Assembly (NCBI RefSeq): GCF_000971475.1
Contig: NZ_DF967528.1
Coordinates: 124,001-188,000 of the forward strand
From: Sulfuricella sp. T08
GTDB lineage: Bacteria; Pseudomonadota; Gammaproteobacteria; Burkholderiales; Sulfuricellaceae
Length of the DNA stretch: 64,000 bases
Reading direction: 5' to 3'
Part shown: piece by piece, positions 1 through 64,000 of the stretch
Numbering within the stretch: the first letter of the stretch is position 1
Layout of the letters: every line of letters begins with the position of its first letter
Notes under the pieces: model-generated
Database searches by the model: none
Seen by the model: the letters and a program-made list of their open reading frames with translations, nothing else
Told to the model about the DNA's origin: nothing
Program-made: the position numbers and the translations under genes

Positions 1-206
1 GTTTTTGGGTAGATTACGGCGCGGAAATAGCGCAACGGTGTGATCGGACTACATTAGTTCGTGCAATCTCCGTACCCAGTTGAAGGCGCAGGATGTTCAT
101 CCGTTGCCGCAGGACAAACGCACCATGTGGGAGAAGCGCCGCACTGTCACTCGTCGGTGCGTAACAAACACTGACTTTCCTCTCTCTTCAAGGAGGGCAT
201 TAGAAA

Positions 207-1289
207 ATGGCGCTCCTGCAAATCGAGAACGTCACCCGCCGCTACGGCGCACTCGCCGCGGTGGAGGATGTCAGTTTCAGCGTCGAGGCGGGCGAGTTCT
301 TTACCCTGCTCGGCCCTTCCGGCTGCGGAAAGACCACCCTGCTGCGCATGATCGCGGGTTTCGAGGCGCCTGATGCAGGCCGTATCCTGCTCGACGGCAT
401 CGACCTGGCCGGCACACCCGCGGAGAGACGGCCGGTGCATACCGTATTTCAGAGCTACGCCCTGTTTCCTCACATGACAGTAGCTGAGAACATTGCCTTT
501 CGCCTGAAAATGGCCGGCAAGGAGCCGCAGACCGTCAAGGTTGGGGTCAAGGAAGCGCTGGCAGAAGTGCACCTGGAGGATAAAGCAGACTGCTTCCCCC
601 ACGAACTTTCCGGCGGGCAGAAGCAGCGCGTTGCTCTGGCGCGCGGCTTGGTCAACCGGCCCAGGCTGCTCTTGCTGGACGAGCCACTTGGCGCACTCGA
701 TGCCAAGCTGCGCCAGGAAATGCAAATCGAGCTGATCAAGCTGCAAAAGAACGTCGGCGTGACCTTCGTGTTCGTCACCCATGCCCAACAGGAAGCGCTG
801 GCGCTATCGCACCGCATTGCAGTAATGCGCGAGGGCCACATCGAGCAGATGGCTGAACCGGCGAAGCTCTACAGCTTTCCCCACAACCGCTTCGTCGCCG
901 ACTTCATCGGCCATATCAACCTGTTCGAGGTGATTGTGAAGGAGGCAACTACCGGCCATCTGCGCCTCACCGCGTCGGGCCTCGGCGAAATCATCGCGCC
1001 ACCGCCGGATGGCGTCAAGGCCGGTGAATCGGGCTGGTTCGCCATTCGTCCGGAGCAGGTGTGCATCGGTCAGCGCCACGATGTAGAGCTGAAAAACCGC
1101 TTTACCGGCACAGTGTGTGACTACCTGTATATCGGCGATGTGACCACTTACAAGGTGGAACTGGAAAACGGCACCCTGATCGAGGCGTTGATGGCGAATT
1201 CCGAGCCGGGACGGGCGAGGTTCTTCGAGGTTGGCGACGAGGTAACGGTGGCTTGGCGCCACGATGCGGGGCATTTTCTTGATGAATGA
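207..1289 (+). CDS. potA: Spermidine/putrescine ABC transporter ATP-binding protein
   Basis: Cytoplasmic ATPase that powers a polyamine-type importer. Walker A GPSGCGKT lies at residues 36-43, the ABC signature LSGGQ at 134-138 and Walker B ending in DEP near 158-160. The last 120 residues form the TOBE-type regulatory domain usual for PotA/PotG. At 360 aa it matches the family length. The ATG is preceded by AAGGAGG at 190-196, a strong ribosome site with about 10 nt spacing. The permeases and binding protein follow on the same strand, giving a complete ABCD importer. Bases 1-206 upstream show no recognisable gene. Polyamine substrate is inferred from family and gene order; a related opine or amine substrate cannot be excluded. 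Confidence 0.93.
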
Positions 1290-1330
1290 TTGGTCAAAAG
1301 CGGTGAAAGGTTTTAACGGAGCTTGCCAAA

Positions 1331-2209
1331 ATGGATAAGGGAGTTCGTTTGCTGAAATGGCTGACCGGCGGGCCGCCCTTCCTGTTCCTGCTGGCGTTCT
1401 TCGTCGCTCCCAGCCTGATCATGATCGTGGCGTCGTTCCGATTTCCCGGCGAATACGGCGGTCTGGCGCCGCTGATTGCAGACGGCAAGGCCAACCTGAC
1501 GCTGGAAACCTACCGGTTCTTTTTCAGCGACTTCATCTACACCCAGGTCTTCATCAAGTCCTTCGTCATGGCGCTGGCCACTACCCTGATCTGCCTGATC
1601 ATGGCCTACCCGGTGGCGCTGCTGATCGCGCGCAGCAGCAAGAAATTCCGCGACCTGATGGTGCTGCTGGTGGTGCTGCCCTTCGCCAGCAATTTCCTCA
1701 TCCGCGTCTATGCCTGGATGATCATCCTCGGGCCGCAGGCAGCCTTCTCGCGCATGATCAACGGCGCACTCGGCCTATTCGGCTTCGAGCCGGTGGCGCT
1801 GCTGTTTTCGCCGTTCGCGGTGCTGGTCGGCATGGTTTACGTTCACTTGCCATTCATGGTGCTGCCGCTTTACACCAACCTGGAGAAGCACGACCCGGTA
1901 TTGCTCGACGCCGCCCAGGATCTCGGCGCCAATGCCTGGCAGCGCTTCTGGCGGGTGACCTGGCCGCTCTCCCTGCCCGGGGTTTACTCTGGTGCGGCGC
2001 TGGTGTTCATCCCGGTGCTCGGCATGTTCGCCATTCCCGACATCCTCGGCGGCACCGGCGACATCCTGATCGGCAACCTGATCAAGGATCAGCTCCTCGG
2101 TACCCGCGACTGGCCGTTCGGCAGCACTCTGTCGATCATGCTCACGCTGGTGGTGCTGGCCTGCGCCGGACTGGCGATGTGGGTTTCGCGCAGGAGGAGC
2201 TATGCGTAA
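1331..2209 (+). CDS. potB: Polyamine ABC transporter permease PotB
   Basis: First inner-membrane permease of the polyamine importer, 292 aa with about six hydrophobic segments. The EAA-type coupling loop that contacts the ATPase is visible as DAAQDLGANAWQRFWRV in the second half. The gene begins 41 bp after potA and its end overlaps potC by 8 bp, so translation is probably coupled. Length and the N-terminal FLLAFFVAPSLIMI membrane segment are typical of PotB/PotH. Function is assigned by family and context. Confidence 0.92.
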   Translation: MDKGVRLLKWLTGGPPFLFLLAFFVAPSLIMIVASFRFPGEYGGLAPLIADGKANLTLETYRFFFSDFIYTQVFIKSFVMALATTLICLIMAYPVALLIARSSKKFRDLMVLLVVLPFASNFLIRVYAWMIILGPQAAFSRMINGALGLFGFEPVALLFSPFAVLVGMVYVHLPFMVLPLYTNLEKHDPVLLDAAQDLGANAWQRFWRVTWPLSLPGVYSGAALVFIPVLGMFAIPDILGGTGDILIGNLIKDQLLGTRDWPFGSTLSIMLTLVVLACAGLAMWVSRRRSYA

Positions 2210-2975
2210 CAAGTGGCTGTGGGTAGCCTCGGTGTTCGTCTACGCCTTCCTCTACCTGCCGCTGGTGATCGTGATCGCGTATTCCTTCAACGATTCCCGC
2301 CTCAACGCCGAGTGGGTCGGCTTTACCCTGCACTGGTATCAGGTGTTGCTCAACGACGAACAGATGCTGCGCGCCGCGCTCAATTCGCTGCTAATCGCCT
2401 GCACTGCCAGCGGCATTGCCACCGTGCTCGGCACCATGGCCGGCATCGCCATTCACCGCTACAAGCTGAAGCTGCTGCCGGTGCTGGTGATCACTCCTGT
2501 GGCGATGCCGGAGATCCTGCTCGGCGTTTCCCTGCTGCTGTTCTTCATCCAGGTGCTGAATCTGACTCTGGGGATGCTATCGGTGCTGATCGCCCACATC
2601 ACCTTCTGCATCGGCTTCGTCGCCATCATCGTGCGCGCCCGCTTGGCCGGCATGGACGAAAGCATCTTCGAGGCGGCGCGCGACCTCGGCGCCACACCCT
2701 GGCAGACCTTCCGCCTGGTGACCCTGCCGCTAATCCTGCCGGGCGTCATCGCCGGCGCGTTGATGGCTTTCACCCTGTCAATCGACGATTTCGTTATCAC
2801 CTTCTTCACCGCCGGCGTCGGCGTCGCCACCCTGCCGCTGCAAATCTACTCGATGATCAAGATCGCCGTCACCCCCGAAGTCAACGCCGTCTCGACGCTG
2901 CTGATGATGCTCACGCTGGGGATGATCGTGATCGCCTCGCGCATCTCGCCGGAAGCGATCAAGGGGAATGCATGA
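2202..2975 (+). CDS. potC: Polyamine ABC transporter permease PotC
   Basis: Second inner-membrane permease, 257 aa. The N-terminal segment VFVYAFLYLPLVIVIAYSFN is characteristic of PotC/PotI, and the EAA loop reads EAARDLGATPWQTFRLV. It overlaps potB upstream by 8 bp, and its TGA stop overlaps the potD start in an ATGA junction (2972-2975). It should form a heterodimeric channel with PotB. Confidence 0.92.
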   Translation: MRNKWLWVASVFVYAFLYLPLVIVIAYSFNDSRLNAEWVGFTLHWYQVLLNDEQMLRAALNSLLIACTASGIATVLGTMAGIAIHRYKLKLLPVLVITPVAMPEILLGVSLLLFFIQVLNLTLGMLSVLIAHITFCIGFVAIIVRARLAGMDESIFEAARDLGATPWQTFRLVTLPLILPGVIAGALMAFTLSIDDFVITFFTAGVGVATLPLQIYSMIKIAVTPEVNAVSTLLMMLTLGMIVIASRISPEAIKGNA

Positions 2976-4111
2976 ACACCTTTCTCACCGCGAAGGACAC
3001 AAAGGTTCACAAAGGAAACCCGGGATTTGTGTTTTTCCTTCGCGCCCTTTGCGTCCTTTGCGGTAAATCGTTTTTAGTCTTCTGGTTTTCCCAAGCCGCG
3101 CTAGCCGCCGACGTCCTCCACCTTTACAACTGGAACAATTACATCTCGGCGCAGACCATGGAGCGCTTCGAAGCCGAGTGCAATTGCAAAGTCGTGCAAG
3201 ACTACTACTCCGACAATGAGGAAATGCTCGCCAAGCTGGCGGCGGGGGCGAGCGGCTATGACATCCTCGTCCCCACCGGCAACGCGGTGGACGCGCTGAT
3301 CCGCCAAGGTGCACTGCGGCCGATCGACAAGACGCAACTGCCCAACTTCAGGAACCTCAACCCGGCCTACCTTAACACCGCGTTCGACCCGGGCAACCGC
3401 TATTCCGTACCCTACGCCTACACCCTCACGCTGATCGGCTACAACACGGAAAAAATGAAGGCGCTCGGCATCCCCGCCGATACCTGGGCAGCGATCTTCG
3501 AACCACGCTATCTTGTGAAAATGAAAGGCCGGGTGACGGTGCTGGATTCGCAGCGCGAACTGATGGCCGCAGCGCTGAAATACCTCGGCTACTCCGCCAA
3601 CGACACCGACGAAGCCAAATGGCGTCAGGCACGCGATCTGATTATCCGCGCCAAGCCATACTGGGCAGCGTTCAACGCCTCCAGCTACATCAAGGAGTTG
3701 ACCATCGGCAACATCTGGCTCGCCCACGGCTACTCCAGTGACATGTTCCAGGCCGTGCAGGACGCGAAAAAGGCCGGACGCCCCTTTACCATCGGCTATT
3801 CAGCCCCGAAGGAAGGCGCTGTCCTGTCGCTCGACAGCATGGTGCTGCATAAGAGCGGCCCCCGACCCGATCTTGCCCACCGCTTCATCAACTTCATGCT
3901 CGACGGCAAAAACTCCGCCGAACTCACCAACCTGATTGGCTCCGGCAACCCCAATCTCGACGCCATGCCCTTTATCAAGCCGGAGATTGTTGCCAACACC
4001 GCGATCTTTCCAGACCGTGAACGGCTGGCGAAGCTGGAAATGTTAAAAGACCTCGACCGCAATAAACGCCGCGTTCTGTCGAGGATGTGGACGGAGATCA
4101 AGCTGAGGTAG
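2972..4111 (+). CDS. potD: Periplasmic polyamine-binding protein PotD/PotF type
   Basis: Solute receptor of the importer, exported by a signal peptide ending near QAALA-ADVL. The mature part starts with the family hallmark LHLYNWNNYIS and has the usual solute-binding motifs (YDILVPTGNAV, VPYAYTLTLIGYN). Length is 379 aa. The ATG overlaps the potC stop, which fixes the start better than the longer open frame reaching back through potC. Residues 6-31, including much of the hydrophobic signal core, are encoded by an imperfect palindromic intergenic repeat (2987-3064), so the signal peptide is unusually long. Export should still work because a hydrophobic stretch remains, but the repeat origin is odd. 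Confidence 0.9.
   Translation: MNTFLTAKDTKVHKGNPGFVFFLRALCVLCGKSFLVFWFSQAALAADVLHLYNWNNYISAQTMERFEAECNCKVVQDYYSDNEEMLAKLAAGASGYDILVPTGNAVDALIRQGALRPIDKTQLPNFRNLNPAYLNTAFDPGNRYSVPYAYTLTLIGYNTEKMKALGIPADTWAAIFEPRYLVKMKGRVTVLDSQRELMAAALKYLGYSANDTDEAKWRQARDLIIRAKPYWAAFNASSYIKELTIGNIWLAHGYSSDMFQAVQDAKKAGRPFTIGYSAPKEGAVLSLDSMVLHKSGPRPDLAHRFINFMLDGKNSAELTNLIGSGNPNLDAMPFIKPEIVANTAIFPDRERLAKLEMLKDLDRNKRRVLSRMWTEIKLR
2987..3064. repeat. Palindromic intergenic-type repeat inside potD signal sequence
   Basis: Imperfect inverted repeat. The left arm is 2987-3015, beginning ACCGCGAAGGACACAAAGG. The right arm is 3037-3064, ending GCGTCCTTTGCGGT. The arms pair over about 28 bp with a few mismatches and a 21-bp centre. 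The same design, with GCAGAGGACGC arms, recurs upstream of rimO (19644-19720). The family is normally intergenic; here it is read in frame. Confidence 0.75.
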
Positions 4112-4338
4112 GAAGCCTATTTGCGCGCCACGCAACAAATCCCAAATAAAAAAGGGTACCCGCTGACTGAGTGACCCCCAACGGAACCCAGAAATGTACT
4201 TGATTCAGGCTTAACGCTTTACAGTCAAAGATTTTCAGTGGGGATGAGATTCAGGATCTGTTGGAATCAGGGAAGCGCCTAGTCGAATTACTGTTGTAGA
4301 GCTTTGCTCTCTATTTCTTGCCGCACTGCCTTACGCGC

Positions 4339-4734
4339 TCATACCCATGAACCGTTGTTCAGTAGTATCCACGATGTGCTATCGCCTTCCAGGTACACAC
4401 CGATAATCAAGTTCAGTATCGAGATGAATATGCTGGCAAAGAAGGCAGTCCAAAACCCAGAAATCGTAAAGCCACGAACAACGGCTGAAACTAGCAGTAG
4501 CATCATGGCGTTGATGACCAGCAGGAAGAATCCCAGCGTCAGCAAGGTAAACGGCAGGGTAATAATGATCAACAACGGTCTGATGATTGCATTAACAAAG
4601 CCCAGCAACAGGGCTGAAATGATCAGCGAGGAGGAATCTTCAAACTGGATGCCCTTGAACACGTAACTTGCCACCCAAAGCGAAAGGGACGTGATGCTCC
4701 AGTGGATTAAGAACGGCATCAGATTGTGGAGCAT
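4339..4734 (-). CDS. Phage holin family-like small membrane protein
   Basis: Small integral membrane protein of 131 aa with about four hydrophobic helices (SLSLWVASYVF, LIISALLLGFVNAIIRPLLIII, FTLLTLGFFLLVINAMMLLLV, FFASIFISILNLIIGVYL). The central LGFVNAIIRPLL and LGFFLLVINAMM patterns match the YvlD/phage_holin_4_2 family of chromosomal membrane proteins. These are widespread and mostly of unknown role; most are not real phage holins. It stands alone between potD and the HU gene. Bases 4112-4338 upstream of its stop hold no gene that I can see. Confidence 0.75.
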   Translation of the reverse strand: MLHNLMPFLIHWSITSLSLWVASYVFKGIQFEDSSSLIISALLLGFVNAIIRPLLIIITLPFTLLTLGFFLLVINAMMLLLVSAVVRGFTISGFWTAFFASIFISILNLIIGVYLEGDSTSWILLNNGSWV

Positions 4735-4799
4735 ATACAGCTTTCGAGGCTAACAGCAGTAGTTTATGTGCAGGATGGCTATCTTGCGAGGGTGATTAA

Positions 4800-4825
4800 G
4801 ACGGGTGGTTTGTTGTCCACCCGTC
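4800..4825 (-). terminator. Hairpin terminator of the HU gene
   Basis: Perfect 9-bp stem GACGGGTGG (4800-4808) with CCACCCGTC (4817-4825) and an 8-nt loop, starting 7 bp beyond the HU stop codon. The downstream tract on the minus strand is only moderately T-rich. Confidence 0.6.
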
Positions 4826-4831
4826 CTGGTG

Positions 4832-5119
4832 CTACTTCTTGGAAGAAGCGGCAACAGCATCTTTCATTTTGCTGCCGACTTTGAATTTCACAACTCTCTT
4901 GGCAGGAATCTTTAGTTCCTTACCCGTAGCTGGATTGCGGCCTACACGGGCGGCGCGTTCCTCGACAGCGAATGTGCCGAAGCCAATCATCTGGACACTG
5001 TTGCCGCTAGTCAGTGAGTTTTGGATCACTGCCATAAAGGCATTAAACATTTCTTCTGTTTGTGATTTTGGGTGCTGAGTCATTTTAGATACAGCATCGA
5101 TCAATTCGCCTTTGTTCAT
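4832..5119 (-). CDS. HU family DNA-binding protein
   Basis: Nucleoid-associated dimeric DNA-bending protein of 95 aa. The N-terminal MNKGELIDAVSKMT helix, the GFGTFAVEERAAR turn and the DNA-contacting beta arm RVGRNPATGKELKIPA are all present. The C-terminal VVKFKVGSKMKDAVAASSKK is also typical. IHF is less likely because the residues after the RNP turn follow HU. It appears monocistronic, with a hairpin terminator just downstream. Confidence 0.93.
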   Translation of the reverse strand: MNKGELIDAVSKMTQHPKSQTEEMFNAFMAVIQNSLTSGNSVQMIGFGTFAVEERAARVGRNPATGKELKIPAKRVVKFKVGSKMKDAVAASSKK

Positions 5120-5275
5120 TTTATGGACACCCTGGAGTTAACGGTGAATACATTGTAAGGGTATAAGACCAGCACGCCAATAGAGCTAAACGATGCTTCT
5201 CAATTGTTCTGATAACCCTGATTAAATCAAGGGCTGCGCTTTGTGTTGGGAAAGGGGAATATCGCTTCCCGACCT

Positions 5276-5493
5276 ATTGTGTTGAAAAACTCAAAATTCC
5301 AGATCCCCCAAATTTCTGCCGAAAACCAATCTGATTGGGAATCCCATTCAATCAACGTTAATGGATCGGTTTGGGTGCCCTTGGTTAAGCTGGTGAACAA
5401 TTTCCGTAGCCCCCCGCATCCGCGACTGACGGGCGCTCCAGAAGACGCTATAATTTTTCTTGCGCCATCAAAAAAATAGTTTTTCAACACAAT
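5276..5493. repeat. MITE-like element with 16-bp terminal inverted repeats
   Basis: ATTGTGTTGAAAAACT at 5276-5291 is exactly inverted at 5478-5493, framing 218 bp. Ends containing GTTGAAAAACT are common at the tips of several transposon families (from memory). No transposase is encoded inside, so this could be a MITE or an internally deleted insertion sequence. I see no clear target duplication. The rest of the 5120-5679 gap has short open frames without coding character. Confidence 0.5.
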
Positions 5494-5679
5494 CGACCCC
5501 TTGCTGCCATTGGCGCTGGCGAACATCCAATGACTGCCCTGCGGCCCAGTGCGGACCGATGCTGGCATCGTTGAGCTTCGCGGTCAGAAGCACTGCCTCG
5601 AAAGTTCTTTGCCCACGAGGCTGATTACCTGCCCGCTCCCTAGACGAAATGGAGTAGCCCCACCTCACTTCTGAGTTAA

Positions 5680-6117
5680 TTACTCAGTTTTACGCTTCGC
5701 AGGAAAATCCTTCAGGCAGCAACGTCCGGATGGATTGCTCGTCTCGCACGAGCAAATCCCAAGTTTCGTTTGCGTCACGACAAAGTTCCTGATTCCTGGA
5801 TCGTTCAGCGCATCCGCTTTGGTCACACCGAAGCAATAACAGACGAGTGCATCATCGGAGGCTTCCTTCACGCCTACCCGAGTTCGTAGTTGTGACTTCA
5901 GGATTATGGTGCCGTCGTCCCCGAAATAAACGACATCGCACGCCGGATCTTCACAGAAAAAATAACGTCCTGTCTTGCCGACCCACTTCCATGCATCTCG
6001 GATGTGATGAGCGACCGTTCTGGCCGAGACTTCGGAATACTCCTTCCCATTGGCCGGGCAGCGGTGTTTCTTGGGGTGCGATGTGTCGCAGTCGGTGGAT
6101 GAACAGCAATCGGCCAT
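5680..6117 (-). CDS. CopZ-type zinc/[2Fe-2S] metal-binding protein of the mer locus
   Basis: Cysteine-rich 145-aa protein with no membrane segment. The N-terminus has clustered cysteines (CCSSTDC, then HRCPANG) and a CEDPACDVVYF motif. The C-terminal third has CYCFGVT and GICSCETSNPSGRCC, which resemble the zinc plus [2Fe-2S] domain found fused to CopZ in Archaeoglobus and standing alone in many mer operons. Here it follows merT-merP in the same direction after a 78-bp gap. It probably binds or delivers a soft metal in the cytoplasm; the exact role is not established. It lacks the HMA domain of true CopZ. Confidence 0.65.
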   Translation of the reverse strand: MADCCSSTDCDTSHPKKHRCPANGKEYSEVSARTVAHHIRDAWKWVGKTGRYFFCEDPACDVVYFGDDGTIILKSQLRTRVGVKEASDDALVCYCFGVTKADALNDPGIRNFVVTQTKLGICSCETSNPSGRCCLKDFPAKRKTE

Positions 6118-6195
6118 GGCGAGTTACCTTGAGGTTGGGTGGATGTAGAAGAACATTCAGTTTACCGAGCGCCCGATGCGCATCGGCTGTCCGCC

Positions 6196-6474
6196 TTACT
6201 TCACGAGTTGGGACGGGTAACCGGCATCAGTTGTCGCCTGGATGAGCGCCTGCGAATTCGTTCTGGCATCGTCGAAGGTGACAGTGGCAGCGCGCTTCTC
6301 GAGACTCACGTCGGCTTTGAGCACGCCATCAACCATGGTCAGCGCCTTCTTTACCGTGATCGGACAGGCGGCGCAACTCATGCCGGGCACCGCGATAGTG
6401 ACGATCTTCGTTGTCGCCCAGACCGGACTGGCGAAGATAGCTAATAGTGCGAACAATGCGAGCAGTTTTTTCAT
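6196..6474 (-). CDS. merP: Periplasmic mercuric ion binding protein MerP
   Basis: Periplasmic Hg(II) scavenger of 91 aa that hands mercury to MerT. The signal peptide MKKLLALFALLAIFASPVWA is followed by an HMA fold with the metal site GMSCAACP (CxxC). The ATG at 6474 was chosen because it opens a standard signal peptide; the open frame extends further upstream only through the merT coding region. It is the second gene after the mer promoter, 13 bp after merT. Confidence 0.92.
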   Translation of the reverse strand: MKKLLALFALLAIFASPVWATTKIVTIAVPGMSCAACPITVKKALTMVDGVLKADVSLEKRAATVTFDDARTNSQALIQATTDAGYPSQLVK

Positions 6475-6487
6475 GAGAAACTCCTGG

Positions 6488-6838
6488 TTAGTAGAAAAAC
6501 GGCATGACGTAGGGAAACCCGAGCGCGACCAGTACCAGCGCGGCCACGACCCAGAACAAAAGTTTGTAGGTGGTTTTGACATCGGGCATGGCACAGACTT
6601 CACCCGGCGCGCATAACGTGGCCGGATACCAGATGCGGCGGCCAGCGAGAAAAATGGCGAGCAACGCAGCGCCGATAAAGATTGGGCGATACGGCTCGAG
6701 CACTGTGAGGTTGGAAATCCATGCCCCGGAAAAACCGAGGGTGATCAGCACCAGCGGCCCGAGACAGCAGGTGGAAGCGAGAATGGCGGAAAGCCCGCCG
6801 ACGATGAGGGCGCTACGGCCATTGTTGGGTTCAGTCAT
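6488..6838 (-). CDS. merT: Mercuric transport protein MerT
   Basis: Inner-membrane Hg(II) importer of 116 aa with three hydrophobic helices. The first helix has the paired cysteines ASTCCLGP, and the cytoplasmic loop has a second pair in [11 protein letters not shown], as required for relay of Hg from MerP inward. It is the first gene after the divergent mer operator at 6875-6905. Import normally feeds the MerA reductase, but none is encoded in this window. Confidence 0.93.
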
Positions 6839-6874
6839 GCATCTTTCCTTTCTGGTTTTCCAGCAGAGGGTATA

Positions 6875-6905
6875 AACTTACATCCGTACTTGAGTACGGA
6901 GTCAA
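6875..6905 (-). promoter_or_regulatory. MerR operator and merT promoter
   Basis: On the minus strand, -35 TTGACT (6900-6905) and -10 TAAGTT (6875-6880) are separated by 19 bp, the overlong spacer typical of MerR-controlled promoters. The spacer holds the dyad TCCGTAC-TTGA-GTACGGA (6883-6900). MerR is divergent, and the site also lies just upstream of the merR start, so it should repress its own gene. Confidence 0.88.
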
Positions 6906-6910
6906 GCACC

Positions 6911-7321
6911 ATGAAAGGACAGCCGAAAGGCGCCACGATTGGCGGATTAGCGGTCGCGGCTGGCGTTAATGTCGAGACCGTCCGCTTCTATCAGCGCAAG
7001 GGCTTGATGCGCGAACCTGAGAGGGGCTATGGCAGCATCCGCCGCTATGGCGAGGCTGACTTGGCACGCCTGCGGTTCATCAGATCCGCGCAGCGGTTGG
7101 GCTTCAGTCTGGATGAAATCGGCGAGTTACTGAAACTAGAGGATGGCACGCGCTGCGATGAGGCGCGCACGCTCGCCGAGCGCAAGCTTGTCGATGTGCG
7201 ACAGAAGCTTATTGATCTTCAACGCATCGAATTGTCATTAACGCAACTGATCGACCACTGCGTGGCAAGCGGTGGCGAGGTCGCCTGTCCGATGATCGCT
7301 TCATTGCAGGAAGCGACTTAG
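6911..7321 (+). CDS. merR: Mercury-responsive transcriptional regulator MerR
   Basis: Dimeric DNA-distorting regulator of 136 aa. The N-terminal winged helix reads [24 protein letters not shown]. The three Hg-ligating cysteines fall at residues 82 (GTRC), 117 (DHC) and 126 (VACP), the positions known for Tn501 MerR, so mercury is the expected inducer and lead or copper is not. The ATG at 6911 is preferred over an in-frame TTG at 6890, which lies inside the operator. It is divergent from merT-merP. Confidence 0.93.
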
Positions 7322-7759
7322 CAGACTCGCTGGAACTCTTTGGGGTTTCTCTGCCACCGTCGGCGAAGGTCGAGTTCCTGAGTCCGGGACCAATTTTCCG
7401 TGCGTCGGCAATGGAGTTCGCTCCAGACGGTCAGCGGGGCAATTTTTCCACCCCGCCAGCGGCAGTTCCTGGCACACTGCGGGAATTGTCCCCTACGAAG
7501 ACCAACGACTTCTCGCGAACCGATCGGGGACATCCGGCAAGTTACACAATCAATTCCAGATGGTGAAAGACGACATCCTGGGCGAATTGGGAAAGTCCCT
7601 TTTTTATTACCGACATTTAATCCAATTTGAAGTAGCCAGGCATCACCAACAAACGTTATCTCATTCTGCGTCAATAAAAACTCTTGCTTGTCGACACCCA
7701 TTCGACTATTCATAAATAGTCGGCGCACTGATTTTTACTACTAACCGGAGAATTTCGTC
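7322..7759. other. Non-coding gap after merR
   Basis: This 438-bp stretch has open frames on both strands but none with a ribosome site or recognisable domain. Its text resembles the degenerate repeat-like filler seen in intergenic regions of related genomes (impression from memory). I see no RNA gene or clear terminator. Confidence 0.4.
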
Positions 7760-8464
7760 ATGTCAGAATCCACCAGCAAAACCAGTCCCTTCGTCATTGC
7801 CGCATCCATCGCGGTGATCATCGCCAGCATCGTGGGAGTCGGCGCCATGACTGGCCTGCTGCCTGGCCGCAGCGCCAAAACCGAAGCACCGCCCGTGGCA
7901 AGTGCACCTGCCGAAACTGACAAGACCTCCGGCGACGCCACAACGCCTCCCCAACCAGCCATGACGGCGCAAGCTGATACGGCAGACAAGGCCAGCAAAC
8001 CGGCACCAGATGAAAAACCCGCAGCAAAGCCGAAGTCGGCCGCCAAGCCGACGCACAAGGCAGCCACAGAAAAACCCATCGCCAAGGCGGTGGTTGCCGA
8101 GGAAAGTTCTAGAAAAGCACAGACACCGGTGTGCGACAACTGCGGCGTCATTACCGCCATCCGCACTGTCGAGCAGGCTGGCGAAGGCAGCGGGCTGGGA
8201 GCGATTGCAGGCGGCGTGGTGGGTGGACTGCTGGGACACCAGGTCGGCGGGGGCACTGGCAAGGATATCGCCACCATCGCCGGCGCAGTCGGCGGCGGTT
8301 ATGCCGGCCACCAGATCGAGAAGAAGGTCAAAACCACCAAGCATTACGAAATCGCCGTACGCATGGATGATGGCAGCCACCGCACCATGGTTCAGGAAAC
8401 CGAACCGGCGTTCGCCATCGGTGAAAAGGTGAAGATCGTCGACGGCACACTGGTCCGCAACTAG
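7760..8464 (+). CDS. Glycine zipper 2TM domain protein
   Basis: Membrane-anchored 234-aa protein. A single N-terminal helix (FVIAASIAVIIASIVGVGAM) is followed by an Ala/Pro/Lys-rich linker of about 95 residues. Then comes the glycine zipper LGAIAGGVVGGLLGHQVGGGTGKDIATIAGAVGGGYAGHQIE, typical of SlyB/Rickettsia 17-kDa-like proteins, and a C-terminal beta domain (YEIAVRMDDGSHRTMVQE). A GGAG ribosome site precedes the ATG. These proteins sit in the envelope and are often stress-induced. The specific role is unknown; it lies 47 bp upstream of the copper ATPase. Confidence 0.8.
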   Translation: MSESTSKTSPFVIAASIAVIIASIVGVGAMTGLLPGRSAKTEAPPVASAPAETDKTSGDATTPPQPAMTAQADTADKASKPAPDEKPAAKPKSAAKPTHKAATEKPIAKAVVAEESSRKAQTPVCDNCGVITAIRTVEQAGEGSGLGAIAGGVVGGLLGHQVGGGTGKDIATIAGAVGGGYAGHQIEKKVKTTKHYEIAVRMDDGSHRTMVQETEPAFAIGEKVKIVDGTLVRN

Positions 8465-8482
8465 CCCCCCAGGGAGGTGGAA

Positions 8483-8510
8483 TCAATTGGATGATGTAGA
8501 ATCCAATTGA
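8483..8510. promoter_or_regulatory. Perfect inverted repeat abutting copA start
   Basis: TCAATTGGAT (8483-8492) and ATCCAATTGA (8501-8510) form a perfect 10-bp dyad with an 8-nt centre, ending one base before the copA ATG at 8512. It may be an operator, or an mRNA hairpin covering the ribosome site; no good Shine-Dalgarno is visible elsewhere. It does not look like the CueR consensus. Confidence 0.5.
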
Positions 8511-8511
8511 T

Positions 8512-10893
8512 ATGCCATCCACTTCCCAACAGCACATCGAACTGCCCATCGCCGGCATGACCTGCGCGGCCTGTTCTGCGCGCCTGGAAAAGAACCTCAA
8601 CAAGCTGCCGGGCGTAAAGGCCGCAGTCAATCTCGCCAACGAAAAAGCCCACATCGATTTCAACCCGGCGCTGGCCTCGCCCACCGAACTGGTGAAAACC
8701 ATCCAGAAAACCGGTTTTTCCGTACCGGACCAAGAGGTGGTGCTGGAACTGGAAGGCATGACCTGCGCCGCATGTGCAACGCGCATCGAAAAGGTGCTGA
8801 ACAGGATCGACGGCGTCAGCGCCACGGTCAATTTCGCCACGGAAAAAGCCCGAATCCGCGTTGCCCCGGGCGCGGCCACGCTGGATACGCTGATCGCCGC
8901 AGTGGCCAAGGCCGGCTACGGCGCTCACGAATCGATTGGCACCAGCCGCGAGGAGGAAAAACAGCGGCGTGCCGCCGCGTACCAGAAAGAACTACGCGTA
9001 TTCTGGATTGCCGCAGTACTTACATTGCCGCTGGTGGCCCAGATGAGCGTAATGTTTCTCGGTCACCACGAAGATGTTCTGCCACGCTGGCTGCAGTGGG
9101 CGCTCGCCACGCCGGTGCAGTTCTGGGCCGGCAAGCGCTTCTATGTCGGCGCCTGGCACGCCCTGCGCGGGGGCGGCGCTAACATGGACGTACTGGTGGC
9201 GCTTGGCACCAGCATGGCCTACCTCCTCAGCGCCGTTGTCACCTTGTTCGGCCTGGACCAGCATGTTTACTTCGAGGCCGGCGCCGCCGTCATTACCCTG
9301 GTGCTGATGGGCAAACTGCTGGAGGCTCGCGCCAAGGCGGGTACCTCGGCGGCGATCGAGGAACTCGTCAAGCTCCAGCCGAAAACCGCGCGCATCGAGC
9401 GCAATGGCGAAATCATCGAGGTCGATGCCGCCAGCCTGAAGGTTGACGATATTTTCATCGTGCGTGCCGGAGAAAGCATCCCGGTCGACGGCGAAGTGAT
9501 AGAAGGCGACTCCAGCGTGGTGGAGGCCATGCTCACCGGCGAAAGCCTGCCGGTCGGAAAGACCGCCGGCGCCAAGGTGTTTGCCGCTACCCAGAACCAG
9601 CAGGGCATGCTCAAGTGCCGCGCCACTGGCGTGGGCAGCCATACCGTTCTGGCCGGCATCATCCGCCTGGTGGAACAGGCGCAGGGCTCGAAAGCACCTA
9701 TCCAGCGCTTGGCGGATGTCATTTCCGGCGTTTTCGTGCCGGTGGTGGTATCAATCAGCCTGGTCACCTTTACCGCCTGGTGGCTGATCGGCGGCGAGTT
9801 CACTCCGGCCCTGATCAACGCCGTCGCGGTGCTGGTGATCGCCTGCCCATGCGCCCTCGGTCTGGCCACGCCCACCGCGATCATGGTCGGCACCGGCAAT
9901 GGCGCCAAGGCCGGCATCCTGATCCGGAATGCGGAAGCGCTCGAGCGCGCCGGCAAGATCCGCACCCTGGTGGTGGACAAGACCGGCACCCTGACTCTCG
10001 GCAGCCCCACCGTCACCGACATCGTCCCTGCTAGTGGCAGCGATGAACACTCGCTGCTCCGACTCGCCGCCACCCTGGAGCAAGGCTCGGAGCATCCTCT
10101 GGCCAAGGCGGTGATGTCCCACGCCGCATCGGCTGGCATTGTCCCGGCAGCCATCACCGGATTTGCCGCTGTAACCGGCAAGGGCGTCAGCGGCGAAATC
10201 GCCGGCACGCCCTACTTTCTCGGCTCCCCTGCCCTTGCCGCCGAGCGCGGGCTGAATATTGACCAGACAACGGTAGCGCGCCTGCAGCAGCAAGGCAAGA
10301 CAGTGGTCGTACTGGCCAGCGAGAAAGCGGTGCTGGGCTACCTGGCCATTGCCGATGCGCTGCGCGACAGCTCGGTCGGTGCCGTGAAAAGATTGAAGGC
10401 AATGGGTGTCGAGGTGATCATGCTGACCGGTGACAATTCCGCCACCGCTGCCGCCATCGCGACGCAGGCCGGGATCGACCGCTTCCTCGCGGAAGTGCTG
10501 CCGCAGGACAAGGCCGCCGAAATCGACAAGCTCAAGGCCCAGGGATTGGTGGTCGGCATGGCGGGCGACGGCATCAACGATGCGCCGGCGCTGGTGGCGG
10601 CGGATGTCGGCTTTGCTGTTGGCAGCGGCACCGACGTGGCGATCGAAGCCGCCGACGTAACCCTGATGCGCAACGACCTGGGCAGCGTGGCTGATGCCAT
10701 CGACCTGTCGCGCGCCACCCTTCGAAAGATTCGTCAGAACCTGTTTTTTGCCTTCATCTATAACGTGCTGGGCATCCCGCTGGCAGCGCTGGGCATGCTC
10801 AACCCGGTGATCGCCGGCGCGGCGATGGCGATGAGTTCGGTATCGGTGGTGAGCAACTCACTGCTACTCAAGCGCTGGCGGGAAGGTCGGTAA
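8512..10893 (+). CDS. copA: Cu(I)-exporting P1B-type ATPase CopA
   Basis: Inner-membrane copper exporter of 793 aa. It has two N-terminal HMA domains, each with GMTCAAC, then eight expected helices. The transmembrane metal site is [10 protein letters not shown], the phosphorylation loop DKTGTLTLG, the actuator motif TGES, the nucleotide domain SEHPLAKA and the hinge GDGINDAP. The CPC site and the CAAC HMA motifs support Cu(I)/Ag(I) as substrate. It stands alone, with a perfect dyad overlapping its ribosome-binding region. It partners functionally with the HMA chaperone at 16608 and the Cus system at 52.9-59.0 kb. Confidence 0.95.
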
Positions 10894-10982
10894 ACAGTCC
10901 GGGTAACGAGAGCGGTTCCGACTCGAAGCGCCACTTCCGGTCGCCCCGGCGCCTAAACAAGGCACATCGGCTGCAGCATCGC

Positions 10983-11535
10983 TCAGTATCCCTTGCGGAA
11001 CTCGGTGCCGTGGCAACTCGGGCAGGGCGGAATCTTGGTGGTGCGTTTAAGGTGCACCTTCTGGCCGCACTGAGTGCAGCTTAACGTCCCGCCGCTGTGA
11101 TATCGCCGGTATTGTAATGCAGCGCATCCTCAGCCTTGCGCGAGAGAAACTGCAACGCCAGGCCAGTCGCCTCGAGCAGCCGGGCAATCGAGGACAGAGC
11201 ACCGGCGCCCAACCTGGCTGGATGCAGATGTTCCTTGGCCTCCTGGCCGAGCACCTTCATGTCTTGCGCTGTCTGTTCCAGGTCGCGACGCATGAACTTC
11301 TTGAATGCCTCGCCCTGTTCTGCGGAAAACTCCGGCATCGGATAGTTGCTGGCGCGCCGCCTCCATGGCGCGTTCCATGGCTTCCTTGCTCTTTTCCTGT
11401 CCTGCATCGAAGAACTCTCTCGCGCGCTTGGTGTAGCGATCGTAAAGAGCTTCAAAGAGCTTCGAAGTGGCTTTGCTCTCCTTTCTCCTCGGCGGATTCG
11501 GAATCTGGCTTGCGTTCAGGTTCGGTCGGACTCAT
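10983..11535 (-). pseudogene. Frameshifted zinc-ribbon protein gene (DUF1451-like)
   Basis: The ATG at 11535 has a good AAGGAG ribosome site. The translation must change frame three times to give one coherent protein. First, MSPTEPERKPDSESAEEKG reaches HFEAL, where a 10-bp tandem duplication (11444-11463) breaks the frame. Then YDRYTKRAREFFDAG leads to EAARQQLS, and a second shift near 11345 leads into EFSAEQGEAFKKFMRRDLEQ. A third shift, consistent with one lost G in a G run near 11092, leads to a zinc ribbon with two CxxC pairs (SCTQCG, PCPSCHG) ending at 10983. The architecture (charged helical N-terminus, C-terminal ribbon) resembles the YbeL/DUF1451 family. Either a decaying gene or, for the single-base shifts, sequence errors. 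Confidence 0.75.
11444..11463. repeat. 10-bp tandem duplication causing a frameshift
   Basis: AAAGAGCTTC occurs twice back to back (11444-11453 and 11454-11463). Removing one copy restores a continuous reading frame through the first part of the zinc-ribbon gene, so this is very likely the mutation that broke it. Confidence 0.8.
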
Positions 11536-11623
11536 GGTTTATCTCCTTTATCTGCAGACGATGAAAAAATCCGAGCCGAAACTCGAACCTGCACCGGCGA
11601 TCATGGTCGAGGACGCTATTGAC

Positions 11624-11839
11624 CTAATAACCGTAGACTCCTCGTCGTATGGCAGGACAGGACGAAGCTCCCTCAAAAAGTAGACTACAGACTAAAAAGT
11701 AAGTTGCTCGGGGTGGCGCTTGCAATATTAAGAGTTCGCGGGCCTGGATAAGACGGTCAAGTGTTTCCCCGATAGCACTCAATAGATCACGTAATTGGTT
11801 GGCTGTTATACTATTGGACCAGCATTTAAATGCCGCCAT
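11624..11839 (-). CDS. Possible small hypothetical protein
   Basis: A 71-aa open frame with a GAAGGAAAA ribosome-like site directly before the ATG. The first half looks helical (ITANQLRDLLSAIGETLDRLIQARELL). I recognise no family. It lies upstream of the decayed zinc-ribbon gene on the same strand. The rest of the 11536-11951 gap shows no gene. It may be spurious. Confidence 0.3.
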   Translation of the reverse strand: MAAFKCWSNSITANQLRDLLSAIGETLDRLIQARELLILQAPPRATYFLVCSLLFEGASSCPAIRRGVYGY

Positions 11840-11951
11840 TTTTCCTTCGGATCAACGAGCCTAAAATCCAGGAATTCGGCAGCGGAATGATGAATTAATA
11901 TTCATTTGTGCGCCGAGTCAGCAAGCTTAATACATTTGTGGAGTAGCCGCC

Positions 11952-12428
11952 TTGCCATCACCAATACCCTTTCTGACAGCTACCCTGTTTTTGTTTTCAC
12001 TTTCACCCCTAATGGCCGGAGCAGCGGAAAAGAAACCTTCCCTTCCGGCATGGACCGCATTGGCTAAAGACGAAACCTATGAAATCCAGGTGGTTTTTCT
12101 TCCTGACAGCAAGGTGGAAAAAAAGGCAACCCGTCAAATAGTTCTGAACAATATGGATTGCGAACGAAATGGGAACAAGTCATTGGAAAAAGAGGATACG
12201 AACACCTTTATCACTGTGGAATGCAGCGCAGATGGAAATCTCCTTATTCGGCGCAGCACCTTGCAGCCTCTCGGGAAATTGAAGCAGGAGCTAAACCTGA
12301 CATCAGTTGGCACTTCCCGATTTGAGATCCTCCAGGGAAGCGATTATTACCCTGATATCATGATCAAAGTCAGTCGAATTAAAGCTGAAACTCCCAATAC
12401 AACTCCAGGCGCGAACCCTAAAAAATAG
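11952..12428 (+). CDS. Hypothetical secreted protein
   Basis: Exported protein of 158 aa with signal peptide LTATLFLFSLSPLMAGAAE. The mature part is a small, mostly polar domain with two cysteines (NNMDCERNGN and TVECSADG) that could form one disulfide. The start is taken as TTG because no ATG lies between the preceding in-frame stop and the signal peptide. I do not recognise the family. A strong hairpin terminator lies 80 bp downstream. Confidence 0.6.
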   Translation: MPSPIPFLTATLFLFSLSPLMAGAAEKKPSLPAWTALAKDETYEIQVVFLPDSKVEKKATRQIVLNNMDCERNGNKSLEKEDTNTFITVECSADGNLLIRRSTLQPLGKLKQELNLTSVGTSRFEILQGSDYYPDIMIKVSRIKAETPNTTPGANPKK

Positions 12429-12507
12429 GCAGACTCCATTCTGAGCATGGGCGATCTGTGCCAGGATTTCTTTGAGGGGAGTGATGAAGCACGAATGACC
12501 AACAAAT

Positions 12508-12534
12508 AATAACGCCGCTTAAAGCGGCGTTATT
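12508..12534 (+). terminator. Strong hairpin terminator
   Basis: AATAACGCCGCTT (12508-12520) pairs with AAGCGGCGTTATT (12522-12534). The stem is GC-rich and AT-flanked, and can serve the secreted-protein gene upstream. The remaining gap to 12765 shows nothing else clear. Confidence 0.65.
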
Positions 12535-12765
12535 AGTCGGCTTAAGGGATGCCGACTGGGTCAGTTTTCGAATACTGACTAGGGTAGCAACTACAGACAA
12601 TTAATCATTGAAGTGTCGATAGGCATCTCCCATTAACGGTTCACTTTTCAGAACCAGCGAATCGAGAACCACAATTATTTATACGCTTAATTTCCGGTAA
12701 ATTCAACTCAAAAAATCCAGCAACCTTCGAATCTCAAGCGCCTGGTTCGTGCCACTCGACCCAGC

Positions 12766-13215
12766 TTAGCGCTGCAACCGATCACTGTCATTCTGTTGGC
12801 CCCTACCGCTATCCCGGTTCGTTCCCTCGAAATCGCGGCGCATTCGATGCCGATCTTCCGGGCTCATATTCCGCCATCGTTCGCGCAACTCCTGCCGCCT
12901 TGCCTTGCGCTCTTCCGGGTTCATATTCTGCCAGCGTTCACGCAATACCTGACGACGTTCCTCGCCATCGCCAGGCGCGGCATTCTGCTGTTGTTCCTGG
13001 AAACGCTGGCGCAGTTCCTGCCGTTTCGCAGTCCGATCCTCAGGACTCATCTGCTGCCACTGCTCGCGTGCGGCGTGGCGATCCTCCGGGCGCATGCTCC
13101 TTACCTGCTCGGGTGACAACGCGCCAAGGCCGGATGGGGCCTCGGCGAATGCCGGCTGGCACAATGCCAGAAAGGCCGCAGCAGCGGCCAGCAATCCATA
13201 ACGAGCAGCAAACAT
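12766..13215 (-). CDS. DUF3106-like periplasmic protein with MSPE/R repeats
   Basis: Exported, highly charged 149-aa protein. The signal peptide MFAARYGLLAAAAAFLALCQPAFA is followed by four or more helical repeats of the type W-x-x-M-(S/N)-P-E-(D/E)-R-x-x-x-R-x-E-L-R-x-R, matching DUF3106. The ATG at 13215 is chosen because it starts the signal peptide and has a GGGAAGGA ribosome site. Arg/Glu/Gln-rich helical periplasmic proteins of this kind loosely recall Spy/CpxP chaperone-sensors, but homology is not shown. A shorter paralogue lies immediately upstream. Confidence 0.75.
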   Translation of the reverse strand: MFAARYGLLAAAAAFLALCQPAFAEAPSGLGALSPEQVRSMRPEDRHAAREQWQQMSPEDRTAKRQELRQRFQEQQQNAAPGDGEERRQVLRERWQNMNPEERKARRQELRERWRNMSPEDRHRMRRDFEGTNRDSGRGQQNDSDRLQR

Positions 13216-13272
13216 CACATCATCCTTCCCTGCAAACGCGCGCCACCCGGTGAGGTGGCACGGCACGGTTTC

Positions 13273-13593
13273 CTAGCTTCTACCAGCACCACCCCCGGCA
13301 TTCCGGCGATGTTCTTGGAATCGCTGTTTCATTGCTTCGCGTTGTTCCGGGCTCATATTCTGCTGTTGTTCGCGAACACGCTGCTTCATTGCCTCGCGTT
13401 GCTCGGGGCTCATCTTTTGCCACTGCTCACGCTTTTGTTCGCGCGCTGCCTGTCGCTCCTCCGGGCTCATGGATTTGGACTGCTCCACACTGGAAGCGGG
13501 CCCCGACGGCAACTCATCTGCCAGGGCAGCCTGCCCCAGTGCCAACAGCGTTGCAGTGATGGCCAGCAGGCCGATTCGATTAATACGTATCAT
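13273..13593 (-). CDS. Short DUF3106-like paralogue
   Basis: Exported 106-aa protein with signal peptide MIRINRIGLLAITATLLALGQAALA. Three repeats follow, centred on MSPEERQAAREQ, KMSPEQREAMKQR and NMSPEQREAMKQR. It ends in a glycine-rich tail. It is clearly related to the 12766-13215 product and lies 57 bp upstream of it on the same strand, so the pair probably arose by duplication and is co-transcribed. Confidence 0.7.
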   Translation of the reverse strand: MIRINRIGLLAITATLLALGQAALADELPSGPASSVEQSKSMSPEERQAAREQKREQWQKMSPEQREAMKQRVREQQQNMSPEQREAMKQRFQEHRRNAGGGAGRS

Positions 13594-13656
13594 GATTTAA
13601 CCTTTCAGTTAGTTTATCAAAGTGCGCCGATCTGATGGGGTCAGCACGGTGAATAA

Positions 13657-14250
13657 TCAGCGACGCTCGGCGTCATGCTTCTCGTTGTAGATATCCTTGC
13701 TGGCAACACTCAGGTCCTGGTGCAAGTCCTTGCGCTCAGCCTTGGTCATGACGCCATCCGATTTGTACTGGCGTTCCTCCTGGCGGATGGTGCGCTGCTC
13801 CGCGCCAAGCTGCCTGGCTTCGCCACGACTCAGCTCGCCGGTACGGATGCCCTGCTGGATACGCTCGCGCTGGTTAGACTGGCGCGCATTCACACCGGGA
13901 TCGCGCACTGAACCGCGGGCGCCATACTGGCCATCATGTTTCTCGGCGTAAATATGGCGGCTGGCACGGTTCTGGTCACTGCGCAGGTCGTTGCGCTCGG
14001 CCCGTGTCATCACACCATCGCTGTGGTATTCGCGGGCTTCACGGTGAATCCGCCTCTGTTCGTGGTTGAGTCTGGTGGCTTCACGGTGATTCAGCTGGCC
14101 GGATCTCACACCCTGCTCGATACGCTGATGCTGGTTTTGCATACGCTGGCCGGCGCCACGGCCTTGTGACTCGGCCAGAGCGGACCCGGATGCCATGGCG
14201 AAAACACCCATACCGACGATTGCTACAAAAGTTTTCTTGGTGAAGTTCAT
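13657..14250 (-). CDS. Secreted protein with two internal repeats
   Basis: Exported 197-aa protein. The signal peptide is MNFTKKTFVAIVGMGVFAMASGSALA and the ATG at 14250 has a GGGAG ribosome site. The mature part is two copies of a roughly 65-residue unit. Copy one runs from QRIEQGVRSGQLNHREA to YAEKHD and copy two from ERIQQGIRTGELSRGEA to YNEKHD. Each contains a (Y)xSDGVMT(R/K)AER core, which resembles an EF-hand-like or SHOCT-like acidic loop. Function is unknown. It is divergent from the OmpR-type regulator at 14445 and may be its target. Confidence 0.65.
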   Translation of the reverse strand: MNFTKKTFVAIVGMGVFAMASGSALAESQGRGAGQRMQNQHQRIEQGVRSGQLNHREATRLNHEQRRIHREAREYHSDGVMTRAERNDLRSDQNRASRHIYAEKHDGQYGARGSVRDPGVNARQSNQRERIQQGIRTGELSRGEARQLGAEQRTIRQEERQYKSDGVMTKAERKDLHQDLSVASKDIYNEKHDAERR

Positions 14251-14369
14251 GATAATCTCCCTGCGCAATGATAAATTTGGTTGTTTGCCCAACGTCCCAT
14301 TTGCTTCAGACGTTGGAGCCATCGTAGTAGGTAAATGTAAACAAGCTATGCACAAATTGCCGAAGTTTG

Positions 14370-14407
14370 TAACAAATTGTTATCCGACAGGTTTTTGTAA
14401 CAATTAC
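14370..14407. promoter_or_regulatory. Candidate response-regulator sites in divergent promoter
   Basis: The palindrome TAACAAATTGTTA (14370-14382) is followed by GTAACAATTAC (14397-14407), about 27 bp away centre to centre. Both contain GTAACA, part of the RstA-type consensus known from E. coli. They lie between the secreted-repeat gene and the regulator gene. Confidence 0.4.
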
Positions 14408-14444
14408 ATACAATTCACCCTGATTTACAAGTTAAGATAACGCC

Positions 14445-15164
14445 ATGACTACTGCTGCACGCATACTTCTCATCGACGACGACGCCCGTATCCGTGAACT
14501 GTTGCTGCGCTATCTCACTGAACAGGGTTTCGACGTGAAGGCCGCGGCCGATGGACGGGAAATGGCCCAGCTACTCGATCGCGGCCGCTTCGACGTGTGG
14601 GTGCTGGACCTCATGCTGCCGGGCGAGGATGGCCTGTCCATCCTGCGCCGCGCCCGCGGCACCGGCGAAACCACGCCGGTGATCCTGCTCACTGCCAAGG
14701 GCGACGAAATCGACCGTATCGTCGGCCTGGAAATGGGTGCCGACGATTACCTGGCCAAGCCGTTCAACCCGCGCGAACTGGTCGCGCGCATCAGCGCCAT
14801 ACTGCGCCGCCAGCGCACCCCGCCGCCCGGCGCTCCCGCTGCCTCGGCAGGGGTGGTCAGCTTCGGCCCGTGCAAGCTCGACCTCGGCACTCGCACCCTG
14901 TCCCGTGACGGCAATCAGGTAACGCTCACCACCGGCGAATTTGCGCTGTTGAAAGTGCTGGTCAGCCACCCGCGCCAGCCGCTTTCCCGCGACCGATTAA
15001 TGGAACTGGCTCGCGGTCGCGACCACGAAGCCTTCGACCGCACCATAGACGTGCAGGTATCGCGCCTGCGCAAGCTGGTTGAACTGGATGCCGCCAAACC
15101 CCGCTATATCCAGACAGTATGGGGCCACGGCTACGTGTTTGTGCCAGACGATGGCGAAGCATGA
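14445..15164 (+). CDS. OmpR-family response regulator
   Basis: Cytoplasmic transcription factor of 239 aa. The receiver domain has the acidic pair DDD at 11-13, phosphoacceptor Asp55 (WVLDLMLPGEDG) and the LAKPF lysine. The C-terminal winged helix ends RYIQTVWGHGYVFV, as in OmpR. Its stop overlaps the start of the kinase gene (ATGA), so the two are co-translated partners. The signal sensed is unknown. The neighbouring envelope-protein genes and the two palindromic sites upstream suggest an envelope-stress role. Confidence 0.9.
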   Translation: MTTAARILLIDDDARIRELLLRYLTEQGFDVKAAADGREMAQLLDRGRFDVWVLDLMLPGEDGLSILRRARGTGETTPVILLTAKGDEIDRIVGLEMGADDYLAKPFNPRELVARISAILRRQRTPPPGAPAASAGVVSFGPCKLDLGTRTLSRDGNQVTLTTGEFALLKVLVSHPRQPLSRDRLMELARGRDHEAFDRTIDVQVSRLRKLVELDAAKPRYIQTVWGHGYVFVPDDGEA

Positions 15165-16462
15165 GGCTGGTCCCTCGCACACTGGGCGTCCGCGCCTTCC
15201 TGCTGATCGCCTTACTGATCGTGGCATCGCTGGCGGCAAGCAGCTGGCTGCTCCGCCAGTCTGAACGCGCGCCGAAAGCTCAGCAGCTGGCGCATATGAT
15301 CACCGCGGTAGTCAACCTCACTCGCGCTGCCGTACTGTCGTCCGAACCCTCACTGCGGCCGGCGTTGCTGGCAGAAATGGCTGAGTCGGAAGGCATCCGC
15401 GTTTTTTCTGCCGAGCACAACGAGCACCTCGAACCCATCGCCGATGACAATCTGACTCGACTGATGACTGCCGAAGTGCGCCGGCAACTCGGCCAAGGCA
15501 CCCGCTTCGCCACCGGCAACGGCCTAGACGAATTCTGGGTGAGCTTTTTCATCGGCAATGAGGAATTCTGGGTGGCCATGCCGCGCGAACGCATTAAGCA
15601 GACCCAGGCCTGGCAGTGGCTGGGCTGGATCGCCCTAATACTGCTACTGGCGCTGGCCGGCGGCGCGCTGATCGCGCGCCAGGTCGGCAAGCCGCTGCGT
15701 GACCTGGCCAATGCGGCACGCCTCATCGGCCGCGGCGAGAACCCCGCGCCGGTAGTCGAAGCAGGTGCCGAGGAAACGGCAGCTGTCGCGCGCGCCTTCA
15801 ACCAGATGTCGGCCGACCTCGCTGCCATCGAACAGGAGCGCTCGCTGGTACTGGCCGGCATCTCCCATGACCTGCGCACCCCGTTGACACGATTGCGTCT
15901 GGCGGCTGAGTTCATCAACGAAACCGCATCGCGCGAAGGCGTCATCGCCGACGTCGAGCAAATGGACGCCGTGGTTGGGCAATTCCTCGACTATGCCCGG
16001 CTTGGCGAGCAGGAAGCCGCTGCCGAGTGCGATCTCGCCGAACTGGCTGGATCAGCCGCCGCGCCCTATGCTAGCCATGGCGTGCAACTGGAACTGGACG
16101 AGTTGCCCCCAGCCCAAGTGCGCCCGCTGCTGCTCAAACGGGCGCTGGTCAATCTGCTCGACAATGCCGTCAAATACGGCGACGGCGAAATCACTCTCAA
16201 ACTGGACGGTGTACCCTGGCAGGGCACGCCCGCTGTATGTTTCAGCGTGCTCGACCGAGGCCCGGGCATTGCCGAGGACAGCCTGGAAGCTGCCAAGCGC
16301 CCCTTCGTCCGACTTGATTCCGCACGCGGCGGCATCGGCGGCTCCGGCCTCGGGCTGGCAATTGTCGAGCGAACAGCACGCCTGCATGGCGGCGAATTTC
16401 GCCTGGAACGTCGTGAGGGTGGCGGACTCAGCGCCACGCTCACCCTACCCCGCTACTCCTGA
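15161..16462 (+). CDS. EnvZ-type sensor histidine kinase
   Basis: Inner-membrane sensor of 433 aa. It has an N-terminal helix (RAFLLIALLIVASLAASSWLL), a periplasmic domain of about 130 residues, a second helix (LGWIALILLLALAGGALIA) and a HAMP segment. The H-box is SHDLRTPLTRLRLAAEF, and the ATPase domain has ALVNLLDNAVKYGDG (N box), DRGPGI and GGSGLGLAIV. The ATG at 15161 overlaps the regulator stop and is preferred over an upstream in-frame ATG inside the regulator gene. It phosphorylates the adjacent OmpR-type protein. Confidence 0.9.
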   Translation: MRLVPRTLGVRAFLLIALLIVASLAASSWLLRQSERAPKAQQLAHMITAVVNLTRAAVLSSEPSLRPALLAEMAESEGIRVFSAEHNEHLEPIADDNLTRLMTAEVRRQLGQGTRFATGNGLDEFWVSFFIGNEEFWVAMPRERIKQTQAWQWLGWIALILLLALAGGALIARQVGKPLRDLANAARLIGRGENPAPVVEAGAEETAAVARAFNQMSADLAAIEQERSLVLAGISHDLRTPLTRLRLAAEFINETASREGVIADVEQMDAVVGQFLDYARLGEQEAAAECDLAELAGSAAAPYASHGVQLELDELPPAQVRPLLLKRALVNLLDNAVKYGDGEITLKLDGVPWQGTPAVCFSVLDRGPGIAEDSLEAAKRPFVRLDSARGGIGGSGLGLAIVERTARLHGGEFRLERREGGGLSATLTLPRYS

Positions 16463-16569
16463 CAAACGCATACTGCATTTCTCAGGCAACTTCCGGTAGT
16501 GGGCAGCATCGAACATCAGCCTTACAATAGAAGGAATTGGCCGGGGTTCAGGATCACCGCCCTCTCTAT

Positions 16570-16592
16570 CTCGCTTCGCGAGTTTTATTTTT
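16570..16592 (+). terminator. Short terminator-like hairpin before the metallochaperone gene
   Basis: CTCGC-TTC-GCGAG is followed by TTTTATTTTT and ends 15 bp upstream of the next ATG. It could end the two-component operon or act as an attenuator in the leader of the downstream gene. Confidence 0.45.
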
Positions 16593-16607
16593 AACAGGAG
16601 TACACCA

Positions 16608-16823
16608 ATGGAAAACATCACCCTGACTGTCAAAGGCATGACCTGCATGGGTTGCGTCAAGAGCGTCAAAAACGTGCTTGCGCCGATTCCCGGTGTCGCA
16701 GTCGTAGACATTGTCCTGGAAAGCGGCCAGGTCGCTATTTCTTTCGATCCCACCAAAGCCGGTCCAGATCAGTTCAAAACCGCGATCCAGGATGCCGGCT
16801 ATGAAGTTGTCGGTAATGGTTGA
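16608..16823 (+). CDS. copZ: HMA-domain copper chaperone (CopZ-like)
   Basis: Cytoplasmic metallochaperone of 71 aa made of one HMA fold. The metal site is GMTCMGCVKSVKN (CxxC) and the domain ends GYEVVGN. An AGGAG ribosome site precedes the ATG. It probably delivers Cu(I) to CopA, whose gene lies about 6 kb upstream. A mercury role is less likely because it lacks a signal peptide. Confidence 0.85.
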   Translation: MENITLTVKGMTCMGCVKSVKNVLAPIPGVAVVDIVLESGQVAISFDPTKAGPDQFKTAIQDAGYEVVGNG

Positions 16824-16875
16824 ATATTTGCGCTGTATTCTTCATCATGAGTGCCGTGCGATTTAATATCCTGAA

Positions 16876-17505
16876 ATGAACCCATTCGACTTTGCTCCTG
16901 TTTTCGACCTTGCCCATGGCTTTTCTCCAGTGATGGCAATCGGAGCTTTTTTTCCGTTCCTCAATAAGGAAAAAGAAGCCGCCACCATCAGTCGGGACAA
17001 GCTCAAGGCTATTAACCAGGCCGCCTACAATTTCCTTGAGGTTAGAGGCATAGAGAATTTCAAGGTTTACACTATTGCTTATGACGCGCAACCGGTGGTA
17101 TTGATTCAGGTCGCACCGCAAAAGAAACTGCGCTTCTCCAATATTATCGAAATTCAAATCAGGAAGTTTATTCGAGAAACTTTATCGATCGAGGTGCCTG
17201 CTGTATTCTGGCGCTTCAAAACTGACTACAGCGAAGTTCCAGGGCCGGAACAGGCCGATTACGAATTCGACGAGCAGCCGCATTATCCGCAGGATCGGAC
17301 CCAGAACCCGGCTACAGAACAGGAGCAGGCCGCTTTACTGGAACAGGCAAAAACCGTGGGTGAACCCCTGGAACAGGACAGTCTTTTTCACATTCCGCCG
17401 CATTTGGCAGTGAACGATTTGCATGTGGAGGAAATCTCCATGGGCGAATTCGATGAATTCCTGAAGGGCGCCTCCAGCAACGAAAAAAAGGATGAACAGC
17501 AATGA
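16876..17505 (+). CDS. Hypothetical protein
   Basis: A 209-aa protein of unrecognised family. The first half is compact and mixed alpha/beta (INQAAYNFLEVRGIENFKVYTIAYDAQPVVLIQVAPQKKL). From about residue 120 it becomes acidic and low complexity (QADYEFDEQPHYPQDRTQNPATEQEQAALLEQ), ending with a possible peptide motif ISMGEFDEFL. There is no signal peptide. It overlaps the next small gene by an ATGA junction, so the two are probably made together. Confidence 0.6.
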   Translation: MNPFDFAPVFDLAHGFSPVMAIGAFFPFLNKEKEAATISRDKLKAINQAAYNFLEVRGIENFKVYTIAYDAQPVVLIQVAPQKKLRFSNIIEIQIRKFIRETLSIEVPAVFWRFKTDYSEVPGPEQADYEFDEQPHYPQDRTQNPATEQEQAALLEQAKTVGEPLEQDSLFHIPPHLAVNDLHVEEISMGEFDEFLKGASSNEKKDEQQ

Positions 17506-17795
17506 CAAGCAACGATGAAACCTCAATGGAACAGCGCGTCCTGCGCGTAATGCGCAAAGTACTGGGGAGTGTCGTCAAGGACACCACCCCACAGCCTGGC
17601 ATGCATCATGCCCTGTCACAGCAGACCATTGAAGATATCAAGGCCTGCTTCGCGCTGATCTCGGCGAGGGAAATGGAGTTGGCAAAGGAAGCCGGCATCG
17701 CCGAGGAAAGACCCCACTACAGCGACGACACGAAGAAAGCCAAGGTCGTGCCGATTACCCGGTCCAGCCTGAAGAGTGTCAAGCCAAAGGAATAA
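17502..17795 (+). CDS. Hypothetical protein
   Basis: A soluble 97-aa protein with helical character (MEQRVLRVMRKVLGSVVKD; TIEDIKACFALISAREMELAKEAGI) and a basic C-terminus. I do not recognise it. Its ATG overlaps the stop of the 209-aa gene, implying translational coupling and perhaps a shared complex. Just beyond its stop lie four tandem GGGTTACT units. Confidence 0.6.
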   Translation: MTSNDETSMEQRVLRVMRKVLGSVVKDTTPQPGMHHALSQQTIEDIKACFALISAREMELAKEAGIAEERPHYSDDTKKAKVVPITRSSLKSVKPKE

Positions 17796-17797
17796 GG

Positions 17798-17829
17798 GGG
17801 TTACTGGGTTACTGGGTTACTGGGTTACT
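17798..17829. repeat. Four tandem GGGTTACT units
   Basis: Exact 8-bp unit repeated four times (17798-17829) between two convergent genes. It supplies the last codons and the stop of the minus-strand gene at 17817. Such short arrays are prone to slippage. Confidence 0.85.
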
Positions 17830-18296
17830 CGATGTTTCACGCAGTACAACTTGGTTTTGGTATTGTCGTACTCGATCAGGAAACTGCCCTGCGCCGACCG
17901 TAGCACCGTGTCGCCCGAAAACGGCAGATAGCTGACCCCTTTGATGTCCAGCATCTTCTTCCTGGCCGTGTCGAGGTTTTCCTTGAATATCACGCCCAGA
18001 AAGGCGTAACGACTGCTTTCCGTACTGACGTAAATGTCTGTCAGTTCAAGACCATAAAGCCTCTGAGACGGGTCCGGCTTGAACCAGTAAGCTTCGCCTT
18101 CGGTCTTGTACGGCTTCTTGAAAAAACGGATCAGGTAATCCTCGAAGTAAACGGGATCGATCTGGTCGTTGCACAGCAAAGCGCTGCCGATCACCGGCTC
18201 GAAGGTCGTGGGCGCCGCGAACAATGAGACCGGCATCGACCCCAGCGCTGCCAGCATAAGAAACAGGAATTTCCTGGCCATATTCAACTGGCGCAT
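17817..18296 (-). CDS. Hypothetical exported protein
   Basis: A 159-aa exported protein. The signal peptide is MARKFLFLMLAALGSMPVSLFAA preceded by a few residues (start ATG 18296; an ATG at 18281 is also possible). The mature domain has two cysteines (ALLCNDQI and KLYCVKHR) and charged beta-like segments. I recognise no family. It starts 8 bp after the rimO stop on the same strand. Its C-terminal codons fall within the GGGTTACT array, so the C-terminus may vary between strains. Confidence 0.6.
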   Translation of the reverse strand: MRQLNMARKFLFLMLAALGSMPVSLFAAPTTFEPVIGSALLCNDQIDPVYFEDYLIRFFKKPYKTEGEAYWFKPDPSQRLYGLELTDIYVSTESSRYAFLGVIFKENLDTARKKMLDIKGVSYLPFSGDTVLRSAQGSFLIEYDNTKTKLYCVKHRVTQ

Positions 18297-18304
18297 GACG
18301 CGAC

Positions 18305-19621
18305 TCAACTGACGCGCCGCCCCCACAGATCGTGGGCATCGGCGTCGGTGATTTCCACTTCGACGAAATCGCCTGGTTTCAGATTGCCCGCATCCTCGAT
18401 ATAGACCAGGCCGTCGATTTCAGGCGCATCCGCCGCACTGCGGGCAACGGCGCCCTCCTCGTCCACTTCGTCCACCAGCACGGTGAAGGTCTGGCCGATT
18501 TTGCGCCCCAGTTTGGCCGCGCTGATTTCTTCCTGCAGTTCCATCAGCCGTGCCACACGCTCCTGTTTCACCTCTTCCGGCACTGCACCGGGCAGCGCGT
18601 TGGCTGTTGCCCCTTCCACCGGCGAGTAGGCAAAGCAGCCGACGCGGTCAAGCTGCGCCTCGCGCAGAAAGTCCAGTAGCAGTTCGAAATCGGCCTCGGT
18701 CTCGCCGGGAAAACCGGCGATGAAGGTGCTGCGTATCGTGATCTCCGGGCAGATCTCGCGCCAGCCGTGAATCCGGGCCAGCGTGCCCTCGATATTTCCA
18801 GGACGCTTCATCGCCTTGAGGATGCGCGGACTCGCATGCTGGAGAGGCACATCGAGGTAAGGCAGGATCTTGCCCTGCGCCATCAGCGGGATGACCTCGT
18901 CGACATGGGGATAAGGGTAGACGTAATGCAGCCGCACCCACGCGCCCAATTCGCCGAGGGCACTGACCAGTTCGGTCATTCGGGTGCGCAGCGGGCGGCC
19001 GCCCCAGAAGCCGCTGCGGTATTTGACGTCGACGCCGTAAGCGCTGGTGTCCTGGGAGATCACCAGCAGTTCCTTGACGCCGGCCTTGACCAAGTTTTCC
19101 GCTTCCTGCATCACTTCCCCCACCGGCCGGCTGACCAGATCCCCGCGCAGCGACGGGATGATGCAGAAAGTGCAGCGGTGGTTGCAGCCCTCGGAAATTT
19201 TCAGGTAAGCGTAATGCTTCGGCGTCAGCTTGATGCCTTGGGGTGGAATCAGGCTTTCAAACGGGTCGTGCGGCTGCGGAAGATGCTGATGCACCGCCGC
19301 CATCACCTCGGCTGCGGCATGCGGGCCGGTCACCGCCAGCACTTGGGGGTGCGCCGCCAGCACCACGTCGGACTTGGCGCCCAGACAACCGGTGACGATC
19401 ACCTTGCCATTCTCTTTCAGCGCCTCGCCGATAGCATCGAGCGACTCCGCCACGGCAGCGTCAATGAAGCCGCAAGTATTGACCACCACCAGATCGGCAC
19501 CCTCATAGCTGGGTGAAATAGCATAGCCCTCGGCACGCAAGCGGGTGAGGATCTGCTCGGAATCCACCAGCGCCTTGGGGCAACCAAGGGAAACGAAGCC
19601 GACTTTTGGAATTGAAGCCAT
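18305..19621 (-). CDS. rimO: Ribosomal protein S12 methylthiotransferase RimO
   Basis: Radical-SAM enzyme of 438 aa that methylthiolates the conserved aspartate of ribosomal protein S12. The N-terminal cluster domain begins [17 protein letters not shown], with further cysteines in VVNTCGFID and VTGCLGA. The radical-SAM triad is CNHRCTFC, and a C-terminal TRAM domain ends [13 protein letters not shown]. The ATG at 19621 is the natural start; the open frame continues upstream only because it runs through an intergenic palindromic repeat. Confidence 0.95.
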
Positions 19622-19643
19622 TAAAAAATATCCGTTAAAAGCG

Positions 19644-19720
19644 TTAACCGCAGAGGACGCTGAGGAAACCAAACCCAGGCATATTGGGTATTGCCTTTCC
19701 TCTGCGTCCTCTGCGGTAAA
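19644..19720. repeat. Palindromic intergenic repeat upstream of rimO
   Basis: The left arm (19644-19668) contains ACCGCAGAGGACGC and the right arm (19696-19720) contains GCGTCCTCTGCGGT. The 25-bp arms differ at two positions around a 27-bp centre. Same design as the copy inside potD. On the plus strand it can encode LCVLCGK, the same peptide found in the PotD signal. Confidence 0.75.
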
Positions 19721-19747
19721 ATCAAGTTTTCTTTTATACTACCGCCC

Positions 19748-19969
19748 ATGTACTTATACATTATCGCAATCGGCTGGGCCTACGTCATACTCATGATGGC
19801 CGTAACGGCAAAAAGTTTCGTTTCCGGTGTGCTGACTTTCTTTTTTTTAGGCCTGCTGCCTCTGGGCATCGTGTTCTACATCACTCTGAAACGGCTCAAG
19901 CGCTCACGCATGGCCGCCCAGCAGAAACTTGGTCAGCCAGATAGAGCCGATACCCAGCCCGATCAGTAG
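19748..19969 (+). CDS. Small hypothetical membrane protein
   Basis: A 73-aa protein with two hydrophobic helices (YIIAIGWAYVILMMAVTA and VLTFFFLGLLPLGIVFYITL) and a basic, polar tail. The start at 19748 avoids the repeat-derived extension upstream. The last 66 bp overlap convergently with the ZIP transporter gene. I recognise no specific function; similar short proteins are common in beta-proteobacteria. Confidence 0.55.
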   Translation: MYLYIIAIGWAYVILMMAVTAKSFVSGVLTFFFLGLLPLGIVFYITLKRLKRSRMAAQQKLGQPDRADTQPDQ

Positions 19970-20683
19970 CGCCTGTTGCAGAGTAACGAGCAACTCCGGG
20001 CGCTTGTGCAGGCCCGGGATCAAATCCGCCACCGCCACATAAATCATGCTCGCCGCGGCAATGGCAAGGAAGAATGGAATCCACTCGTGCATCGATTGCA
20101 GCATGAAATAAGCGAGCACGCCGCCCACCACCGTCGCCAGACTGGATAGCAGATTGAGCAGGAACGCCTGCTTCTTGCTGTAGCCAGAATGCAGCAGAAT
20201 AAGGAAATCGCCCACTTCTTGCGGAATTTCATGAGCGATGATGGCCAGCGAGGTCACCACGCCGATCTGAAAATCGGCCAGGAACGCGGCAGCAATGATG
20301 ATGCCGTCGACGAAATTGTGGAAGGTGTCGCCGACCATGATCATCAGACCGCTGCGGCCATGATCGTGGCCGTGATCGTGGGACGGGACGTGAGCCTCGC
20401 AATGGTCGACATGGCAATGTCGCCACAGAACCAGCTTCTCCAGCACAAAGAACATCAGGATGCCGAACAGGATGGTGGCCGCGGTATTTTCGATACTTTT
20501 GGTCAACTCGAAAGCGTGCGGCAAAATCTCCAGAAATGCCGCCCCGAGCAAGGCGCCAATGGCATAACTGACCAGCATCGGCACCCACTCGGCGCGCGCC
20601 GACATAGCGAACAATGCCGCCACGGCAATACTGAGCGTACCGCCGAACAAGCTGGCAAGGATGATTCCAGTCAGAGTGGACAT
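19904..20683 (-). CDS. ZIP family metal transporter
   Basis: Inner-membrane divalent-metal (probably zinc) transporter of 259 aa with about eight helices. The variable loop is histidine-rich (HCHVDHCEAHVPSHDHGHDHG), and the two conserved metal-site helices carry HNFVDGIIIAAAF and HEIPQEVGDF. Length and motifs fit the GufA/ZIP-like bacterial group. It overlaps the small membrane-protein gene at its 3' end. Confidence 0.9.
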   Translation of the reverse strand: MSTLTGIILASLFGGTLSIAVAALFAMSARAEWVPMLVSYAIGALLGAAFLEILPHAFELTKSIENTAATILFGILMFFVLEKLVLWRHCHVDHCEAHVPSHDHGHDHGRSGLMIMVGDTFHNFVDGIIIAAAFLADFQIGVVTSLAIIAHEIPQEVGDFLILLHSGYSKKQAFLLNLLSSLATVVGGVLAYFMLQSMHEWIPFFLAIAAASMIYVAVADLIPGLHKRPELLVTLQQALLIGLGIGSIWLTKFLLGGHA

Positions 20684-20739
20684 AAGAACCTGGCGTTAAA
20701 CCTGAAAAGGACTGGAGGCCGACATTATACGGGATAACA

Positions 20740-21498
20740 TCAAGCAAGCCAGATTAACGACGCCATTCGCCCGGTAGCCTGATCGCGGCGGTAGGAGTAG
20801 AAGCGTTCGGCATCAGTATAGGTACACAGACCGCCGCCGTACACCTGTTTCACGCCTAGGAGGGCAAGGCGCTGGCGCGCCAGGAGATAAATATCCGCCA
20901 GCCATTTCTGAGTGTCAAGTGTCGAGTCCTGATTACTGACTACTGGAGAAGGCACGAAAGCCTTTTCGGCCGCCGGATCACGAGCCATGAACGCCTGCCT
21001 GACCTCTTCACCTACCTCGAAGGCTGCTGGACCGATCGCGGGGCCGAGCCAGACCATAAGTCGCTCCGGTGCGACGTTCATCGCATTCACCGTCGCCTCC
21101 ACCACACCACCGGCCAACCCGCGCCACCCAGCGTGGGTGGCGGCCACCACCGTACCGGCTTCGTCGCATATCAGCAGAGGCAGGCAATCCGCCGTCATCA
21201 CCGCGCAAACTTTGCCCAGCTGCCGGGACAGGGCGGCATCGGCATCCGGCACGCCAACCGTACGGTCGGCATCCACCACGATATTGCCATGCACCTGTTT
21301 CAGCCAGACCGGATCGGCAGGGAGGGCTTCGCGCAACAACGCCCGGTTCCGCACCACAGCAACTGTGTCATCGCCAACATGGTCACCCAGATTGAGCGTA
21401 GCATAGGCGCCCACACTCACCCCGCCTTCACGGGTGGTTTGCAAGGCGCGCACATTGGCCGGCGCGGGCCAGTCGGGGATTATCCAAGAATGATTCAT
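20740..21498 (-). CDS. pgeF: Peptidoglycan editing factor PgeF (YfiH/laccase-domain)
   Basis: Cytoplasmic 252-aa enzyme of the multicopper-polyphenol-oxidase-like family, now viewed as an amidase-type editor of UDP-MurNAc precursors. Metal and active-site motifs are visible: LKQVHGN, MTADCLPLLI, THAGWRGLAGG, WLGPAIGP and FYSYRRD near the end. The ATG at 21498 begins the conserved MNHSWIIPDWPAP N-terminus. The gap to 21679 holds ACGAA-rich repeat-like bases at 21508-21540 and no gene. Confidence 0.9.
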   Translation of the reverse strand: MNHSWIIPDWPAPANVRALQTTREGGVSVGAYATLNLGDHVGDDTVAVVRNRALLREALPADPVWLKQVHGNIVVDADRTVGVPDADAALSRQLGKVCAVMTADCLPLLICDEAGTVVAATHAGWRGLAGGVVEATVNAMNVAPERLMVWLGPAIGPAAFEVGEEVRQAFMARDPAAEKAFVPSPVVSNQDSTLDTQKWLADIYLLARQRLALLGVKQVYGGGLCTYTDAERFYSYRRDQATGRMASLIWLA

Positions 21499-21679
21499 TT
21501 GTATTTTGCCACGAATAAACACGAACACACGAAATATGGCGGCTGATTGATTAAGAGCTTGTCCGTAAATAAGCTGCTTGCCATATTCATCACCAGCATG
21601 GGCACTGAACCCGTCTTCTCCCATATTATTATTCAAGACACGATGTTCTTACTAATTCTGCTGCGTTACCACAGTCTTC

Positions 21680-24025
21680 TCAGTGCAGGCCGAAATGCCT
21701 GAAGAGCTGGATTTTGAAAAAATCCAACACTGTTAAGAATATCAGCACCAGGATCAACAGACCAACCACCAGCGCAGGGCTGATGGCGGCCATCAGAATG
21801 CCCTGGGTGGCCAGCACGCTGACAATCAGGATGTCCATCAACGATGCCAGCATAAGCCAGCGACTAGGCAGCGAATGCCAGAAATGATGCCGCTCGCGCA
21901 CCAGATAAACAGTGCCCTGGCCGCTAAAAACCAGCATGACAAAGATCAGGGTTTGTAATTGCGGCAGGGGCAGATGAAGCAAGTCGCGACCGGCGAAAAA
22001 CACCGAGAAAGAGAGAATCAGGACAAGCACGGCCAGCGCCCCGGCGGTCAGCATCAGGGTCGGAATGCGCCAGCGCTCCGGCTTCCTGGAAAAGGACACG
22101 CGGTCGGTGGCGATGGACATGGTGACGAAGTCGTTGGTAAAAAGCAGCAGCACCATAAGCAGCGGCGTAATGACGAAAGTGCCGGTCAGCATCAGCCCGA
22201 GGCTCAAGAAAACGGCGATTTCCAGAGTCTTGATGATTTTGTTCAGAGTGTAGGTCAGCATGCGCTGGTAGATGCGCCGGCTCACTTCCACCGCGGCCAG
22301 CACATCTGTCAGCCCCGGGTTGGTCAGCACCATGCTGGCAGCGGCCTTGGCCACATCGGTGGCACTAGAAACGGCGATGCCGACTTCCGCCTGTTTCAGC
22401 GCGGGGGCGTCGTTTACGCCATCGCCGGTCATTCCCGTCACATGGCCCGCATGCTGCAAATTCTGTATCAGGCGGAACTTGTCTTCGGGGAGGACACCCG
22501 CGATCACATCGCATTCCGCCATATCCTTGTCACTGTCGCCGCGCAATGATTCCGGCGGGCAGGCGCGGCTGCCGATGCCTACCTGGGCAGCAACGGTGCG
22601 GGCAGTGGCAAGCCCGTCGCCGGTGACCATCAGGACGCGTACCCCAAGCTCGTGCAGGCTTTGCACCAGGGACTTGGAATCTTCCCTTGGCGGGTCTTGC
22701 AGCGCCACCAACCCGGCTAATTGCAGCGTCCCACCTGTTCCGGAGGCCACCGCCAGAATTCGATAACCGCCGGCAGCAAGAGCCTCCACTTCCGCACTCA
22801 CATCAGGCGCACCCGAAACCTGCGCGGCGACCGCCTGAGGAAAACCCTTGAGCACGCGAAGATCTCCGCCTTCCTGCTGGAACAGGGCTTCGGAGCGCTT
22901 GATTGCCGGATCGAAGGGGGTGAACTTCAGTCGTTGCGGTACGCTCAAGAGCAAGTTGCGCGCCCGTGCAGCGTCGAGAATCGCCAGGTCAATCGGGTCC
23001 TGGGTCGCTTCATCGCAAGCCAGTGCCGCAAGGCGCAGCAAATCGTCCTCGCTGTGCGGAGGATAGGCGCGCAGCGCCGCCAGCGCCAGCCGGTTTTGGG
23101 TGATGGTGCCAGTTTTGTCGCTCGCCAGGGTATCCATGGCCGCAGCCTCTTCGATGGCGGACAATCGCGTCACCAGCACGCCGCGTTTGGCAAGTTCCAG
23201 CGCACCGAAGGCAGTAGCCAGGGTAAACGTGGCCGGCAGCGCCACGGGAACGGAAGCCACCAACAGGATCAAGGCAAAGGGGATGACCTCCGCCATCGGG
23301 ATGTGGTTCGCCCCGGCGTAAATCAACAAGGCCGCAACCAGAACAATATCCAGCGCCACCAGATATTTAACGATGATGAAAATAAGGGTTTCGAGATGGC
23401 TCACAGTTTTCGCCGTACGCACCAGCTCGGCGGTCTTGCCGAAATAGGTGTGGCTGCCGGTGGCCGTGATTTCGCCGGTCGCCTCGCCGCGTTTGACGAT
23501 GGCCCCGGCATAGGCCGTGCCGCCCGCACCTGCCTCCACCGGCAGGGACTCCCCCGTGAGGGCCGACTGATCGAGCTGTATCTGGCCGTCCAGCAGATGG
23601 ATATCCGCCGGCGAGAGATCTCCCATGCGCAAGTGGATGACATCTCCGGGCACCAATTCCTGCGCTGCCATCAACTGCCAATGGCCGTCGCGCAGCGTCC
23701 GTGCCTGAACCGCCAGGCGGTTCTTTAACAGGGCGAGCGCGTTGTTGGCCCTGCCTTCCTGAATAAAGCTCAAAACGGCGTTGAATACCAGCAGAATGGC
23801 GATGATGAGCGCCTCGTCCGCCTTACCCAGCACAAGCTGCAGGATGATGGTGACTTCCAGCATCCACGGCACCGGCGCCCAGAATTTGCGCAGCAAGGCG
23901 AGCCAGGGATGCGGGCGCTCCTCCGCTACCGCATTTGGGCCGTATTGCTTGAGACGCGCCGCGGCTTCGCCACTCGTCAGGCCCGGCAAGGCCGGCCCGG
24001 ATAAAGGATACGCTTCCTGGCTCAC
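21680..24025 (-). CDS. Plasma-membrane-type H+-translocating P-type ATPase
   Basis: P-type IIIA proton pump of 781 aa. Motifs in order: LTSGEAAARLKQYGPNAV (cation-ATPase N-domain), ALTGESLP (actuator), ILLVASVPVALPA (M4), SDKTGTITQN (phosphorylation), FTPFDPAIKRSEA (nucleotide binding) and MTGDGVNDAPALK (hinge). The M4 PVALPA and the KRSEA motif match plant/archaeal proton pumps better than Ca2+ or Mg2+ pumps. The next gene, encoding a DedA protein, overlaps its start by 4 bp. It may extrude H+ under acid or membrane stress; this is inference. Confidence 0.88.
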   Translation of the reverse strand: MSQEAYPLSGPALPGLTSGEAAARLKQYGPNAVAEERPHPWLALLRKFWAPVPWMLEVTIILQLVLGKADEALIIAILLVFNAVLSFIQEGRANNALALLKNRLAVQARTLRDGHWQLMAAQELVPGDVIHLRMGDLSPADIHLLDGQIQLDQSALTGESLPVEAGAGGTAYAGAIVKRGEATGEITATGSHTYFGKTAELVRTAKTVSHLETLIFIIVKYLVALDIVLVAALLIYAGANHIPMAEVIPFALILLVASVPVALPATFTLATAFGALELAKRGVLVTRLSAIEEAAAMDTLASDKTGTITQNRLALAALRAYPPHSEDDLLRLAALACDEATQDPIDLAILDAARARNLLLSVPQRLKFTPFDPAIKRSEALFQQEGGDLRVLKGFPQAVAAQVSGAPDVSAEVEALAAGGYRILAVASGTGGTLQLAGLVALQDPPREDSKSLVQSLHELGVRVLMVTGDGLATARTVAAQVGIGSRACPPESLRGDSDKDMAECDVIAGVLPEDKFRLIQNLQHAGHVTGMTGDGVNDAPALKQAEVGIAVSSATDVAKAAASMVLTNPGLTDVLAAVEVSRRIYQRMLTYTLNKIIKTLEIAVFLSLGLMLTGTFVITPLLMVLLLFTNDFVTMSIATDRVSFSRKPERWRIPTLMLTAGALAVLVLILSFSVFFAGRDLLHLPLPQLQTLIFVMLVFSGQGTVYLVRERHHFWHSLPSRWLMLASLMDILIVSVLATQGILMAAISPALVVGLLILVLIFLTVLDFFKIQLFRHFGLH

Positions 24026-24597
24026 GGAGGATTTCTCCCCGAAGCACGCCGCTGACGCCAGCGGTAGTGAAGCCAGACGGCGATCCCTGCGATGGCCATC
24101 AGTGCCAGCAGCGCTTCTTCATAACGATGCAGATCGGTAAGCAATAACGCCAGCACTTGGCCAAACAGGTAGCCCGCGCCACCGATCAGCACTGCCCACC
24201 CCACTGCGCCGATGAGGTTCAGGGCGAAAAAGCGGACCCACCCAACCGGACTCATGCCGATGGCGAGTGGTCCCACAGTGCGCAAGCCGTACAAGAAGCG
24301 TATTCCCAGAATCAACGGCAAATGATAGCGCGCCAACAACGCCTGCACCTGCGCCGCACGCGGCTTAAAACGGGGGAAACGGTTCAAGATACGCCATCCA
24401 TAACGCCTGCCCAAATAAAAATATATCTGGTCACCAAGGAAGCCGCCAACAGCGGCCACGCCCATCACCCAGGGCAGATCCAGATAGCCACGGTGGGCGG
24501 CAAAGCCGGCCATGATGAGGAGGGTTTCCCCTTCCAGGACGGCGCCCACGAAGACAGCGGCGTAGCCATAATCCTGCAGCAGCGCGGCGAGCGACAT
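24022..24597 (-). CDS. DedA family membrane protein
   Basis: Inner-membrane protein of 191 aa of the DedA/SNARE-associated superfamily, thought to flip phospholipid or undecaprenyl carriers. Family features: EGETLLIMAGFAAHRG, GAVGGFLGDQIYFYLGRRYG-like glycine helix and R-x-x-YGLRTVGPLAIGM. It ends by overlapping the proton-pump gene, so the two are likely one transcript and may both support proton-motive-force homeostasis. Confidence 0.87.
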   Translation of the reverse strand: MSLAALLQDYGYAAVFVGAVLEGETLLIMAGFAAHRGYLDLPWVMGVAAVGGFLGDQIYFYLGRRYGWRILNRFPRFKPRAAQVQALLARYHLPLILGIRFLYGLRTVGPLAIGMSPVGWVRFFALNLIGAVGWAVLIGGAGYLFGQVLALLLTDLHRYEEALLALMAIAGIAVWLHYRWRQRRASGRNPP

Positions 24598-24655
24598 ATC
24601 AATCCGGGAAACTATCAGCGTGCAGACACATGCGCCGCAACAGTGCTCCCGAGCT

Positions 24656-25099
24656 TCACTTGCCGCGAATCAGCAGTACCGGTTTGGGGGAAATTCGGAC
24701 AATGCCCTCTGCCACGCTGCCCATAAGTAGGTGGTTAAACCCGCGCCGGCCATGGGTTCCCAGCACGATCACATCCGCAGGCCAGCTCTGCGCTTCTTCC
24801 ACGACCATGTCCGTGATCCGGTGACCCAGCGTTTCAATTTCGAGCAGCTTGGTTTCGGCTTTGACGCCGGATTCGCGTGCAACGGCTTCGGCCTTTCTCA
24901 GTACCGCCTCGCCCGTTTTGCGCATAGCTTCCTGATACGCTCCCATGGCGTACTCTGCGTCGATGTTGAGCGTCACCTCTTCTACCACATGCACGATCCG
25001 CAGTTGGGCTTGCCTCCCCTTGACCAGTTTAATTGCTTCCTGCAAGGCCAGATTGGAGGTATCGCTGCCATCGACCGCCACCAGAATATGTTTGTACAT
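24656..25099 (-). CDS. Universal stress protein (UspA family)
   Basis: Cytoplasmic 147-aa protein of one Usp domain. The start is MYKHILVAVDGSDTSNLA, and the ATP-binding signature GTHGRRGFNHLLMGSVAEGIV near the C-terminus fits the G-2x-G-9x-G(S/T) pattern of nucleotide-binding members. It lies upstream of dedA and the proton pump on the same strand, consistent with a stress-response group. Confidence 0.92.
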   Translation of the reverse strand: MYKHILVAVDGSDTSNLALQEAIKLVKGRQAQLRIVHVVEEVTLNIDAEYAMGAYQEAMRKTGEAVLRKAEAVARESGVKAETKLLEIETLGHRITDMVVEEAQSWPADVIVLGTHGRRGFNHLLMGSVAEGIVRISPKPVLLIRGK

Positions 25100-25184
25100 T
25101 GCCTTAACTCCTCATTATTGAGAACCACTTTTTAATTCTATACTTTCTTACTTGTACCCTTCGGGTGTTCGTGAATATCCATGG

Positions 25185-26180
25185 CTAAACTACCCCATGT
25201 CTTAAGGTTTCGATCAGCGCCGCCATATCCGCCGGCACATCCACCTGCCACTCCATCGGCTCGCCGCTAACTGGGTGAATCAGCCCGAGCCGTTCCGCGT
25301 GCAGAGCCTGACGACCCAAGGCCTTGACCGCGTCGCGCAGGGCTTGCGACATATTCAGCGGCCTGCCGCCATAAACCGGGTCGCCCACCAAAGGATGGCC
25401 GATGGACTGCATGTGCACCCGAATCTGGTGCGTGCGGCCAGTTTCCAGGCTGCAACGGATCAGCGTGTGGCGATCGAAGTGCTCCAGTACGGTGTAATGC
25501 GTTACCGCCGGCTTACCGTTGTGGACTATCGCCATTTTGACGCGCTGACTGGGATGCCGGCCGAGCGGCGCTTCCACCTTGCCGTCACGATCCACCAGCC
25601 CCTGCACCACCGCCAGATAATCGCGCTTCACGCTACGAGCCTGAAGCTGGCGCACCAGATCGGTCTGTGAGGTCAAGGTTTTGGCCACCACCAGCAGGCC
25701 GCTGGTGTCCTTGTCGAGGCGATGGACGATGCCTGCGCGGGGAATGCACGCAAGCTGCGGTGCATGGTGCAGCAGGGCGTTCAGCATGGTGCCCTGCCAG
25801 TTGCCGCTACCGGGGTGAACCACCAGCCCGGCTGGCTTGTTGACCACCAGCAGCGCATCGTCTTCATACACGATGTCGAGGGCGATTTCTTCCGCTGCAT
25901 AGGGAGTTTCTGATGGATGCAACTCTGGTTCTACCCTAACCTTTCCACCGCCCCACACCGTCTGTTTAGGTGCAACACACTGGCCATCGAGCGTGACGCG
26001 TTTCTCCTTGATCCAGGTTTGCAGGCGGCTGCGGGAATAATCCGGCAACAACTGCTGTAAAGCCTGATCGAGGCGCAATCCGGTCATTTCTGGCGGAATC
26101 GTCAAGTTGATGGGGGCCGGATTTGGGTTATAATCGGGCGGATTACCACTTGCGCCCTGCTGGGCATCGGATATTGTCAT
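25185..26180 (-). CDS. rluD: 23S rRNA pseudouridine synthase RluD
   Basis: Pseudouridine synthase of 331 aa acting on helix 69 of 23S rRNA. It has an N-terminal S4 domain (RLDQALQQLLPDYSRSRLQTWI) and the catalytic motif GIVHRLDKDTSGLLVVAK containing the essential Asp. The C-terminal GRTHQIRVHMQSIGHPLVGDPVYGG is also present. The ATG at 26180 overlaps the divergent bamD start in the tetranucleotide CATG. RluD next to BamD is a conserved proteobacterial pairing. Confidence 0.93.
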   Translation of the reverse strand: MTISDAQQGASGNPPDYNPNPAPINLTIPPEMTGLRLDQALQQLLPDYSRSRLQTWIKEKRVTLDGQCVAPKQTVWGGGKVRVEPELHPSETPYAAEEIALDIVYEDDALLVVNKPAGLVVHPGSGNWQGTMLNALLHHAPQLACIPRAGIVHRLDKDTSGLLVVAKTLTSQTDLVRQLQARSVKRDYLAVVQGLVDRDGKVEAPLGRHPSQRVKMAIVHNGKPAVTHYTVLEHFDRHTLIRCSLETGRTHQIRVHMQSIGHPLVGDPVYGGRPLNMSQALRDAVKALGRQALHAERLGLIHPVSGEPMEWQVDVPADMAALIETLRHGVV

Positions 26181-27006
26181 GAGGCTTAGTTTAGCGTTAA
26201 TTCTTGCATTGTTGATAACCGGCTGTGGACTGTTGCCTGAAGTCCAGGATGAAACCAAGGGCTGGTCAGCCCAGAAACTCTACACCGAGGCCAAGGATCA
26301 AATGGCCGACGGCGGCTATGAAAAAGCCATTCAGTACTTTGAAAAACTGGAGGCACGCTACCCCTACGGCCGTTATGCGCAGCAAGCCCAAATCGAAATC
26401 GCCTACGCCTACTACAAGGCGAACGAACCGGCCTCCGCCATTGCCGCCTGCGACCGCTTCATCAAACTCCACCCCAACCACCCCAACGTGGATTACATCT
26501 ATTACCTGAAAGGGCTGGTGAACTTCAACGACGATCTGGGCTTCCTCGGCGCCCTGACGGAGAAGATTGCCGAATCCTCGGAAACCCTTGCCCCACTCGC
26601 CAAACAGGACATGAGCGAACGCGACCCGAAAGCATCACTTGAAGCTTTTGAATCCTTCAAGGAGCTAACGACCCGCTTCCCCGGCAGTAAATACACACCG
26701 GACGCCATTGCTCGCATGAAGTACCTGGTCAACGCCCTCGCCTCGCATGAAGTTCACGTGGCTCGCTATTATTACAGACGCGGCGCTTACGTTGCCTCCG
26801 TCAACCGCGCCCAGTCTGCGATGCAACAGTACCCGCAGACACCCGCCACCGAGGAGGCGCTGACTATCATGGTGAAAGCCTACGATGCACTCGGCATGAA
26901 TGATCTGCGTGACGACACCCTGCGCATCATGCAAAAGAACTTCCCCAACAGCCGCTACTTCGCCCTGGAGAAAAAGGCGGAAACGCCGTGGTGGAAAATC
27001 TGGTAG
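26179..27006 (+). CDS. bamD: Outer membrane assembly lipoprotein BamD
   Basis: Outer-membrane lipoprotein of 275 aa in the BAM complex that inserts beta-barrels. The signal peptide ends in a lipobox LLITGC. Five TPR-type repeats follow, beginning KLYTEAKDQMADGGYEKAIQYFEKLEARYPYGRYAQQA and including the repeat around YIYYLKGLVNF. It is divergent from rluD; the two start codons share bases. The end abuts the convergent glnB stop. Confidence 0.94.
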   Translation: MRLSLALILALLITGCGLLPEVQDETKGWSAQKLYTEAKDQMADGGYEKAIQYFEKLEARYPYGRYAQQAQIEIAYAYYKANEPASAIAACDRFIKLHPNHPNVDYIYYLKGLVNFNDDLGFLGALTEKIAESSETLAPLAKQDMSERDPKASLEAFESFKELTTRFPGSKYTPDAIARMKYLVNALASHEVHVARYYYRRGAYVASVNRAQSAMQQYPQTPATEEALTIMVKAYDALGMNDLRDDTLRIMQKNFPNSRYFALEKKAETPWWKIW

Positions 27007-28974
<1,968 letters not shown>

Positions 28975-28978
<4 letters not shown>

Positions 28979-29853
28979 GCTTTTTTGTTGATTGCCTCGA
29001 CTACCGCTTCGCCCAGGCCTGCCGGCGATTTTGCCACCACCACGCCGGCCGCTTCCAGCGCAGCGATCTTGTCCGATGCCAGCCCCTTGCCGCCGGCGAT
29101 GATCGCACCGGCATGGCCCATGCGCTTGCCTTTCGGCGCGGTCTGGCCGGCGATGTAGGCCGCCACCGGCTTGGTGACATGGGCCTTGATGAATTCCGCT
29201 GCCGCTTCCTCGCGGTTGCCGCCAATCTCGCCGACCATGATGATCGCCTCAGTCTGCGTGTCATCCTGGAACATCTTCAGGCAGTCGATAAAATCCAGTC
29301 CCTTGATCGGGTCGCCGCCGATGCCGACGCAGGTGGATTGCCCCAGGCCGAGTTTCGTAGTCTGGTAGACGGCTTCGTAGGTCAGGGTGCCAGAGCGCGA
29401 CACCACGCCGACCTTGCCCTTCTGGTGGATGAAGCCAGGCATGATGCCGATCTTGCATGCTCCCGGCGTGATGATACCGGGACAGTTAGGGCCGATCAGC
29501 ACGGCGTCGTTGGCGCGCAGCGCGGCCTTGACGTTAAGCATGTCCAGCACCGGGATGCCCTCGGTGATGCACACGATCACCTTGATGCCCGCGTCCGCAG
29601 CCTCCATGATCGAATCCGCCGCGAAGCCTGGCGGCACGTAGATCACCGAAGCCGTCGCACCCGTCTCGCGCACCGCGTCGCGCACGGTGTTGAACACCGG
29701 GAGATTGAGATGGGTCATCCCACCCTTGCCCGGCGTCACGCCGCCGACCATTTGCGTGCCGTAGGCGATCGCCTGTTCGGAGTGGAACGACCCCTGTTTG
29801 CCGGTAAAGCCCTGGCACAGGACTTTGGTGTTCTTATTAACCAGAATGCTCAT
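28975..29853 (-). CDS. sucD: Succinyl-CoA synthetase alpha subunit
   Basis: Alpha subunit (292 aa) of the TCA enzyme that converts succinyl-CoA to succinate with ATP/GTP formation. A CoA-binding Rossmann domain starts [25 protein letters not shown]. The phosphorylated histidine lies in [13 protein letters not shown], and GPNCPGII is conserved. It lies 15 bp after sucC and overlaps nadE. Confidence 0.96.
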
Positions 29854-29868
29854 GTTTATTCCTTGAAA

Positions 29869-31029
29869 TCAGGCCACTGCCGCCACTGCACGCTTTGCTG
29901 CGTCGGTCAGGTCACTGGCAGAAATCACGCCGACGCCGCTCTCGGCCAGCATCTTCTGCCCCAGCTCGACGTTGGTGCCCTCCAGACGCACGATCACCGG
30001 CACTTTCACGCCGACTTCCTTGACTGCGGTGATAATGCCCTCGGCGATGATGTCGCAGCGCATGATGCCGCCGAAGATGTTGACCAGGATCGCTTTAACG
30101 TTGGCATCGGAAAGGATGATTTTGAATGCCTTAGCCACCGTATCCGCCGTGGCGCCGCCGCCGACGTCGAGGAAGTTGGCAGGCTGGCCGCCGTGCAGCT
30201 TGATCAGGTCCATGGTCGCCATGGCCAAGCCGGCGCCGTTGACCATGCAACCGATGTTGCCGGCGAGAGCGATGTAATTGAGGTCGAATTCCTTGGCTGC
30301 CACTTCCTTCGGGTCGATCTGGCTGACATCGTTCATCTCGGCCAGTTTCTTGCGCCGGTACAGGGCATTGTCGTCAACGCCGATCTTGCAGTCGAGCGCC
30401 ACCAAGCTGCCCGATGCTGTCACGATCAGCGGGTTAATCTCGACCATGGACAGGTCGTTGTCCTTGAACAGCCGGTACAGGCCCTTGGCCAGCTTGCCGA
30501 ACTCACCGATCTGCGCGCCTTCCAGCCCCAGTCCGAAGGCCAGAGCGCGGCACTGGAAATCCTGCAGGCCGAGCAGCGGGTCGCAGAATTCCTTCAGGAT
30601 TTTTTCCGGCGAGGCGTGGGCGACTTCCTCGATTTCCATGCCACCGGCGCTCGACGCCACCAGCGCAATGCGCTCGGATTCGCGGTCCACCGTCAGGCTG
30701 AGGTAAAGCTCGCGTGCGATCGGCAGGGTTTCCTCGATCAGCAGACACGACACCATCTGCCCGTCGGGTGCATTCTGGTAGGTCACCAGCTGTTTGCCCA
30801 GCAGCTCATTCACCGCTTCCAGCAGCGCCTCGCGCGATTTGACCAGTTTCACCCCGCCGGCCTTGCCGCGCCCGCCAGCGTGGATCTGCGCCTTCACCAC
30901 CCAAGTGTCGCCGCCCAGCTCCACAATCGCGCCATCCACCTGGGAAGCGCTGTCTATCGCCGCGCCGCGCGGCGTTGCGATGCCATAGTCACGCAACACC
31001 TGTTTCGCCTGATATTCATGCAAGTTCAT
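29869..31029 (-). CDS. sucC: Succinyl-CoA synthetase beta subunit
   Basis: ADP-forming beta subunit of 386 aa. The ATP-grasp domain begins [17 protein letters not shown] and holds [19 protein letters not shown]. The C-terminal domain has [16 protein letters not shown] and ends [18 protein letters not shown]. It opens the minus-strand operon sucC-sucD-nadE-glnB; about 130 bp separates it from the tRNA-Sec gene upstream. Confidence 0.96.
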
Positions 31030-31160
31030 ATCCGTCCTCGATTTCTGGCGTATCCCCAGCCGATCCTGTTCGCCCCGGCAATTCGTTCCAGCTTATTTTC
31101 ATTCTGCGACAACCGTCACAACCAGACCCGCCATGGATAGCGATGGCCAGTTAAAATCGT

Positions 31161-31257
31161 TGGCGGAAGAGAGTGGGAGTCGAACCCACCAAGAACTGTC
31201 TGACAACCCTTGCCAGATTTGAAGTCTGGCCGCCCCACCGGGGAACGCTTCTCTTCC
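31161..31257 (-). tRNA. selC: Selenocysteine tRNA (anticodon TCA)
   Basis: The 97-nt minus-strand sequence starts GGAAGAG and ends CTCTTCC followed by GCCA, so the CCA is encoded. The acceptor stem is extended. The anticodon loop ACTTCAAAT carries TCA (plus-strand tga at 31220-31222), reading UGA. A long variable arm follows, and the T-arm reads GGGTTCGACTCCC. These are the hallmarks of tRNA-Sec and fit its place directly after selB. Confidence 0.95.
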
Positions 31258-31296
31258 AATTGCAGCCAGGCAGTATAAAGCTTTGCAGCTATCCCC

Positions 31297-33180
31297 TCAA
31301 CGCAGACGATGGGTATCGCCGGCACGGCGGGTAATGCCGCTACTGTCGAAAAACTCCAGAATCTGGATCGCCAGCTTGCGCCCGACGCCGATCCGGTCGC
31401 GAAACTGCGCCGCCGCAATCGCTCCATCCTGGCTTCCCGCCGCAAGCTCGCGCGCTATCTCCTCGAGCTGCGCCACCGATTGTGGCATAAAATAATGGTC
31501 GTGGGCCACCCGGTAAGTTTCTCCCATGGCCGCCAAACGCTGGAGAAGGAGGCGCATGCGCGCTTCCTCCACCTGCAGCGCAGCGGCCAAGTCGCGCACC
31601 CGGGGCGGCTGGAATGGCTGATCCAGCAACAGCGGCGCCACTTTGTGCCAGATCTCCTGATCACCGGTGGAAAGCGTAATGCGGTGATCCGGCAAGTGCA
31701 ACCAGAGCCCGCTCTGTGCGATCAATCCCTCCGCGCGCAGTTGCGCCAGCAGGCTGTCGAAAACGGCACGCGCCAGGCGCGGCGCCACCTGCATGCGCAA
31801 CTGATTGGCCCCCGGCCCCAAGGTATCCGGAGACTGGCGATGCGCCTCCGCCAAGCGCTCCAGCACGGCCTGTCGCAGTCCTTGCCAAACGCTTTGCGCG
31901 AAAACCATGCCGTCGGCGGCGGCCAGCGGGACTTGCCGCAGCAAGGCTTCTGCTTCGGCGGAACTCAGGTTGCAGGTGAGCGCGAAGCGCGTCAGGTCGA
32001 CACCGCCCGGGGATGCCTCGAGCACTCCGCTCAGCACCGCTTCCAGCGTCGCTTGCTCGAGTGCCGTGAGTATCGCCAGGCGCTCCGGCGTACGCCGCTT
32101 ACGCGCAGGCGGGTAAGGATCGAGCACGGCGCCGCCGCCCAAGGTGCGACTGGCGGATTGGTCGCGAATGATGAAGCGGTCACCGCGCAGGGCACCGATG
32201 GATCGGTCGAGCACAATCTGCGCCCAGGCGCTTGCACCCGGCTCGAGCGCTTCGCCTTCCAGCAACGCCACCCGCGCGGTGACATCGACCGCACCGAGGT
32301 GAAAATGCACCGGCGACCAGTGGCGCAACGCCTTGCCGGCACTGGGCAGCAGATGCAGGCGCACATCCAGGCGCTGCGTCGGCCCATGCGCCGCCCCGGC
32401 CAGCACCCAATCGCCGCGGCGCACGTCGTCTTTATTGAAACCCGTGCCCGCCAGGTTGAGGGCGCAGCGCTGCCCGGTTACGCCAAGCTCGGAAGACCGG
32501 TTCTGGGCGTGAATGCCGCGCACCCTGACAGGGATGCCGGCAGGCGAGAGCAGCAGTTGGTCGCCCACTCGCACCGTACCGGAAAATACCGTGCCGGTCA
32601 CCACCGTGCCGGTGCCGGCCAGGGTAAAGCAGCGATCGACCGCCAGACGGAAATTGCCGGTCGCGGCGCGCGGCGGCAAAGCCGCAGCGACCGCCTCGAG
32701 ATGTCCGCGCAGCGCCTCCACCCCTGCTCCGCTCACGGCAGAAAGCGGAAAAACCGGACAGTCGGCAAGCGGGGTTCCCTGCAACAGCGATTCCACCTCC
32801 GCCCAAGCTTGCGCCACGCGTTCTTCCGGCACCCGGTCGATCTTGGTCAAAGCGACGGCGCCGAGCGACAGCCCAAGCTGGTTAAGAATGGCAAGATGCT
32901 CGCGGGTCTGCGGCATGGGACCGTCGTCGGCAGCCACCACCAGCAGCACGAAATCGATGCCGGTGGCACCGGCCAGCATGTTGTGCACCAGCTTTTCGTG
33001 CCCCGGCACATCGATAAAACCCAACATCTCGCCGCCAGGCAGGGGCGAATAGGCGTAGCCCAGGTCGAGGGTGATGCCGCGCGCCTTCTCTTCCTTGAGG
33101 CGGTCGGCGTCGACGCCGGTGAGCGCCTTCACCAGGGAGGTCTTGCCGTGGTCAATGTGACCTGCGGTGCCGATGATCAT
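31297..33180 (-). CDS. selB: Selenocysteine-specific elongation factor SelB
   Basis: GTPase of 627 aa that carries Sec-tRNA to UGA codons bearing a SECIS. The G domain starts [22 protein letters not shown], with [12 protein letters not shown] and the NKxD-like TKID. Two EF-Tu-type beta domains follow. The C-terminal four winged helices bind the SECIS hairpin, and the tail runs [30 protein letters not shown]. It follows selA by 17 bp and is followed by selC. Its client FdhA is at 47.5-50.6 kb. Confidence 0.96.
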
Positions 33181-33197
33181 GCTCTAAAACAAAAAGC

Positions 33198-34598
33198 TCA
33201 TGAAACAGCCAAGTGGGTTACTTGGGCCACAAACCCCGCCTCATCCTCCAGGCAACGCAAGTCGAGCACCAGAGCGCCTTCCTCGATGCGACCGATGACC
33301 GGAATCGGTAAGGCGCGGAAGGCCACGGCAAGTTTTTCCAGGGCAGTCCCCTCGCCACGCCCCTTTCTGGCGGGACGAATGGCGATGCCGCGGCTAGCCA
33401 GACGTTCCACTGGCAACGAGCCGCTGCCAATCTGGCTGGAGCAGGCGCAAAGCGACACGCTGTAGCTTCCCGCAAGTTTCTCCTGCAGAGGTGGCAGTAC
33501 CCGTCCGACGGCTAAGCCGATGTCTTCCGCCGTCCGTGTCAGCAGCCGGAGAGTGGGCAGGCGCTGGGCCAGGCGATCGGGGTCGCGATAAAGCCGCAGG
33601 ATGGCTTCGAGCGCCGCGAGCGTCATCTTGTCCAGACGCAGGGCACGCTTCAGCGGATTTTTCTTGATCCTGTCGATCAGGTCGCGCCGACCGACCAGGA
33701 TACCCGCCTGGGGGCCGCCCAGCAGCTTGTCGCCGCTGAAGGAAACGAGATCGGCGCCGGCCGCCAAAGCCTGTTGGGGAGTAGGTTCGGCAGGCAAGCC
33801 CCAGCGGGAAAGGTCGACCAGGGTGCCGCTGCCCAAGTCGATCACGAACGGCAGGCCGTGCTCATGGGCCAGCCGCGCCAGTTCCTGCTCCGGCACGGCG
33901 GCAGTGAAGCCGACGATGGCGTAGTTGCTGGTATGCACCTTGAGCAGCAAGCCGGTTTTCGTGGAAATGGCCGCCGCGAAGTCCCGCAGGTGGGTGCGGT
34001 TGGTGGTACCCACCTCTATCAGGCGACAGCCGGCACGGGCCATGATGTCGGGGATGCGGAAGGAGCCGCCGATTTCGATCAGTTCACCGCGGGAAACGAT
34101 GACCTCCTTGCGCCCGGCAAGTGCGTTGAGCGCCAGGAATACTGCCGCCGCATTGTTGTTGACCACGGTTGCGGCTTCAGCTCCGGTCAGCTGGCGCAGC
34201 AGCTCTTCCACGTGCACATCGCGGTCGCCGCGCCGGCCGCTGTCCAGGTCAAATTCAAGGTTGGAGGGCTTGGTCAGCACGTCCATCACTGCCTGCACTG
34301 CCTCGGCCGGAAACAAGGCACGCCCCAGGTTGGTGTGCAGCACCGTTCCGGTGAGATTGAACACCGGGCGCAAGGATGGCTGCTCGCTGGCTTCCAGAAG
34401 CTCGGCGCAGCGCACTACCGCTTCCTCCTCGCACAACGAGCCCCCTGCCGAGCCGACTCGCCAAGCCGCCCGCGCCTCATCCAGCACGGCGCGCACGGTT
34501 TCGACCGAGCGCGCACGGCCGAAACGGGCTATCACCACCTGCATGGCGGGCAGGTTGAGAACGCGGTCCACTGAAGGAAAAGGTGATTGATTGCTCAA
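33198..34598 (-). CDS. selA: L-seryl-tRNA(Sec) selenium transferase SelA
   Basis: PLP enzyme of 466 aa that converts Ser-tRNA(Sec) to Sec-tRNA(Sec) with selenophosphate. The N-terminal LPSVDRVL-like segment ([14 protein letters not shown]) and the [15 protein letters not shown] motif are present. The PLP lysine lies in [17 protein letters not shown]. No selD (selenophosphate synthase) lies in the window, so it must be elsewhere. Upstream, 34599-34882 is a gene-free gap that marks one border of the accessory island. Confidence 0.95.
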
Positions 34599-34882
34599 GA
34601 AGGGGCACGGTTAGAAACGGAGTCGGGCTTAATTATGAATGCTGGGAAGAATCCCGGCAACAGATGCGTATTCACTTCTGCGTGACCACCATTTCTTATT
34701 CAAACTGACCAAGTGTTCTCACGCAATTGACCGCACATCAACAATTGGCACTGCCGGAAAGCGGCACTTCGACAATTGGCGCTAACGACCCGTTGCGGTC
34801 ATACCGTCCGCCGCTTATCAACCGTCCGGTTCACACGCCAAAGCGGTCGTTTCATTTCAGACAGCGTTGTTATATTAGCCTT

Positions 34883-35521
34883 CTACAGAATAACGGTTCC
34901 CGCTGGCAAGCCCAGCTTATAGTTCTGCAGCACGATGTTACGAGTTTCCACATCCATGATTGGATCGGTGATGACCGCTTCGCCTGTATTGGGACGCCGC
35001 ATGAAGTTGGCGCCATGTAGATCCAGATCCGCTGCAGGCCATCGTGATTCCAGAAAATCGGCAAGCAATAAAAGTGCCCGACTAATTTCGTCATCAGGAT
35101 GACGTGTGCTTACGTGCCGGAGCCTTCCGGATGGAATGTTCTTATGCTCCAAGGATTGCCGTAGCTGCCGCCCGATGGACAGGCAACGTTTGCGCGCCGT
35201 GGTGCCGGCCTCGAGCCTAATCAGTGATTCCATTTCGACAAGGAACAGTGGAACACCATAGTCGAGCGCGCCAACTATTCCGTGGAGTCCTCGAATGACA
35301 GGCAAGGCCGAACATCGCCATTCAGACTGATGTTCGGCCAATGCGTAGGCCGCACGATCAATGGTGAGCTTAAATACCGATGACTCATCGCCAAGAATGA
35401 CCGAGTAGACACCACGACCTATAACGGGCTGATGTTTGAGCAGAGGATGTTTCAGTGCCAGCCTGACACCACCATCGTTCCTTGAAAACAGCTTTCGATT
35501 ACCCCAAAAGAGAACCCCCAT
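34883..35521 (-). CDS. Small protein with kinase-like motifs
   Basis: A 212-aa protein of no named family. A glycine-rich loop (VIGRGVYSVIL, residues 33-43) is followed by a lysine in VFKLTID (Lys51). A catalytic-loop-like DLDLHGANFM (165-174) has Asp167, His169 and Asn172, and ITDPI follows about 12 residues later where DFG normally sits. This order matches a minimal protein-kinase or aminoglycoside-kinase fold, as seen in some phage-encoded proteins. It is the last gene of the McrBC-containing run, 92 bp after mcrC. No clear Shine-Dalgarno was found. Kinase activity is an inference from motifs only. Confidence 0.5.
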   Translation of the reverse strand: MGVLFWGNRKLFSRNDGGVRLALKHPLLKHQPVIGRGVYSVILGDESSVFKLTIDRAAYALAEHQSEWRCSALPVIRGLHGIVGALDYGVPLFLVEMESLIRLEAGTTARKRCLSIGRQLRQSLEHKNIPSGRLRHVSTRHPDDEISRALLLLADFLESRWPAADLDLHGANFMRRPNTGEAVITDPIMDVETRNIVLQNYKLGLPAGTVIL

Positions 35522-35613
35522 GGTCAGGCGTCAGTAGCGGGTAGTGGCATCGTTGTGCCAAAGAAAAAATCTCATGCAGTCGCGAAAACCGAGAGGTGCG
35601 TCCATCCCATTGG

Positions 35614-36918
35614 TCAAGGAGAAACAGCCTCAGTCGCCGAGTTTTCGGGCAGGAATAGTTGCCTCAACTGCGCAGGAACTGTCTTCAGGTTTTCCAAATT
35701 GATGGTCGCAACTCGAACCCGCCTGCTTTCCCGATTACTCACTTCGAGTAACCAAGGGTTCAGCGAGTAGTTTCCACGGATCCCGGCAACCGGTCCCAGC
35801 TCTTTATGGTGGGGATATAGCAAGACAACATCGGGGCAGCAGTAACAGTTGGCATACGCATACATTTGGTAAAGGTCTGACTGGGCCACACCATCCTTCG
35901 CTTCTTCCATGGAAAGCCGTTTCCACTTGGTATCCAGAATCCAGGCAGTCTTCGAATTCAGGCTGCCAACGACATCAGGCTTCATCGCAAAAGCCGGTCG
36001 CTTCAAGTTTTCGTCAAAAGCAAGATATTGCTGCGGGCCTTGCAGAGTTACTCGGTAGCCCAATGGTCCAAAAACACGGACAGCCATCCGACCGATATAT
36101 TCCTCAAACAGAACGTTCATATCAAAGAACAGCGAAAACCCTTGCATCCCGCCCCCACTTACATCAGGAGGTGTCATCTTAAGGAAAAGCTCTGCCAGTT
36201 TATAACAGGGCTTATAGCGGTCGCTCATGCGGTCGAATACCACGCGATTCCATGGAAGCGATGTCCTTGGACATTCAGATGCGCCCTCAAACACCAGCAG
36301 CAGCTCAGCCAACTGCCGCTGATTCTTCAATTCCCTAGATACCTTCAGTAGAAGGCGAATCGCCGCCTTCAGCACCTGGTTAAGCGGGTTGTCCTCCTGA
36401 AACTCGTCGAAGCGACAGAATAGGCGCTCGGGATTGGCCGCGTTGAGTCGCACCTGCTCTACCACACCCAATTTTCCACGGAGTACCGAGAGGTTCTCTT
36501 CGCGGCCTTCATAACGCCGAACCAGACCTCGATGCACCTGAGCAAAAAGTTTGTCACAGAACAGCCTGATAAGAATCTCGAGGACGCCGTGGTTCTGGGT
36601 AGCCACTCTGGCGACATCGCCTTCGCTGATATCGAGATCAAGCGCGATAGCCAGCATGGCGACAAGATTTCGCCTAACATTCGGAGCATTTCCGTCAACC
36701 TTCGGTAGCACCTCTACGGTATGAGGTCCGAGCTGGAATACACCTACGTACTGTTGTGCAGCAAGCGTGGTTCCATTGATGTACTTGAAGACCTCAAATC
36801 CATATGTTGCTTTGAGGTCAGTTAGGAGCGCAGCCTGACCACAGGTAACCGCCGGACGTGCGGCGTCAAACTCTCCAATATGGAGCTTCCCATACTCCCG
36901 AACGGAAATCAGAGACAT
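35614..36918 (-). CDS. mcrC: McrC-like restriction endonuclease subunit
   Basis: McrC family protein of 434 aa, the nuclease partner of an McrB GTPase. The N-terminal domain is typical (ISVREYGKLHIGEFD, GVFQLGPHTVEVLPKV). The C-terminal PD-(D/E)xK site is visible as KPDVV (Asp315) and LDTKWK (Asp329, Lys331). The gene starts 5 bp after mcrB, so the two products are expected to form the complex that cuts modified DNA. The symbol is by family; specificity is unknown. Confidence 0.85.
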   Translation of the reverse strand: MSLISVREYGKLHIGEFDAARPAVTCGQAALLTDLKATYGFEVFKYINGTTLAAQQYVGVFQLGPHTVEVLPKVDGNAPNVRRNLVAMLAIALDLDISEGDVARVATQNHGVLEILIRLFCDKLFAQVHRGLVRRYEGREENLSVLRGKLGVVEQVRLNAANPERLFCRFDEFQEDNPLNQVLKAAIRLLLKVSRELKNQRQLAELLLVFEGASECPRTSLPWNRVVFDRMSDRYKPCYKLAELFLKMTPPDVSGGGMQGFSLFFDMNVLFEEYIGRMAVRVFGPLGYRVTLQGPQQYLAFDENLKRPAFAMKPDVVGSLNSKTAWILDTKWKRLSMEEAKDGVAQSDLYQMYAYANCYCCPDVVLLYPHHKELGPVAGIRGNYSLNPWLLEVSNRESRRVRVATINLENLKTVPAQLRQLFLPENSATEAVSP

Positions 36919-36923
36919 GATAG

Positions 36924-39398
36924 TTACTGGTATATTTTGAGGTAGGCTTCCAGCGGGAATTCCCTATCCCTCACTTTGTATCGGGGCTTGGGGTCGTATC
37001 CATCTGCGGTCGACTCTAGCCCTTTGGGAACAATATTGTCTTCCTTGATGAAGGCTCCATCCTTGTCGTTCAGAGCCAAGCGCACTTTGGCCCAATCCTC
37101 ATAGAAGTATTCCTGCAAAAGTGGAATGATCTTGTGCCGAAAAACCCGTTGCAGTTTTTCCAGTGAATCAACGCCCATAAAATAGGCATGACCGATAGTG
37201 TGGTCGCGGTCATACAAATACTCGATTCGGTCATTCATGGCCTTCAACATAGCGCGGAGATCCACACCTTCGACCAGTCCCCCTGGCAGGGTCTCGTAGT
37301 CTGGCTGCAATTCCTCAAACTCAAAGCGTCTTCTCAGTGCGGTGTCCAACAAGGCAATTGAACGGTCAGCAGTATTCATGGTGCCTAGTACGTAAAGATT
37401 CGATGGCACAGTAAAGTCATCACCCGAATAGGCCAACTTCAGTGTTATAGCGTTTGGCATCCCTTCACGCTTGTCGGGTTCCAAAAGCGTGATGAGTTCA
37501 CCGAATACCTTTGAAATATTAGCGCGATTGATTTCGTCGATAATGAGTACGTGTGGCTGTGCCTCTTCAAATTCGCTGGCGGGAACCAAAAGTGCTTGCA
37601 ACCCTTCGTAGTTAACGTCGTGTAGCTGATGCAACGACCGCATGGTGAAATCCTTCGCATTCACCTCGGATGCTGGTCGCCCCGACTCGAAGACGGCAAG
37701 CCATTTGACAGGACGCGCTTGATGGAACGGCCCATCCTCGTCGAACTCATACTCACCGGTCACCTCCGCGATGCCACGGAAGGCTTTATTGCCATGCGAT
37801 ACAACTAGGATGTCACCCACCGCAAGCTCATTTTTGAAGCGGTCGACAAAAGCCACTTGAGATTTAAACTTATCGATATCGGGTGCTTCTTGCTTCAGCT
37901 TTTCGCCAATAGATTCAGCATTACCACAGTCGCTAAAATCGACATCCGCGCCCCATCCCATTAGCACACATCGGTTCTCTAGGCAGTACTTGAAAACCTT
38001 CACACCCTCGTCGTTCCAACTAGCCCCGAGGGACATCTTGAAGATTTTCCGTTCCTGAAGTGGCTTGCCAGATAGCCCAGGATCCACCAAGTTTGGAAGC
38101 CTAGCGGAATCACACGCCCGACGAAACGCGCCCGGCACCACACTGTATGAAACCTGACCTGAAGTTTGGAGCACAGGCCGAAGTCCTTCCACAAAGTCTT
38201 CATATCCGTAGGACTGATGAAAGGTAACGAATGAGATACGTCCTGCCTTACGGAACTCTTCATATTTTGCCCTGACCTCAGGGTCGCTTGCATCCGACGG
38301 CCAATCAGGGGCGCAGATTTGAACTGCACGGAGAGCCGTCGAATAGGTCTTACCAGTACCTGGCGGCCCATAAATAATCTGGTTTAGTGACACATTAGGC
38401 AGATGGGTTTCTGGATTATTTGTGTTCATCGGTTCGCTCTCAGAAAAATCAGTATCGTCATAGGCATCACACAACGCAATCAACGCCGCCTTTGTGGGTA
38501 CGCGAACCATGACGGCTGGCTTACCTTCTGCCAAATCGGGGGCATTAGAAGTTAAATTGCTGTTGCGTGACTTATTAGGTTCATATTCCTGGATTTTCCC
38601 CAATTGATCGCGAACCGTATCAAGCCATGCGCCCGGAGAGAGAAACAAAGTGGTTTCTTTGTTTTCACGCGCCAAGGCAATTTGTCGTCCAGTAGGCATG
38701 TTGAAACCCGCAATATACTGCGAGGGAGGCTTAATGGCGGCAAAACGGTCAGGCTGGCTATTAAAGTAGGTCAGCGCATCTTCCGGTGTCAATTTTTCCG
38801 CCAAAATGGAAGATACTTTATTCCACAATGCATCGGCATATCCGAACACCGATCCATCACCTCTCCCTTTCATAACGTGCCTGTAAAGGCCAGGATATTT
38901 CAACCCCTTTGCTGCTGTTCCAATAGCAGCCTGTAGATGCTCGAATTTATAGATGGGTAGTAGGCAAGGTGTCTGGCGATTTTGGTACAAGAACGCCAAC
39001 TTCCACTTGTAAACATCACCCAGATCTATTGAATCAATTGCTTCTATGTTTCCCTGGCGTGCAGCGTTGGCACATTCGACAATGAGCGCTCGAACCTTTT
39101 CGAAAGCTTCTTCATGGTTAGATCCGTATTTCGCATACCACGAATAAATATCATCATGCTTAAAGTGCTCACGCTGTTCCTTGATCGGACCTTTGCGACA
39201 ATAAATACCGAACTTAAAGGAACCCCCTCCGCGCATTGAACCAAGCATCTGAGTACCAAACTCCATCCAATAAGTAAGTGTCTCTTTGCTATCCGCCTGA
39301 GTATATTGTTTCAAGAACATATTTGGCAGATTCTCTAACGGCCAAATCTCCAAGAATTTATCCCACAACATTTCTCTATCGGCGATCGGTTCATTCAT
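36924..39398 (-). CDS. mcrB: McrB-type AAA+ GTPase with an inserted EVE-like domain
   Basis: An 824-aa AAA+ motor. Residues 1-330 form an N-terminal region I cannot assign, possibly the DNA- or target-recognition part. Walker A GPPGTGKT is at 344-351, Walker B VLIIDEINRAN at 617-627 and the McrB signature MNTADRSIALLDTALRRRF from 674. The gap between the Walker motifs is about 265 residues, against roughly 80 in plain McrB. The insert (about 440-600) reads like an EVE/PUA-like domain (KMSLGASWNDEGV, CVLMGWGADVDFSD, FKNELAVGDILVVSHGNKAFRGIAEVTGEY). Such domains read modified bases. It is followed within 5 bp by mcrC. Confidence 0.85.
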   Translation of the reverse strand: MNEPIADREMLWDKFLEIWPLENLPNMFLKQYTQADSKETLTYWMEFGTQMLGSMRGGGSFKFGIYCRKGPIKEQREHFKHDDIYSWYAKYGSNHEEAFEKVRALIVECANAARQGNIEAIDSIDLGDVYKWKLAFLYQNRQTPCLLPIYKFEHLQAAIGTAAKGLKYPGLYRHVMKGRGDGSVFGYADALWNKVSSILAEKLTPEDALTYFNSQPDRFAAIKPPSQYIAGFNMPTGRQIALARENKETTLFLSPGAWLDTVRDQLGKIQEYEPNKSRNSNLTSNAPDLAEGKPAVMVRVPTKAALIALCDAYDDTDFSESEPMNTNNPETHLPNVSLNQIIYGPPGTGKTYSTALRAVQICAPDWPSDASDPEVRAKYEEFRKAGRISFVTFHQSYGYEDFVEGLRPVLQTSGQVSYSVVPGAFRRACDSARLPNLVDPGLSGKPLQERKIFKMSLGASWNDEGVKVFKYCLENRCVLMGWGADVDFSDCGNAESIGEKLKQEAPDIDKFKSQVAFVDRFKNELAVGDILVVSHGNKAFRGIAEVTGEYEFDEDGPFHQARPVKWLAVFESGRPASEVNAKDFTMRSLHQLHDVNYEGLQALLVPASEFEEAQPHVLIIDEINRANISKVFGELITLLEPDKREGMPNAITLKLAYSGDDFTVPSNLYVLGTMNTADRSIALLDTALRRRFEFEELQPDYETLPGGLVEGVDLRAMLKAMNDRIEYLYDRDHTIGHAYFMGVDSLEKLQRVFRHKIIPLLQEYFYEDWAKVRLALNDKDGAFIKEDNIVPKGLESTADGYDPKPRYKVRDREFPLEAYLKIYQ

Positions 39399-39489
39399 TA
39401 GGTCAATTCCTTAATCTAAGGTAGTTCGAGATTACGCCATATTGTTCTGACTCTGCATAAAGCGGAACGTTAACTAACTCTTCAACCAT

Positions 39490-39774
39490 CTAGGTATTAG
39501 TCAATTCATCTTCGATGCAGCTTCGCTTTACTTCATCAATATCCCCGAACTTGCAGGTTACGATTCCCGGAATGTTATTCTTATTCCGGCGGCGGAATCG
39601 AGGGGCCGACAACTTTCTTAGCTCTGTCAGTGCTTCCCAGTAGTCACTGATATAGCGTTCACTTCCTTTCTCCCCGATCCGATAACCTTTTGTCAGTCTA
39701 ACGCTTGGCAAAAATAGGGTCTTGCTCCCATCTGGCTCGATGTAATAAGGCACTTTGATAAATTCGTCATTCAT
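39490..39774 (-). CDS. Small hypothetical protein in the defence operon
   Basis: A 94-aa soluble protein starting MNDEFIKVPYYIEPDGSKTLFLPS. The start at 39774 has a GGGGAAA ribosome-like site; an in-frame TTG at 39840 would add 22 residues. The C-terminus is basic then acidic (RKLSAPRFRRRNKNNIPGI, EVKRSCIEDEL). I recognise no family. It sits between the nuclease-helicase and McrB on the same strand, which suggests an accessory role such as a cofactor or regulator. Confidence 0.55.
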   Translation of the reverse strand: MNDEFIKVPYYIEPDGSKTLFLPSVRLTKGYRIGEKGSERYISDYWEALTELRKLSAPRFRRRNKNNIPGIVTCKFGDIDEVKRSCIEDELTNT

Positions 39775-39889
39775 TAATATTTCCCCAATAACTCCCCGAC
39801 CAAAGCCAGGGTAATCCACACACCACGAAAGGAACTCCAAGCCTACAAGGCGAACGTGGGAAGCAAAACCCCTAAGTAAATATTTCCTA

Positions 39890-42800
39890 TCAAGGAGCCA
39901 AATCGCTTACAGCCTCGGCCTGTCCCACCTCCTGCACCCAGCACAAGGTATTCACCAACGCCATTTCCTCTGGTGTTGAACATCGGATAGCCATCAGCGC
40001 CGGGTTGGCAATAAATAGCGCCAGACACTTGGCTCGGGAAATCGCCACGTTCAGCCGGTTCTTGCTGTACAGGAACTCAATGAATCGCGGCAGATATTCC
40101 CCACTGGAGGTGGTCATCGACATGATGACTACTTCTGCCTCCTGTCCCTGAAACTTGTCGACCGTTCCAACCCGTGTGCCTTCCGGCAAGGCCTTCTTCA
40201 ACAAATTGACCTGCATGTTGTACGGCGCCACGACAAGGATGTCGTTCAGGGTTAACGGGTGCTCCTGACCTTTTTTGTCCCGATAGCGCTGCTGCAACAG
40301 GCTATTTACCAGTTCCAAGACTAGATCGGCCTCCTCCTGGCTGCGCTGCGAGCAGGCATCATGCTCAATCGGGATATACCGGATGCCTGTAGGCATCAGG
40401 GCCGGATGGGCGTCACCACCGAGGAGCAAACTTTGCCTCACATTGTTGGGATCCGCCTCCAGGCGGCCATCGTAGACAGCATCGGAGATAAATTTGCAGA
40501 CATCGGGGTGCATTCTCCATGTCGTGCCGAGGAAGATGCCGCGCTCGGACGGAATGGTTGCCATGCCGTTGAGCAGGTATTCCAGCGACGATTTCCCTGA
40601 GCGCCCAGGATGAACACCTTGAATGGGTTGTCCCAACTGCATCTGGTCTCCCAGCAGCACGATGTTTTTGGCGCTGGTCCCCATGGCGGCGAGGTTAGCC
40701 AATGCCACCTGCCCGGCTTCATCCACAAAAATGTAATCCAGCTGCTGGTCCATTTCCTCGTCGGCAAACAGCCAGGCAGTGCCTGCGACCAGGCGATATT
40801 CATCATCGCTGCCAAAGACTCCCCAAATCGACTCATTGTCGAAAACGTCGTCAATGTAGTCACCATCAAAGAAAGAGTCACTTTTGCCCTTGGTCGATTT
40901 CTTTGCGCCACGGAAAACGTAGTCCTGCTCTTTAGCCACCTTCACGATGCCTTGGAGCAAGTTGTTGATGGCTTTATGGCTGTTGGACGACACCCCAACC
41001 CGGCGACCTTTCTTTAACAATGCGACAATGACGTGGGAGCCAGTATAGGTCTTGCCAGCCCCCGGCGGGCCCTGAACGAACAGATAACTGTTATCAAGAT
41101 TGGAGATCGCCTCGATAATTTGCGGTAGTCCCTCCTTATCTTCAGGCACTATCGGACTTCCGGCCTCCGTGCCACGGATTTTCGGCAAGGACTGAGACAG
41201 CACGGCTTCAATCGCTGGATATCTCCTATTTCCTTCAATGATGCTGTTTCCGAAACGGAAGACCGCCTCGGTCAGAGCCTTGGTGGAAACGGGCATTCCT
41301 GGCCCTAGGCAAACGGATTCCGGCAACGGTTCCTTGTTAGCTGTCCGTTTGAAGCTGACGCGGCGATTATCTTCATCGACCTTGAGTTCGCGTACGGGAT
41401 CGCCAGTCTGCGTAATGGCGGCACTATCCCCTGTCTTGAGTTTCGATGCCTGCTCGGGGAAAAGATAGGTATAAACGATGGAGCGCTTCTCCTGCCGAGG
41501 CGGATTGGCCGGGTCTGGCGTCAGGCCTGCCAGGCATTCTCCATCCTCCATGAGTTCATCTTCAGCCATTTCCATGCGCGAGAACATGGCCCACCACTCT
41601 GGTTTCGCGGACCGCCGATGGAAATCGAGCAACTGGTAGGCCAGTTCCTGCAAATGCTCGTGCGACCCCCATACCTTGCGATCCTCTGGCAACATATCAA
41701 TCAATCGCTCTCGATAGGGAATCAGCCGTTTTTCTTCTTCGGTGAGCTCGCCCACCTCCGGGTTAACAGCTTCCAGCCCTTCAACGGCGTCCTTCAACCA
41801 CGGCAGACCTGCAGGGCGTATGGATAGAAGCCACTGCTGCAATTCGTAGGTCGAGCGAACATCATCAAAGTTGTAGTCCTCAATGTCCTTTAGCAGTTGG
41901 GGGTCGCCGGTCTCCTTCCATCGTTCGTAATAGACGATGCTGGCGCCGGCATTCGTGACGTCACCTGTACGGCGCTCAAGATAAAAATGCTCGAGGTTCT
42001 TGATCGAGTAGCGGGGTTCGGAGACACGAATCCCCTCACGGACGACCTTGTAGAGGTCCACGAGCTTCTGTACCCGCAACAGGTTGTCCACCTCGGCCTC
42101 TCGGGTGCCATGCAAGGACATAAGTTTCTTGAGGGCCGTCTGCTCGTAATGGGCGTAATGATAGATATGGGCAGCAGGATGGAGCCGCAGCCAAGCCGTC
42201 ACAAAATCCATGAAGGCTTCGAAGGCGCGCTTTTCCTCGGCACGGTTATGGCCCCAGAATGCCTTGAACTCGGGCTTTCCGTCCTTGAAAAAGTAGAGGC
42301 CGAAAAGGTACTCGAGCCCACCTTCCTCCAGTGGATTGCCTTCCATGTCAAAAAACAGGTCACCCGCGTTCGGCCTGGGCAGGCGCGCAAATCCCCGAAC
42401 CGCCTCGATTTCCTGAGGCAGCAATTCCAATTGGTTCTCCCCGCTTTGACGTGCCAGTAGCTGCAATCGGGCTTGCCGATGCAGTTTCTCGAGCGTCTCC
42501 GCAGTCACTTTCGGAATCCGGGTCTCGACCGGCAGGGTGCCCAAGGCCTCCAGAGTCATCACACCGGCCACTTGCAGCTTCTTGATCTGCAGTCGGCTGA
42601 TATTCGCCACCTGGCAAAGGTGGTCGTCCTTGAGCCGCTTGTCCTCGCACAGGCCGCTCCATTTGCACAGGTCGCATTTTTCGCAGGGGACGGGATAGGT
42701 TTCCAGAGCTTTGCCCGTAACCCGGTCGAGAAAGCGCTGGGTCACGAGATTCAGATAGCGGGCATAATCAGCATAGCGGTAAGCAACTTCAGTCCGGTCG

Positions 42801-43312
42801 CCGAGGACGACATGCATCTGAATCGGCGGCAGGCCCTGAGCTTTTCCCACCAGCGCCGAATAAAACCCCAGCTGGATAATGAACTTGGCTATCGTGCTTC
42901 GTGCCAGCTTGGTATCCAGAACCTCGTAGCTCCAGTTGCCAAGTTCCGATGGTCGGGGCACTTTGCGCAGGAAATCGGCGTGACCAATCAGGCAGCCATC
43001 CCGCAAGGTCGCCTGAAAAATTATTTCATAACCATCGTGCATGGCTTGCAGGGTGGCGGCGACCTTCTGCTCCAAGGTGCCACCCGTCGCGGAAATATCG
43101 ATGAGCGATGGATGCCGAGCCTTGAGCAGCTCAAGGAAGTCCGCCTCATGGGCATATCCCTTGGCCTGAATCAGCTTGGCTTGATCACTATTCTCGGTTT
43201 TCGGGAGCGGTGTTTCGAGGTCAATCAGGTCGAGTGTGGTGAGGTGCTCACACTCCAGGTAATTGACAAGATCTGACGCCGAATAAAGAACTTCCTTGCC
43301 ACGTTTTTGCAT
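39890..43312 (-). CDS. TM0106-type RecB-like nuclease / RNase H-like / SF1 helicase fusion
   Basis: An 1140-aa multidomain protein. The N-terminal RecB/Cas4-like nuclease has GHADFL (110-115) and EVLDTKLA (130-137), with a cysteine set (Cys21; Cys210, 213, 216, 222) suited to an iron-sulfur cluster. The middle is an RNase H-like (DEDD-type) domain with DLFFDMEG (318-325) and NFDDVRSTYEL (481-491). The C-terminal superfamily 1 Dna2/Upf1-like helicase has Walker A GPPGAGKT (748-755), DEAGQ (864-868), WRMHP (932-936), DKFQGQEAEVV and NVAISRAK (1088-1095). It is annotated in related genomes as a TM0106 family RecB-like nuclease (from memory). It opens the accessory run that includes McrBC and probably processes foreign DNA. 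Confidence 0.85.
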   Translation of the reverse strand: MQKRGKEVLYSASDLVNYLECEHLTTLDLIDLETPLPKTENSDQAKLIQAKGYAHEADFLELLKARHPSLIDISATGGTLEQKVAATLQAMHDGYEIIFQATLRDGCLIGHADFLRKVPRPSELGNWSYEVLDTKLARSTIAKFIIQLGFYSALVGKAQGLPPIQMHVVLGDRTEVAYRYADYARYLNLVTQRFLDRVTGKALETYPVPCEKCDLCKWSGLCEDKRLKDDHLCQVANISRLQIKKLQVAGVMTLEALGTLPVETRIPKVTAETLEKLHRQARLQLLARQSGENQLELLPQEIEAVRGFARLPRPNAGDLFFDMEGNPLEEGGLEYLFGLYFFKDGKPEFKAFWGHNRAEEKRAFEAFMDFVTAWLRLHPAAHIYHYAHYEQTALKKLMSLHGTREAEVDNLLRVQKLVDLYKVVREGIRVSEPRYSIKNLEHFYLERRTGDVTNAGASIVYYERWKETGDPQLLKDIEDYNFDDVRSTYELQQWLLSIRPAGLPWLKDAVEGLEAVNPEVGELTEEEKRLIPYRERLIDMLPEDRKVWGSHEHLQELAYQLLDFHRRSAKPEWWAMFSRMEMAEDELMEDGECLAGLTPDPANPPRQEKRSIVYTYLFPEQASKLKTGDSAAITQTGDPVRELKVDEDNRRVSFKRTANKEPLPESVCLGPGMPVSTKALTEAVFRFGNSIIEGNRRYPAIEAVLSQSLPKIRGTEAGSPIVPEDKEGLPQIIEAISNLDNSYLFVQGPPGAGKTYTGSHVIVALLKKGRRVGVSSNSHKAINNLLQGIVKVAKEQDYVFRGAKKSTKGKSDSFFDGDYIDDVFDNESIWGVFGSDDEYRLVAGTAWLFADEEMDQQLDYIFVDEAGQVALANLAAMGTSAKNIVLLGDQMQLGQPIQGVHPGRSGKSSLEYLLNGMATIPSERGIFLGTTWRMHPDVCKFISDAVYDGRLEADPNNVRQSLLLGGDAHPALMPTGIRYIPIEHDACSQRSQEEADLVLELVNSLLQQRYRDKKGQEHPLTLNDILVVAPYNMQVNLLKKALPEGTRVGTVDKFQGQEAEVVIMSMTTSSGEYLPRFIEFLYSKNRLNVAISRAKCLALFIANPALMAIRCSTPEEMALVNTLCWVQEVGQAEAVSDLAP

Positions 43313-43531
43313 GGTCGCTCCCTGATGTTGTTTTTGTCATGCTGCATCGAACGGATCGCTCAGCAACTGAGCATCTGCCATTATCCTGACCTAATGGCTC
43401 ACCAGATGAGCTACTTGGATTTTTTTCAGAGCGGGGTGCGTTTAAACAAACGACATGTCTAAAGCAGACTCTATCACTTTCCGAGGGTTGGCCCACTGAA
43501 ATACATGAAAGTCATGTGGCTGCTTTTGGCT

Positions 43532-44760
43532 CTTGGATTCAACCGGTCGATGCAACAGATTGGCTGAATCGTTCAGCAGGCGTTTCGTAGTTTAGTGTTT
43601 TCCTTGGCCGCTCATTCAATTTCCTAGCCACGGCATTTAGTTGTGCTTGTGAGTAGTTCGAGATGTCGGTTCCCTTGGGGAAATACTGCCTCAACAGCCC
43701 ATTCGTATTTTCATTAGACCCACGCTGCCAAGGACTATGAGGATCGCAGAAGTAGACCCGGATGTCAGTCGCCAACGTGAAACTCTTGTGGCCAGCCATC
43801 TCTGTACCTCGATCCCATGTCAGCGACTTGTAGAGCTCTTGCGGCAACGTGTGGGCGTTCTTGATCAGCGCTTTGATAACCGTCTCGGTTTCTTTGCTGG
43901 GAATCTTCACCAACATTACGTAGCGTATTTGACGTTCGACGAGAGTCGCAATCTGGCTGCCGGGAGTTCCACACAGCAGGTCACCTTCCCAGTGGCCCGG
44001 TACGGCCCGATCTTCCGCCATGGCTGGGCGTTCGCTGATCGAGACCGTGTCCTTTATCCTGCCATGAGTACCTGTTTTCTGGGTGTGATGGCGCGAACGG
44101 CGCATAACTCGTGTTCGCCGTAAATGCTGCAACAACTCTTTCTTCAAGGCGCCACGGGCTTGAATGAACAGGCTGCGATAGATAGTCTCGTGTGACACTT
44201 GAAAAGCCTCGTCGTATGGGTAAGCACGCTTCAGCCACCCAGCAATCTGTTCTGGCGACCACAGCAGTTGGAGCTTATCGGCCACGATGTGCGCCAACGT
44301 ACGGTTCTCGGCCAACCTACAGGTCTTGGGACGATGTCCTCGATCCCAAGCAGTCTGGTCGGCCTGACTCGCCCGGTAGCATTCTCGGCCGCCATTGCGC
44401 ATTATCTCACGGCTAATCGTAGATGGTGCGCGCCCAAGTCGCGTCGCTACTGATCGTACCGACAGACCCGTAGCCATAGAACGCGATATTTCCTCTCGCT
44501 CAGCTAACGTCAGCGCCAATCTAGAACGGTGGCGTTGCGCCGGCTCTATACCACCTGTCTCTGCCAGTATCCGTTGTATCGATGAGTGGTTGCGATCAAA
44601 TAGTTCGGCAATGCGCTGGAGGGACTCACCTTTCCGCCACTGCTCCCACATGATCGCTTTCTGACTTTCCGTGTAATAAATCCGAGGTCTTTGCTTCATC
44701 TGCAACACTCCTTCTGCTTACGCAGTTTCTAGTGTGTTGCATCGACCGGTTGAATCCAAG
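43532..44760 (-). mobile_element. Complete IS30-family insertion sequence
   Basis: The 1229-bp element is bounded by perfect 26-bp inverted repeats (43532-43557 and 44735-44760; inner core TCAACCGGTCGATGCAACA). GCT lies directly outside both ends (43529-43531 and 44761-44763), a 3-bp target duplication as expected for IS30. It encodes one intact transposase, so it may still be active. It sits in non-coding DNA between the defence run and fdhE. Confidence 0.93.
43539..44708 (-). CDS. IS30-family transposase
   Basis: Intact DDE transposase of 389 aa. N-terminal helix-turn-helix segments are seen (SLQRIAELFDRNHSSIQRILAETGG and SVRSVATRLGRAPSTISREIMRNGG, the latter diagnostic for IS30). The catalytic core has GHWEGDLLCG (first Asp), LTWDRGTEMAGH (second) and SPWQRGSNENTNGLLRQYFPKG (Glu). 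Its 3' end runs into the left terminal repeat. Confidence 0.95.
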   Translation of the reverse strand: MLQMKQRPRIYYTESQKAIMWEQWRKGESLQRIAELFDRNHSSIQRILAETGGIEPAQRHRSRLALTLAEREEISRSMATGLSVRSVATRLGRAPSTISREIMRNGGRECYRASQADQTAWDRGHRPKTCRLAENRTLAHIVADKLQLLWSPEQIAGWLKRAYPYDEAFQVSHETIYRSLFIQARGALKKELLQHLRRTRVMRRSRHHTQKTGTHGRIKDTVSISERPAMAEDRAVPGHWEGDLLCGTPGSQIATLVERQIRYVMLVKIPSKETETVIKALIKNAHTLPQELYKSLTWDRGTEMAGHKSFTLATDIRVYFCDPHSPWQRGSNENTNGLLRQYFPKGTDISNYSQAQLNAVARKLNERPRKTLNYETPAERFSQSVASTG

Positions 44761-44979
44761 GCTGACAACCGGCCAGTCGGCAGCCTGATTTCGTGGCGCC
44801 TCGACTGTCGGCTGATGGCACACAGCGGCTATACGCATATTCTAACTGCTTGCCGAAAAGCGGTCGCTCGCGACTTGAGGTTTGAATGGTAACTGACCTT
44901 GAGAATTGCTGGTCAGTCCTGATGAGAACAGCGGGCAAAGGTCACGATATTTCGCAACAGAACCTGAATATCAGGGCGG

Positions 44980-45079
44980 CACTGAACAAGTATGGTTTTG
45001 TCGTTCCCGCGAAAGCGGGAACCCACTCAATTCAATAAACTGGATTCCCGCTTTCGCGGGAACGACGACTTATTCAGTG
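44980..45079. repeat. Nested palindromic repeat element
   Basis: The arms 45000-45021 and 45045-45066 are exact inverted copies (core TTCCCGCGAAAGCGGGAA), each itself containing a CCCGC-GAAA-GCGGG hairpin. Outer arms CACTGAACAAG (44980-44990) and CTTATTCAGTG (45069-45079) pair with one mismatch. A REP/BIME-like intergenic element, located just after the 3' end of fdhE, where it could stabilise or terminate the formate dehydrogenase transcript. Confidence 0.8.
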
Positions 45080-45090
45080 TTCCCTTAGAT

Positions 45091-46014
45091 TCAGACGCTG
45101 CCAGGGTGAAAAAACAGGTTGGGACCGCCGCGCGCCTTGCCCGCCTCGTCCATCAGCACATCCAGGGCAAGGGTGGCCAAGTCGTCAGCCACTGCTTCCA
45201 CCTGGCTGTCCTTTTCCATGTACATCAACTTCAGGTACGAGTTGCAGTCATCGCAGCTTTCCGCCTTGACTGCGCCGTTCGAGCCCTCTAGCTGGTAGTA
45301 GTTGATGCCGTGGGTGGACTCGCAACTGCTGCACTTGATGCGCACCATGTGCCACTCCGTGGCGCACAGGGAGCAGGAAAGATAGCGCAACCCCTGCTCC
45401 GTCCCGCCTACGCGCACGATGCCGGCGACCGGGTGCGAACCGCATACCGGGCACAGCCCGCCCTGCTCCAGACGGCCGAAGGCATGCTCCCCCAAGGCTG
45501 CCGCCATGTGGATCCAATAAACCTGCAAGGCGGCAGCGACGAACGGCATGTCCTGCGCCCCGACCCCGGCCAGATCGCCCGCCAGAAGCTTGCTCGCGAT
45601 CTCCTCCAGTTCGGCATCTCCCGCCTGCATCAGGCGGGAGACGGCCTCGCTTGCGGGGCCTGGAAGGGATGCCGTGGCCATGTGCCGCAGCATCTCTTTC
45701 AATCCTGCCCGCCAGGCTGCATCCCTGGGCCAGGCCTGGGCACCGAGCACCGGCATACCGTGTTCGCGACATAGCGCCTGCTGTTCAGCACCGGGCAGCG
45801 GCACCGTTGGAAAATGGGCCAGCGCCTCCTGCTGCGCCTGCGCCAGGGTCGCTAAAAAAGCCAGGTAGCCGCCAAAGGGATGCCCCTGGGAAAGCTGCCG
45901 GAACCGCTCCGCCCGTTGCTTGAAAACATCCGGCCCGGCCAGGCGGAGAAAGGGAATCTGCCCGGCCGGGGCTTCGATCTGACCTGGTTCGATAATGCGT
46001 GCTTCGGTATTCAT
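45091..46014 (-). CDS. fdhE: Formate dehydrogenase accessory protein FdhE
   Basis: Cytoplasmic assembly factor of 307 aa that checks or matures the Tat-exported formate dehydrogenase. It is a rubredoxin-like iron protein with several cysteine pairs: LCPVCGSHP, LSCSLCATEWH, IKCSSCES and SCDDCNSYLK. The ATG at 46014 overlaps the fdhI stop, which supports it over a longer frame. It is the last gene of the fdh operon. Confidence 0.93.
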   Translation of the reverse strand: MNTEARIIEPGQIEAPAGQIPFLRLAGPDVFKQRAERFRQLSQGHPFGGYLAFLATLAQAQQEALAHFPTVPLPGAEQQALCREHGMPVLGAQAWPRDAAWRAGLKEMLRHMATASLPGPASEAVSRLMQAGDAELEEIASKLLAGDLAGVGAQDMPFVAAALQVYWIHMAAALGEHAFGRLEQGGLCPVCGSHPVAGIVRVGGTEQGLRYLSCSLCATEWHMVRIKCSSCESTHGINYYQLEGSNGAVKAESCDDCNSYLKLMYMEKDSQVEAVADDLATLALDVLMDEAGKARGGPNLFFHPGSV

Positions 46015-46643
46015 TTTCCTCCACCGGTAATCTGCCGGAACCACGCCGGATGGTGCTGCTTCGCCCAGGCGCGGCTGACCGTGCCATACCACATGGCGCG
46101 GATGGTACCCTTGGTCCAGATCGCGGCGTAAACGTGGACGATGATCAGGGCGATCATGCCCGCCGCCGCTGTCGCATGCACGACCGAGGAAAGGCGGATC
46201 AGGCCGATCGGGAACAGGGCCGAGAAATAGGCGCGCCAGATGACGATACCGGACACAGTAAGCAGCGCCATGCAGCCCGCCAGCAGCCAGAACAGCAGTT
46301 TTTGGCCACCGTTGTACTTACCCGCTTCCGGCATGTTGTGGTCATCGCCATCCACCATTTCGCGGATACGGCTCAGCCATTCCTTGTCGGTCGGCGTCAT
46401 GATGTTCAGCTTCCAGAAGCGGAAGAACATGGCAACAAAAGACAGCGCCATCACCACCCCGATGAAAGGATGGAGAATGCGCGCCCAGACGCCGCCGCCG
46501 AACAGCTGATTCAGGGGGTAGAACGCCGGATGGAAGAAAGCCAGACCGGACAGCGCCAGAAGGATGAAGCTCATCCCGACCGCCCAGTGATTGGCGCGCT
46601 CAGGAGCCGTATAACGGGCTAGGTCCTTGGGATCGCGTTTCAT
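46011..46643 (-). CDS. fdoI: Formate dehydrogenase cytochrome b556 gamma subunit
   Basis: Inner-membrane di-heme cytochrome b of 210 aa, the quinone-reducing subunit. Four helices are seen, with candidate heme histidines in [34 protein letters not shown] and [13 protein letters not shown]. It overlaps both neighbours by 4 bp. It anchors the periplasmic FdhA/FdhB pair to the membrane. Confidence 0.92.
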
Positions 46644-47518
46644 TCTTCGAACTCCTTCTCGATGTCTTTCGAGACCTCATTGGGGCCCTTCATGACGTAG
46701 TGGAACAGGCTACCGAGGGCGACCAGGCCGATGGCGAAGGAGGCCAGCGGCTTGGTGACGCCCTTCCACAGGCCGACCATCGGACTGATAGAGGGATCCC
46801 TGGGCAGGCCACTGTACAGCTCCGGCTTGTCGGCATGCTGCAGCACGTACATCACGTGCGTGCCACCCACACCCTGCGGGTCGTACAGCCCGGCATTCGC
46901 GTAGCCGCGGCTCTTGAGGTCGGTGACGCGACCCTCGGCATGCTGGATCATGTCCTCCTTGGCACCGAACACGATGGCACCGGTGGGGCAGGTCTTGACG
47001 CAGGCCGGTTCCAGCCCCACTCCTACACGGTCTGAACACAGGGTGCACTTGTACGCCTTGCTGTCGTGCGCCGAGATGCGCGGCACGTTGAACGGGCAGC
47101 CGGTGATGCAATAGCCGCAGCCGATGCAATTCTCCTCGTGGAAATCAACGATGCCGTTGCTGTACTGGATGATCGCGCCGGGCGCCGGACAAGCCTTGAG
47201 GCAACCCGGGTCGGCACAGTGCATGCAGCCGTCCTTGCGAATCAGCCATTCCAGCTTACCGGCTTCCACTTCCACTTCCGAAAAGCGCATCAGCGTCCAG
47301 GACTTGGCGGAAAGATCGGCTGGGTTGTCGTACACGCCGACATTGGTGCCGACCTCGTCGCGCAAATCGTTCCACTCCATGCAGGCTACCTGGCATGCCT
47401 TGCAGCCGATGCATTTGGAGATGTCGATGAGTTTCGCCACCTGCATCGTTTCCCGCACGGAGGGAGAAGGTGTCGTAGTGGCGGAACGGGCTTTGATGTC
47501 TAATGATTGCAGTGCCAT
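46640..47518 (-). CDS. fdoH: Formate dehydrogenase iron-sulfur beta subunit
   Basis: Electron-transfer subunit of 292 aa with four [4Fe-4S] clusters, from the cysteine groups [37 protein letters not shown] and [22 protein letters not shown]-terminal helix ([20 protein letters not shown]) anchors it in the membrane, as in FdnH/FdoH. It begins 8 bp after fdhA and overlaps the gamma-subunit gene. Confidence 0.94.
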
Positions 47519-47526
47519 ATCGCCCC

Positions 47527-50500
47527 CTATACCTTCTCAACGTCCACGAGGAACGATTTGAATTCAGGCGTCTGAGTGTTAGCGTCGCCCACGAAAGGGG
47601 TCAAGGTGTTGGTGATGTACCCGTTCTTGGCCAACCCCATAAAGCCCCAATGGATCGGAATACCCACGGTATGCACCTTCTTGCCTGACACGGTGAGCGT
47701 CTTCAGGCGCTTGGTGACGACGGCCACGGCAATGATGAATCCGCGCTTGGATTTCACCCGTACGTGGTTACCGGCCTTGATGCCTTTCTCCTTGGCCAGA
47801 TCTTCGCCGATTTCCACGAACTGTTCCGGCTGCATGATGGCATTCAGCTTCACATGCTTGGTCCAGAAGTGGAAGTGCTCGGTGAGCCGATAGGTGGTCG
47901 CCACATACGGGAACTTGTCCGGCTTGCCGAACGTATCCCAATCGCCTTTGAACACCCGCGCCGCCGGATTGGCCCGCGCCTTGGGATTGTCCGGATGCAG
48001 CGGATTGCTGGCCAGCGGCGATTCCATCGGTTCATAGTGTTCCGGGAAAGGGCCTTCCGCCATCTTGTCGATGGCGAAGAAGCGCGCCACGCCTTCCGGG
48101 TTCATGATGAACGGATTGATGCCTTCTTCAGGTGCGGAATCGGCCTTGATATCCGGAATGTCCGAGCCGGTCCACTTGCCTGCTACAGCGTCCCAACCGA
48201 TCAGTTTGCGTTTCGCATCGTAGGGTTTGCCGGTGAGATCGCAGGATGCACGGTTATACAGAATGCGCCGGTTCGCCGGCCAGGCAAATGCCCAGTTGAG
48301 CGTTTGCCCGATGCCGAACGGATCGGAGTTGTCCCGCCGCGCCATCAGGTTGCCCTTCTCCGACCAACTGCCCGCGAAGATCCAGCAACCGCACGAGGTG
48401 GAACCGTCATCGCGCAATTCCGCGAAACCGTTCAGCTGCTCGCCGGCTTTTACCAGCACTTTGGTCGGGTCCTTGGGGTCGGTCACTTCCTTCAAGGCCT
48501 TGCCGGAAAACTCCTTCGCCAGTTCCTCAGGGGCAGGAGAATGCGGCTGGCGATGCTTCCAGGTCAGGTTCAGGATAGGATCGGGGAAAGCCCCGCCTTC
48601 TTTTTTGTACATCTCCTTCAGCTTGAGGAAAATGCCCGCCATGATTTCAGGATCGGCTTTCGCCTCGCCCGGCGCTTCGGTGGCCTTCCAGTGCCATTGC
48701 AGCACGCGGCTGGAACTGACCAGAGAGCCGTCTTCTTCCGCGAAGCAGGTGGAAGGCAGGCGGAACACTTCGGTTTGAATCTTGGTCGGATCCACGTCGT
48801 TGTACTCGCCGTGGTTCTGCCAGAACTCTGAGGTTTCGGTCGCTAGCGGATCGATCACGACGAGGTACTTGAGTTTCGCCAGAGAGCCGGAGATCTTCAC
48901 CTTGCACGGCGCCGAAGCGAGCGGGTTGAAGCCCTGGCAGAAGTAGCCGTTGACCTGGCCCTGGCTCATGTTCTCGAACACCTGCAGGATGTCGTAGTCC
49001 TTGTCGAGTTTGGGCAGCCAATCGTAGCACCAGTTGTTGTCATTGGTCGCGGCGTCGCCGAACCAGGCTTTCATATTGCTGACGAAGAATTTGTTGTAGT
49101 TCTGCCAGTAACTCATCTGGCCTGGCCGCAGCGGTTTGAAAGCGCGCTTCTCGATATAGCCCGTGTAATCCTGCTCGGCCTCGCGGGGCAGCGTCATGTA
49201 ACCCGGCAACAGATTGGACAGCAGGCCCAAATCGGTCAGCCCCTGGATGTTGGAGTGGCCTCTGAGGGCATTCATGCCGCCACCCGCCACGCCGATGTTG
49301 CCCAGCAACAACTGCACCATGGCGCCGGTGCGGATCATCTGTGATCCCTGCGAGTGCTGCGTCCAGCCCAGGGCGTACATGATGGTCATGGTTTTGTCGG
49401 GCTTGGAGGTCTCCGCAATCATCTCGCAGACTTTGAGAAAGGCATCCTTGGGCGTGCCGCAGATGTTGGACACCATTTCCGGCGTGTAGCGGGAGTAGTG
49501 CGCCTTCATCAACTGGTACACGCAGCGCGGATCCTGCAGCGTCGGGTCGGTGACCACGAAGCCATCCTTGCCGATCTGGTAGCCCCAGGTGGATTTGTCG
49601 TACTTGCGCTTCTCCGGGTCATAGCCGGAGTAAATGCCGTTCTCGAATTTGAACTCGTCCTTCACCAGGAAACTGAAGTCGGTGTAATTCTTCACATACT
49701 CATGGTGAACCTTGTCGTTGCTGAGCAGGTAATTGATCAGACCACCCAGAAAGGCGATGTCGGATCCGGCACGTATCGGTGCGTAAAAATCCGATACCGC
49801 GGCGGAGCGCGTGTAGCGGGGATCCACTACAATGAGCCTGGCTTTGCGGTTGGCCTTGGCCTCGGTCACCCATTTGAAACCGCAGGGGTGGGCCTCGGCG
49901 GCATTGCCGCCCATGATGAGAATAAGATCGGCATTCTTGATGTCGACCCAATGATTGGTCATGGCGCCGCGGCCGAACGTAGGGGCAAGACTTGCCACCG
50001 TAGGTCCGTGTCAGACGCGTGCTTGATTATCGAATGCGAGCATCCCCAGACTGCGCACCACTTTGTGGGTGAGATAGCCTGATTCGTTACTGGAAGCGGA
50101 AGCGGCCAGGAAACCCGTGGTCACCCAGCGGTTCACGGTGGCGCCGTCCTTGTTCTTGGCGATGAAATTCTTGTCCCGGTCTTCCTTCATCAACTTGCCG
50201 ATGCGGGTGTAGGCCTCGTCCCAGGAAATGCGTGTCCATTCCTTGCTGCCAGGGGCACGGTACTCAGGATACTTGAGGCGGTTAGGGCTGCGCACGAAAT
50301 CCAGCAGGCCGGCGCCTTTGGGGCAGAGCGTGCCGCGATTTACCGGGTGATCCGGGTCACCTTCGATATGGACAACTTTTGCATGGACGTTCTTGGCTTT
50401 ATCGCCCAGGCTGTAGATCAGGATGCCGCAGCCCACCGAGCAGTACGGGCAGGTGTTGCGGGTTTCGGTAGTGCGCGCCAGCTTGAAACTACGCACCTCC

Positions 50501-50598
50501 GCCAGCGCATCGCCGGGCGCGAATCCCAGCATCGCCAGGCTGGAACTACCCAACCCGCCGGCGCAAACTTTGAAGAACTGCCTCCGTGTGACTTGCAT
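47527..50598 (-). CDS. fdoG: Selenocysteine-containing respiratory formate dehydrogenase alpha subunit
   Basis: Periplasmic molybdo/tungsto-bis-MGD catalytic subunit that oxidises formate to CO2. A Tat signal TRRQFFKV opens the protein. The [4Fe-4S] site is [10 protein letters not shown] plus GTLCPKG. The reading frame meets TGA at 50011-50013 and continues in the same frame. The context [29 protein letters not shown] is the classic FdnG/FdoG active site, so UGA is Sec196 and the protein is 1023 aa. The ATG at 50598 is chosen for its AGGAGG site 7 nt upstream; a GTG at 50604 is too close. A SECIS-like hairpin follows the UGA. Ordinary gene calling would split this into two fragments. Confidence 0.96.
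49972..50013 (-). promoter_or_regulatory. Bacterial SECIS element of fdhA
   Basis: The 42 nt starting with the UGA fold around an apical stem-loop GGCAAGUCUUGCC with a G-U-containing loop. Position and loop match the SelB-binding hairpins of E. coli formate dehydrogenase mRNAs (from memory). The lower stem is imperfect. It lies within the coding sequence, as required in bacteria. Confidence 0.85.
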
Positions 50599-50657
50599 TT
50601 CCACACCTCCTTTATTATACGATCGAATAGTTGTCGTTGATTTTTTATGGCCCTATA

Positions 50658-50686
50658 AAATTAATTGATAAACCAGCTATTGTCAA
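50658..50686 (-). promoter_or_regulatory. Candidate promoter of the fdh operon
   Basis: Perfect -35 TTGACA (50681-50686), a 17-bp spacer and a weak -10 TAATTT (50658-50663) on the minus strand, 60 bp before the fdhA start. No convincing FNR or sigma-54 site was seen in 50599-50820. Confidence 0.4.
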
Positions 50687-50820
50687 CCTCGATATGCGCA
50701 CGAATGCCTGCTCGATAGCAATACGCGCACAGGGATGCTCGATAATAAATGAAGAACTTTATGAAGTTGGGCGAACACGCGCCCAGGATGGAAAAACGAC
50801 GGGGATTTAGCCGATGATGC

Positions 50821-52290
50821 TCACAAATCAATCTCCTCCGCCCAGACCAGTGCCTTGACCTGGGCAGTATTGACCTCATTGGCATCCAGCCCGCAAGCGG
50901 CGGCATGCTCGATGATCGCCTCCTGATCGGCCTCCTCGCACGCCACGGAAAGTGCCAGGAAAGGGGCGTAGACGCCTTCGCGACGGGCCAGCGCCGCCAT
51001 AACCGGTTCAGGCAGTTTCAGCTGCTCCAGCGCCTGCTCCATCGGCACGTTCAGCAACACGTCCAGCAAGGAAAATATCCCGACGATAAACAAGCCTTCG
51101 CGCTCGGTCGGCAACAGCTTGCTTTGGCCCAACAGCTCCGTCATGCGCGCACGCACCAGCGCATTCTGCAGCAGCGCCTTGCTGCGCGGATCAGCCTTGC
51201 CGCTGGTAAACAGCAGCAACGTCAGCCAGCGATACAGTTGTTTGTAGCCGAGAATCACCAACGCATGGGCTATGGAGCGGATTGGCTGCTGAAAGCCATT
51301 GATCGGCGCATTGATGTAGCGCAGCAGTTTGTAGGAAAGCATCGCATCGTGCTTGAACCCTTCCTCCAACTGCGAGATTTCTTCCTGGCTCTTCACCATG
51401 TTGAGCAGTTCCAGGACCCTGATGCGGTCGCTATCGACACGGGGCGGCATGGAGGGGCGCAAACGGGTGAAATAATTACCCTCAAAGCAATGGAATTGCA
51501 TCTTGTAACAGGCTTCGAAATCGTCATCCGTCTCCACGTTTTTTGCAAGCAGTTGCGGCGAAGACTTATCCAGGAAGCGATCAGCCAGCTTGCCGAGCTC
51601 AATGGCGTTGAAGCGTGTAACGTCCACTCTGACGAAGCTCGCCAGCGTGAGAAACTGCCCCAGACCCCGTTTCGCCTCAAAATCATCCAGCGCAATCTGG
51701 TAACCCATGCCCCTTAATTCGCGGCAGCGCAACAGGTTGTCCTCCAACTTGTCCTGGTCCGGGCACACGAGCAGCACTACACCCTTGCTAGGCAATTTCT
51801 GCAGCAGAGAACTTTCCAGCATGACAGGAGAAACTCCGACAAACGCCAGTTTGTCTTCGAGCAAACGGTTGACATCAAGATCAACCAGGCAGCGGATCAA
51901 GGCTTCGTCCTGCATCCGCCGCACAGCTGCGTCTGGCTCTTTGACCGTGGGCAGCACCTTGCTGCGCAGCAGTAACTCGTAGCCGACGATCTGCTGAGAG
52001 CGATCCAGAACCGGCTGGCGGCCGATGATTTTCAGCCGCAGCTTTTCCGCATTGGTACGCTGGCCATTCGTTTCGATTTCAGGAATGCTGGCTACCACGT
52101 TATCCGCAGCAATACGGCCGGTATCGATCGATACTTCATCCGCTACGGAAGGAAGGGAATCGAGCAAAGGGATAGATCCGCCCAGTGAAGAAGAAGACGT
52201 AGCAGCAGGCTTGGAAGCAGAGGATACGACATTGGGTTTGTCATCGCCGGATTTGCCGCGCCTGATAAATTTCAGATATTTCCCTAGCAC
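50821..52290 (-). CDS. EAL-HDOD signalling protein
   Basis: A 489-aa cytoplasmic protein. A low-complexity Ser-rich linker (1-80) leads to an EAL-like domain (IIGRQPVLDRSQQIVGYELLLRS) and then an HDOD domain (EEGFKHDAMLSYKLLRYINAP, HALVILGYKQLYRWLTLLLF). Typical metal-binding EAL residues look degenerate (GVSPVMLES, ALDDFEAKRG in place of the canonical D-D motif region). It is therefore more likely a c-di-GMP receptor or scaffold than an active phosphodiesterase, similar to CdgJ/YuxH proteins. It lies just upstream of the fdh operon on the same strand but is probably separate. Confidence 0.8.
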   Translation of the reverse strand: MLGKYLKFIRRGKSGDDKPNVVSSASKPAATSSSSLGGSIPLLDSLPSVADEVSIDTGRIAADNVVASIPEIETNGQRTNAEKLRLKIIGRQPVLDRSQQIVGYELLLRSKVLPTVKEPDAAVRRMQDEALIRCLVDLDVNRLLEDKLAFVGVSPVMLESSLLQKLPSKGVVLLVCPDQDKLEDNLLRCRELRGMGYQIALDDFEAKRGLGQFLTLASFVRVDVTRFNAIELGKLADRFLDKSSPQLLAKNVETDDDFEACYKMQFHCFEGNYFTRLRPSMPPRVDSDRIRVLELLNMVKSQEEISQLEEGFKHDAMLSYKLLRYINAPINGFQQPIRSIAHALVILGYKQLYRWLTLLLFTSGKADPRSKALLQNALVRARMTELLGQSKLLPTEREGLFIVGIFSLLDVLLNVPMEQALEQLKLPEPVMAALARREGVYAPFLALSVACEEADQEAIIEHAAACGLDANEVNTAQVKALVWAEEIDL

Positions 52291-52446
52291 TTGACGGACT
52301 CCATGAAAGCTTGGCCGATTCTAGCACGCAACCATCCGCATATAAATGTCATAAACGCTGCGTTCAGGAACTTTTATTGCGGAAAGTGAGTCTTTTGATC
52401 TATGCTTCATATATAAACGCACAAGAAAATCAATATCCAAAAAATC

Positions 52447-52806
52447 ATGGGGCACTGCTTACGAAATTTCATCCTCGGTTTTCTGCTGCTTTGGCTCCCA
52501 CTGCAGGGGTTTGCCGCGGCCGGGATGTCGTTCTGCCGACACGATCACACTCCGCCGCCAGCAATGCAGGCCGGGATGCAAGATCATCATGCTGGCCATG
52601 ATTGCGCCCATGACGCCCCTGCCACACCCCAAACGCAGTGCGACGATTGCGGCTATTGCCACCTGGCTGGCGCTCCCGCTCTACTGCCTACGCTTACCGG
52701 CTTGCCCGATAACGCCAGCTTCTCCTTCAAATTTGCTTTTGACACACACTTCCCGCTAGTCTTTCCCGAACAACCTCAGCGACCCCCTCACGCGCTTTTT
52801 TCCTGA
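52447..52806 (+). CDS. Small His/Cys-rich exported protein of the cus cluster
   Basis: A 119-aa protein with a signal-type N-terminus (LRNFILGFLLLWLPLQGFAAA). A metal-binding-like stretch follows, CRHDHTPPPAMQAGMQDHHAGHDCAHD then CDDCGYCHLAG, rich in His, Met and Cys. Comparable small proteins precede heavy-metal RND operons in related genomes. It probably binds periplasmic copper or silver. It lies 89 bp upstream of cusF. Confidence 0.6.
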   Translation: MGHCLRNFILGFLLLWLPLQGFAAAGMSFCRHDHTPPPAMQAGMQDHHAGHDCAHDAPATPQTQCDDCGYCHLAGAPALLPTLTGLPDNASFSFKFAFDTHFPLVFPEQPQRPPHALFS

Positions 52807-52837
52807 GTTCTACCAAATTTTGACTTGCAATGTGGGT

Positions 52838-52858
52838 CTATGGGCTTTTTTCCCATAG
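52838..52858 (+). promoter_or_regulatory. Inverted repeat in the cusF leader
   Basis: CTATGGG (52838-52844) and CCCATAG (52852-52858) form a perfect 7-bp dyad with a T-rich centre, about 37 bp before the cusF start. A possible regulator site or leader hairpin. Confidence 0.35.
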
Positions 52859-52895
52859 CTCGCCGCATGCACGACTTTAATTTCAGGAGCAAATC

Positions 52896-53198
52896 ATGAA
52901 AAAAGCATTAATCACCCTCTTCGCTGCCGCCACAATGCTGACAGCCGTTTCCACCGCCCAGGCTGCAGATGCGGCTAGCGGCAAAGGCACTGTCAACAAA
53001 ATCGACACTGCAACGGCTACCGTGAACATCTCTCACGAGGCCATCCCTTCTATCAAATGGCCTGCCATGACGATGGATTTCAAAGTGGCTGACAAGAAAG
53101 TTCTGTCCGGCATCAAAGCCGGCCAAGCAGTGACATTCGGCCTCACCAAGGAAGCGAAAACCGGTTACGTGATTTCGCACATCGAAGCAGCGAAATAA
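52896..53198 (+). CDS. cusF: Periplasmic copper/silver metallochaperone CusF
   Basis: Exported 100-aa protein with signal peptide MKKALITLFAAATMLTAVSTAQA. The CusF metal site is visible: HEAIPSIKWPAMTMDF supplies a His, the cation-pi Trp and two Met ligands. It delivers Cu(I)/Ag(I) to CusB. A GGAG ribosome site precedes the ATG. The cusC-type gene follows 70 bp downstream. Confidence 0.92.
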   Translation: MKKALITLFAAATMLTAVSTAQAADAASGKGTVNKIDTATATVNISHEAIPSIKWPAMTMDFKVADKKVLSGIKAGQAVTFGLTKEAKTGYVISHIEAAK

Positions 53199-53268
53199 GC
53201 TGGCTGACGGGAAGCCGCAAGGCTTCCCGTTACCGATATAGATTTTCTCTTCCTAAGGACAGAGGCAA

Positions 53269-54564
53269 ATGAAACCTCATCGCTATCCAATCATGCCTGG
53301 AAAGCTGCATGCGCTCGCGCTCGTTTTGGCTCTGGCTAGCGCGTCGGCGCTGGCCGAACCCACTGCATCGCTGCCCGGCGCCAACGTCGAAAGCCTGCTC
53401 GAACTGGCGCGCAGCCAAAACCCAGAATTCGCTGCCATGCGCCATGAAGCGGAAGCAGCAGCGGAGCGGGTTTATCCCGCCGGCGCCCTGCCCGATCCTA
53501 CCCTGCGCACCGAGCTGCGCGACATCACCAACCAGGGCATGGATGCCAGCCCCAACCTGCTGCCTGGCCGGATCGGCAGCGCCAAATACACCCTGATCCA
53601 GCCGGTGCCTTTCTGGGGAAAACGCGATCTGAAACAGGATGTGGCCGAAGCTCAGGCCAATCAGGCCAGAGGTAACGCATCAGCCAGTTGGTCCGACCTG
53701 GCGGCACGTATCAAAGTGGCCTACGCCCAGTATTATGTGCAGATCCACGCCGAAGCCCTGACCAGGGAAATCCTCGATCTGGTCGGCAGCCTGGAGAAAA
53801 TCACCCAGACACGTTATGCCAACGGCCTTGCGCCACAGCAAGACGTGATCCGCATCCAGATTGAGCGCACCAGCATGCGTAACGAACTGGTGGCGATCGG
53901 CAACGAGCGCCACCATGCCCAGGTCAAGCTCAACACTTTGCTGAATCGTCCAACAATGGCGTCTCTGGCCGACCCCGAACGCTTGCGTCCGATTCCGTCA
54001 CCAGCCAGACTCGAACATGGTGCGCTGGAAGAGCGCCTGCGCAACCGCAACCCCCAGCTGTTCGTCGAGGAAGCGCGCGTTACCGCCGCCGCCAAAAACC
54101 GCGAACTGGTTTACCGCAACCGCTATCCTGATTTCAACCTGGGTCTGTCACCGATCCAGACCGGCAGCCGGATCAACGAATGGGAGCTGATGATCGAACT
54201 CAACATTCCGCTGCAGCAGGAAAGCCGCCGCTCCCAGGAGCGCGAGGCGCAGGCCATGCTGGCAACAGCCGAATCGCGCCGGGAGTCCACCCAGAATCAG
54301 CTGCTCGCCGATCTTGCTGAAAACATCGCCTCCCTCGATACGGCCCGCTATACCGAGAACCTGACCCGCACCAGCTTCCTGCCCCAGGCCGAACTGAGCT
54401 TCAAGGCGGCCATGGCGGGCTATGAAACCGGCAAGGTGGATTTCGCCACCCTGCTCGACGCCCAGCGCCAGATCCGCAAAGCCAAACTGGATACCCTCAA
54501 GGCGCAGGGTGAAATGCAGGTCCGGCTGGCCGAAATCGAACGACTGTTGGGAGAAGATCTATGA
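53269..54564 (+). CDS. cusC: Outer-membrane efflux protein (CusC/TolC family)
   Basis: TolC-family outer-membrane channel of 431 aa. After a signal peptide (LALVLALASASALA) come two OEP repeats with long coiled-coil segments, for example the first near AARIKVAYAQYYVQIHAEALTREILDLVGSLEKI. It shows no lipobox. Its stop overlaps the cusB start by 4 bp. Assignment to the Cu/Ag system comes from the downstream pump. Confidence 0.9.
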   Translation: MKPHRYPIMPGKLHALALVLALASASALAEPTASLPGANVESLLELARSQNPEFAAMRHEAEAAAERVYPAGALPDPTLRTELRDITNQGMDASPNLLPGRIGSAKYTLIQPVPFWGKRDLKQDVAEAQANQARGNASASWSDLAARIKVAYAQYYVQIHAEALTREILDLVGSLEKITQTRYANGLAPQQDVIRIQIERTSMRNELVAIGNERHHAQVKLNTLLNRPTMASLADPERLRPIPSPARLEHGALEERLRNRNPQLFVEEARVTAAAKNRELVYRNRYPDFNLGLSPIQTGSRINEWELMIELNIPLQQESRRSQEREAQAMLATAESRRESTQNQLLADLAENIASLDTARYTENLTRTSFLPQAELSFKAAMAGYETGKVDFATLLDAQRQIRKAKLDTLKAQGEMQVRLAEIERLLGEDL

Positions 54565-55886
54565 ACAAGACCGCAGCTATTGCAATGAGTGCGGCCATCG
54601 CCGTCGCACTGGGTGCCGGCTACTGGCTGGGAAACAAGGGCGTGTTCAGACCCGGCGCCGCGCCGTCAGCGCCAGTAGTCAGCAGCGCACCGGCCAAGAA
54701 ACAGCCCAAGCTCCTGTTCTACCGCAACCCAATGGGCCTGCCCGACACTTCGCCAGTGCCGAAAAAGGACGAAATGGGGATGGACTACATCCCGGTCTAC
54801 GAGGGTGAAGAGGATGGCAGCCCCGAGGCGGCGAAGCAAGTCAGGATCAGCCCCGAGAAAATCCAGAAGCTGGGCGTGCGCAGCGAGGCCGCCAGCCTGC
54901 GCGATCTGGCACGCAGTATTCGTGTTGTCGGCCGGATCGAAGCTGATGAACGCCTGACCTACACCGTAGCCCCCAAATTCGAGGGCTGGATCGAAAAGCT
55001 GCACGTCAACACCACCGGCCAGACGGTGGGGAAAGGCCAGCCCCTGCTCGAAGTGTACAGCCCGGAACTGGTATCGGCGCAGAAGGAATACGCCATTGCC
55101 CAACAAGGCCAGCGTGACCTGAAGAACGCGAGTTCGGAAGCACAGGCGGGGATGAAACAACTGGCCGAATCCAGTCTGACCCGCCTGAAAAACTGGGATA
55201 TCTCCGACGAGCAGATCCAGGCCTTAAGCAAAAGCGGCGACAGCAAACGCACCCTCACCTACCGCTCGCCGGCCAACGGCATCGTAATGGAGAAGAAAGC
55301 GGTGCAGGGCATGCGCTTCACGCCCGGCGAAGTGCTGTACCAGATCGCCGACCTGTCTTCGGTGTGGATCATCGCCGACGTGTTCGAGCAGGATCTGGCT
55401 CTGGTCAAGCCGGGGCAGAATGCCAGGGTCAAGGTCAACGCCTACCCCGGCAAGGAATTTTCCGCCAGGGTAGTCTATGTCTATCCCACCCTCAACGCAC
55501 AGACCCGCAGCGTGCCGGTTCGGCTCGAACTCGCCAATCCGGGCGGCCTGCTCAAGCCGGCAATGTACGCCGATGTCGAACTGGCTGCGCCGAGCAAGGG
55601 AAAAGTACTGACCGTTCCGGCTTCGGCGGTGCTCTATGGCGGCTCCCGTCAGACCGTGCTGGTGGAACTGGCCGAAGGCCGCTTCGAGCCGCGCGAAGTG
55701 AAGCTCGGTGTGCAGGGGAACGACTATGTCGAGGTACTAGAAGGGGTGGGCGAAGGCGAAAAGGTCGTGGTCACGGCCAATTTCCTGATCGACTCGGAAA
55801 GCAATCTCAAGGCAGCTTTCAGCGGCATGAGCAGCAGCCAGTCCAAACCCGCGGCGACACCAGCCACCGCTCACGAGGGGCACTGA
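54561..55886 (+). CDS. cusB: RND efflux periplasmic adaptor CusB
   Basis: Membrane-fusion protein of 441 aa. An N-terminal anchor (AIAMSAAIAVALGAGYWLG) is followed by a heavy-metal-binding domain LLFYRNPMGLPDTSPVPKKDEMGMDYIPVYE, whose Met residues fit Cu(I)/Ag(I). Barrel-sandwich and beta-barrel domains follow (GWIEKLHVNTTGQTVGKGQPLLEVYSPEL). It links CusA to CusC and receives metal from CusF. Confidence 0.92.
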   Translation: MNKTAAIAMSAAIAVALGAGYWLGNKGVFRPGAAPSAPVVSSAPAKKQPKLLFYRNPMGLPDTSPVPKKDEMGMDYIPVYEGEEDGSPEAAKQVRISPEKIQKLGVRSEAASLRDLARSIRVVGRIEADERLTYTVAPKFEGWIEKLHVNTTGQTVGKGQPLLEVYSPELVSAQKEYAIAQQGQRDLKNASSEAQAGMKQLAESSLTRLKNWDISDEQIQALSKSGDSKRTLTYRSPANGIVMEKKAVQGMRFTPGEVLYQIADLSSVWIIADVFEQDLALVKPGQNARVKVNAYPGKEFSARVVYVYPTLNAQTRSVPVRLELANPGGLLKPAMYADVELAAPSKGKVLTVPASAVLYGGSRQTVLVELAEGRFEPREVKLGVQGNDYVEVLEGVGEGEKVVVTANFLIDSESNLKAAFSGMSSSQSKPAATPATAHEGH

Positions 55887-55887
55887 C

Positions 55888-58800
55888 ATGCTGAATCGCC
55901 TTATCGAGTGGTCGGCGCGCAACGTCTTCCTGGTGCTGCTGGCCACCCTCGCCATTATCGGTGGCGGCATCTATGCCGTGCTGAAGACGCCGCTCGATGC
56001 CCTGCCCGACCTCTCCGACGCCCAGGTCATCATCTACACGGAGTATTCCGGCCAGGCCCCGCAGGTAGTGGAAGACCAGGTCACCTATCCGCTCACCACG
56101 GCCATGCTGTCGGTACCGAAATCGAAAGTCGTGCGTGGTTTTTCCTTCTTCGGCGCGTCATTCGTCTACGTGATTTTCGAGGACGGCACCGATATCTACT
56201 GGGCGCGTTCGCGCGTGCTGGAATATCTCACCTCCCTTACCGGCCGCCTGCCGCAAGGCGTTTCGCCCCAGCTCGGGCCGGATGCCACCGGCGTGGGCTG
56301 GGTCTACCAGTACGCGGTACTAGCCAAGAACAAGACCCTGGCCGAACTGCGTACCATCCAGGACTGGTATCTGCGCTACCAGCTCACCAAAGCACCGGGC
56401 GTGGCGGAAGTCGCCAGCATCGGCGGCTTCGTCAAGCAATACCAGGTAGTCGTCAACCCGCGCCAGTTACAGGCTTACGGCATACCGCTATCCAAAGTTT
56501 CCCAGGTGATCCGCGATTCCAACCGCGATGTCGGCGGGCGCGTAATCGAAATGGCCGAAACCGAGTACATGGTACGCGGCAAAGGCTATCTACGCGGCAA
56601 GAGCGACCTGGAGCAGCTCGTGGTCAAGAGCGAAAAGGGCGTGCCGGTGCTGCTGCGCGACATCGCACGGGTGGAACTCGGCCCGGACGAGCGGCGTGGC
56701 CTGACCGAACTCAACGGCGAAGGCGAGGTGGTATCCGGCATCGTCATGGCACGCTACGGCCAGAATGCACTGGAGGTCATCTCCAACATCAAGGAGAAAA
56801 TCAAGGAGGTGGCCAGCGGCCTGCCCGAAGGTGTCAGTATAACAACGGTGTATGACCGTTCCGACCTGATCCTGCGCGCCATCTCCAACCTCAAGACTAC
56901 GCTGCTGGAAGAAAGTGCCATCGTCGCTCTGGTCTGCATCGTATTCCTGCTCCATGTGCGCAGCGCTTTGGTCGCCATCATCATGCTGCCGGTAGGGGTG
57001 CTGATCGCCTTCATCGCCATGCGCCTGCTCGGCATGAATTCCAACATCATGAGCCTGGGCGGCATCGCAATCGCTATTGGTGCGATGGTGGACGCGGCCA
57101 TCGTCATGATCGAAAACGCCCACAAGCACATCGAACGGCTCAAGCCCGGCGAATCGCGTGCCCAGGCCATGATAGACGCCTGCAAGGAAGTCGGCCCGGC
57201 GCTATTCTTCTCGCTGCTGATTATCACCGTATCGTTCCTGCCGGTATTCACACTGGAAGCGCAGGAAGGACGGCTGTTCTCGCCGCTAGCCTTTACCAAG
57301 ACTTTCTCCATGGCCGGTGCAGCGCTGCTCTCTGTAACTCTGGTGCCGGTGCTGATGATGCTGTTCATCCGCGGCCATATCATTCCCGAGGCGAAAAATC
57401 CGGTGAACCGCTTCCTGATCTGGGTGTACCGGCCGGTGATCGCCTGGGTGATGCAGTGGAAGAAACTGACTATCGTTCTGGCTCTGGGAGCCTTGGTTTT
57501 GAGCTTATATCCAGCTTCCAAGCTAGGCAGCGAATTCATGCCCACCCTCAACGAGGGCACGTTGTTCTACATGCCGACAGGGCTGCCCGGCATGTCGGTG
57601 ACCAAGGCGGCGGAGCTACTGCAAACCCAGAACAAGATCATCAAGGGTTTCCCCGAAGTGGCCTCGGTCTACGGCAAGGCCGGACGCGCGCAAACCGCCA
57701 CCGACCCGGCACCACTGGAGATGTTCGAAACCATCATCAACCTCAAGCCGGAAGCCGAATGGCGGCCAGGCATGAAGATCGACAAGCTGATAGCCGAACT
57801 GGACAAGGCATTACAAATCCCCGGCGTCGCCAATTCCTGGACCATGCCGATCAAGGCGCGCATCGACATGCTCTCCACCGGCATCCGCACCCCTATCGGC
57901 ATCAAGGTGTTCGGCAAGGACCTGGCGGGCATGGAAAAGCTGGCCAAGGAAATCGAAGCGGTGGTGAAACAGGTTCCCGGCACCACCAGCGCCTACGCCG
58001 AGCGCCTCACCGGCGGCCTGTACTTGAACATCGAGCCGCAGCGCGATCAGCTGGCCCGTTACGGCATTGCCGTGGGCGAACTACAGGACGTGATCGCCAC
58101 CGCCCTCGGCGGGGAAATGGTCACCACCACAGTGGAAGGCCGCGAGCGTTTCGGCGTCAGCGTGCGCTACCCGCGCGAACTGCGCAGCGACCCGCAGACA
58201 ATCGCCACACAGGTGCTGGTGCCGGTCGGCGGCGAGATTAGCGGTCCGGTCGCGATGGTGCCGCTGGGGCAGCTTGCCCGGATCGAGATCGCCAGAGGCG
58301 CGCCGGCGATCCGCACCGAGAACGCCCTGCTGTCGGCCTACATCTACGTCGACATCCGCGACCGCGACATCGGCAGCTATGTGCGCGATGCGCAGCAGGC
58401 GGTACGCGACAAGGTCAAGTTCCCGCCCGGCTACTATGCCACCTGGAGCGGCCAGTTCGAGTACATGGAGCGCGCCACCGAGAAGATGAAGGTTGTCATC
58501 CCGGTCACGCTGGCAATTATCTTCATGTTGCTCTACCTAAACTTCCGCCGCCTCACCGAAACCCTGATCGTGATGCTGTCGGTGCCTTTCGCTCTGGTCG
58601 GCGGAGTTTGGCTGATGTGGGCGTTGAGCTACAATCTCTCGGTTGCCGTGGCAGTGGGATTCATCGCCCTGGCCGGCGTCGCCGCCGAAACCGGAGTGGT
58701 GATGCTGATCTACCTCGACCACGCGCTGAATGAAATCAAGGCCAGGCGCGAGGCGGAGGGTAAGCCCCTGGTCCAGGCCGACCTCTACGTCGCAGTAATG

Positions 58801-59022
58801 GAAGGCGCGGTGGAGAGAGTACGGCCGAAGATGATGACGGTGGTGGCGATCATGGCCGGCCTCCTGCCGATCATGTGGAGCAGCGGCACCGGCTCCGAAG
58901 TAATGAGCCGCATCGCCGCACCGATGGTGGGCGGCATGATTTCGTCGACAATTTTGACGCTGGTTGTGATCCCGGCGCTTTATGCGCTGGTCAAGGAATG
59001 GACACTTTTCAAACGGAGCTAG
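55888..59022 (+). CDS. cusA: Cu(I)/Ag(I) heavy-metal RND pump CusA
   Basis: Inner-membrane RND transporter of 1044 aa with 12 helices and two large periplasmic loops. The TM4 motif GGIAIAIGAMVDAAIVMIENAHKH is the signature of the monovalent-cation HME group (Cu/Ag), distinct from the Zn/Co/Cd CzcA group. The N-terminus MLNRLIEWSARNVFLVLL and C-terminal VVIPALYALVKEW are typical. It uses proton-motive force to expel metal through CusB and CusC. Confidence 0.95.
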   Translation: MLNRLIEWSARNVFLVLLATLAIIGGGIYAVLKTPLDALPDLSDAQVIIYTEYSGQAPQVVEDQVTYPLTTAMLSVPKSKVVRGFSFFGASFVYVIFEDGTDIYWARSRVLEYLTSLTGRLPQGVSPQLGPDATGVGWVYQYAVLAKNKTLAELRTIQDWYLRYQLTKAPGVAEVASIGGFVKQYQVVVNPRQLQAYGIPLSKVSQVIRDSNRDVGGRVIEMAETEYMVRGKGYLRGKSDLEQLVVKSEKGVPVLLRDIARVELGPDERRGLTELNGEGEVVSGIVMARYGQNALEVISNIKEKIKEVASGLPEGVSITTVYDRSDLILRAISNLKTTLLEESAIVALVCIVFLLHVRSALVAIIMLPVGVLIAFIAMRLLGMNSNIMSLGGIAIAIGAMVDAAIVMIENAHKHIERLKPGESRAQAMIDACKEVGPALFFSLLIITVSFLPVFTLEAQEGRLFSPLAFTKTFSMAGAALLSVTLVPVLMMLFIRGHIIPEAKNPVNRFLIWVYRPVIAWVMQWKKLTIVLALGALVLSLYPASKLGSEFMPTLNEGTLFYMPTGLPGMSVTKAAELLQTQNKIIKGFPEVASVYGKAGRAQTATDPAPLEMFETIINLKPEAEWRPGMKIDKLIAELDKALQIPGVANSWTMPIKARIDMLSTGIRTPIGIKVFGKDLAGMEKLAKEIEAVVKQVPGTTSAYAERLTGGLYLNIEPQRDQLARYGIAVGELQDVIATALGGEMVTTTVEGRERFGVSVRYPRELRSDPQTIATQVLVPVGGEISGPVAMVPLGQLARIEIARGAPAIRTENALLSAYIYVDIRDRDIGSYVRDAQQAVRDKVKFPPGYYATWSGQFEYMERATEKMKVVIPVTLAIIFMLLYLNFRRLTETLIVMLSVPFALVGGVWLMWALSYNLSVAVAVGFIALAGVAAETGVVMLIYLDHALNEIKARREAEGKPLVQADLYVAVMEGAVERVRPKMMTVVAIMAGLLPIMWSSGTGSEVMSRIAAPMVGGMISSTILTLVVIPALYALVKEWTLFKRS

Positions 59023-59023
59023 C

Positions 59024-59467
59024 ATGAACAAGAAACTGATCATCACCCTGAGTGTTGCGCTGCTGGCGGGCTGTGGTGACGGCGCCAAACCGCCGGAAGT
59101 TCAGGGCAAGGGCCTGCGCCAGTACGACAAGAATGTGCTGGCGCGCGGAGAGCGGGTATTCCAGACGAACTGCGCGGTATGCCACGGCAATGGTGGCGAG
59201 GGCAAACCCAACTGGCAACAGCCAGGCCCGGACGGCAAGCTTCTGCCCCCACCACTGGACGGTAACGGTCGGGTCTGGCGCCTTTCCAGCAGCCAGATGA
59301 AACAGTTCGTCCACCAGGGCAGCCCGGATGGACGTGCCAACATGCCGGCCTGGCAAGGCAAGCTATCTGACCAGGAAATCGACGATGCGGTCACCTGGAT
59401 CACCTCCTTGTGGTCAGATCAGGTTTATCTGGACTGGAAATCAAAAACCGAGCAATCTACTCAATAA
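59024..59467 (+). CDS. Monoheme cytochrome c lipoprotein
   Basis: A 147-aa exported protein with a lipobox-type signal (LSVALLAGCGD), one heme motif CAVCHGNGGEGKPN (CxxCH), and a distal Met candidate in the RANMPAWQGKLSDQEIDD segment, giving a class-I c fold. The ATG at 59024 is directly after cusA, so the gene is likely in the same transcript. Cytochromes of this sort follow cus or cop clusters in some beta-proteobacteria; a role in periplasmic Cu(I) redox is possible but unproven. Confidence 0.85.
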   Translation: MNKKLIITLSVALLAGCGDGAKPPEVQGKGLRQYDKNVLARGERVFQTNCAVCHGNGGEGKPNWQQPGPDGKLLPPPLDGNGRVWRLSSSQMKQFVHQGSPDGRANMPAWQGKLSDQEIDDAVTWITSLWSDQVYLDWKSKTEQSTQ

Positions 59468-59509
59468 TTTTGTAAAATTAGCTTTTTCTAATTTACCAGG
59501 AGATCTTTC

Positions 59510-59899
59510 ATGTACGGATTCAGCACAGAAGTAAAAGGCTCTTTCGACGCAGTCGTGGCAAAGACCATCGACGCCCTGAAAGTGGAAGGCTTCGGCGTCC
59601 TCACCGACATCGACGTGAAAGCCACCATGAAGGCCAAGCTCAACATCGATGGCCGCCCCTACCGCATCCTTGGCGCCTGCAATCCGCCACTGGCACACCG
59701 CGCCATCGAAGCCGATCCTGATATCGGCCTGCTGCTGCCCTGCAATGTGGTGGTGCGCGAAGAAGCTGATGGCAAGATCATGGTCGCCTTCATGGATCCA
59801 TCCGCGGTGCTGAAACTGGTAGACAAGCCCGGCATCGAGGAACTGGCGGCGGAAGTGAAAGGCCGGCTCGAGCGGGTGCGCGACAGCCTCAAGGCGTGA
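59510..59899 (+). CDS. DUF302 domain protein
   Basis: A 129-aa cytoplasmic protein of the DUF302 family. It shows [56 protein letters not shown], the conserved core of that family, with a single Cys each in LGACNP and LLPCNV. An AGGAG ribosome site precedes the ATG. The function is unknown; the family recurs near thiol, sulfur and metal genes. Its TGA overlaps the GTG start of aat. Confidence 0.9.
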
Positions 59900-60579
59900 T
59901 CCCCTGGATCGATAACGACACGCCCTTTCCGCCGCTTTCTTCCGCCCTCCGCGAGCCCAACGGCTTGCTGGCGGCGGGTGGCGACCTTTCCCCGCAACGG
60001 CTGATTGCCGCCTACTCGCGCGGCATTTTTCCCTGGTTCAACCCCGGCGAGCCGATACTGTGGTGGAGTCCGGATCCCCGCATGGTGCTGTTTCCCGGCG
60101 AACTAAAAGTATCACGCTCGCTGCGCAAGACCCTGAAGAATCAGACCTACGAAATCCGCACCGACACCGCCTTCCGGCAAGTCATGCAAGCCTGCGCTGC
60201 ACCGCGCGACGGCCACAGCGGCACCTGGATATCTCCCGCCATGGTCGCCGCATACACCGAACTTCACCGGCAAGGCCTGGCACACTCGGTCGAAACCTGG
60301 ATGGACGACAAGCTCGTCGGTGGGCTCTATGGCGTCAGCCTGGGCAGGATGTTCTACGGCGAATCCATGTTCAGCCTCGCCACCGACGCCTCCAAGATCG
60401 CCTTCGTCCATCTGGTCAGGCAACTCGAACTCTGGGGCTACGGCATGATCGACTGCCAGATGAAAACCGCGCATCTCGCCTCGCTCGGGGCGCGCGAAAT
60501 TCCACGCGCCGAATTCAGCCAAAAGCTGACGGAACTGGTAAACTTTCCCGGGATAATTGGCCCCTGGCACCGACCATGA
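59896..60579 (+). CDS. aat: Leucyl/phenylalanyl-tRNA-protein transferase
   Basis: A 227-aa enzyme that adds Leu or Phe to proteins bearing N-terminal Lys or Arg, marking them for ClpSAP. Diagnostic motifs: [53 protein letters not shown] and [19 protein letters not shown]. The start is a GTG overlapping the preceding stop (GTGA). It overlaps bpt downstream (ATGA). Confidence 0.94.
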
Positions 60580-61313
60580 ACTTGCTGAATGACTTTTCCA
60601 CGCGCGAGCTGCAATTCTACCTGACCTCCGCCTACCCGTGCAGCTACCTGCCGGGACAGATGGCGCGCTCGCTGGTGGCCACACCCAACGAGCTGGTTGA
60701 CAGCACGGTTTACAGCGAACTGATCCGCCTTGGCTTCCGCCGCAGCGGCGCTTACAACTATCGACCGCAATGCAGCCAGTGCCAGGCCTGCGTCCCGGTG
60801 CGGCTGGTGGTCGATGAATTCGAGCACAACCGCACTCAGCGGCGCGCCTGGAAAGCCCATTCAGCAATGACCGCAGCGGTGCGAGAACTGGTCTACGACC
60901 CAGAGCATCACGAACTCTATCGGCGCTACCAGACATCGCGGCACGCCGGCGGCGGCATGGATCAGGACGATCAGGAACAGTACCAGCGTTTTCTGCTGCA
61001 AAGCCACGCCACCACCTACCTGGTCGAGTTCCGCGAGGGCGACGTCCTGCGCATGGTCAGCCTGATCGACAGGGTGAATGACGGCCTGTCCTCGGTGTAT
61101 ACTTTTTACGACCCAGACCTGCCCCGCGCCAGCTTCGGCACCTACAATATCCTGTGGCAGGCCAACCTGTGCCGCGAACTGGAGCTACCCTATCTGTACC
61201 TCGGCTACTGGATCAAGCATAGCCGCAAGATGGCCTACAAGATCAACTACCAACCGCTACAAGGCTACATTCAGGATATCTGGCAAACCCTCCCTCCCAT
61301 CATCCTGATCTAA
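60576..61313 (+). CDS. bpt: Aspartate/glutamate leucyltransferase Bpt
   Basis: A 245-aa transferase that leucylates N-terminal Asp or Glu, related to eukaryotic Ate1. Features: [17 protein letters not shown], the R[26 protein letters not shown] cysteine cluster and [17 protein letters not shown]. The ATG at 60576 overlaps the aat stop; a longer frame through aat is a shadow. With aat it completes the two N-degron branches in one transcript. Confidence 0.94.
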
Positions 61314-61457
61314 CTCGAATGCAGAAAAGCCTGTTTCAGATAGTGTATTCTATGAAATATGGATAATCAGGCCTCCGCCTGTACCCCAAAAAAAACCTTG
61401 GCAGTCACGTACTCATGGCCGGCTTTGATCAGCTGAACGTTCAGACTTAAGGACAAG

Positions 61458-63509
61458 ATGACCTCTATCCTCATCGTCGAAGATGATCCCCTGCAGGCGG
61501 AAGCACTCAAGCTTCAGCTCGTCGACTGCGGCTATCAGTTTGCAGCACTGGTCCGCTCCGGGGAAGAAGCGGTCGAACAGGCACAGGCGCTGTGTCCCGA
61601 CGTGGTGCTGATGGACATCATGCTAGCCGGAAAAATAGATGGGATCGATGCCGCCCAAAAAATCCGCGATTGCTGCGACATTCCGGTGCTTTACCTGACC
61701 GCCTATGCGGATGAAGCCTTTTTTCAGCGCGCCCAGGTAACCGAGCCCTACGCCTATCTGCTCAAGCCCAGCACACCACGGGAAATCCAGCTCGCCATCG
61801 AAATCGCCCTGTACCGCCACCGCATGGAATCAATGGCGCACGCGACCCTGGAGCAGGCTGTAGCGGAGCGTACCCTTCAGCTAGAACAAGCCCGGCAACG
61901 CATCACCGGCATCCTGGAAAGCACCACTGACGCCTTCGTCGCCCTCGACACTGACTGGCGCTATACCTACGTCAATCAAAGGGCCGGCGCACTGTTCGGC
62001 CGCAAGCCGGAAGAGCTGGTTGGCAAGCACATTTGGACCGAGTTTCCGGAGGCTGTGGGCCAGCCTTTCTACCATGCCTATCACCAGGCCATGGCGGAAC
62101 AGATGCCGATCGAGCTGGAAGAGTATTACCCCCCCTGGGAGCGCTGGTTCGAACATCGCGTCTTCCCCGCCCAAGAGGGTCTTTCCATCTTCTTCCACGA
62201 CATCACCGAACGCAAGCAGGCCGAGCAACAGATTCAGCGTCAGATGACCATGCTCCAGGCACTCTATTTCGGTGCACACAAGCTGTCGGAAAGCGTGGAT
62301 TATGCTGGCATTGCAAAAAGCGTGACTCGCTTGTGCGTCGAGGTTCTCGGCGTGCAGCTGGCCTGGCTGGGTCGTGCCGAGGCGGATGGCTGCGTCAGCC
62401 TGCTGGCCCAATACCCGGTAGAGAATGCCTACCCCCGTCGCATCACCGTGCGCTGGGATGAGTCGCCGCAGGGTCAAGGAGCCACCGGCCGCGCCATTCG
62501 CCAAGGCGCTCCGGTATTCAGCACCGACCTCTCCGCTGATATGAGTTTTTCTCCCTGGCACGACATGGCTCTGAAAGAAGGTTTCCGCAGCAGCGCCGCA
62601 TTTCCGCTTATCAGCCGCGGCCAAGCTTTCGGCTCCCTGAATCTATACAGCCCTACCCCGAACTACTTTACTTCCGGACGCATCGAACTGTTCCAGGCCC
62701 TTGCCGACCAAGCCGCCGCTGCGCTGGTCAACATCACGCTGTATGACGAAGTACGCGCCTATGTCACGCAACTGGAACAACGGGTAGCCGAGCGCACCGC
62801 CGATCTCGCTGCCACCAACCAGGAACTGGAAGCTTTCAGCTATTCTGTCGCCCACGATCTGCGGGCGCCGCTACGAGCCATGCAGGGCTTCGCCCAGGCA
62901 TTGGAAGAAGATTACGGCAATAGCCTGGATCCAAGAGGCCGGGAGTATATCGGGCGCATCGTCACCGCTGCCGAACGTATGGGTACCCTGATCCAGGATT
63001 TGCTGAGCTACAGTCAACTGACCCGCGCCGAAATTCAGCTCAGCCCGGTGAGTCTGGCTGCGGCGGTAAAAGTAGCGCTGGCCCAGCTCGACAGCGAGAT
63101 CGGAAAAACAGGGGCACGCATCACGGCCATCCCTGCCCTGCCGGAAGTAATGGGGCATGCACCCACCTTGGCCCAGATCATCAGCAATCTGCTCAGCAAC
63201 GCGATCAAGTTCGTCCCCTCCGGCATACAACCCCAGGTGAGGATACTGACCGAGGATCGTGGCGAACGGGTGTGCCTGTGGATAGAAGACAACGGCATCG
63301 GCATTTCTCCTGAGCATCAGTCACGCATCTTCCGGGTATTCGAGCGGCTGCATGGGATAGAAACCTATCCCGGCACCGGCATCGGCCTCGCCATCGTGCA
63401 CAAGGGAGCAGAGCGCATGGGAGGAGAAGCCGGAGTGGAATCAGAAACTGGCAAAGGCAGCCGCTTTTGGGTAGAGTTGGACAAACCCCCAACAACGGAA
63501 AAGCCATGA
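61458..63509 (+). CDS. REC-PAS-GAF histidine kinase
   Basis: A 683-aa cytoplasmic sensor with no membrane helix. An N-terminal receiver domain (ILIVEDDPLQAEA, phosphoacceptor Asp53 in VVLMDIMLAGKIDG) is followed by a PAS domain (TDAFVALDTDWRYTYVNQRAG, about 150-255) and a GAF domain (about 280-430). The H-box is SYSVAHDLRAPLRAMQGF, with the ATPase core ISNLLSNAIKFVP and DNGIGI at the C-terminus. The FSYSVAHDLRAPLR type resembles phytochrome-like kinases, but no chromophore cysteine is evident. It overlaps the downstream regulator gene. Confidence 0.9.
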   Translation: MTSILIVEDDPLQAEALKLQLVDCGYQFAALVRSGEEAVEQAQALCPDVVLMDIMLAGKIDGIDAAQKIRDCCDIPVLYLTAYADEAFFQRAQVTEPYAYLLKPSTPREIQLAIEIALYRHRMESMAHATLEQAVAERTLQLEQARQRITGILESTTDAFVALDTDWRYTYVNQRAGALFGRKPEELVGKHIWTEFPEAVGQPFYHAYHQAMAEQMPIELEEYYPPWERWFEHRVFPAQEGLSIFFHDITERKQAEQQIQRQMTMLQALYFGAHKLSESVDYAGIAKSVTRLCVEVLGVQLAWLGRAEADGCVSLLAQYPVENAYPRRITVRWDESPQGQGATGRAIRQGAPVFSTDLSADMSFSPWHDMALKEGFRSSAAFPLISRGQAFGSLNLYSPTPNYFTSGRIELFQALADQAAAALVNITLYDEVRAYVTQLEQRVAERTADLAATNQELEAFSYSVAHDLRAPLRAMQGFAQALEEDYGNSLDPRGREYIGRIVTAAERMGTLIQDLLSYSQLTRAEIQLSPVSLAAAVKVALAQLDSEIGKTGARITAIPALPEVMGHAPTLAQIISNLLSNAIKFVPSGIQPQVRILTEDRGERVCLWIEDNGIGISPEHQSRIFRVFERLHGIETYPGTGIGLAIVHKGAERMGGEAGVESETGKGSRFWVELDKPPTTEKP

Positions 63510-63970
63510 GCACAAACAGCGCCCTGCAAACCATCCTGCTGGTGGAGGACGACGCCAACGACGTCATGCTGTTCCAGCGCGCCTACCGCAAGTGCAGGCT
63601 AGCCAACCCGCTGCAGGTGGTGGATGATGGCGAGGCAGCGCTGGACTATCTCGCCGGCAGAGGCAAGTACGCTGATCGGGCAAGCTATCCGCTGCCCGCA
63701 TTGGTGCTGCTCGACTTCAAGCTGCCGCGCAAGTCGGGGCTGGAAGTGCTGGCCTGGATGCGGGAACGTACCGAGCTGAAGCGACTGCCGGTAGTGGCAC
63801 TGACCTCCTCGCGGGAAAGATCCGATGTCAACCGTGCCTTCGACCTCGGCATCAACTCCTACCTGGTCAAGCCGGTGGCCTTCGACAACCTGCTGCAACT
63901 GGTCAAGGCGCTGGGCCTGTACTGGCTGGTGTTGAATGAAAACCCAGATCTCATGACTGAACATACCTGA
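63506..63970 (+). CDS. Rcp-type single-domain response regulator
   Basis: A 154-aa receiver-only protein. LLVEDDANDVMLFQRAYRKC, LVLLDFKLPRKSGLEVL (phosphoacceptor Asp) and NSYLVKPVAFDNLLQLV match the Rcp1/CheY-like group that receives phosphate from phytochrome-type kinases. The ATG at 63506 overlaps the kinase stop, so it is the expected partner. There is no output domain, so phosphate may go to a further phosphotransfer step. The last 30 bases of the window hold no full gene. Confidence 0.9.
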   Translation: MSTNSALQTILLVEDDANDVMLFQRAYRKCRLANPLQVVDDGEAALDYLAGRGKYADRASYPLPALVLLDFKLPRKSGLEVLAWMRERTELKRLPVVALTSSRERSDVNRAFDLGINSYLVKPVAFDNLLQLVKALGLYWLVLNENPDLMTEHT

Positions 63971-64000
63971 CATGACGGCCGTCACCTCTACTCCGCTTCG

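Follow-up and report, generated by a model that had tools for sequence, protein, structure and literature searches.

We propose that three genes in the window (the whole 64,000-nucleotide stretch of Sulfuricella sp. T08 DNA that was analysed) form a restriction module, NH-McrB-McrC, in which McrBC would cut modified DNA and a nuclease-helicase (NH) would degrade the resulting ends, with a kinase-like gene and a 94-aa gene as facultative additions. We give this reading, which is drawn from sequence, a probability of roughly 60%. The first-pass annotation had suggested an expanded type IV restriction or abortive-infection system; the conserved NH, McrB and McrC neighbourhood supports the former, a Cas4/Dna2-type nuclease-helicase joined to McrBC, and nothing in the analysis points to abortive infection.

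Gene order and flanks of the locus

Five co-oriented ORFs lie on the minus strand in the order NH, small ORF, McrB, McrC and kinase-like gene, with gaps of 115, 91, 5 and 92 bp along the run, confirming the coordinates and shared strand reported in the first-pass annotation. The run sits in an acquired island of ~10.4 kb between fdhE and selA (34599..45090, no strand assigned): these two genes lie 64 bp apart in G010 (L059), a genome of the same genus, and 139 bp apart in G001 (L058), and the segment has a lower GC content. The earlier impression of an A+T-rich mcrB region was accurate, with 45-53% GC over 35-40 kb of the window compared to roughly 57-68% for the neighbouring core genes. The proposed IS30 and sel flanks were also recovered: an IS30 element adjoins the operon (43517..44775, minus strand; NF033563, E = 5e-88), its transposase ORF (43539-44708) bounded by 41-bp inverted repeats (43517-43557 and 44735-44775), and selA, selB and then tRNA-Sec follow past it. 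The only Rfam matches were tRNA-Sec and a SECIS, both outside the island, and promoter and terminator scans gave no more sites than shuffled sequence.

The NH nuclease-helicase

NH (1140 aa; 39890..43312, minus strand) is a full-length member of the TM0106 (COG2251) family, matching TIGR03491 (E = 5e-94; 315.8 bits against a cut-off of 97.5), PF13482 and PF13086/13087. The protein combines a TM0106 RecB/Cas4-like PD-(D/E)XK nuclease, a DEDD exonuclease (RNase_H_2) and a UPF1/Dna2-type SF1 helicase, which bears out the fusion of TM0106-type RecB, RNase H-like and SF1 helicase domains first read from the translation. The Fe-S cysteines of the nuclease are C21/C213/C216/C222; 38 homologues have all four and 10 lack them together, and one NH clade has lost the complete set. 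Within the DEDD-type RNase H-like exonuclease domain (residues 319-495; 41828..42358, minus strand; PF13482, E = 9e-31), D322, E324, E390, Y480 and D484 were invariant among 48 homologues. The SF1 helicase core (residues ~735-1110; 39983..41110, minus strand; PF13604/PF13086/PF13087) gave sequence matches to the structures of SMUBP-2, UPF1 and DNA2. The motifs of nuclease, exonuclease and helicase are all intact, and the active-site residues checked were invariant or nearly so in the 48 homologues. Compared with Rhodoferax homologues, NH has a dN/dS of 0.085, indicating purifying selection; viral homologues were limited to two partial matches.

McrB and McrC

McrC (434 aa; 35614..36918, minus strand; PF10117, E = 6e-76) keeps its PD-(D/E)XK catalytic motif, PD...DTK (ILDTK), and is under purifying selection against Rhodoferax homologues (dN/dS = 0.05, with dS near saturation). 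McrB (824 aa; 36924..39398, minus strand) has AAA matches, matches to the McrB structures 6ut3 (E = 7e-58) and 6hz4 (1e-31), and the NxxD motif MNTADR within the signature MNTADRS (residues 674-680). Its N-terminal domain (residues 13-141; 38976..39362, minus strand), a putative specificity module, is related to part of PD-T4-1 (PADLOC PDLC04021, E = 8e-18) and is shared with L020. The second domain, d2 (residues ~198-335; 38394..38807, minus strand), is also present at the N-terminus of an HNH nuclease located after NH in L013 (profile match of 17.6 bits; hhalign P = 1.7e-5), such that recognition-like domains are common to McrB-type and HNH-type partners of NH.

The extra domain that the first-pass annotation had placed inside McrB was located at residues ~434-612 (37563..38099, minus strand), between Walker A at 344 and Walker B at ~618. 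It is present in the McrB of L020 and absent from those of L014, L017 and L018, and we found no viral homologues of it. The top 12 Foldseek matches of its predicted model were all YTH domains (best E = 9.7e-4, probability 0.99, pLDDT 69), supporting, with modest confidence, a fold shared with YTH/EVE domains at the superfamily level. The original 'EVE' label holds to that extent; the Pfam EVE profile itself gave no match to the insert.

Linkage of NH and McrBC across genomes

The first-pass annotation had called for a search for conserved neighbourhoods, and this search recovered NH, McrB and McrC together in beta- and alphaproteobacteria but not the five-gene set; the conserved unit is three genes. 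By HMM, McrBC adjoins NH in 11 of 48 NH loci, and one further locus has an annotated DUF2357 protein. The order and strand NH-McrB-McrC are identical in the window, L014, L017, L018, L020, L100, L103 and L104; L112 has McrB-McrC-NH. Rhizobium and Aminobacter plasmids carry NH-McrB-McrC operons whose annotated genes lie 0-1 bp apart. The eight plasmid McrCs nearest to that of the window were all on NH plasmids, five of them adjacent to NH. In a phylum-wide draw, McrBC lay within 7 kb of NH in 6 of 16 scorable NH copies (the copy of this genome excluded), whereas McrC was found in only 15 of 200 Pseudomonadota genomes. For random genes, the probability of at least six in 18 is 2e-17; if a defence-island background of 5% is assumed, it is still as low as 1.7e-4. 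The NH-McrBC pairing was not described in the openly searchable literature.

We considered whether NH might work independently in defence or repair, acting separately from McrBC while residing in the same defence islands. NH also stands without McrBC, either alone or beside HNH_2 nucleases, DISARM, BREX, Hma or Tmt genes, and therefore does not need McrBC; on the NH tree the McrBC label is scattered (10 changes, compared to a shuffled mean of 10.8). WYL regulators, known companions of defence islands, adjoin many NH genes, and co-residence could account for part of the linkage. Most McrBCs elsewhere have no adjoining NH, and a Klebsiella plasmid McrBC (L121) that belongs to the NH-linked clade has none alongside. 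However, the abutting same-strand operons in several genera exceed what simple co-residence would give, as does the tight grouping of NH-linked loci on the McrC tree (3 changes against a shuffled mean of 12, with none of 500 shuffles as low), a tree that is biased in that many of its NH-linked loci were found through NH. We consider separate action unlikely. Linkage that groups closely on the McrC tree yet is dispersed over the NH tree suggests that this McrBC lineage keeps NH, whereas NH also accompanies other systems.

The kinase-like gene and the 94-aa ORF

The kinase-like protein (212 aa; 34883..35521, minus strand) matches phrog_3809 (E = 3e-12), has a short match to the phage kinase family phrog_15752 (E = 1e-4) and contains a G-loop, VFK, DLHxxN and DP. 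Despite the PHROG profile match, tblastn against phages and plasmids gave no match and IMG/VR yielded none. The 94-aa ORF (39490..39774, minus strand), which starts at an ATG (from a TTG it would be 116 aa long), resembles the C-termini of three plasmid proteins (BLASTP E = 8e-12 to 2e-9 in a 3-sequence search) and represents a small C-terminal domain encoded here on its own. In a separate comparison, the small ORF of L018 and the HNH protein of L016 gave an hhalign P of 5e-5, suggestive of a common small domain; the corresponding comparison for L017 was not significant.

In a five-gene abortive-infection system, the kinase-like and 94-aa proteins would signal or control the response. The kinase-like gene has catalytic-like motifs, is under purifying selection against Rhodoferax homologues (dN/dS = 0.14) and directly follows McrC both in the window and in L018, where the homologue is 67-68% identical. 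L018 was the only other locus with this arrangement: the gene is absent after McrC in L014, L020 and the other scored McrBC-linked loci (the L017 contig stops just past McrC), no other NH locus has a homologue of the 94-aa ORF, and the AlphaFold model was too poor (pLDDT 44) to confirm a kinase fold. We rejected the five-gene unit of the first-pass annotation because these two genes do not accompany the core, and a five-gene abortive-infection system is highly improbable; both genes are facultative cargo outside the core.

Eukaryotic YTH domains bind m6A in RNA, and the YTH-like McrB insert would suit an RNA-targeting CoCoNuT-type system. CoCoNuT types II and III likewise join McrBC to a kinase, nucleases and a UPF1-like helicase of SF1 (PMC11090510). 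In the window, however, the McrB motif is NxxD (MNTADR) and not NxD, McrC retains its PD-(D/E)XK motif, and the domains that accompany the NH helicase are a RecB-like and a DEDD exonuclease, not HEPN or RelE-like ones; we give this reading almost no weight.

Proposed mechanism

In the proposed NH-McrB-McrC module, three candidate recognition modules of McrB (the PD-T4-1-like N-terminal domain, d2 and the YTH/EVE-like insert) would detect modified DNA. McrB and McrC would form a GTP-driven motor, with McrC cleaving DNA that bears the recognised modification. NH would then load onto the broken ends, its SF1 motor would unwind them, and its Fe-S Cas4/Dna2-type nuclease and DEDD exonuclease would degrade the strands, leaving phage or plasmid DNA beyond repair. 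We infer DNA as the substrate, the order of action, its polarity and the defence phenotype.

The restriction nuclease downstream of NH is exchanged between loci, being either McrBC or HNH_2. A broader and more tentative proposal is that NH serves as a common 'finisher' that degrades the ends left by defence systems which cleave DNA, with the sensor-plus-endonuclease cassette behind it exchanged (McrBC, HNH_2, DISARM- or BREX-type) and two McrBC lineages now dependent on NH. For McrBC, a textbook restriction system, the usual view is that host nucleases such as RecBCD deal with the cut products. An McrBC lineage that keeps a Dna2-like helicase-nuclease of its own would be equipped both to cut DNA and to destroy it completely, and might escape the RecBCD inhibitors of phages. 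It would also point to a first function for the TM0106/COG2251 family, which is widespread and uncharacterised. The idea lends itself to direct testing through natural exchanges: NH paired with either McrBC or HNH, and the Klebsiella member that lacks NH.

Comparison with known systems

The COG2251/TM0106 layout consists of a DUF83-like PD-(D/E)XK nuclease, an RNase H-like exonuclease and a tandem AAA helicase (PMC3985635), and NH has it in full; in the openly searchable literature, the family was not linked to McrBC or defence. NH shares the four-cysteine pattern C..CxxCx5C and PD-(D/E)XK core of the Dna2, AddB and Cas4 Fe-S nucleases, and the UPF1-like SF1 helicase of Dna2, but it has an extra DEDD exonuclease domain, which follows the nuclease and precedes the helicase, and one of its clades lacks the four cysteines. 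UvrD-Cas4 fusions also join a Cas4-like nuclease to an SF1 helicase and are linked to restriction genes in defence loci (PMC5704561), but these have a UvrD-type helicase and a pfam12705 nuclease, and the link is to Mod/Res rather than McrBC.

Mokosh (MkoA/MkoC) resembles NH in its SF1 helicase (PADLOC E = 5e-47); membership was rejected, since the best-scoring stretches (840-1098 or 922-1114) belong to the helicase core and do not reach the nuclease half, and the partner genes differ. PD-T4-1 membership was likewise rejected, the best stretch spanning only profile positions 34-155 of 383. CoCoNuT types II/III also have McrBC together with additional nucleases and a UPF1-like helicase of SF1, but the NH helicase is fused to other nucleases, and those systems have an NxD McrB, coiled coils and RNase effectors. 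The NxD variant defines the CoCoNuT branch (PMC11090510), and the NxxD motif excludes the window from it; where CoCoNuTs have long coiled coils fused to McrB, the N-terminus of the window McrB matches PD-T4-1.

McrBC type IV systems (E. coli K-12 McrBC and the YTH-like McrB of Thermococcus gammatolerans) share with the window an NxxD McrB-like GTPase, an McrC with a DUF2357/McrBC domain and PD-(D/E)XK, and directly adjacent mcrB and mcrC. Their McrB has swappable specificity domains; the candidate modules for this role in the window are different ones (PD-T4-1-like, d2 and, inside the AAA domain, the YTH/EVE-like insert), and the operon of the window includes the NH gene.

Gene run and conserved residues

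The five ORFs that the first-pass annotation had proposed as a defence run were all recovered where it had placed them, on the minus strand and with intergenic gaps of 115, 91, 5 and 92 bp. The A+T-rich mcrB region it had noted was also seen, as a drop to 45-53% GC across 35-40 kb. The 1140-aa nuclease-helicase (NH; 39890-43312) matched TIGR03491 (TM0106 RecB-like nuclease, E 5e-94), RNase_H_2 and SF1 helicase domains, and the closest PDB relatives of its helicase core were SMUBP-2, UPF1 and DNA2. McrC (35614-36918) matched PF10117 (6e-76) and retained PD...DTK; McrB (36924-39398) retained Walker A, Walker B and MNTADR, and its AAA domain matched solved McrB structures in the PDB.

We scored residue conservation in 48 NH proteins, with identity down to about 37%. 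D133/K135 of PD-(D/E)XK and the DEDD residues D322/E324/E390/Y480/D484 were invariant, as were most of the helicase residues checked, with slight variation at Y1031, K1053, D113 (47/48) and D864 (46/48, otherwise E). The spacing of cysteines C21, C213, C216 and C222 is that of the Cas4/AddB/Dna2 Fe-S nucleases. All four were present in 38 proteins and none in the other 10, and this joint retention or loss supports a predicted bound Fe-S cluster in NH. The cysteine-less proteins form one clade (L108, L109, L041-L043 and L092-L096) with the nuclease residues retained, offering a natural test of what the cluster does.

Residues 13-141 of McrB matched part of PD-T4-1, and a second domain, d2 (residues ~198-335), was common to all five close McrBs. 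Between the two Walker motifs, residues ~434-612 form an insert that was present in the window and in L020, and missing from L014, L017 and L018. With an AlphaFold model of the insert built from two sequences (pLDDT 69), the top 12 Foldseek matches were all YTH domains (best E 9.7e-4, probability 0.99; TM about 0.35-0.40). YTH and EVE domains belong to one modified-base-binding superfamily, whose members are often found as fusions to McrB or insertions within it (PMC7641849, PMC11090510); the earlier label of 'EVE' was therefore right at superfamily level, and with modest confidence we assign the modelled insert to the YTH/EVE superfamily.

Association of NH with McrBC

A search with NH across 84,980 genomes gave nine relatives. 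Four (L014, L017, L018 and L020) carried NH-McrB-McrC, and another four (L013, L015, L016 and L021) had an HNH_2 nuclease 40-154 bp downstream of NH. NH of the window and of L013 are 83% identical at the DNA level but are followed by different nucleases, and DNA identity of the window to L018 picks up again in the 3' half of mcrB. With moderate support, d2 was common to the L013 HNH protein and the McrBs, and a small domain to the L016 HNH protein and a 108-aa ORF preceding McrB in L018.

Of 399 evenly drawn Pseudomonadota genomes, 16 carried NH (18 copies, the window's included). One of the 17 other copies was cut by a contig end, and among the 16 scored, six (L100, L101, L103, L104, L108 and L112) had McrBC within 7 kb. 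McrC was present in 15/200 genomes of a control search, and linkage by chance was negligible for random genes and 1.7e-4 at an assumed 5% defence-island background. Other copies of NH lay near DISARM DrmD, Hma, BREX PglZ/BrxL, Tmt or methyltransferases, or had nothing identifiable nearby, and WYL regulators often adjoined NH. One genome (G777) has two NH paralogues (L097 and L098), one by a predicted Hma helicase (PDLC00659) and the other by DNA methyltransferases. NH also adjoins multiubiquitin/ThiF (bacterial ubiquitin-like) gene sets in L034 and L039, which are on Phenylobacterium and Rhizobium plasmids.

An independent check among plasmids found NH on 58 and McrC on 167 of 72,556 records. 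The eight plasmid McrCs nearest the window's were all on NH plasmids, five adjacent to NH; in three of these, read with annotation, the annotated genes were 0-1 bp apart, and the Rhizobium gallicum record is unannotated. On the McrC tree, counting adjacency or, for three Sphingobium, a shared plasmid as linkage, NH linkage required 3 changes, where shuffles averaged 12 and 0/500 came as low, in a tree with some very long McrC branches and unsure deep joins, and with many linked rows that came from NH searches. Linked McrCs comprised an alpha clade (13/14, with only a Klebsiella plasmid unlinked), a beta clade (4/4) and L017. The McrBC label on the NH tree required 10 changes, no better than shuffles. 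These McrBC lineages thus retain NH, whereas NH itself is promiscuous.

A conserved McrBC on Enterobacteriaceae plasmids (L121 and >40 Klebsiella-type records) falls within the NH-linked McrC clade; an IS3 element lies upstream, and NH was not found beside it within the stretch read.

Accessory genes and genomic island

The kinase-like gene (34883-35521) and the 94-aa ORF (39490-39774) are non-core genes. The former resembled only phage-type kinases (phrog_3809, a family with no named function, E 3e-12, and a short match to a phage kinase family), with a dN/dS of 0.14 indicating purifying selection. It occurred in 3/300 genomes of the order, window included, and directly after McrC only in the window and L018, the one NH-McrB-McrC relative to carry it; an isolated homologue in G008 was divergent at the N-terminus. 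The 94-aa ORF is a stand-alone version of a domain that three plasmid proteins have at their C-terminus; one of these proteins also has a DnaQ-like exonuclease domain.

The island (34599-45090) interrupts a selenocysteine formate dehydrogenase locus between fdhE and selA, which otherwise lie close together; their spacing is 64 bp in same-genus G010 (L059), 139 bp in G001 and 10.5 kb in the window. Island genes share one strand with the flanking fdh/sel genes, and the island may affect selA/selB expression. An IS30 with 41-bp inverted repeats adjoins NH; a search for a direct repeat bounding the whole island found none. Between IS30 and fdhE lies a near-perfect 33-bp inverted repeat with a 1-nt spacer (45000-45066), similar to dispersed palindromic repeats and with a related copy in G001 (L058). 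tRNA-Sec and a SECIS element (RF01989), at 31161-31257 and 49958-50016, place a selenocysteine insertion set beside the formate dehydrogenase locus.

Proposed function and comparison with known systems

Our best reading is that McrBC would detect and cut modified DNA and NH would then unwind and degrade the ends left behind; the joint action, the substrate and the order of steps are those we infer. The main rival is that NH and McrBC act independently and share the same islands.

Membership of the CoCoNuT systems was ruled out because the window McrB lacks their NxD motif and has MNTADR instead. The literature texts open to search held no mention of an NH-McrBC pairing, and neither TM0106 nor RecB occurs in the text of the McrBC census. 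The COG2251 architecture has already been described (PMC3985635), and McrBC is on record alongside type I RM, DISARM-like systems and methyltransferases (PMC11090510); the part that appears new is the pairing of NH with McrBC.
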